Part shown: positions 1 to 26,551 of the stretch, piece after piece
Position numbering within the stretch: the first letter of the stretch is position 1
Layout of the letters: every line of letters starts with the position of its first letter
IMG/VR virus record: IMGVR_UViG_3300040801_003857
Coordinates: 1-26,551 of that record
DNA from: a virus
Strand: one strand, 5' to 3'
DNA: 26,551 nucleotides
Notes under the pieces: model-generated
Database searches by the model: none
Told to the model about the DNA's origin: nothing
The model's input: only the letters and a program-made list of their open reading frames with translations
Translations under genes and position numbers: made by a program

Positions 1-3000
1 ACTAAATTTTATAAATGGGAAATCGAACCCTAGAAATTTTTCTACAGGTCCACGCCCTCCACCGTCAAAACCAAATATTTTTTTAAATAAACTACCCAGT
101 ATATTAAAACCACCTGTTAGGGCCGCAATAAAGCCCTGAAAAATCAATTTCCCAAGATCTTTGAATAAACTGCCTCCCAACGAACTAAGGGCCTTGCCAA
201 TACCCCTTAATAGACTCTTAGCAAAATCTACAACAAAATTGGCAAGAAAAGTAACTGCCCCTTTTACTACTTCTCTCCATGCAGCTTTTATGATGTCCCT
301 AAAATATCGGGCCACCCCTGATATAACGGCAATGACGGCCTTAATAGAGCCTAAAACTAGCTTATAAACTAGCTCCGGTGTCATTTCTATTAACCTAAGT
401 AATAATTTGTCTAGATTATCGCCGATGGCCTCTATCATTGCCGGTAAAGAAAGGATTATATTTTCTATTAATACAGGCAAGGAATCCATAAACTCCTTAA
501 CAAATTTCTTAGTCGCCTCTGGTCCCTGTGCAAAAACTCTTAAAATAGGGCCTAACGCTTCACCAAGGCCGGGGACAAGCATATCTAAACCGGTTTGAAT
601 CGCTCCAACAACTAAGTCCTCTGCTCCCTTAGCTCCCGAGGCTATAGAATTAGCAATACCGGCCGTTATTCCAATATATGTATTTCTCTCAAGATCATCT
701 CTTTGCTTATCTAAACTTTCTTTTTCCAGATCGAATTGTACTTCTGTTATTATTCCGGCCTTAAAATTTTCCTCTAGCTTACTTTCATTTAGTCCTATTT
801 CATCTAGTATACTTTGTTTTTCGCCGCCAAAAGCAAATCTAAAGGCCTGACTTGCTGATTGTCCAACTTTACCCAAAATGCTAGTTATTTGCTTACCGGT
901 GTCTATAAAAGATTTTTTATAGTCTTCAATAAATTTTAATCTCTTTTCGGCTTGGGCCTTTTCTTCATCGGCCTCTTTTTTTCTTATCTCTCCAAGTTGT
1001 TCATTAAAATCAAGTTCTATTTTTTCCCTAAGCTTTACGGCCAGCTTATAAGATTCCCCTTCGCTTTTTAAACCAGCTTCTATAATTTTTAGTCTTTCAT
1101 TTTTCTGATTTTCTAACTTCTGCAAGTCCGTTAACCCAACCTTGCCTAGTTCTTCCTGTAATTTAACTAAAGGCGCGATATCTATTTTTTTTATTTTATC
1201 GTTAACGCTTGCGACTGACCTTGAGGCGCTACTTTTAAGACCAGTAAAATCAAAAGAAAGTTCTTCTATTTCATCCCCTAAAGCTCTAACCCTTGCCCCT
1301 GCTGAATTTATTTTCTCTATCTGCTCTTTGGAAAAAATACCAAAAGGATCTTTTGCAATTAATTTGGCCGATATCTCTAATATTTTACTTAACCCAGCAA
1401 TTAGAAGGCCAATAGTCTTTTTTAAAAGTGTTTGCAATCCCTTTCTGAAATTTGACAAAAATTTAATAAAAGATTTTCCCAGACTTTCCAGAGAATCAAA
1501 AAAACTATTAATAACTTTTTTGATTTTTCTTATTATAGGGGCAATAATTTCGATACTTCCTATAAAGTCCAAAACAACATTAATCAGGCCCCTAATACTC
1601 TTGAATATCTTTGCTATAAAATCTATGACCGATTTGGCCGAGTCGATAAAAACTTCTTTTAAAACCTCCCCGATGGCCTTAAAAAATCCGGTTCTCTCTT
1701 CAATGAAAGCAAGTGCTTTGTAAAGTCCAAACAAAGCGGCACTAATTGCCGCTATCCCTAATACAATAGGGTTGGCAAGAAATGCCAAAAAACTTTTAGT
1801 GACTACCCCTGCGGCCAAAGATATCCCTTTAAAAACATTCATGACCAACTTGCCAAAGCTATTTATTGCCCCTTCTGACCCTAAAAATGCCTTTGCAGTG
1901 ATCTTGGCCTGATCAAGAAAAATAGTTCCAACAGTCTTAGCGATATCACCCAAAGAGTTAAAGGAAAGGTAAGTTATACCTAAGTTTCTTAATAACCCCC
2001 CTAAACTTTTATTAAAAACAGGAAAAGGGAAATTAATAATATTTGTTAAAAATTTTGTTCCTAAAACAAAATTTATAAGATTAATAATTTTATATAATGC
2101 TAAAAAATTAAAGGTTAGCTTTATTACATAACCAGCGATTTGCAACATTCGACCGCCGAGTGTTGTAAAAAATCCCACAGACTCCACAACGGTTTCATTT
2201 ACATTACTAACAACGGTATTTAAAGCGGCCGCCGCTAGTGTGTTATTTTCAATTACGGCCGCCCCTCTTCCGTATGCTTGTTCTAAATTAGTTAAATTAT
2301 TTTCCAGTAATTTCTGTTGACCTGCCAAAGTTTTCGTTACTGCGGCCGCATTCCCAGCAATAGGGGCGTATTGTTTTAATAAGCTGGCCCATCTTTTTTG
2401 TGTCTTTTCACTTTCTGATAATTGTGAAAATGATAAGGCAAGGCCCTCAGCGTAAATTTTTTGTTGTAAATTTGCCGCCCCTAATTTTACACCGTATTTC
2501 TGAACTGACTGCGCCTGACCATTTAAAGCTGAGATAAATTCTATAGTCGTCTGAACAACATTACCGCCTAAGAAGGAAGCGTAATCGGTAGTTATATCTA
2601 GCAATTTTTTTTGTTGAGCTTCATTAAATCCCATTGCTGAGGTTGTTGCAATTATTTCTGTAACTGCTCCCCTTAAGGCCTTTTCGGTGAATCCGGTGGC
2701 ATTAGAAACGTCTTTAACCGTTTTTGTCCATGTCTCAGTGGTCCCAATAGAATCGCCAAAGGCCTTATTATAGCCCTCTATGGTCCGATTAAAAACAAAT
2801 GTCTTTTTTTCGAATTCGATAAATGAACCAATGGCCTTTTGTGTTGAGTCAACTAACTTAGTACCGATATTGATAGAAAGTCTAGAGACACCTTCTATCA
2901 ATGCAATCAACCCAACGGCCAAGGCCCCAGTAATAACAGACGACAATTTCAGGGCCGACCCTGTGAATTGAACAAATTCATTATTAACTAAATCTGTGGC

Positions 3001-3444
3001 CTTACCCAGACCAAATAAAGCAACCGACACGGTACTTAAATTTAAAGCAAGCCCGATAACACCCTTATCAAACAAAAGAACGGCCTTGGCCAAAACGCCG
3101 GTTGTCCTTGCAGCACTGTTAAAACTCTTGCCAAGAAAACCACTAACCTTAGTAGTTTTTAAAATATCCTCACCTAAACCAAGAATTGCCACTGTTATTT
3201 CGGCCACTCTTTGGTTTTGTACAATCAAGGCACCACTTACAACACCGGCGGCGGCGGCAAATGTTTTCTGAGAAGATGAAAGGACTCTTATATTTTTAAC
3301 TTGCTTCTCTGTCAGTTCATTTTGATAAGAAATTTCTTTGTTTATTTTAGACAGACTCGCGGCGGCATTGGCAGAAAACTTTTTTATTTCCTGCAATGTC
3401 TCTTTAGTAACAATGTCTATATTTATTTTGATACTATCTGCCAT
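1..3444 (-). CDS. Tail tape measure protein (C-terminus beyond window edge)
   Basis: The minus-strand frame starting MADSIKINIDIVTKE stays open without a stop for 1148 codons and runs off the left edge, so the gene is partial. The N-terminal half has the tape-measure pattern: a long alanine/serine-rich helical region with ATTSAMGFNEAQ followed by a GG-V-TTIEF segment. Several hydrophobic stretches in the middle and C-terminal part are typical of the segments that reach the host membrane during DNA ejection. The protein sets tail length and fills the tail tube before ejection. It follows the G/GT chaperone pair, overlapping the end of the T reading frame by 11 nt, which is the standard siphovirus order. 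At more than 1148 residues, a tail of very roughly 170 nm or longer is expected from the usual 1.5 Å per residue rule. No other long reading frame on the opposite strand in this stretch looks real. Confidence 0.93.
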   Translation of the reverse strand, partial: MADSIKINIDIVTKETLQEIKKFSANAAASLSKINKEISYQNELTEKQVKNIRVLSSSQKTFAAAAGVVSGALIVQNQRVAEITVAILGLGEDILKTTKVSGFLGKSFNSAARTTGVLAKAVLLFDKGVIGLALNLSTVSVALFGLGKATDLVNNEFVQFTGSALKLSSVITGALAVGLIALIEGVSRLSINIGTKLVDSTQKAIGSFIEFEKKTFVFNRTIEGYNKAFGDSIGTTETWTKTVKDVSNATGFTEKALRGAVTEIIATTSAMGFNEAQQKKLLDITTDYASFLGGNVVQTTIEFISALNGQAQSVQKYGVKLGAANLQQKIYAEGLALSFSQLSESEKTQKRWASLLKQYAPIAGNAAAVTKTLAGQQKLLENNLTNLEQAYGRGAAVIENNTLAAAALNTVVSNVNETVVESVGFFTTLGGRMLQIAGYVIKLTFNFLALYKIINLINFVLGTKFLTNIINFPFPVFNKSLGGLLRNLGITYLSFNSLGDIAKTVGTIFLDQAKITAKAFLGSEGAINSFGKLVMNVFKGISLAAGVVTKSFLAFLANPIVLGIAAISAALFGLYKALAFIEERTGFFKAIGEVLKEVFIDSAKSVIDFIAKIFKSIRGLINVVLDFIGSIEIIAPIIRKIKKVINSFFDSLESLGKSFIKFLSNFRKGLQTLLKKTIGLLIAGLSKILEISAKLIAKDPFGIFSKEQIEKINSAGARVRALGDEIEELSFDFTGLKSSASRSVASVNDKIKKIDIAPLVKLQEELGKVGLTDLQKLENQKNERLKIIEAGLKSEGESYKLAVKLREKIELDFNEQLGEIRKKEADEEKAQAEKRLKFIEDYKKSFIDTGKQITSILGKVGQSASQAFRFAFGGEKQSILDEIGLNESKLEENFKAGIITEVQFDLEKESLDKQRDDLERNTYIGITAGIANSIASGAKGAEDLVVGAIQTGLDMLVPGLGEALGPILRVFAQGPEATKKFVKEFMDSLPVLIENIILSLPAMIEAIGDNLDKLLLRLIEMTPELVYKLVLGSIKAVIAVISGVARYFRDIIKAAWREVVKGAVTFLANFVVDFAKSLLRGIGKALSSLGGSLFKDLGKLIFQGFIAALTGGFNILGSLFKKIFGFDGGGRGPVEKFLGFDFPFIKFS

Positions 3445-4011
3445 GTCTTCGGCCCTTGTTTCTAGTTTTTTTCATTTCATCATCTTGATGCTTATTAATA
3501 ACTGAACTGATAATACTATAGGCCTCAACATCGGCACTTTCTAAATCTTCACTACTAAACCTATACCCAAGCTTGCAAAGCATTTTTTTATTAAAGTAAT
3601 CTTCTACATATACAGACATTTTATTATGCCCTTTCATGCCTTTGACTGCCCATTGTGCTTGTTGCTTGAGTAAGTTCTGTTCTACTTTCCCAAGCGGCCA
3701 GCATTCAATACAGATGAGGCGGCGGCCGTTAAAAGCTGATCAAATTCTGGGTAACTCTCCATGTCCTCAAAGCTCTTGACATGAATTTCACCACATTTTA
3801 AATCTATTTTTTTAAAATGAGGTTTGGCGGCATCTAATAAATTTACAATAGAGTCTAGTGAGTCTAACCCTGTATTTACTTCGCCATTCTCGTTAATTTT
3901 AAAATTACAATCCTTAATCATTTTTAATCGCTGTCGATATGTTGGGATTGTCAAAACTAGCTTACCAGTAATTTCCTTGTACTCTTTTAAATCAAAATTA
4001 AATTCTCTCAT
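3434..4011 (-). CDS. Tail assembly chaperone GT fusion made by -1 frameshift
   Basis: A -1 shift at GGGAAAG moves ribosomes into an open frame that reads VEQNLLKQQAQWAVKG and then joins MKGHNKMSVYVEDYF..., ending KGRRHGR, for a fusion of about 192 aa. In lambda the equivalent GT protein links gpG-coated tape measure to the tail tube protein through its T domain, and the slip sequence there is also GGGAAAG. The 67-codon part after MKGHNK (3434-3637) could be annotated as a separate gene, but it has no convincing ribosome-binding site and is much better explained as the T domain. It is basic at its C-terminus and overlaps the tape measure start. I see no obvious strong pseudoknot or hairpin just downstream of the slip site. 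Confidence 0.85.
3682..4011 (-). CDS. Tail assembly chaperone, gpG-like (zero-frame product)
   Basis: Small (109 aa) acidic/helical protein between the tail tube and tape measure genes, the position of lambda gpG. It should coat the tape measure during tail assembly and be absent from the mature virion. I prefer the start MREFNFDLKE because GGAGAG lies 7 nt upstream; an ATG 15 nt further upstream (MERITMREF) has no ribosome-binding site. The last codons read TTG GGA AAG TAG, so a GGGAAAG slippery heptamer sits directly before the stop in the correct X XXY YYZ phase. The sequence itself matches no family I can name. The assignment rests on position, size and the slip site. Translation is probably controlled by alternative RNA pairings around its ribosome-binding site (see findings). 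Confidence 0.85.
   Translation of the reverse strand: MREFNFDLKEYKEITGKLVLTIPTYRQRLKMIKDCNFKINENGEVNTGLDSLDSIVNLLDAAKPHFKKIDLKCGEIHVKSFEDMESYPEFDQLLTAAASSVLNAGRLGK
3685..3691 (-). promoter_or_regulatory. Programmed -1 frameshift slippery site GGGAAAG
   Basis: Reading the minus strand, the zero frame is TTG GGA AAG TAG. GGGAAAG is in the X XXY YYZ phase and one nucleotide away from a frame that is open for 83 codons. It is the same heptamer as in the lambda G-T frameshift and occupies the same genomic position. Confidence 0.88.
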
Positions 4012-4018
4012 AGTTATT

Positions 4019-4054
4019 CTCTCCATGAATATGGGAGAGTCCTAAGACCCTCCC
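4019..4054 (-). promoter_or_regulatory. Mutually exclusive hairpins over the gpG ribosome-binding site
   Basis: In the minus-strand RNA, GGGAGGGTC and GACTCTCCC form a 9-position stem with one A·C mismatch and a TTAG loop, starting 9 nt after the tail tube stop codon. The CTCTCC inside the second arm can instead pair perfectly with GGAGAG, the ribosome-binding site of the gpG gene. One arm therefore has two alternative partners. No U-tract follows, so this is not an ordinary terminator. Confidence 0.55.
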
Positions 4055-4063
4055 GATTAACTT

Positions 4064-5572
4064 TTATAGAAAATTTATGTATACCTCTCCAAGTCCATCA
4101 GCAACATAGCCTTTAAAAGATAAAGAATACTCCACTATATTATCTGTGTCCTGTAACTCAAAACTGTTTACTGTTGCAGTGGGTATAAATACATTTACAC
4201 ACTCTCCAGCAACCCAGTTACCACCTGTTTTATTTCCAGCAGTGAAAGCAAGTTGGACATTTTCATTATTGGAAAATTTATCAAAATATTTTGCATCGTA
4301 TTGGGAGACTCTTAAAGTTGCCGTCCCTGTAACTTCTCTACTAGTAACTAAAGAACCAGACTTTCCAGAAGTTGCACAAATAGAAAGTAAATCAGATTTT
4401 TCACCTGTGACAGTTAAACTAAATTCACTTACACCTACACAAGTGTTTTCAGTTGAGTCACCAATAAACAATTGGATGTTTTTTGATACAACAGGGGCAA
4501 GATCGTCATAATCTGCCGTCTGTGGACTTGATAAAGTTTGAGCATTGTCACTTGTATAAGTCTGCGCTCCTGAATCATCTGCGGCAGTCGAGAAACCAAT
4601 TTTATCCGCAATGGTGTTGGCGGCATTTGCCCCAGTGTTCCACAGGAGAGTAAGAACGGCACTTGTAGAAGTTGCTATTGTAAACTTTCCAGTAGAATTA
4701 GAATACGTACAAGTATAGGTTTCTGCACTATCCTGAGCGACCAAAGCGGCGGCGATAGCATCAGCAAGGTCATGAGGATTTTTATACCACCCAGCCGCAA
4801 CCACGGCGGCAAATGTTCCATTATCCGATGTGAAATCTAAATAAATATCGGCGGCGGCTATCTCAATGGGATTCCAAAAATATTCAATCCCCTCGATGTC
4901 AAAATCCGTATTAACAAATTCCCCTGCTGTACAATTGATTGTCATGGAAGTAGCACGACATCCAGCAATCAACTCCGTGGCCCCTCCATTGCCTCTATAA
5001 ACCCATTTGGCAAATGTTGGATGGCCTGAGTTTGCTGGTTTTTTTAGGATAGCATTACCTAGGTTCACGCCGGAAGCTGGGGCATTTGCAAGGTCAAAAG
5101 CCAATGTTAAGGCATCGGTTGAGACAGAAAGAACATTTCTGACTGAATAACCGTTGGTTGCATCTTTAACTAGTAAAGCAGTCCCACGCTCATAGTTGGA
5201 CCCCTCACCCGAATCTACATTAACCACACTGGTTGTTGATCCTGCAACGGTGTCATACTCGGCCCCCGGCCCGCCGGTTCCACCTAAACAAGATTCAATC
5301 AACAATCCGAATGCTGGCTCTGTACCTTCCACCCCAGAGTGTTTTAGATAATGACTTAAAGATGCTGTAGGATTCTCAAAACCCAGAGCGCTTTTTGACA
5401 TTCCAATGGAGCCGGTTAGCTCTGCATTTTCTAGCTCATCAAATGATGGGGCAACAGTAAAGCCCTCTTGTAGCGCTATATAATCCTCTGTTGCGCTTGT
5501 AGGGGCCACCGGCGTCCCCTCGGTTACCTCTGGAACTATTGCGCAAACCGTACTTTTATTTTGTATTGCCAT
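4064..5572 (-). CDS. Major tail tube protein
   Basis: A 502-aa protein starting MAIQNKSTVCAIVPEVTEGT, the usual opening of siphovirus tail tube proteins, lying between the tail terminator and the G/GT chaperones. The tube domain appears split: the N-terminal part runs to about residue 235 and resumes near residue 360 with a VSEFSLTVTGEKSD segment. An internal stretch (about 240-345) has the pattern ADIYLDF...LADAIAAAL...YTCTYSNSTGKFTIAT, a small beta domain found inserted in many phage tail proteins and probably exposed on the tail surface. GGAGG lies 8 nt before the ATG. This should be one of the most highly expressed genes here. Confidence 0.85.
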   Translation of the reverse strand: MAIQNKSTVCAIVPEVTEGTPVAPTSATEDYIALQEGFTVAPSFDELENAELTGSIGMSKSALGFENPTASLSHYLKHSGVEGTEPAFGLLIESCLGGTGGPGAEYDTVAGSTTSVVNVDSGEGSNYERGTALLVKDATNGYSVRNVLSVSTDALTLAFDLANAPASGVNLGNAILKKPANSGHPTFAKWVYRGNGGATELIAGCRATSMTINCTAGEFVNTDFDIEGIEYFWNPIEIAAADIYLDFTSDNGTFAAVVAAGWYKNPHDLADAIAAALVAQDSAETYTCTYSNSTGKFTIATSTSAVLTLLWNTGANAANTIADKIGFSTAADDSGAQTYTSDNAQTLSSPQTADYDDLAPVVSKNIQLFIGDSTENTCVGVSEFSLTVTGEKSDLLSICATSGKSGSLVTSREVTGTATLRVSQYDAKYFDKFSNNENVQLAFTAGNKTGGNWVAGECVNVFIPTATVNSFELQDTDNIVEYSLSFKGYVADGLGEVYINFL

Positions 5573-5583
5573 TTTAAACCCTC

Positions 5584-6030
5584 CTAATATTGTTCCCTTA
5601 TTACTGTAGATATTATTGTTTCCGAGTAAATGAAATTTGTTTTTCCAGCTATGAAAAAACTTATCGGGTCACTCGTACCTAAATCTATTTTATCTATGGT
5701 TGAACTCATGTTGTCTTGATCGTAGAAATGTTCTCTTAACGTAAATGTATCTTCTTTAAGTGCCTTAACTGCCGTATCTAGATTAATAGCGTCGTGGTCC
5801 TGCCTTACAACTTCCCTACAAAGGACAACAATAAAATTATATTGGTCGGAAAGATAACATAGTTCGGCACTAAAAAAGGTCTGGCCGCCCATTCTTAGCC
5901 CCCAGCCATCTTTTAAAAAATGGATAGAATTATCTTGCAAAGAATAGGGATTAGGGACTCTTGTTTTGCCAGAAAACAATATTCCTAATTCTGAAACGTA
6001 AAAGTCATAAACAGTTGTTATTTTGCTCAT
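5584..6030 (-). CDS. Probable tail terminator / tail completion protein
   Basis: A 148-aa protein just upstream of the tail tube gene, the usual place of lambda gpU/SPP1 gp17-like tail terminators that cap the tube and join it to the head. The start codon overlaps the previous gene's stop as TAATG, with GGTGAG just upstream, so the two are translationally coupled. The sequence (MSKITTVYDFYVSELGILF...) has mixed alpha/beta composition of the right size, but I see no diagnostic motif. The function is inferred from position and length. Confidence 0.55.
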   Translation of the reverse strand: MSKITTVYDFYVSELGILFSGKTRVPNPYSLQDNSIHFLKDGWGLRMGGQTFFSAELCYLSDQYNFIVVLCREVVRQDHDAINLDTAVKALKEDTFTLREHFYDQDNMSSTIDKIDLGTSDPISFFIAGKTNFIYSETIISTVIREQY

Positions 6031-6866
6031 TATCTCACCATGAAGCCCTGTCTTGCGGCCATCTCTTTTTCTGTTAATTCTCCATCCAGATTACTATCTA
6101 CGTCGTATATCGATTTATTCATTCGTTTTTCAAACTCATTTCTAGCGTCTTTTTTTTGGTCTGCGTAATCGTCACCAAACGAGTTAAAAATCAGTTCGGC
6201 GACTTTGGACACACTTGGAAGCATAAAAGAAGACCTTTCCAAGATTTGCCCTTTTGCATATATTATTTTTTGAGATATTAAGGTATTTACAATTATTTCT
6301 GCGGCCCTTACATGCTGTTCTTCCCAAGTAGTTTTCCCTGCCTCAAAAGCGGTCAGAACGGTCGATCTATTAAGATCTGGATATTCTGAGCCTAGATCAT
6401 TATCGTTGGAAAACTTTTGACCTATCCAGCTCATAATAGAATCGGCAGTTAAGTCATTGGAAAAAGATATTCTAATCCAATATTTATCGTATATAGTTAG
6501 GTCGGTCAGTCCTGTAATTTGCCTGCCTTGCCCATTAGTATTGCCGTCAATCCATGCATGATCCCGATCAGGGACGTAAGTTACAAATCCATCTTGTTTA
6601 AGCCCTTCGGTCTGGTCATCGATTTCAACAGTTGCTTGCCAACTGTCTCCGGTCCAGTAGTCTATGGACATGGTAGAAGAGGCAACGCTTGCCGTCCCCA
6701 TCTTTAAATAGAAATGATTGAAAGGGACAATATTACCAATATATATATAATCTTCTGCGGCGGTAAAGCCTGAAAAAGTATAACTACCAGTGTGGAAATT
6801 TGCCATTTCGGTTGTTATATCAGTTAGGGTACCGTCGTCTGAATAAATAACTCTTGTTGTTCTCAT
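6030..6866 (-). CDS. Neck / head-tail connector-region protein with an EF-hand-like loop
   Basis: A 278-aa protein in the neck-gene position. The N-terminal 150 residues are beta-rich and resemble virion adhesion or decoration domains (DDGTLTDITTEMANF..., SIDYWTGDSWQ). Residues 160-250 are mostly helical with YPDLNRSTVLTAFEAGKTTWEE, as in adaptor proteins that dock on the portal. The C-terminus carries DSNLDGELTEKE (257-268), which fits the EF-hand/dockerin calcium loop with D1, N3, D5, G6, L8 and E12. AGGAAGAG precedes the ATG. The protein may bind calcium in the assembled neck, but this is inference. I cannot assign it to a named family. Confidence 0.55.
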   Translation of the reverse strand: MRTTRVIYSDDGTLTDITTEMANFHTGSYTFSGFTAAEDYIYIGNIVPFNHFYLKMGTASVASSTMSIDYWTGDSWQATVEIDDQTEGLKQDGFVTYVPDRDHAWIDGNTNGQGRQITGLTDLTIYDKYWIRISFSNDLTADSIMSWIGQKFSNDNDLGSEYPDLNRSTVLTAFEAGKTTWEEQHVRAAEIIVNTLISQKIIYAKGQILERSSFMLPSVSKVAELIFNSFGDDYADQKKDARNEFEKRMNKSIYDVDSNLDGELTEKEMAARQGFMVR

Positions 6867-6869
6867 ATA

Positions 6870-8198
6870 TTACTCTTCCTCTACCCAAGTTAAAGCACTT
6901 CCTACTGTAGTGGTTCCTGTCATGGTATAGGCCTTAACTAAAAATAATTCCGACTGTGTTGAATCATAGTTTTGTTTTATTAATCTATTTTCGTCTAACA
7001 ACTCAAAAGGGGCCGTGGTCCCAATGGATCCCGAATTTGCATTACTCCCTGTAGAGTTTGCCGCAACGACACTACAGGCGATCATGTGGAAGTCGGTAAT
7101 AGTGATAGAGATATCCGAACCGGCTGCATATCGACAGGCCGAGTTAGAATTAACATTGGTCCAGCTTGTGCCGGTATCTGTCCAGCCATCGACTTTAAAG
7201 ACCTCGAACATTGTGTTTTCACTCTCAGCAAAAAAAACAGTTGCTAGCAAGCTGGCCGTTTTCCTGTTTTCGTTGGAGTTAAAGGTATTCGCCAAACCGA
7301 CGACTAGAACATCAACACCGCCGGTTGTAGCGGTTGAAGTGTTCCCCCTTGTGTTTGCGTGATATTCTAATGCGACAGGTTTTAACCCTCCATCAGTAGC
7401 AACTGAGCAACATATTTCTTTTAATGTATAGGTCCCAGTATTAGCGACTGCCCGACTCTCAAAAAACAGGCCATCATTATCGCTAAAATATCCCATTCTT
7501 CTATAAATATAAGATCCATCAGACACAATTTCATATCTGAGAGGAAGAGAGGCCGAGCGCATATAAACATTAGTATTTAGAAAAGAATTTTCAGCTTCAT
7601 AGATAACTATTGGGTCACCACTTGAGCCAATTAAAGAAAATTTGACTTTCCCAACTCCCAGCCATTGGAAATCAATATTAAAAATGCCGGCCTTAGTGAA
7701 GTCTATATCTTCCCCCGATAAACCACTTCCATCAACTGGGTCTATCCAACTAATCCTCGATGATTTTGAATCTACCACGGACCCACTTGTTGAAGTTCGT
7801 ACAACAACATAAATATCATCATTGGAATTTTCGCTTAATACCCCAGTCAGATTGATATTTTGCCCCTTAGCTGGAACGTAAGGCAGATACCTAGACTCTC
7901 TTAAAGCTCGGTCATTGTTGGCCTGAGATATGGACAAAGATACGCTGGCCGTCTGATAGCTAAAAGCAATCGCCCCTGCCCCAGCGGTGACTTCGTTAAA
8001 GCTAGATGGATTTCTTGAAGATATGTTTTTATTGTCGAACACATCTAGGGACTGGGAGACTCTTAATCTTCCAAAAGAATCTATTGAATGATTAGAATTT
8101 TCGGTTAGTACAATGGAGTTTTCGAACTGAGTTCGTTTAAAACTTGCGTCTGAATTTCGCTTGAATTTATTTAATTCGAGGTCTTTTAGTGTTGCCAT
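6870..8198 (-). CDS. Virion structural protein with FGRLRVS motif
   Basis: A 442-aa protein with SIDSFGRLRVSQSLDVFD at about residues 38-55. This motif marks a family of phage structural proteins found near head and neck genes in many marine and enteric phages. The rest is beta-rich, with many Ser/Thr/Asn residues and no charged coiled coil, consistent with a neck fibre, head fibre or decoration protein. Gly/Ser/Asn-rich tracts near residues 365-395 suggest a flexible linker. The upstream ribosome-binding site is weak, and a 13-pair hairpin separates it from the preceding gene. The exact role is not recognisable from sequence. Confidence 0.6.
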   Translation of the reverse strand: MATLKDLELNKFKRNSDASFKRTQFENSIVLTENSNHSIDSFGRLRVSQSLDVFDNKNISSRNPSSFNEVTAGAGAIAFSYQTASVSLSISQANNDRALRESRYLPYVPAKGQNINLTGVLSENSNDDIYVVVRTSTSGSVVDSKSSRISWIDPVDGSGLSGEDIDFTKAGIFNIDFQWLGVGKVKFSLIGSSGDPIVIYEAENSFLNTNVYMRSASLPLRYEIVSDGSYIYRRMGYFSDNDGLFFESRAVANTGTYTLKEICCSVATDGGLKPVALEYHANTRGNTSTATTGGVDVLVVGLANTFNSNENRKTASLLATVFFAESENTMFEVFKVDGWTDTGTSWTNVNSNSACRYAAGSDISITITDFHMIACSVVAANSTGSNANSGSIGTTAPFELLDENRLIKQNYDSTQSELFLVKAYTMTGTTTVGSALTWVEEE

Positions 8199-8233
8199 AT
8201 CCCGATAATCCCTATAATCCCGATTTTTTTAAG

Positions 8234-8263
8234 TATAGGGGGAGTTTAAAAACTCTCCCTATA
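8234..8263 (-). other. Long inverted repeat between two virion genes
   Basis: TATAGGG-x-GAGTTT pairs with AAACTC-x-CCCTATA across a 2-nt centre, with one G·T at position x, giving about 14 pairs. It lies between the genes at 8294-8731 and 6870-8198. The downstream sequence on the transcribed strand is A-rich, not a U-run, so an RNA-processing or mRNA-stabilising hairpin is more likely than an intrinsic terminator. Confidence 0.5.
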
Positions 8264-8293
8264 TCAATTTCAGTACACTTTTGTCATTTCTGT

Positions 8294-8731
8294 CTAATCA
8301 GGATCATAAGCACATTCTAAATAAATTTCCATCTTACCGGCAGTTAATGCGGCGGTTCCAATGGTTAAAACTAGGTCCTGATTGGCGGCCGTGGAATCAA
8401 TTCTGTAAAAAATCTCATGGTCATTTGTGTCATCCCAAATTAAAGCACCGGCCACAGCACTTGAATTGATCACAGCGTCGGCACTAGCGGCCCCTAGGGC
8501 GTAAATATCGGCCATATAGCCGTCAACGTCGGTCGTGTTCCCGACTGTTACCGTTGGAGTACCGGCACTAGTAAAGGCCGTTTTCATGATGATACGTAAT
8601 CTCTTAACAATGACCCCTTCGCCCAAACTATTTACGTCTGAGCTTAGAGAAATTGAAGAGACTGCCCCCCCAGAGACGGCAAAATCGTAATCATACTTTA
8701 CTAGAAAATCCTCATTCCTTGGATATCCCAT
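8294..8731 (-). CDS. Probable capsid decoration / head-fibre-type virion protein
   Basis: A 145-aa beta-rich, Ala/Ser/Thr-rich protein starting MGYPRNEDFLVKYDYDFAV, with VTVGNTTDVDGYMADIYALG and a C-terminal MEIYLECAYDPD. Proteins of this composition just downstream of the major capsid gene usually decorate the capsid. There is no signal peptide or membrane segment. GAGGAA lies upstream of the ATG. Function is inferred from position and composition. A tail or neck component is the alternative. Confidence 0.5.
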   Translation of the reverse strand: MGYPRNEDFLVKYDYDFAVSGGAVSSISLSSDVNSLGEGVIVKRLRIIMKTAFTSAGTPTVTVGNTTDVDGYMADIYALGAASADAVINSSAVAGALIWDDTNDHEIFYRIDSTAANQDLVLTIGTAALTAGKMEIYLECAYDPD

Positions 8732-8733
8732 AT

Positions 8734-8934
8734 TTATTCCTCATTCTTAAAAATTGTTAACTTGTTTTCGTAATCGAACCAAGCAACCCACCTTTTTGAT
8801 ACAGGGTCCCTTGCAATGCTATGAAATTTAATGTAGGTCCCACGCTTGGCCGATATCATCGCCATTCTCCTTTCAAGTTCCTTGTAGGAGCTGGCAATAA
8901 CTGCCCTTGGTGTTACATTCGAACCTACCGACAT
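8734..8934 (-). CDS. Small protein of unknown function between capsid and decoration genes
   Basis: A 66-aa basic protein (MSVGSNVTPRAVIASSYKELERR...) with a helical N-terminal half and a strand-rich C-terminal half, RDPVSKRWVAWFDYENKLTIF. An AGGAG site lies just upstream, and it is tightly packed between the major capsid gene (11-nt gap) and the next gene (2-nt gap), so it is clearly part of the late operon. I do not recognise the family. A minor capsid or head-completion role would fit the context but is not shown. Confidence 0.6.
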   Translation of the reverse strand: MSVGSNVTPRAVIASSYKELERRMAMISAKRGTYIKFHSIARDPVSKRWVAWFDYENKLTIFKNEE

Positions 8935-8945
8935 ATTAAAACTCC

Positions 8946-9788
8946 TTAGCTAACTACAGATATTAAATTACCGCTTTGAAGCGTTTTATAGCCATAAAGC
9001 TGATCGACGGCGATGCGCTTAGACCCTGCTCCCCATTTAATATCTTTTTCTTCGTCAACCATGGGGTCCATTTGAAACCCTAGTGCCAAGGCCTCTCTTT
9101 GAAATCCAACCATAACACCGTCAACAAAAGTTGTTGTTGAAATATTTGACATTACAAACCGAATGCCATAGGCCATACCAATTTCACCTTGCATGATCGG
9201 AATATTTGAGCCATAACGCTCAGCTTGAACAAAATTGGCAACTCCTAAAATAAGTTTCTTCTGAGCTGGTCTAAAAAGAAGAAATCTACCTTCCTCTGGA
9301 GCATTGGCAGCATCTAGCTTAGTAACAACATCGAGGATATTATCCTCAATGTCAGTTGCATCATATGTAACATCATTGGCCGATGCGCCCCCCGATGCCA
9401 TAGCTTCAATTATGTCAATGTCAACTTGTCGGGCATGAGCTGAAGCGGCCCTTGAAATCATTGCTTCCTCGAACATCAATCTTGATTGAAGTTCAGATTG
9501 TTTTTTCATGATGAACTGAACTGAAGCAAGTTGATCTAACTCAAGTTGGTCCTCAGTGGCGGCAATAGCTTGAGCATCTGCGGCCTGTCCTTCTGCCAAT
9601 TTCTGGACTTCTAAAGACCCTAATTTAGGAAAAGATATTGATCTATTTCCCTTAACTGCAAATTGAGAAACATCAGTAACTAGGGGCCTAACCTTTGCTT
9701 GGGCCGCTAGTTCTCTCTGAACTGTTTCGACAATATAATCCATTCTTGTGACTGAAACTTCCGTTCCATCTATTATTTTATCGGCCAT
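8946..9788 (-). CDS. Major capsid protein (HK97-fold expected)
   Basis: A 280-aa protein immediately downstream of the scaffold gene. The N-terminal helical region has YIVETVQRELAAQAKVRPLV, followed by a strand-rich region (SISFPKLGSLEVQKL) that fits the E-loop. A helical spine contains the acidic stretch DIEDNILDVVTKLDAANAPEEGRFLLFRPAQ, and YGSNIPIMQGEIGMAYGIRFVMS then has the A-domain pattern seen in many HK97-fold capsids. The C-terminus DQLYGYKTLQSGNLISVVS is typical of the family. No delta domain precedes it; assembly is served by the separate scaffold. GGGAG precedes the ATG. Confidence 0.85.
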   Translation of the reverse strand: MADKIIDGTEVSVTRMDYIVETVQRELAAQAKVRPLVTDVSQFAVKGNRSISFPKLGSLEVQKLAEGQAADAQAIAATEDQLELDQLASVQFIMKKQSELQSRLMFEEAMISRAASAHARQVDIDIIEAMASGGASANDVTYDATDIEDNILDVVTKLDAANAPEEGRFLLFRPAQKKLILGVANFVQAERYGSNIPIMQGEIGMAYGIRFVMSNISTTTFVDGVMVGFQREALALGFQMDPMVDEEKDIKWGAGSKRIAVDQLYGYKTLQSGNLISVVS

Positions 9789-9814
9789 CTATTCACTCCC
9801 TGAATAAATATTAT

Positions 9815-10435
9815 TTATGAAAAATTCCCTTTAATATAATTTGCCCTAAGTTCCTCTCTAGTCATTTCTTTCAAGGACCTTTTAGCATTTGGACGACCTC
9901 CAAGGTGTCCAACACTTGTTGGGGCCTTTGGCTTCTGATTCTCTATTACTCTCCAGTGCTTTTTAGAGAATCTATCAACCTCTTTTTCCAAAGAAAGTTG
10001 ATCTAATTCGCCAGTATCGGGGTCTACAGCTATAGAATCTATGTCTATTAAGCTAAGATAATCGTTGTCCGATATCTTGCCGCCTAACTTATCCATAAAG
10101 GCCATTAGCTTTTTGCCCTCTAGCTCTTCTTGCTGCTTTTGCTCAATCGTGGTTTGGAGAGTCTTTATTTTCTCTTCTTTTAACTGCATCACCTTTTCAT
10201 ATTCGCCACGCTTCAATTGCTCGCTTTCTTCTCGCTCCTGCTCTTTAGCTTCAAGCTCTTTAAGTCTCGATTGAGTGCTTTTATACTGATTCAATAATTT
10301 TTGATGAGATTTATAAGAAACGGTTTCATCTTGCTTTAATGAATCAGGATCAAGATCATTTGTCTTTGTGTCCTTATCTACAAGATTAGGTTCATCGCCA
10401 GTTCCTAACTGGTTTTTATCGACTGGATCACTCAT
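9815..10435 (-). CDS. Capsid scaffolding protein
   Basis: A 206-aa highly charged protein with a Gln/Glu/Lys coiled coil from about residue 45 to 110 (KLLNQYKSTQSRLKELEAKE...), an acidic Asp-rich N-terminus and a basic C-terminus (GGRPNAKRSLKEMTREELR). It lies directly upstream of the major capsid gene. This is the standard architecture of internal scaffolds, whose basic C-terminal helix binds the coat protein and which leave the procapsid before DNA packaging. I see no serine-protease motif, so a fused maturation protease is unlikely. Confidence 0.88.
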   Translation of the reverse strand: MSDPVDKNQLGTGDEPNLVDKDTKTNDLDPDSLKQDETVSYKSHQKLLNQYKSTQSRLKELEAKEQEREESEQLKRGEYEKVMQLKEEKIKTLQTTIEQKQQEELEGKKLMAFMDKLGGKISDNDYLSLIDIDSIAVDPDTGELDQLSLEKEVDRFSKKHWRVIENQKPKAPTSVGHLGGRPNAKRSLKEMTREELRANYIKGNFS

Positions 10436-10488
10436 ATTCTAACTCCATTTAGAAAGTAAATCAAAATAAATATTGTTTAGCTTTTGTA

Positions 10489-10995
10489 TCAGTTTCCTGA
10501 TAGCTCCTGAAAAATAATTCCCTTTAATTTTTCTATTTCAAAATCGGCCAAGTAGAAAAATGGTCTACCCCCTTTTTCTACGTGCCTGTTTATTTCTTTG
10601 TGTGTAGTCCTCGCTGGTCCCCCACTTAATTCCCTCCTTCTATTTTCCTTAAAGAAGAGTTCTATACCCTTGATTCCTCCAGCCCTAAAGACTCTGTAGG
10701 TAATGCTATCTAATAGCTGGCCGGTTGCTGTTAAGTTGGATCTAGTTGGAGTCGTGAAGTTAGATAGATTAAAATCGTATCGGTCCCTATAGTCCACAGT
10801 CGAATTTTTTAGAGGCAGTAAATTAAAAACTGACCCCCCTACCGGCCGGACTCCTTTACCTAGTCGAGTCCTTTTTATAATTTGTTGCGTTGCTCCTTCC
10901 CCGACTTTTTTTAAAACCTGATCTGTGACAGCATTTTTTGATATTGCATCAATGCGCTTTGTTATAATGTCGTTAAGTTGTTTTTCTATAGACAT
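10489..10995 (-). CDS. Phage morphogenesis protein, HK97 gp10/gpG-like (copy 2)
   Basis: A 168-aa basic protein with IIKRTRLGKGVRPVGG, then SNLTATGQLLDSITYRVFRAGG and a C-terminal HVEKGGRPFFYLADFEIEKLKG. The 'L-TG-L-dsi' core and 'RPF' ending are typical of HK97 gp10-like and virion-morphogenesis proteins. It overlaps the upstream gene's stop region, with AGGGTGA serving as the ribosome-binding site, so the two are coupled. Next to a second protein of the same general type, it looks like an old tandem duplication or a functionally split pair. Exact role in head or tail joining is unknown. Confidence 0.65.
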   Translation of the reverse strand: MSIEKQLNDIITKRIDAISKNAVTDQVLKKVGEGATQQIIKRTRLGKGVRPVGGSVFNLLPLKNSTVDYRDRYDFNLSNFTTPTRSNLTATGQLLDSITYRVFRAGGIKGIELFFKENRRRELSGGPARTTHKEINRHVEKGGRPFFYLADFEIEKLKGIIFQELSGN

Positions 10996-10999
10996 TTTG

Positions 11000-11503
11000 T
11001 CACCCTAATATTGAACTAATTTTATTTATTCTCTCCTGAACTGTCTGTCTTTTTTCTCGAGAAAAGTCATATTTGTCTTGAATTTCGGTCAATTTTGCAC
11101 GTTCTACGCCCAAAAAGTCCCTTTTTTTGCCCCGAATTGCCTTATTTTGCCCATAAGTGCCTAATCGATTGCCCTCTACTTTTCCGTTTAATTTAGAGTC
11201 GCTTTTATCATATCCAATCAACAACTCTCCCGACCTGTTCGATAGGACCTTTATAGAGTTCATCATCTCAGAGGAAAGTTCTAGGTTAACAACTCCCCCC
11301 GATCTTTTTGCAATCTTAAAATCCAAGCTATTTCTATACGCTTTCGAGTATTCCCCTGCTTTGCCCTTCCATGGGTTGCCAGTCTTGTCTTTTCCCTCGG
11401 AAGTCCTCTTTTTAATATGCTGGATAATTTCCAGCCCTATCGCCTGTCTTTGGGCCTTTCCAAGTCCTTTTCTAAGATTGACTTTAAACCTCTGCCATGC
11501 CAT
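11000..11503 (-). CDS. Phage morphogenesis protein, HK97 gp10/Mu gpG-like (copy 1)
   Basis: A 167-aa basic protein. Residues 28-55 read HIKKRTSEGKDKTGNPWKGK, the 'R...G.D..G.pW..' opening of virion-morphogenesis proteins. LELSSEMMNSIKVLSNRSGELLIGY and NRLGTYGQ...RDFLGV are the usual 'L-sG-l-nSi' core and 'R.FLG' ending. The ATG lies inside the last codons of the portal gene behind a GGGGGG stretch, so it is translationally coupled to portal. Confidence 0.7.
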   Translation of the reverse strand: MAWQRFKVNLRKGLGKAQRQAIGLEIIQHIKKRTSEGKDKTGNPWKGKAGEYSKAYRNSLDFKIAKRSGGVVNLELSSEMMNSIKVLSNRSGELLIGYDKSDSKLNGKVEGNRLGTYGQNKAIRGKKRDFLGVERAKLTEIQDKYDFSREKRQTVQERINKISSILG

Positions 11504-12881
11504 CGGTCCCCCCTATGTCTCCAAATTGCTCTGAATTAATTTTATTTATTTCTTCCTTGACTTCCTTGTCTTTCCAGTCTGGATAAAGTTTTTTTATTGC
11601 CGTTTCTTGGGAGATAATCCCCCCTTCCCTTTCTTTTATCGTATAATCGATCTCATCATTTCTTGAAACCACTGGCTTAGGTTCGTCAAATTCTGTTATG
11701 ACCTCCCAGCTATCGGGTAGCCTAGACATCCCCTTTAGCTCCCCACTTTCCAGCCAATAGTTATGCATGTTTTTTTGTAGTTGCCAGAAATTATATTCAT
11801 CTTTTTTAAAGAATTCGATTTGCTTCTTAACTGTTTCGTAGGTGTCCATTTCATCAATTACTTTAGATATACCGGACATATTAAAATCGCCCTGTGTTCT
11901 TGACATTGCCCCTACCCTTATCCCTCGGGACTCCATCCACGTGCTAAAAACGTCTTTGATAAAGTCTAGAACTTTGTTAACGTCTGCGCTCGGTGTAATG
12001 GTCCCCACCTGTGGAGCGTGTCCACTCTGGGGATCACTTTTAAGACCCCAAAAAGCATTAGGAGACATAATCATATTTTCGGAATCGACATCAACACCAT
12101 AAAATATAGAAAAGCACTGAAAAAGGATTGTTCCAGCTAAATCGGAAATTTGAACAGGAAGCAATTTGGCAAGCGCTAAAGTGTCAGTGTCTTGGGTCGG
12201 TAGTATCTTATAATAAGATCTATTTCCATAATAGAAAGGGATAAATCCCAGAGGGTTCTCACCGCTTAATGGGTTGCCGTCGCCATCCACCATATAATCT
12301 GGGACAATGTCCCCATCTTCATCAATTGCCACAAATTCCGTAGGGGAATATACGAACCATAAATCTACACTTACCGTCTGGCCGTTTTTGTTCTTGGGAA
12401 TTTTGCCCAAATACTTATAAAAAAGAGTCATTACCGTGGGGTCTATAATATTACCACTCTGAACCAGAAACCTATCAAATGGTAGAACTCTTAAAGATGG
12501 AATTCCATTCTGAATATATGGTTCCAGCGCATACCCTTTAAATAAGTTTGCAAATTCATCAGCAAAATTCATTTTCTGATCAAACATATAAGCAGTCTCA
12601 TAAAATTCTAAAATATTTTGGTCGCTAGATGCTTCCCTTGTAGGTTTATGTGAATAAGATTTGGAAATTTTATCTATAATTCTTTTAAGAATATTGATTG
12701 GGTAAATTCTGTGCTTGATTTGGGAAAAGTAGTTTTCCGATAAACTATCTCTAAGAATCTTCTCAACATAGGGTTTTAAATTGCCCTCATAAATATCGAA
12801 AAGCTCGTAATTATAATTAGTATATTGCTTGTTCTCGCTTATGTAGCTCGTTAGCTTTCTAGTATCGTCGATTAACGCCAT
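11484..12881 (-). CDS. Portal protein
   Basis: A 465-aa protein downstream of the large terminase. It has the portal pattern: an N-terminal helical wing (YNYELFDIYEGNLKPYVEKI), IKHRIYPINILKRIIDKISKSYSHKP with the conserved N-I-L--iidk segment, a central domain with LRVLPFDRFLV and GFIPFYYGNR, then helical stem and crown with SADVNKVLDFIKDVFSTWMESRGI and the late GGIISQETAIKKLYPDWKDKEVKEEI. The portal dodecamer forms the DNA-packaging vertex and the docking site for terminase. AAGGAATAAAA precedes the ATG. The length is normal, so the gene appears intact. Confidence 0.9.
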   Translation of the reverse strand: MALIDDTRKLTSYISENKQYTNYNYELFDIYEGNLKPYVEKILRDSLSENYFSQIKHRIYPINILKRIIDKISKSYSHKPTREASSDQNILEFYETAYMFDQKMNFADEFANLFKGYALEPYIQNGIPSLRVLPFDRFLVQSGNIIDPTVMTLFYKYLGKIPKNKNGQTVSVDLWFVYSPTEFVAIDEDGDIVPDYMVDGDGNPLSGENPLGFIPFYYGNRSYYKILPTQDTDTLALAKLLPVQISDLAGTILFQCFSIFYGVDVDSENMIMSPNAFWGLKSDPQSGHAPQVGTITPSADVNKVLDFIKDVFSTWMESRGIRVGAMSRTQGDFNMSGISKVIDEMDTYETVKKQIEFFKKDEYNFWQLQKNMHNYWLESGELKGMSRLPDSWEVITEFDEPKPVVSRNDEIDYTIKEREGGIISQETAIKKLYPDWKDKEVKEEINKINSEQFGDIGGTDGMAEV

Positions 12882-12901
12882 TTTTATTCCTTTAAAAAAT
12901 T

Positions 12902-12917
12902 TGTTCCACGTGGAACA
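12902..12917. promoter_or_regulatory. parS-like palindrome, site 1
   Basis: TGTTCCACGTGGAACA is a perfect 16-bp palindrome identical to the chromosomal parS form reported for several bacteria (the Bacillus form is TGTTTCACGTGAAACA). It lies in the gap between terL and portal, just upstream of the portal ribosome-binding site. Confidence 0.75.
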
Positions 12918-12943
12918 TTAAGGCCGTGAATTTATTAATAAAA

Positions 12944-12959
12944 TGTTCCACGTGGAACA
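12944..12959. promoter_or_regulatory. parS-like palindrome, site 2
   Basis: A second identical 16-mer lies 42 bp centre to centre from site 1, four helical turns, so both sites present the same DNA face. Symmetry extends three further bases on each side (12941-12962), giving a perfect 22-bp palindrome. Confidence 0.75.
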
Positions 12960-12972
12960 TTTGCAAGTCAAG

Positions 12973-14304
12973 TCAAAGTTGTATCGTTCGGCTTCGCCTA
13001 CTGCCCAAGGACTCTAGAAAAGAACAGTAGTAACCACAGCTTGTTGTAATGTGCTGATATCGAAAAGTGTCATCTTCCACATAATTAGACTTAGGCAGTA
13101 ATTTACTTAGCCTGAAACCTTCGTCTGCCTCCTCAGCGTCTTTATATACATAGAACCTAGTTACCCTTTTACCATTTTCAAAAAGAGCATTCATCAGGTT
13201 ATGACGCTTTCTTACCGGTGGATTGGAAGCTGGAACTTTCATCTGATATCTAACTATATTTTTTAAATAATCCTCAATGATGTCGTAGTCACTTTTTTTA
13301 CTTCGTGTATCCCTTGCGTTTCCAGTCGCATCGCCAAAGACCCTATAGAGACATTTATGACCAAATATTCCATAATTATCCATCTCTTCCATGATATCCA
13401 AGGTTCTAGCACCATCTATAATAAAAGTTTTTAAGATATGATACTCTCCATCTATATGCTGACCTACCGCCGACGACATGGGTTTATTTGCGGCAATGTT
13501 AAAATCAAACATTAGGTCAATTGGGTATTTGGGATCTATCTCTTTTCTATAATCCCTGAAATTTTTTTCATTAGAATAGTTGTAATAAATAACATCTCTG
13601 GAGAGTTCCAACCATTCCCCTTCGAGCATTCTTCTCGCTTCTCTGGGACTCATAGACTCTTTAAGACCTTCTATGTAACTAGAGGGTAAAAAAGGATTGT
13701 CGGAAGTAATGCTATATTTAACGTGCCTTAACGGATTCTTAGACTTAATAAAATACTTGTAAGCTGGATGCAATGGATCTGCTGGATTGGTGGCGGCGAT
13801 TATTAAATGTTCTGGAACGTGAACCGCCCTGCCTACTCTCATTCTAATTTCTTTATAAAACTCCATATCATCGTTTTCAGTAAGTTCTTCTATTAATGCC
13901 ATGGAGAGTATTAGCGATCTGAACTTTTTATATCTCCCATCTGCAAAAGTTCGGGTAATAACTTCCGAACCATTCGAGAATGAAATTTTCATTTTTGCGT
14001 TATTTACTTCGTAGTCGTGCCCTTCTGTTAGACATCCCTCTATATGATCTAATAACTCACGCCACAAAGTTTCTTCTAAATCTGGTCTTGATCTTCTAGT
14101 TACTAAACATTTTGCTTTTTCGAAAAATAAGCAATGTGTTATCCCAACATGGGCCATGAAGGCACTCTTGGCACTTCCCACGGACCCACTTAATAAAAGC
14201 TCGTGGGTTCCCTTAGTATAATCGTATTGGTTTCTAATATCGTTTATGGTCTCCCCTTGCCATCTAATAGCATAGGGGTCAAATTCTGTTAAAGCTGGAA
14301 TCAT
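12973..14304 (-). CDS. terL: Terminase large subunit
   Basis: A 443-aa packaging motor. The ATPase domain has the Walker A element GSVGSAKS (40-47), a Walker B region LILSMALIEE (131-140) ending in the catalytic Glu, and a coupling motif AATNPADPLHP near residues 170-180. The C-terminal nuclease starts at IDLMFDFNIAANKP with its first metal-binding Asp and continues with YRVFGDATGNARDT, the second acidic motif. It docks on the portal and cuts concatemers at each packaging round. The start overlaps terS by 4 nt (ATGA), with GAGGG upstream. The C-terminus is Arg/Ser-rich (SLGSRRSRTIQL), which may help DNA or portal contact. Confidence 0.93.
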   Translation of the reverse strand: MIPALTEFDPYAIRWQGETINDIRNQYDYTKGTHELLLSGSVGSAKSAFMAHVGITHCLFFEKAKCLVTRRSRPDLEETLWRELLDHIEGCLTEGHDYEVNNAKMKISFSNGSEVITRTFADGRYKKFRSLILSMALIEELTENDDMEFYKEIRMRVGRAVHVPEHLIIAATNPADPLHPAYKYFIKSKNPLRHVKYSITSDNPFLPSSYIEGLKESMSPREARRMLEGEWLELSRDVIYYNYSNEKNFRDYRKEIDPKYPIDLMFDFNIAANKPMSSAVGQHIDGEYHILKTFIIDGARTLDIMEEMDNYGIFGHKCLYRVFGDATGNARDTRSKKSDYDIIEDYLKNIVRYQMKVPASNPPVRKRHNLMNALFENGKRVTRFYVYKDAEEADEGFRLSKLLPKSNYVEDDTFRYQHITTSCGYYCSFLESLGSRRSRTIQL

Positions 14305-14699
14305 TTAGCACCCTCTTTTAAAGAGTAAGCTAACTTAAAACCACCTTTGTCTGTAGAAACATGAGTATCAATGTTGTCTCTCCAGTCAGAAATGTTTTTC
14401 ATCGTGAACCGACCAAATGAAGCACTATAGGCATTCAACAAGCAACCAACAATTATAATTTCTTGTTGCATATTTTTAGCTTCTTTATAGGCCTCGTTAA
14501 ATTCTGGATACTTCTTTACCCAGTCCAACATAGTTTGATGATAAACCCCAATTTTTCTGGCAAATGCTCCAAACATGGGCGGCTTAACCGGCAACCCTTT
14601 TTTGTTCACTGGTTCAATATTGAAAAAATCAATAATGTCTTTACAATATCTTTTTTTATAACTAGTCGGTTTCCCTACCTTCTTTTTTTTCTTTTCCAT
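14301..14699 (-). CDS. terS: Terminase small subunit
   Basis: A 132-aa protein directly upstream of and overlapping terL. It has a lysine-rich N-terminus, then FGAFARKIGVYHQTMLDWVKK (44-62), a helix-turn-helix of the type terminase small subunits use to recognise pac or cos DNA, followed by a long helix EFNEAYKEAKNMQQEI for oligomerisation. The C-terminal GRFTMKNISDWRDNID is a common ending in this family. It selects viral DNA and regulates terL. Confidence 0.82.
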   Translation of the reverse strand: MEKKKKKVGKPTSYKKRYCKDIIDFFNIEPVNKKGLPVKPPMFGAFARKIGVYHQTMLDWVKKYPEFNEAYKEAKNMQQEIIIVGCLLNAYSASFGRFTMKNISDWRDNIDTHVSTDKGGFKLAYSLKEGAK

Positions 14700-14719
14700 G
14701 ATTAAACTCTTTTTAATCT

Positions 14720-15301
14720 CTACCTTTTTTTTAAGAAATCCCTTACATACTTACCTACGGCATAACTAACAGTATGGTATTTATGGGCCTTTCTAAAGGT
14801 AGGTGAATTTTTAGAATGGGAATAGCCGCATTTATGAACCCATTCGTGAGCAAGATTTCCAGCAACATACTCAGCGCTTCTTTCCTCCAAAACCCATTGA
14901 TAAATATATTGCCAAATACTCCCTGAATAAGTGTACCCAATGACATTTCCCCCATCAGACCTATCGATTTTTAAAAACATATCGGCCTCTTGGTCTGGGG
15001 TTGTTTCCTCTGGCCTCATCTCTTGCCCACTCATTAGGTGGTTATAAACTTCAATTTGGGACTTTCCATTAGTCTCATGGAATCCTCTATATTTTTTATA
15101 ATAGTATTTCCTAGTTAAACCATCCCAATACCAAGTTTTAATTTTGTATTGGTAATTAAGGCAAAATTTTTTAAACGTGGGTAATCCTAGGGCGTAACAC
15201 ATAAAATAGGCCGCCTTCCTTATTATTTGCTCCTCTTTAGGAGTAAAGTTTTTAGTTTTTAACCTTACGCTAAATTTATTATAGGAAAAATAAGCTTCCA
15301 A
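14720..15301 (-). CDS. Putative zinc metalloprotease with metzincin-type motif
   Basis: A 193-aa protein with NLAHEWVHKCGYSH at residues 149-162, an exact HExxHxxGxxH zinc site (H152, E153, H156, H162) as in metzincins. About 20 residues later comes HTVSYAVGKYV, the expected place of the Met-turn, with Val where Met is usual. No signal peptide or membrane segment is seen, so it would act in the cytoplasm or virion. A TTG start is preferred because a GGGGGTGG stretch lies just upstream and no earlier ATG exists in frame. The first 37 nt overlap the RusA-like gene. Possible roles are capsid or virion protein maturation or attack on a host protein. The fold is well supported by the motif, the role is not. 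Confidence 0.65.
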   Translation of the reverse strand: MEAYFSYNKFSVRLKTKNFTPKEEQIIRKAAYFMCYALGLPTFKKFCLNYQYKIKTWYWDGLTRKYYYKKYRGFHETNGKSQIEVYNHLMSGQEMRPEETTPDQEADMFLKIDRSDGGNVIGYTYSGSIWQYIYQWVLEERSAEYVAGNLAHEWVHKCGYSHSKNSPTFRKAHKYHTVSYAVGKYVRDFLKKR

Positions 15302-15675
15302 TGGTCCACCCCCTTCATGGTTCCCACATAAACTTGTAACATTGATGAATGCCCTCTTTTACGTGGTATTTTGTCGATTAGTAATCTTCTAATCTGTTTA
15401 TCGTTCTGGATTGCCGGACCCTCTAGAGTGTCCAAAATGGGCTTTAATGGGTTATCTATGTCTAGATATGTTTCCAGATAAATGTAAACAAAATAAGGCG
15501 GTTCTAGTGGTGTTTCTAACTCTCCAATTGAGTAAAGCAAAATCTTTTTAAAATCTTCATATTCTGTTTTTAAGCAAATATTTTTTGATTTCCTTGAGAC
15601 TGTAAATTTATCGTTTAACGACTTTAATTTTATGTCCTCAAGGTCAATTACTTTAAACAATTTTTTGTTATACAT
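15265..15675 (-). CDS. RusA-like Holliday junction resolvase
   Basis: A 136-aa protein with YLDIDNPLKPILDTLEGPAI followed by NDKQIRRLLIDKI. D72, D74, K78 and D92 correspond to the catalytic pattern D-x-DN-xxxK...D of Escherichia coli RusA (D70, D72, K76, D91). RusA proteins cut four-way DNA junctions as dimers. In phages they debranch replicating DNA before packaging, which fits a position just upstream of the terminase. AAAGGGG precedes the ATG, and a candidate extended -10 promoter ends about 18 nt upstream. This is the first gene of the late transcript as I read it. Confidence 0.8.
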   Translation of the reverse strand: MYNKKLFKVIDLEDIKLKSLNDKFTVSRKSKNICLKTEYEDFKKILLYSIGELETPLEPPYFVYIYLETYLDIDNPLKPILDTLEGPAIQNDKQIRRLLIDKIPRKRGHSSMLQVYVGTMKGVDHWKLIFPIINLA

Positions 15676-15692
15676 AAAACCCCTTTGGGATT

Positions 15693-15721
15693 AGTATACC
15701 ATAAAATTTATTTACTTTTAA
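15693..15721 (-). promoter_or_regulatory. Candidate sigma70-type promoter for the resolvase-terminase-virion operon
   Basis: On the minus strand TTAAAA and TATACT are separated by 17 bp, and the -10 has the extended form TGGTATACT. The predicted start leaves a leader of only about 15 nt before the RusA-like gene. The weak -35 suggests dependence on an activator. Confidence 0.5.
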
Positions 15722-15747
15722 GTGGAGTAAGAAACTGCTGAATCAAA

Positions 15748-15776
15748 TTTACATATTTCTATGTAAATATTTACAT
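15748..15776. promoter_or_regulatory. Triple half-site operator upstream of the late promoter
   Basis: TTTACAT, ATGTAAA and TTTACAT occur in sequence. The first two form a 7-6-7 inverted repeat and the last two a perfect 16-bp palindrome (ATGTAAATATTTACAT). The array lies roughly 27-55 bp upstream of the candidate -35, a normal place for an activator. Confidence 0.5.
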
Positions 15777-15822
15777 AATACACAGATTGTACTCATTATC
15801 ATAGCTTCCTGATTTACTTATA

Positions 15823-16251
15823 TTATTTTCTCCCATCAAAAATAACAACCATTGAATCATGCATCCCTTTATTTTTTGTACTCCATTCCATTTTTGTGTT
15901 ATACCCATGAAAAGCTATTCTACCTTTGATAAATCTTATTTCTGGTTTTTCTGGTAGTATGATATCGTGGAATAGTTTAGTAGATGTTGAAACAGGAATA
16001 AGAAATACACACAACTTCCCTTTTTTTGACTGTTCAATTCCTTTTTTAACAAATGCCGTTTTCAGCTTCCGTGAATAAGGTGGGTTGATATAATTACGCT
16101 CTTTCCATTCTATTTCTAAACCATCAAAAATAGGTGTATTTTCGCTGTAAGGACAAGGATCAAAATTAAAATTAAACTCATTGTTCAATTTATTATAAAG
16201 CTCTGGTGGTGTTTTCCAATTATCACTTGATTTTAAATTTCTATTTTTCAT
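15823..16251 (-). CDS. Phage Dam-type DNA N6-adenine methyltransferase
   Basis: A 142-aa protein of the small phage Dam family. Visible elements are NWKTPPELYNKLNNEF (11-26), FDPCPYS (30-36), the catalytic motif NPPYS (56-60), then VFLIPVSTSTKLFHDII and PEIRFIKGRIAFHG, ending DSMVVIFDG, all in the usual order. It methylates adenine in short sites, probably protecting phage DNA from restriction. Slightly shorter than many relatives but with no key element missing. GGAGA lies 8 nt before the ATG and falls inside the end region of the IscB element, so the insertion appears to have kept or supplied its ribosome-binding site. Confidence 0.85.
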   Translation of the reverse strand: MKNRNLKSSDNWKTPPELYNKLNNEFNFNFDPCPYSENTPIFDGLEIEWKERNYINPPYSRKLKTAFVKKGIEQSKKGKLCVFLIPVSTSTKLFHDIILPEKPEIRFIKGRIAFHGYNTKMEWSTKNKGMHDSMVVIFDGRK

Positions 16252-16270
16252 CTGTTTTGTCTCCAGGATA

Positions 16271-16290
16271 CCCCGTCCTTCAGGGCGGGG
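16271..16290. repeat. Right-end subterminal hairpin of the IscB element
   Basis: CCCCGTCC-TTCA-GGGCGGGG, 8 pairs with one T·G. It lies about 30 bp after the iscB stop, inside a wider GTCTCC...GGAGAC inverted repeat. Confidence 0.75.
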
Positions 16291-16320
16291 AGGAATGGAG
16301 ACGCCCTTCGGCGAGAATTC

Positions 16321-17580
16321 TTATTCACAACAGGCCTCCATTTTAATTAATGTCAATTTTCTCGCAGCGATTCTTTTACAAGCATTCTTGATATTTAATG
16401 AATTATGAATCGCTTTCCCAAAAATATCTGATATAGCAAAATATCCCGATGATCTTTTGCCTTTCACGAAACCCAAAATTTTTTTTGATTTTGAGTAAAT
16501 TTGATCAAACTTTCTTAATCCATGACTTTTACCCGTAGGAATGGATTTTTCTGATCTAATACCCTTTGTTTGTTGATAGTCACCTTTTGAAACCAACCTC
16601 TTCGCAAAGTATTTGGTATTTGTCCTTACAGTTTCTCCTTGAGAAGCAATACAGACAGCATCTACATAATGTTTTTTAGTGAACCCCAAGGCATCTCTAT
16701 TAAACTTTGTGATGTACCCAAAGGTCTCTTCAAAATCTTCAAATTGTTTTGTAAGTTGTGACCTAAGCACAGAAACTTCTGTGGCATGTTTGGTCTGTTT
16801 TTGAACCTTTTGTTGTAACTTTAGCGATTCTCTTTCAGCAAATTTGTGAGCATGAATTTTGCTATGGCAACTATCACAAAGAGTGATGAGGTTTGTCGGA
16901 GCATCTGTACCACCATTTTTTTTAAAGACAATATGATGGACATGAAGCTTTAGGCCATTTTTATTTTTTCTGCATTTTTGGCATGTATGGTTGTCTCTGG
17001 CCAGGACAAAGGCTTTAGTATTGTAAAAGTTAAATTTTTGTCCTTTTTGGTAAGTCCATCCATATTTTTTTGATACAGATGGATTTGAAATTTTGTGGAT
17101 ATCAAAACTAGCCGTTTCCACAAACCATTTTGAAATTGGCAAAATTGATTCTAGAAACTTTTTTTCTCTCAAGTGGGCCATGACTTTGTGCTTTGTACTT
17201 GGTGGGAGTCTGTCCAACTTTATAGAGGCCTTACGATTGAAAAACCTTGGTTTTCTATACCTAATTTTTCTCCCTCTTCTCGATCTGCGATACATTCGCC
17301 GCTGCTCCATTTTGCTTTTAACATCCTCTCCTCTAAGTATCGTCTCCGATTGATATAGAGTCTGTCCGTTTGAGATAGCGGCCAGACCAATAACTTTTGA
17401 ACCACTATCCATACCTCCAATTACTACCTGTACTCTGTTAGCACAAGGATAAATTAACTGTAAGGTGAATGGGGTTCTATTTACAACTTTCGCTTTTCCA
17501 CTTTTAAGTAGTTTTCTGGCCTTAGATGGCGAGCAAGGCATGAGCGGTTTGCCTTGGCAATTTAAAATGTACACTACCAC
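16321..17580 (-). CDS. iscB: IscB RNA-guided nuclease (OMEGA family)
   Basis: A 419-aa protein with full IscB architecture. The PLMP domain is GKPLMPCSPSKARKLLKSGK (10-29). RuvC-I GGMDSGSKVIGLAAIS has D58. An arginine-rich bridge helix spans about 93-117. RuvC-II VETASFDIHKISNP has E155. The HNH domain (about 198-242) has C200/C203, HVHHI with H215/H216, GGTDAPTN with N230, and C235/C238/H239. RuvC-III KKHYVDAVCIA has H304 and D307. All expected catalytic residues are present, so it should be an active double-strand nuclease guided by the omega RNA. The start is GTG with GGAGGT 5 nt upstream. It lacks the REC lobe of Cas9, as expected for IscB. Confidence 0.93.
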   Translation of the reverse strand: MVVYILNCQGKPLMPCSPSKARKLLKSGKAKVVNRTPFTLQLIYPCANRVQVVIGGMDSGSKVIGLAAISNGQTLYQSETILRGEDVKSKMEQRRMYRRSRRGRKIRYRKPRFFNRKASIKLDRLPPSTKHKVMAHLREKKFLESILPISKWFVETASFDIHKISNPSVSKKYGWTYQKGQKFNFYNTKAFVLARDNHTCQKCRKNKNGLKLHVHHIVFKKNGGTDAPTNLITLCDSCHSKIHAHKFAERESLKLQQKVQKQTKHATEVSVLRSQLTKQFEDFEETFGYITKFNRDALGFTKKHYVDAVCIASQGETVRTNTKYFAKRLVSKGDYQQTKGIRSEKSIPTGKSHGLRKFDQIYSKSKKILGFVKGKRSSGYFAISDIFGKAIHNSLNIKNACKRIAARKLTLIKMEACCE

Positions 17581-17584
17581 TGTG

Positions 17585-17910
17585 TACCTCCATTGCTAAA
17601 GTAGTGCGTATCCAAAAGAGTAGGAGTCACTTGTGGAATCCGACCTCCCCTCGAGAAGTTAAAACAGGTTTTTTCCTGTGCAACACTGAGCATAGACTGG
17701 GTCTGCGTTTTATCTCTGTTTAATTGCACAGCACAGAGCAAGGGACTGGGGTGGCATCCCAAGGTGTGTTGTCTTTTCTCTGTTTTAACGTTTACTAACA
17801 TTGCTTAAATTCTCCTTCTGTTAGTTCTCTGGTCAACCTCTTGTGCTATTTCTAGCTCTATTTGTGTGTCACCACACAAGCCTCCTCCTTTAGGGGGAGG
17901 TGGATTGACC
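17585..17910 (-). ncRNA. Omega RNA (HEARO-type) upstream of iscB
   Basis: IscB guide RNAs are encoded just upstream of iscB, with the guide at the 5' end. On the minus strand this region folds well by eye. GGTCAA (17910-17905) and TTGACC (17836-17831) close a multibranch domain holding three hairpins: CCTCCCCC-TAAA-GGAGGAGG, TTGTGTG-GTGA-CACACAA and GCTA-GAAA-TAGC, the last two with GNRA loops. Further 3' are ACTAAC/GTTAGT, CTGTGCAA/TTGCACAG and ACAGG-AAAAAA-CCTGT stems. A 75-codon open frame (17574-17801) overlaps this region but looks like an RNA shadow: it conflicts with the stems and has no homology I recognise. The exact 5' and 3' ends are not determined. Confidence 0.75.
17881..17900. 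repeat. Left-end subterminal hairpin of the IscB element
   Basis: CCTCCTCC-TTTA-GGGGGAGG on the plus strand, 8 pairs with one T·G. It has the same geometry and loop size as the hairpin at the other end. Confidence 0.7.
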
Positions 17911-18092
17911 TTAATCCCTTAAGTATGTTAAATAGGGTGTCAAATGAGAAGAAAAGCGTATCAAGCGATTTTAGCAAGCAAACTTATACTTAAATGGAGA
18001 GTCTGTTCAAAAAGACTCTCCAAAAGATGCGTATAAGTTGTTGTCAAAATATTTTTGTTTAGTGATATATAGAGACCAGACTTAAAACCGCA
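17911..18092. other. Non-coding spacer with nested inverted repeats
   Basis: No gene is seen. An outer pair AACTTATAC (17981-17989) / GTATAAGTT (18031-18039) encloses an inner pair GGAGAGTCT (17996-18004) / AGACTCTCC (18013-18021), 9 perfect pairs each. No U-run follows on either strand. The first 15-20 bp next to the IscB element are the likely guide-encoding flank. Confidence 0.55.
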
Positions 18093-18311
18093 TCATAACT
18101 TATATTTATACTCATCTATATTAAATAAAGCAAGCTTGGCGGCCGCAAATGTTGGAATATGATCAGAATCTTTCACTTCCAAAGCAAACTGCATTAAAAT
18201 ATCTAGTTTTTTTACAAGTTCTTCTATAACCTCTAAATTTGCCTCTGAGGCGACTTTTATATTAATGCCTATATCTGGAAGCATTTCATTGATTTCGTCG
18301 ATTCTAGTCAT
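18093..18311 (-). CDS. Small protein of unknown function, ribosome-binding site in a hairpin
   Basis: A 72-aa, mostly helical protein (MTRIDEINEMLPDIGINIKV...) ending NIDEYKYKL. AAGGAG precedes the ATG by 7-8 nt but is partly buried in an AGACTC/GAGTCT hairpin, so translation may be regulated. It is the last gene of the small minus-strand cluster, now next to the IscB element. I recognise no family. No membrane segment, signal peptide or metal site is visible. Confidence 0.5.
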   Translation of the reverse strand: MTRIDEINEMLPDIGINIKVASEANLEVIEELVKKLDILMQFALEVKDSDHIPTFAAAKLALFNIDEYKYKL

Positions 18312-18315
18312 AAAC

Positions 18316-18337
18316 AGACTCCTTAGATAGAGAGTCT
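18316..18337 (-). promoter_or_regulatory. Hairpin sequestering a ribosome-binding site
   Basis: On the minus strand AGACTC pairs with GAGTCT across a 10-nt loop. The AAGGAG ribosome-binding site of the 72-aa gene spans the loop-stem junction, and its ATG lies four bases after the stem. Confidence 0.5.
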
Positions 18338-18384
18338 TATCAGGAAGATGAAAAACAGGACTCTCCGACAGTCAAACAGCACTT

Positions 18385-18405
18385 GAAGTTTTGTCTGGAA
18401 ACTTC
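18385..18405. repeat. Inverted repeat in the spacer upstream of the 72-aa gene
   Basis: GAAGTTT and AAACTTC form 7 pairs around a 7-nt loop. No U-run follows on either strand. Function unknown; the rest of the 157-bp spacer shows no gene. Confidence 0.4.
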
Positions 18406-18468
18406 TATGAGATCCTATCAAATTGTCTATGAAAATTAAATGTATTTATTATTCCTTTTTTGTTTAGT

Positions 18469-18747
18469 TTAAAATGAGGCGATTGCCTCCTGTTCTTCTT
18501 CTTCTGAAAAATCCATTAAATAATCTGGGTTTATTGTAGTAGGGATTGATTCACTAATGGAAAATATATCTCTAGCGGTAATTGTGTCATTGTAATCAAA
18601 ATTAACTAAAATCTCTTTGCATAATTTATTCAAATGGTCTGCCGACTCTCCTGCCAACTCTCCTGAGATAAATTCTATTCTGTGTTTATCTAGGGGATTT
18701 TCAAAGCATTCTATTAGTATCTTATTTAATTTAATTATTGCATCCAT
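18469..18747 (-). CDS. Acidic small protein of unknown function
   Basis: A 92-aa protein starting MDAIIKLNKILIECFENP and ending with a very acidic tail, DFSEEEEQEAIASF. I chose the ATG behind TTGAGG rather than an in-frame TTG 12 nt earlier, which has no good ribosome-binding site. It overlaps the preceding gene by 17 nt, so the cluster is translationally coupled. The acidic C-terminus could mimic DNA or contact a polymerase or SSB partner, but this is only a compositional hint. Confidence 0.5.
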   Translation of the reverse strand: MDAIIKLNKILIECFENPLDKHRIEFISGELAGESADHLNKLCKEILVNFDYNDTITARDIFSISESIPTTINPDYLMDFSEEEEQEAIASF

Positions 18748-18967
18748 AGCCGGCCTCAACTTTTTCTATCTCATTAATAATATCGTTTAATAAGAGATCT
18801 TTTATTTTGTTTTTTTTTAACGGCTTGCATTTTTGCATTATCTTATTGAATTTGTCTAGATCCCATTCTTCCACTAAGTGAAATAAATAATTTCTTCTAG
18901 TTGTTGTATTTATTGGGTCTAACCATGGCGATTTTTCAAAATAGACATCTAGTTCATATTTATGCAT
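18731..18967 (-). CDS. Small protein of unknown function in the early minus-strand cluster
   Basis: A 78-aa helical, charged protein (MHKYELDVYFEKSPWLDP...). Its start overlaps the upstream gene's stop as TAATG. The weak upstream AAGAG suggests it depends on translation of the gene before it. No family is recognised. Aromatic N-terminal half and Lys/Asn-rich middle; no membrane segment. Confidence 0.5.
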   Translation of the reverse strand: MHKYELDVYFEKSPWLDPINTTTRRNYLFHLVEEWDLDKFNKIMQKCKPLKKNKIKDLLLNDIINEIEKVEAGYGCNN

Positions 18968-19239
18968 TAAACAACTCTTATTTTATGAGGTGTTAGTCTC
19001 TTTGATTCTTTCTTAGCGAATGGATACATAATATAGGCAAGTGTAATAAATTCTTTGGGAGTTGGTAGCTGGTGCTTGTTGTATCTGCATAGTAATTCCA
19101 CCATCAAATCATGTGTATCTTTAGGGGTTAATTTATTAATCATAGAATAGATTAAACTAATTCTACTTTCTGTATATTTGTCGTCAAAGTCATTTAAGAA
19201 CGTTCTCATTAACGACTCATAAGCGTGTTTTTCTAGCAT
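18967..19239 (-). CDS. Small protein, possibly helicase-loader-like
   Basis: A 90-aa helical protein (MLEKHAYESLMRTFLNDFDDKY...) with the segment LLCRYNKHQLPTPKEFITLAY near residues 49-69. The 'P-tP-ef--la' pattern after a helical bundle recalls phage helicase-loader or loader-inhibitor N-domains, and a replication gene lies upstream. The resemblance is weak and I give it only as a possibility. AAGGGG precedes the ATG with good spacing. It is the first gene of the cluster transcribed from the operator-bearing promoter upstream. Confidence 0.45.
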   Translation of the reverse strand: MLEKHAYESLMRTFLNDFDDKYTESRISLIYSMINKLTPKDTHDLMVELLCRYNKHQLPTPKEFITLAYIMYPFAKKESKRLTPHKIRVV

Positions 19240-19277
19240 TGTGTTTCCCCTTGGCCAAACAAAAATATCCTATGGCC

Positions 19278-19306
19278 TATATACACTATACTGTATAAAA
19301 TTACAA
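19278..19306 (-). promoter_or_regulatory. Promoter of the small minus-strand cluster
   Basis: On the minus strand TTGTAA and TATATA are separated by exactly 17 bp, about 40 bp upstream of the first gene of the cluster. Confidence 0.5.
19280..19297. promoter_or_regulatory. Operator palindrome within the cluster promoter
   Basis: TATACA and TGTATA form a perfect 6-6-6 inverted repeat (18 bp) that covers the spacer and -10 region, a position where a repressor would block RNA polymerase. Confidence 0.45.
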
Positions 19307-19583
19307 GGTTTTATCATTAATACTCTCCTTTTTTTCTTTTTATTTTCATTTATGAATTAAATATAAATAAATTTTATTTTGTATTGGTTTGAGGCACAGA
19401 ACTGATTTGAGGTAAAAAAAAATAATATAACCCCCTAAACTCAGGGATGATTGTATGATGCATATGAAAAAAGCTTAACGGGAATTGCCTTGCGATCGCT
19501 ATGGGAGCGTCGCCGGCATCCCCTACTTTTTTTATATCTACCACCTAGATATTATTTTCTAGGTTGAAAGAATGAAAAGAATT
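19307..19583. other. Non-coding region between the cluster promoter and the replication gene
   Basis: No gene is seen in the whole 344-bp gap. Besides the promoter and terminator listed separately, it holds two TTTGAGG direct repeats 18 bp apart (19388 and 19406) and an ACCTAGA/TCTAGGT hairpin (19543-19564). An isolated ATCTACCACC matches sequence found after the hairpins of the tandem promoter modules near 20.3 and 20.5 kb. Confidence 0.4.
19480..19533. terminator. GC-rich bidirectional terminator-like structure
   Basis: GGGAATTGCC and GGCATCCC form an outer stem with a bulge around an inner GCGA-TC-GC / GC-G-TCGC hairpin. On the plus strand it is followed by TTTTTTT. On the minus strand it is followed, seven bases later, by TTTTTT. 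It is a GC island in a very AT-rich gap and would end both the replication-gene transcript and opposing transcription. Confidence 0.55.
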
Positions 19584-20198
19584 TTAGCATATATTTTTAC
19601 GCTTGTCCTGTGTTTGTTCGTTTTTGTCGGTTTTTTCTTCGTTTTCTACGATAATTCTCCCATTTATGTCGTACCATTCAACTTTTTGATTCATGTCAAA
19701 CCTTTTCTTGCTGACCGAGAAGCCTCTTTTTTGTGATAAATTTTTACCCAAATCGCTCATGACCTTTTTCTCTCTAATGCCATCATTATTCATGACCTTT
19801 TTTGAACTTGACTCAACGCTAAGCCATTTTATATCAGCAAGTTGAGCCGTTTTTTTCATGACCTTTTTTCCGCTTTCGTTCATGTTGTCCACTGTGTCAA
19901 CACACTCGTTAAAATAAAGGTTGTTTATTTTAATAAATTTCTTATTACCTTCTTTTATTGTAGAAATAATCATCTCTTCCTCTAAGTGAGCGACTGCTTT
20001 TCTTAAAATTCTTTCTGTTAAAAATGATGTTTCCTTAACCCATTCGAGTAAAATAAATCTTACTTTATTGTCTTCATCTACTCTAGTTAAAAGATGAGCG
20101 AAAAAGTAAATATATTGAGGTTTGTCTTTAAATTTACGATTATTAAGCAAGCTTAAAAGTGTGTTTTGAATGTTTTTGAAATTGCAGTTTTTTGACAT
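19584..20198 (-). CDS. Probable phage replication initiation protein (winged-helix, O/DnaD-like)
   Basis: A 204-aa protein. The N-terminal 95 residues read as a winged helix of the replication-protein type: YIYFFAHLLTRVDEDNKVRF, then KETSFLTERILRKAVAHLEEE and a wing with IISTIKEGNKKFIKIN. The remainder is a charged, low-complexity linker with three KKVM repeats 22 and 11 residues apart, encoded by identical AAAAAGGTCATGA repeats. The C-terminus is basic and hydrophilic and lacks a recognisable helicase-loader domain. It is transcribed leftwards from the divergent control region, with AAGGG before the ATG. Function is inferred from the N-terminal pattern and location. A transcription regulator is the alternative. 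Confidence 0.5.
   Translation of the reverse strand: MSKNCNFKNIQNTLLSLLNNRKFKDKPQYIYFFAHLLTRVDEDNKVRFILLEWVKETSFLTERILRKAVAHLEEEMIISTIKEGNKKFIKINNLYFNECVDTVDNMNESGKKVMKKTAQLADIKWLSVESSSKKVMNNDGIREKKVMSDLGKNLSQKRGFSVSKKRFDMNQKVEWYDINGRIIVENEEKTDKNEQTQDKRKNIC
19757..19869 (-). repeat. Three iteron-like direct repeats inside the replication gene
   Basis: AAAAAGGTCATGA occurs three times on the minus strand, at 19769-19757, 19802-19790 and 19868-19856, spaced 33 and 66 bp. Phage origins are often arrays of iterons inside the initiator gene, as in lambda O. Because spacing is also a multiple of three, a protein-level repeat is an alternative. Confidence 0.45.
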
Positions 20199-20210
20199 GA
20201 GAATCCCTTA

Positions 20211-20360
20211 TTTTCCCTTGCCATTTTTTTATCACTGACGTATACAAGTGCTATCTTTTGATAAAAAAATGATCATTGGCGTGATTAATAGCTCGTTTAT
20301 TTTTAGTCGAATAAACGAGCGTCAAAAGTTTCTACCACTCCACAAACAACAAGTAAATGC
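20211..20360 (+). repeat. Promoter-hairpin module, copy 1
   Basis: Begins with a block identical to copy 2 for 23 bases. Carries TTGCCA (20218-20223), a 17-bp spacer and TATACA (20241-20246). Fifty bases on is an 11-pair stem GCTCGTTTATT / AATAAACGAGC with an 8-nt loop (20291-20320), followed by TCTACCAC...ACAACAAGTAAAT-type sequence shared with copy 2. Confidence 0.65.
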
Positions 20361-20394
20361 TCCTTATTAAATAAAATAACAATAGAACCTTCAA

Positions 20395-20550
20395 TTTTCC
20401 CTTGCCATTTTTTTATCTTTGTTTTATAAGATGCTATCTTTAGATAAAGAAATGGTCATTTGCGTGATTACATAATGCTTGCTTGTTTTTTGCGGAACAA
20501 GCAGGCGACTGGTCTATTTATCTACCACCCCCCCCCACAACAAGTAAATA
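20395..20550 (+). repeat. Promoter-hairpin module, copy 2
   Basis: Carries TTGCCA (20402-20407), a 17-bp spacer and TATAAG (20425-20430). The stem GCTTGCTTGTT / AACAAGCAGGC (20477-20506) again has 11 pairs (one G·T) and an 8-nt loop, 52 bases after the -10. Three pairs differ from copy 1 on both arms while keeping pairing, so the structure is conserved rather than the sequence. Confidence 0.65.
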
Positions 20551-20624
20551 ACCTCAAATAAAATACCTTTTAAAGGTCACGTTTTTCTGTGTTTATTTTT
20601 TTTAAATTGTTGATTGACTTGTTT

Positions 20625-20654
20625 ATTGACATATCAATAACAGAATCATAAATT
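20625..20654 (+). promoter_or_regulatory. Early operon promoter with operator
   Basis: TTGACA (20626-20631), a 17-bp spacer and TAAATT (20649-20654), about 40 bp before the first early gene. TATTGA-CATA-TCAATA, an inverted repeat at 20625-20640, covers the -35 and is a likely repressor site. Confidence 0.6.
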
Positions 20655-20693
20655 AGTCAGTGAAATAATTAAAAACAAAACAAAGGAAAAACA

Positions 20694-20903
20694 TTGAAAA
20701 ATCATCATCTGTTAAAAGTCTTTTTAGTATCGGAAAAAATTACTCAAAGAGCGGCGGCCAAAAAAGTTAAAATGCACTATACACGCCTCAATATGTATCT
20801 AAATGGCGTATTAAATATTAGTGAAGATGAGGTCGAGAAAATATGCAAGGGGCTTAATATAGACTTCAAAGCGTATTTAAACCACAAAATTAAAAGGCTA
20901 TAG
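20694..20903 (+). CDS. Small HTH regulator (Cro/XRE-like)
   Basis: A 69-aa protein with KITQRAAAKKVKMHYTRLNMYLNG (about 15-38), a helix-turn-helix with the usual 'i-q---A---kv---rl--yL-G' spacing, followed by ISEDEVEKICKGLNID, as in XRE-type domains. The start is TTG with AAGGA at good spacing; no ATG serves better. As first gene of the early operon it may act as Cro-like repressor on the adjacent TATTGA operator. Confidence 0.65.
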   Translation: MKNHHLLKVFLVSEKITQRAAAKKVKMHYTRLNMYLNGVLNISEDEVEKICKGLNIDFKAYLNHKIKRL

Positions 20904-20905
20904 TC

Positions 20906-21637
20906 ATGGAAGATTTAAAAGCAATTTACGAAAAGTTAAAAGCTCCCTTTCCAACAGAGGCGCTAAGTTCTGACGTTAGCAGGGGATTCACTCTAACAAG
21001 CGTCAAAGCTCAATACATAGTCGAGAGGTTAAATGATGCTTTAGGCCTAGGATCATGGAAACTAGAGGGAAACTATGAAAAAATAGGCAATGGGGTTATG
21101 TTTCATGGCAAATTAACAGTAGAAATTTGTGGTAAAACTATTCAAGTGGAAAACTCTGGATACGCTGAACCCAAGGAGAATAAAAAATCGAACGCTGGAG
21201 ATGTTTACAAGTCGGCAAGAACAGATTGTCTAAGTAAATGCGCATCTTGGTTAGGCGTGGCAAATGAAGTCTATAAAGGAAATGTTCAAGCTCCTTCTAA
21301 ACAAAAAAACAATAGTTACAAAAAAAACAATAACAACTATGATAAAAATTCCAATAATAATACCAATAAAAATTCCAATAATTCCAATAATTCCAATAAA
21401 AATACCAATAACATCCCTTACGCTGAGCAACTAAATAAAGAAATGCATAAACAAATTTTCACTTATCGTCAGAACTTCCCAAAAGAACAGCATCCCCAAG
21501 TTCTTGTATCGTTGTGCAAAGAAATGGGTCTAAGCGATATTGGAGAGTTTGCAAAAAGAGACGCTGACCAGAAAAAACAATTTATTGACTTTGTTAGATC
21601 AAAAATAACGCAATTAAAACAACTAAAAAATATGTAG
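20906..21637 (+). CDS. Rad52-family single-strand annealing protein
   Basis: A 243-aa protein. The N-terminal domain (1-126) has KLKAPFPTEAL, YIVERLNDALGLGSWKLEG and then GDVYKSARTDCLSKCASWLGV-NEVYKG, the pattern of Rad52/Rad22-like annealing proteins used by phages for recombination-dependent replication. Residues 131-170 are an Asn/Lys/Ser-rich linker made by 9-bp AATTCCAAT-type tandem repeats, prone to slippage. The C-terminal 70 residues (PYAEQLNKEMHKQIF...) are a small helical domain, probably for SSB or partner binding. It works with the RusA-like resolvase on recombination intermediates. It starts 2 nt after the HTH gene's stop. Confidence 0.75.
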   Translation: MEDLKAIYEKLKAPFPTEALSSDVSRGFTLTSVKAQYIVERLNDALGLGSWKLEGNYEKIGNGVMFHGKLTVEICGKTIQVENSGYAEPKENKKSNAGDVYKSARTDCLSKCASWLGVANEVYKGNVQAPSKQKNNSYKKNNNNYDKNSNNNTNKNSNNSNNSNKNTNNIPYAEQLNKEMHKQIFTYRQNFPKEQHPQVLVSLCKEMGLSDIGEFAKRDADQKKQFIDFVRSKITQLKQLKNM

Positions 21638-21644
21638 GTGCGCA

Positions 21645-22277
21645 ATGAAAAAGAAAGAACTAGAAATACCAGATGAATTAAAAGACAAGATAGGCGATGT
21701 TCTAAATGTCGCAAAGGTGGATATGGATATTAATGGTCAAATTCCATGGACAATACTTTTCAATACATTCGATAATCGATGTTTTCATGTCCAAGGATTT
21801 TTCAAAAATGAAGAAGAAAAGGAACAGGATTTAAAATATGTATCTATGCTAATGGGCTTTTTTAGAGCTAAAACATACTTTTTAGTATGTGAGTCATGGA
21901 GCTTACCGATGGAAAAAAAAGACCCTGACAGGGAAATCAGGCTACATTTTGAGAAAAAATCTATTCTAATGGTTGTTTATGCCTCGAAAAAATACAAACT
22001 TATAAAATCTTCCTTTGTAAAAAAAATAGACGGTAAATTTATATTTGAGCCTTATATCGAGCTTACGGAAGCATCTGGGCGAATGACCCAATTAATAAAT
22101 TTTGACAAATACGATAATTACAAAAATGAGGGTATCAGAAAAAAGCTCCTTGATGATATCCCATTGCCGACCCTGAAAGATAAAGAAGAATTGGTTATAA
22201 AGTCCATGGAAGACCATTCTAATTTAAAAATAACTGAGGCCCCTTCTTTAAGCATCGGGAAATGTTTCTATGAATAA
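21645..22277 (+). CDS. Unknown early protein
   Basis: A 210-aa mixed alpha/beta protein (MKKKELEIPDELKDKIGDVL...) with SMLMGFFRAKTYFLVCESWSLP and IRLHFEKKSILMVVYASKKYKLI. It starts 7 nt after the Rad52-like gene with AGGTG upstream, so it belongs to the recombination/replication operon. I do not recognise a fold or catalytic motif. Absence of a signal peptide or membrane segment suggests a cytoplasmic protein. Confidence 0.6.
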   Translation: MKKKELEIPDELKDKIGDVLNVAKVDMDINGQIPWTILFNTFDNRCFHVQGFFKNEEEKEQDLKYVSMLMGFFRAKTYFLVCESWSLPMEKKDPDREIRLHFEKKSILMVVYASKKYKLIKSSFVKKIDGKFIFEPYIELTEASGRMTQLINFDKYDNYKNEGIRKKLLDDIPLPTLKDKEELVIKSMEDHSNLKITEAPSLSIGKCFYE

Positions 22278-22446
22278 CCTAGGCAAAAGGCAAAAATCAC
22301 AGTTAATAAAATTTATTGAGTATGCGCTGGAGTTAAATGATTTGCCTTGGCAGAGTTCTGATCTGGAAATTCAAGATAAAATTGATAAAATAAAAGCTAA
22401 CGCAACAAATACTTTTCTAAATCAAAAAGGATTAAATTATGAATAG
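22270..22446 (+). CDS. Tiny early protein overlapping both neighbours
   Basis: A 58-aa frame starting MNNLGKRQKSQLIKFIEYAL and ending FLNQKGLNYE. Its ATG lies within the last codons of the upstream gene (ATGAATAA) and its end overlaps the next ATG by 8 nt, an arrangement typical of coupled phage genes. Amphipathic helical composition, no membrane segment. GGGA upstream is a weak ribosome-binding site. No family recognised. Confidence 0.5.
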   Translation: MNNLGKRQKSQLIKFIEYALELNDLPWQSSDLEIQDKIDKIKANATNTFLNQKGLNYE

Positions 22447-22651
22447 CGAAAAACTAGAGCTACCAAAACAAACACTAAGCCAGCTCGAAAATATTTCCCA
22501 TGTGCTAAAAGATAATGATTGTGGGTCCGTGCTTGCTCAGTGCGTGAATCTTGGGGAAATGCTATTAAATAAAATACAGAATGGAGACTCTATCTATATA
22601 GAGTCTCGCAATGGAAAAAGAATTGAGTTAACTCTTCCAAGTGGGACCTAA
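22439..22651 (+). CDS. Small early protein of unknown function
   Basis: A 70-aa helical protein (MNSEKLELPKQTLSQLENIS...) with AAGGA 6 nt before the ATG. The segment coding GDSIYIESR contains a perfect 10-pair hairpin (22584-22607). The stop codon directly abuts the next ATG. No family recognised. Confidence 0.55.
   Translation: MNSEKLELPKQTLSQLENISHVLKDNDCGSVLAQCVNLGEMLLNKIQNGDSIYIESRNGKRIELTLPSGT
22584..22607 (+). repeat. Perfect 10-pair hairpin inside a small early gene
   Basis: GAGACTCTAT and ATAGAGTCTC flank a CTAT loop. It shares the GACTC/GAGTC arm sequence with the hairpins near 4.0, 18.0 and 18.3 kb. No U-tract follows. Confidence 0.5.
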
Positions 22652-22897
22652 ATGTTTGTCGAATTCAATAAAGACTCTCCCGAAAAAAAATCAATTTTAC
22701 AGGAGAGGGTTAGCCCCTCTCAAAAATTGGAGTTTGCTAATAAAATAATGGTAGGATTTGCAGTTATATACTCCATATCAATTATTTTTTTCGCACTCAA
22801 TAAAGACCCTCAGGGGGAAATGGTTTACGAAAAAACACATCAAGCAATATGCAATTTCCTCCCTTTCATACTAGGATTTTATTTTTCAAGGAAATAG
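22652..22897 (+). CDS. Small membrane protein, two predicted transmembrane helices
   Basis: An 81-aa protein with a hydrophilic N-terminal 30 residues, helix 1 about 32-49 (IMVGFAVIYSISIIFFAL) and helix 2 about 64-78 (QAICNFLPFILGFYF), ending in a positive SRK. Stop-start contact with the gene before it. In an early operon, two-helix proteins of this size can be superinfection-exclusion or holin-like proteins. Nothing in the sequence decides between these. Confidence 0.55.
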   Translation: MFVEFNKDSPEKKSILQERVSPSQKLEFANKIMVGFAVIYSISIIFFALNKDPQGEMVYEKTHQAICNFLPFILGFYFSRK

Positions 22898-22901
22898 AAA
22901 G

Positions 22902-23066
22902 ATGAAAAAATCACAAAAAAATTTATTTTGTCTATCACTGGCCTTGATAGCATCTTTTTATATATTTGCAACCACGGACCAACACAACCCAAATAGTGAA
23001 TATATATTTTATTTACATATTTTGGTCTGCTTGCTATTACCGTTTACACAAAAATATGGCAAATAA
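22902..23066 (+). CDS. Tiny membrane protein, two predicted transmembrane helices
   Basis: A 54-aa frame, MKKSQKNLFCLSLALIASFY, with helix 1 about 8-24 and helix 2 about 33-48, ending FTQKYGK. AAGGA lies upstream and the gap to the previous membrane-protein gene is 4 nt, so the two are probably made together and may interact. No family recognised. Confidence 0.5.
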   Translation: MKKSQKNLFCLSLALIASFYIFATTDQHNPNSEYIFYLHILVCLLLPFTQKYGK

Positions 23067-23069
23067 AAT

Positions 23070-23096
23070 TTGACAGACATAAGCTTCAATTATAAA
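23070..23096 (+). promoter_or_regulatory. Candidate promoter for the accessory gene downstream
   Basis: TTGACA and TATAAA lie 15 bp apart on the plus strand, right after the last early gene. The spacer is short, so confidence is moderate. A separate promoter suggests an independently expressed accessory gene. Confidence 0.4.
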
Positions 23097-23176
23097 AGAA
23101 TTGGGTTTGAAAAAAAATATATTAACTGAATGGGAAATTTAGCGATAATTTTTTTTAGAACGACGTAAAGAAGATG

Positions 23177-23202
23177 CGCACTATTTACTTAGTGCGTATT
23201 TT
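23177..23202 (+). terminator. Terminator- or attenuator-like hairpin
   Basis: CGCACTA pairs with TAGTGCG across a 6-nt loop and is followed by TATTTT. It can end early-operon transcription or attenuate the accessory gene. It argues against a translation start at 23174, which would place the hairpin inside the coding region. Confidence 0.4.
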
Positions 23203-23248
23203 AAATAAATTTCATTATGCTAATCTCGAATTAAAAACCGAGGTTAAA

Positions 23249-24256
23249 ATGATCAATAGTTTTATTCCTAAATTTTTTCACGAACAAATATTATATTACA
23301 GACACGAACAGGTAAAAATCCCCCCTCATAGGCGAAAAAAGTGGGTTGATTTAGCGGCGACAATATCGGTGGCGGCCAGCTTTGTAGATAAACATGGCGG
23401 TTACAGTAGCGAAAAAGAGTTTCAGCGTGGTTTCTGGGACATAGAAAAGAATAGGATCGAATTTGCTGAAATTTTATTTCATCACGATAATAAGTTCTCT
23501 AATTTATTTACCGACAACCCAGATTATGCAAATAATTTTTATATAATATCTAATCTAGCAACCCTCTTGCTTGAAGCCGGCATAAAGGAGTATAATTATA
23601 TTCCTAGCGTTAATTTAATAAAAATCTTAAATGAAGTAGGGGAGTTTGCTGATTCTTATCGAATAAACAAAGAATTTTTAAAAACTAAAAGTCCTATATG
23701 TGCGTTTATCAGGGACCCTCTTTCGAAAATGAAACACTGCTGGGTATATTATAACTTAACCCCTCAGGACTTGATTGACATCTTCTTTATATGTGTAGAT
23801 CAGAATGGAGAGTATTTCTATATTTACAAGCATGATTGTAATTGTCAGAAACTTTGTAAAGGCGGTACTTATGTTTTTACACCAGACTACCCAAGGGACG
23901 GCGTTAATTCAGACGACGAATTAACAAAATTTTATGATAATACTATTTCTAATATAATACCTCTTTCTGAAACCCTACTGACATACATTTCAAACCCCTC
24001 TGGCAATGGGATAATCCAAGACAAAATAGCTGAATTTTCTTCCAAAAAAAGTAAAAGAGAATATGAAAAAAGTCATTTTTCAGAGTTACCCTATAAAGAA
24101 CTAGATTTAAATTATACCCAAGTCAGGGCGTTCGAACAGGGAAAAAGTTGGTATAAAAAGGCCCATGTAAGATGGCAAAGATGCGGCAAGGGGTTAGAGA
24201 AAGTTAAGCTTGTTTTTCTCGCCCCTCAGCATCCAAAAAGAAGAGCAATTATTTAA
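23249..24256 (+). CDS. Accessory protein, possible distant AcrVA2-like anti-CRISPR
   Basis: A 335-aa protein from MINSFIPKFFHEQ, behind GAGG at good spacing. An in-frame ATG at 23174 (360 aa) has a weaker site and sits on a hairpin. The N-terminal third is helical (KKWVDLAATISVAASFVDKH). The middle is alpha/beta, with SPICAFIRDPL...HCWVYYNL and NIIPLSETLLTYISNPSG. The C-terminus reads SWYKKAHVRWQRCGKG-EKVKLVFLAPQ. From memory, the order 'P-cvY', 'lLpl-LyLcs-P' and a C-terminal 'hiR--h---G-G----v-W--P' resembles the AcrVA2 family, which acts against Cas12a. The similarity is low and unverified. Own promoter and position at the operon end fit an accessory (moron) gene. Confidence 0.6.
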   Translation: MINSFIPKFFHEQILYYRHEQVKIPPHRRKKWVDLAATISVAASFVDKHGGYSSEKEFQRGFWDIEKNRIEFAEILFHHDNKFSNLFTDNPDYANNFYIISNLATLLLEAGIKEYNYIPSVNLIKILNEVGEFADSYRINKEFLKTKSPICAFIRDPLSKMKHCWVYYNLTPQDLIDIFFICVDQNGEYFYIYKHDCNCQKLCKGGTYVFTPDYPRDGVNSDDELTKFYDNTISNIIPLSETLLTYISNPSGNGIIQDKIAEFSSKKSKREYEKSHFSELPYKELDLNYTQVRAFEQGKSWYKKAHVRWQRCGKGLEKVKLVFLAPQHPKRRAII

Positions 24257-24294
24257 GCTGTAAATAAATTCTTTTCGTAAATAAAAAACGTTTA
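24252..24294. repeat. 43-bp direct repeat, left copy
   Basis: Begins TTTAAGCTGTAAATAAATTC and ends ACGTTTA, identical over 43 bases to the copy at 25193. It overlaps the stop codons of both the plus-strand gene to its left and the minus-strand P63C gene. Confidence 0.85.
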
Positions 24295-25182
24295 ATTAGG
24301 TAATTCATTGCTTTTTGCTTTTTCAAACATTTCCCAAACCTCTTGCATATTACTGCACAAACGAAAAAGCATTAAAATTTTTTGTATTTGCTCTTTTAAT
24401 TTTATTACTCCAAAGTTTTTAGTTAAATGCTGGTGCATTCTTTCATTTTTTAATGTTAATCTTTTCAACTCTTCTGCAACACCCTTATCAAGCTCGTCAT
24501 AAACAAGTTTCTTCGTCCAACTAGCTATGCACCTAGGTTTTTTGTGGATACCTTTCCCCGAATACCAACCATTAAGTCGAAACAATTGCTTATAAAATTC
24601 GTCGGGAAACATTTTTTTCCATTTCTGAAGTTCTTTAGCTATATAGGCCTGAAAAATCGCTTGTAACTCTTTATCTGCTCTTGTCGACTGGTAACCTGTT
24701 GCCTCGTCAACTAAGGCGGTTATACCAACATTTGCCAGCGATCTCATTAAAATATCAGCTTTTGCGACTTGCCCACTCTGTGTCTTTTTAAGTTTATTGT
24801 GATCTCTGGCCGTTAGCCAAAGCTCGCAAATTTTGGGGAGAATTGTTGCTGGGTACCCTGTATGCTCCACCCCATTAGGACCAATATATTCGATGGCCAT
24901 TAAATCTTCTTTGCTGAAAACACGATGAATAAAGGGGTAGAGGCATTTCAAGGCCAAAAAAAGGGGTAGTTGGCCACTGCTATCAAACTTGTCTCGAAAC
25001 CTGTAATTTCTACCCCCGTAAGCACTAAAATTTCTGGTTATATTTGCTTCTTTTATTATTCTCGTGCCATTTTCAAGCACTGCGCAAGGGAAGATCATAT
25101 CACCAAGTACCAATTCCCCATGATACTCGGCCTTTGGAATAGCTTTTCTTTTTTTTGGCATCTTAATAATATCTTTTTTCAA
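24292..25182 (-). CDS. P63C-domain protein
   Basis: A 296-aa protein with the P63C signature: NVGITALVDEATGYQSTR (151-168), then LQAIFQAYIAKELQKWKKMFPDEFYKQL and KPRCIASWTKKLVYDELDKGVAEEL. The N-terminal part (HGELVLGDMIFPCAVLENGTRI) is also typical. P63C proteins are common on phages and mobile elements, often beside antirepressor or HTH genes; a DNA-linked regulatory role is suspected but unproved. Start is TTG with AAGGA 7 nt upstream; an ATG seven codons later has no site. The gene is on the opposite strand to its left neighbour and bounded by perfect 43-bp direct repeats, so it looks like an inserted cassette. Confidence 0.85.
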   Translation of the reverse strand: MKKDIIKMPKKRKAIPKAEYHGELVLGDMIFPCAVLENGTRIIKEANITRNFSAYGGRNYRFRDKFDSSGQLPLFLALKCLYPFIHRVFSKEDLMAIEYIGPNGVEHTGYPATILPKICELWLTARDHNKLKKTQSGQVAKADILMRSLANVGITALVDEATGYQSTRADKELQAIFQAYIAKELQKWKKMFPDEFYKQLFRLNGWYSGKGIHKKPRCIASWTKKLVYDELDKGVAEELKRLTLKNERMHQHLTKNFGVIKLKEQIQKILMLFRLCSNMQEVWEMFEKAKSNELPN

Positions 25183-25192
25183 GAAGAAGTCC

Positions 25193-25235
25193 TTTAAGCT
25201 GTAAATAAATTCTTTTCGTAAATAAAAAACGTTTA
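25193..25235. repeat. 43-bp direct repeat, right copy
   Basis: Perfect copy of the repeat at 24252, 941 bp away, lying just upstream of the P63C ribosome-binding site. Confidence 0.85.
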
Positions 25236-25335
25236 TTATTTATAAATAAAATTGCTAATTATTCTATTTATTTTTCTATTAAAATCTTTATCGTGCTTTA
25301 GTTCTTCCATTTTTTCTACCCTTTATAAACTAAAA

Positions 25336-25575
25336 TTACTTAATAACCTCATCGATCACAAATCTTATTAATGTCAAAACCCCTAAGATAAACCACAATA
25401 TAGCGGCCCCTTTGTGTAATTTTTTATTCTTCAAGGCCTTTTCACTCAGTTCCTTCATTACTTTATTGGCCTCCACTATATAACGGGCCTCGTGAATAAC
25501 GCCATCCAATTTCCTTCTGATTTGAGTGTTTTCTTTTTCTAACAAATCAAGCCTTGATTCCAAATCTTTATCCAT
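25336..25575 (-). CDS. Coiled-coil, C-terminally anchored membrane protein (XhlA-like architecture)
   Basis: A 79-aa protein: heptad-type coiled coil from residue 3 to about 50 (LESRLDLLEKENTQIRRKLD), then one transmembrane helix about 56-74 (AAILWFILGVLTLIRFVI). The same layout as XhlA/holin-accessory proteins and as the 72-aa gene at the right end of the window. GGGA lies before the ATG. It may take part in lysis or membrane-linked exclusion. Sequence alone does not say which. About 100 bp of AT-rich non-coding DNA separates it from the direct repeat. Confidence 0.55.
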   Translation of the reverse strand: MDKDLESRLDLLEKENTQIRRKLDGVIHEARYIVEANKVMKELSEKALKNKKLHKGAAILWFILGVLTLIRFVIDEVIK

Positions 25576-25590
25576 TGCCGTCCCTAATTT

Positions 25591-25791
25591 TTATTTTGCT
25601 TTGTTAACAGCTTTTTCAATTTTGAATTTCCAAGCATCTTTTAAATCTGCTTGATTTCTCATATAGTATTTAATCGCTTGGCTTACTATCTCTTTTTTCA
25701 GCACTCTTCTATAAGTCGCCAGTGCATCTATATTGTCCAGCAAGTCGCATTTAATTAAATATGTTGCTCTTTTTTCTGTTTGTTCTTCCAT
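25591..25791 (-). CDS. Ribbon-helix-helix DNA-binding protein
   Basis: A 66-aa protein with KRATYLIKCDLLDNIDALATYRRVLKKEIVSQAIKYYM (7-44): one strand, then two helices with the Arc/CopG spacing. The basic tail (KFKIEKAVNKAK) may add DNA contacts. It would bind operators as a dimer of dimers. AGGAG precedes the ATG. It lies between two small genes of the same strand and may autoregulate this cluster. Confidence 0.65.
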   Translation of the reverse strand: MEEQTEKRATYLIKCDLLDNIDALATYRRVLKKEIVSQAIKYYMRNQADLKDAWKFKIEKAVNKAK

Positions 25792-25822
25792 TTTTAAATT
25801 CTCCTAAATATTAAAATTGCTA

Positions 25823-26149
25823 TTATGTTAATTTTTCTAAATTTTCTTTATAGCTTAACTCGCCGTTGTAGCCTGACATTAATTCTAGATAGGTTGAAAA
25901 AGAGTCACGCTCTTTTTTATCTTTAAAATATAAATAATGAAGTATATTTGTAGTTATAAATTCAATTTCCCCCTTGGATGAAAAATGGTGACCCAACTCT
26001 TTTAGGTGTTCGCCCACTAAACCGGAAATATTTTTTATGCTTTTTAATCCTAAAAATGAATCTTGCTTGGAAGCTTCCTTTTTTATAGCATTTGAATAAA
26101 TTGAATCATTCGCCAATTGCTGAAAAGCTAGTTTCATTTCAACGCCCAT
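25823..26149 (-). CDS. Unknown small cytoplasmic protein
   Basis: A 108-aa helical protein (MGVEMKLAFQQLANDSIYSN...) with KNISGLVGEHLKELGHHFSSKGE and ITTNILHYLYFKDKKERDSF. GAGG upstream lies within the end of the preceding gene. No motif or family recognised, no membrane segment. Confidence 0.5.
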   Translation of the reverse strand: MGVEMKLAFQQLANDSIYSNAIKKEASKQDSFLGLKSIKNISGLVGEHLKELGHHFSSKGEIEFITTNILHYLYFKDKKERDSFSTYLELMSGYNGELSYKENLEKLT

Positions 26150-26151
26150 GC

Positions 26152-26370
26152 TTAAACCCTCTTAAAAAATATTAAATCGATTAAATAAATTACTGCTACA
26201 ATAAATATTGAAATGGAGCTTATAATTGAAAGCGCCCTCATTTTTTTCTCAATAACGGCAGACTCACGCATTATTTCCCTTGTCTCCATGTTGTAAATGT
26301 GTGTCTGTTGAAGGTCCGAAATATTCGCCTCCATAATCCTCATTCTTTTTTCTAAGTTTTCATCGACCAT
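26152..26370 (-). CDS. Coiled-coil, C-terminally anchored membrane protein (second copy of the layout)
   Basis: A 72-aa protein: coiled coil about 4-44 (LEKRMRIMEANISDLQQTH) and a transmembrane helix about 46-69 (LSIISSISIFIVAVIYLIDLIFF) with a basic end KRV. It has the same architecture as the 79-aa gene at 25336. AGGGAG lies 8 nt before the ATG, behind a good promoter, so it is the first gene of this small cluster. Confidence 0.55.
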   Translation of the reverse strand: MVDENLEKRMRIMEANISDLQQTHIYNMETREIMRESAVIEKKMRALSIISSISIFIVAVIYLIDLIFFKRV

Positions 26371-26403
26371 GAAATTAACTCCCTGTGTGGCTTCCTTGGC
26401 TTC

Positions 26404-26432
26404 ACAATATTCTTAGTCTTCTTGTCGGTCAA
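26404..26432 (-). promoter_or_regulatory. Promoter of the right-end minus-strand cluster
   Basis: On the minus strand TTGACC and TATTGT are separated by 17 bp, 34 bp upstream of the first gene. The rest of 26371-26551 is AT-rich and holds no gene I can support. Confidence 0.55.
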
Positions 26433-26551
26433 GCAAAAAAAAGGTTATATTCTTGATTATTTTTAAGTGGTATGTAATATTAGATAGTTATGATCAAATT
26501 CTTTCATATAATTGATATTATATGGAAAGTTTTCAATAAGGATAATTTAAA

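What the first reader, a model, noticed from the sequence alone, without database searches (positions are those of the whole stretch)
16262..17930. Intact IscB/OMEGA element in a phage genome
The nuclease keeps every expected catalytic residue (D58, E155, H215/H216, N230, H304, D307), the PLMP domain and the bridge helix. It has a GTG start behind a strong ribosome-binding site and a structured RNA upstream. Nothing looks decayed, so selection or recent arrival is implied. RNA-guided OMEGA nucleases carried by a phage next to its methyltransferase could act in phage competition.
Basis: partly seen in the sequence, partly recalled or inferred. Interest (0 to 1): 0.75.

Follow-up and report, generated by a model that had tools for sequence, protein, structure and literature searches.

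The report
RNA-guided IscB element at phage start codon
A phage carries an intact RNA-guided DNA-cutting mobile element (IscB with its guide RNA, a relative of the ancestor of Cas9) wedged exactly between the ribosome-binding site and the start codon of the phage's DNA methylase gene, and most of the related elements examined also sit in front of start codons.

Summary
On the minus strand lie an intact IscB gene (16321-17580; all catalytic residues conserved; dN/dS about 0.08 against its nearest relative) and a HEARO/omega RNA (17639-17909; 110 bits, cut-off 83) in a tailed-phage genome fragment; no TnpA is present. The element runs 16252-17909 and ends directly before ATGA, the start codon of the dam-type methylase. 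Joining the flanks gives AAGGGATTAAG-ATGA, a ribosome-binding site plus start codon, so the guide matches the displaced leader of dam and would target the same locus in element-free phages. A sister phage lacks both IscB and dam there. Of 33 related elements with an ATGR junction, 22 abut the start of an ORF of at least 100 codons (25% expected among ATGR sites outside gene interiors, p about 6e-7). In 7 the target's own ATGA completes the iscB stop codon; in 10 more iscB stops 3-6 nt before it. Empty sites in relatives of one bacterial host confirm the boundary to the base. IscB in phages and an NTGA target motif are known; the start-codon niche with likely translational coupling I did not find described, but the 2009 HEARO paper could not be read. 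Cleavage and expression are untested.

The parts
16252..17909 (-). whole IscB/HEARO element (boundary may shift one base to 16253-17910; both give the same empty site)
   Evidence: HEARO model position 1 at 17909; conserved 3' terminal hairpin then 7 nt then ATGA, same layout as in relatives; exact excision shown for relative L028
17910..17925 (-). predicted guide TACTTAAGGGATTAAG, outside the element; contains the displaced Shine-Dalgarno of dam (AAGGGA, 17915-17920)
   Evidence: position immediately 5' of the HEARO RNA (sequence); guide length of about 16 nt is taken from general knowledge of OgeuIscB, not measured
17639..17909 (-). omega RNA scaffold (HEARO, RF02033)
   Evidence: 110.4 bits, E 2.8e-22, full-length model match
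16321..17580 (-). iscB, RNA-guided endonuclease: PLMP, RuvC, bridge helix, HNH, conserved C-terminal region
16259..16302 (-). 3' terminal nested hairpin of the element (GTCTCC...GGAGAC around an inner hairpin); the GGAG at 16261-16264 sits 9 nt before the dam start codon but inside the outer stem
16248..16251 (-). ATGA: predicted target-adjacent motif and insertion site, also the start codon of dam
   Evidence: NTGA motif measured for the related IsrB (PMC9581776)
15823..16251 (-). dam-type phage N6-adenine methyltransferase, the invaded gene; start codon supported by the N-terminus conserved in L013 and L014
   Evidence: Pfam Dam 1.4e-20, PHROG 111, homologues at 72% with the same start

Best explanation
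This is an intact, TnpA-less IscB (OMEGA) element of the IS200/IS605 type inserted between the ribosome-binding site and the ATGA start codon of a phage dam gene. Most likely a transcript that starts upstream in phage DNA runs through guide, omega RNA, iscB and dam; IscB bound to this RNA recognises the guide-matching dam leader followed by ATGA, which exists intact only in genomes lacking the element, and cuts it, so that the element is kept or copied in by repair (homing or gene drive between co-infecting phages). The ATGA rule puts many such elements at start codons, where they displace the host gene's leader; in much of the family the iscB reading frame runs to the very edge and ends at or beside that start codon, which probably re-initiates translation of the host gene. 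Shown: the anatomy, boundary logic, conservation and start-codon statistics. Inferred: transcription, cutting, homing, reinitiation.
For: HEARO RNA and intact IscB; purifying selection. Joined flanks give AAGGGATTAAG-ATGA; the predicted guide plus motif does not occur elsewhere in the phage or in the sister loci tested, at up to 5 mismatches, apart from the element's own edge. 33 relatives with ATGR junctions: 22 ORFs of 100 codons or more start there, against 15% of ATGR sites in flanks, 4% that are start codons, and 25% of ATGR sites outside gene interiors; both the cellular/plasmid subset (14 of 17) and the viral subset (8 of 16) exceed expectation. RefSeq annotation independently puts CDS starts at the junction, or in frame within one codon of it, for L114, L115, L117, L118, L121, L142, L146. 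Exact empty sites at dppB/dppC in Desulfocicer relatives: joined flanks align through the junction without a gap at it. The iscB stop overlaps the target ATGA in 7 and lies 3-6 nt before it in 10 of 33. The element lies in the direction of the surrounding gene block 20198-4064.
Against: No phage with the exact empty site of this insertion was found; the closest sister L007 lacks dam as well. In the window itself iscB stops 69 nt before dam and its GGAG lies in a stem, so coupling is weaker here than in relatives. A third of relatives, and 5 of 8 distant plasmid IscBs, are not at the start of a long ORF. No activity data; no clear promoter.
Confidence: 0.85

Rival explanations
1. The element is a domesticated phage weapon: IscB is kept to attack competing phages or plasmids in trans, with the methyltransferase protecting the phage's own DNA as in restriction-modification.
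For: IscB under purifying selection; dam is adjacent.
Against: The guide is simply the flank at the insertion site, as in ordinary mobile copies; the neighbours of IscB differ among relatives, with a dam gene near IscB in only one other locus seen, upstream and not downstream (L144); dam-type genes were found without IscB beside them in L013-L016.
Confidence: 0.1
2. Start-codon positions merely reflect survivorship: insertions occur at any ATGA and only those outside genes survive, start codons being one of few such places. The phage copy is then an ordinary insertion without any special relation to translation.
For: Start codons are 25% of ATGR sites outside gene interiors, and several insertions are intergenic or inside genes (L036, L121).
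Against: Observed 67% exceeds 25% (p about 6e-7); insertion separates the gene from its ribosome-binding site, which should be harmful unless translation is restored.
Confidence: 0.35
3. The element is a passive fossil: insertion happened long ago and IscB is no longer expressed.
For: No TnpA in the window; no clear promoter pattern.
Against: Intact ORF, RBS, catalytic residues and RNA; dN/dS about 0.08. IscB genes without TnpA are the usual case (PMC9755519).
Confidence: 0.08

Closest known systems
IscB / OMEGA (HEARO) systems, e.g. OgeuIscB (PDB 7XHT, 7UTN)
   Same: PLMP-RuvC-bridge helix-HNH order, catalytic residues, HEARO RNA 5' of the gene with the guide at the RNA's 5' end.
   Different: 419 aa against 496; ATGA junction; carried by a phage at a dam start codon; not alignable to OgeuIscB beyond residue 315 by sequence search.
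IsrB OMEGA nickase
   Same: Target-adjacent motif NTGA (PMC9581776) equals the ATGA found here.
   Different: IsrB lacks the HNH nuclease domain; this protein has it.
TnpB-driven gene drive of IS200/605 elements in plasmids (PMC11870625)
   Same: Guide records the insertion site and the nuclease removes element-free copies of the replicon.
   Different: TnpB, not IscB; guide at the 3' end; shown for plasmids, inferred here for phage.
Phage homing endonuclease genes (PMC10448857, abstract only)
   Same: HNH nuclease between phage genes, expected to spread to element-free relatives.
   Different: RNA-guided and re-aimed at each new site instead of having a fixed protein-defined target.

Membership tests
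IscB (OMEGA) RNA-guided endonuclease | RRXRR/PLMP N-terminus, split RuvC with bridge helix, inserted HNH | tested here: met
   Pfam RRXRR and HNH, NCBIfam guided_IscB above cut-off, alignment to OgeuIscB
IscB (OMEGA) RNA-guided endonuclease | Catalytic RuvC and HNH residues | tested here: met
   D58, E155, H215, H216, N230, H304, D307 invariant in 20 sequences
IscB (OMEGA) RNA-guided endonuclease | HEARO/omega RNA immediately upstream | tested here: met
   RF02033, 110.4 bits, full length
IscB (OMEGA) RNA-guided endonuclease | Target-adjacent motif on the side of the insertion away from the guide | tested here: met
   ATGA directly after the element, ATGR in the 33 elements of the curated set; other relatives end at ATAA. 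Position only; recognition not assayed
IscB (OMEGA) RNA-guided endonuclease | RNA-guided DNA cleavage | not testable with these tools
   needs biochemistry
IS200/IS605-type mobile element | Subterminal hairpins, insertion beside a short fixed motif, no target duplication | tested here: met
   terminal nested hairpin; exact empty site without duplication in relatives of L028, not directly for this copy
IS200/IS605-type mobile element | TnpA (Y1 transposase) | tested here: not met
   no PF01797 in the window; non-autonomous, as most IscB elements; a few relatives (L003, L004, L044, L059) appear by eye to carry tnpA sequence after iscB
Cas9 / type II CRISPR | REC lobe, CRISPR array, tracrRNA | tested here: not met
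   419 aa matching IscB end to end over the nuclease core, no REC lobe, HEARO RNA instead of array and tracrRNA

The most novel reading that the evidence does not exclude
IscB/HEARO elements as a group occupy start codons: their ATGA target motif is the start codon, the guide records the displaced ribosome-binding leader, transcription is borrowed from the host gene's promoter, and host-gene translation is kept by letting iscB run to the element edge, where the target's own ATGA supplies or abuts the iscB stop codon (termination-reinitiation).
Probability: 0.5. Interest if true: 0.65.

Novelty: new member of a known kind. Interest (0 to 1): 0.5.

Why it matters
IscB is the lineage from which Cas9 arose, yet how these elements persist without transposase and how they tolerate sitting among genes is open. 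A start-codon niche with the element's own reading frame coupled to the invaded gene would explain both safe insertion and expression of a guide that lies outside the element, and it is easy to test. In phages, guide-encoded targeting of element-free relatives would make IscB a re-aimable homing nuclease.

Tried and rejected
Exact empty sites for the window and for three phage relatives were sought in IMG/VR and not found. No match of the locus in the INPHARED phage collection. A HEARO search in 299 genomes of the phylum of the Vibrio host gave only one new weak hit. The idea that elements carry a replacement ribosome-binding site at their end was rejected as a rule: only 2 of 33 have one, the window among them. 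Resemblance of the L007 remnant to TnpB by eye was not confirmed by Pfam or NCBIfam. Restriction-modification pairing of IscB with dam: not supported. Structure prediction was interrupted and then unavailable. The 2009 HEARO paper, the ISC-transposon paper and Altae-Tran 2021 are not in the library, so the claim of novelty for the start-codon pattern is provisional; from memory the 2009 paper reports ATGA or GTGA next to HEARO elements.

Full report
Observation. The minus strand of the window carries an IscB gene (16321-17580, 419 aa, GTG start behind GGAGG) and, between 17639 and 17909, a full-length Rfam HEARO RNA at 110.4 bits against a gathering score of 83. IscB matches NCBIfam guided_IscB at 331 bits (cut-off 175), Pfam RRXRR and HNH and the solved OgeuIscB structures at about 1e-40. 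The nearest relative, L035 from a deltaproteobacterial MAG, is 78% identical over the 206 codons available with dN 0.138 and dS 1.65, so the protein is under purifying selection. The window is the whole IMG/VR record and has terminase, portal, head and tail genes. No Y1 transposase is present.

Boundaries. On the minus strand the sequence reads ...TACTTAAGGGATTAAG | GTCAATCC [omega RNA, iscB, terminal hairpin] ...GGAGACAAAACAG | ATGAAAAATAG. The ATG is the start codon of a dam-type methyltransferase; homologues in L013 and L014 share its N-terminus. Joining the flanks restores AAGGGATTAAG-ATG, a Shine-Dalgarno at normal spacing. The predicted guide is therefore the leader of dam, and ATGA is the predicted target-adjacent motif. 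NTGA is the motif measured for the related nickase IsrB (PMC9581776). The guide plus ATGA does not occur elsewhere in this phage or in the sister loci tested, at up to five mismatches, other than at the element's own edge.

Sister phages. L007 (91% identical terminase) is colinear up to base 17936 and again from 15664, but lacks both IscB and dam and has about 385 unrelated bases instead. L006 is 100% identical but stops short of the locus. No contig with the exact empty site was found, so the pre-insertion state of this copy is inferred, not seen.

Wider pattern. I collected relatives from viral contigs, genome contigs and plasmids and located 5' ends by the HEARO model and 3' ends by the terminal nested hairpin followed by the first NTGR. 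The curation used hairpin and motif, not gene calls, but it was done by hand. In 33 elements with an ATGR junction, the ATG opens an ORF of at least 100 codons in 22. Among ATGR sites in the flanks of the same loci 15% do so; start codons make up 4% of all ATGR sites and 25% of those not inside a gene, giving p about 6e-7. Subsets: 14 of 17 cellular or plasmid, 8 of 16 viral. A later sample of eight distant plasmid IscBs gave three, one of them with a GTGA junction. RefSeq annotation, made without knowledge of this, starts a CDS at the junction, or in frame within one codon of it, in L114, L115, L117, L118, L121, L142 and L146. L121 is an insertion at what looks like an internal in-frame ATG. 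Another group of relatives ends at ATAA (L033, L047, L053, L054, L100), which cannot be a standard start codon and serves as a contrast.

Empty sites. For L028 (Desulfocicer, dppB/dppC) the two flanks joined at my predicted junction align over up to all 700 bases, without a gap at the junction, to element-free relatives at 75-78% identity; two relatives read ...GAATAGCAGGAAGAAA|ATGAAAAA. The ATGA there is the overlapping stop and start of two genes. This confirms the boundary rule to the base and shows no target duplication. The Vibrio site L027 aligns consistently but with nearby indels.

Coupling. In 7 of 33 elements the iscB reading frame leaves the element open and is closed by the target's ATGA (TG|A or A|TGA); in 10 more it stops 3-6 nt before the ATG; in 12 it stops 18-31 nt before; in 4 further away, including the window at 69 nt. 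Shine-Dalgarno matches of 4 nt or more occur in the displaced flank in 13 and at the element end in only 2, one of them the window's GGAG, which lies in a predicted stem. I infer that many of these elements keep the invaded gene expressed by termination-reinitiation. For the window copy this is less certain.

Mechanism. Because the guide lies outside the element at the 5' end of the omega RNA, the transcript must start in phage DNA. The element lies in the direction of the gene block 20198-4064, so read-through from phage promoters is the likely source. IscB with this RNA should cut element-free copies of the dam leader followed by ATGA, as TnpB does in a demonstrated plasmid gene drive (PMC11870625). 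Cleavage, transcription and homing are not shown here.

Novelty. HEARO nucleases in viral genomes are known (PMC9755519) and NTGA motifs are known. A full-text search for HEARO with start codon and insertion found nothing, but the original HEARO paper, which I recall reports ATGA/GTGA at these elements, was not available. The copy itself is a new member of a known kind; the start-codon and coupling pattern is the part worth a specialist's look.

Noticed in passing
L007:4251-4636: The sister phage has about 385 unrelated bases exactly where the window carries IscB plus dam; one reverse frame reads FDRNTNTAVNIKYRGDLAKIILYT, like a TnpB C-terminus by eye, but Pfam and NCBIfam gave no match.
   Followed up: partly
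L116:2247-2410: Pseudoalteromonas plasmid copy of the L114 insertion in which the 5' half of the HEARO RNA is replaced by a group II intron end; the iscB ORF remains.
   Followed up: partly
L121:1677-4711: IscB element inserted at an apparently internal in-frame ATG of a Cetobacterium plasmid gene; the two halves are annotated as separate genes.
   Followed up: partly
L146:491-3771: IscB element between parA and parB of a Deinococcus plasmid, at the parB ATGA start codon.
   Followed up: partly
17964-18060 and 18340-18370: Inverted GAGAGTC/GACTCTC stem-loops repeated upstream of the element and shared with L007.
   Followed up: no
L033, L047, L053, L054, L100: Relatives whose 3' junction reads ATAA instead of ATGR, suggesting a clade with a different target motif.
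   Followed up: partly
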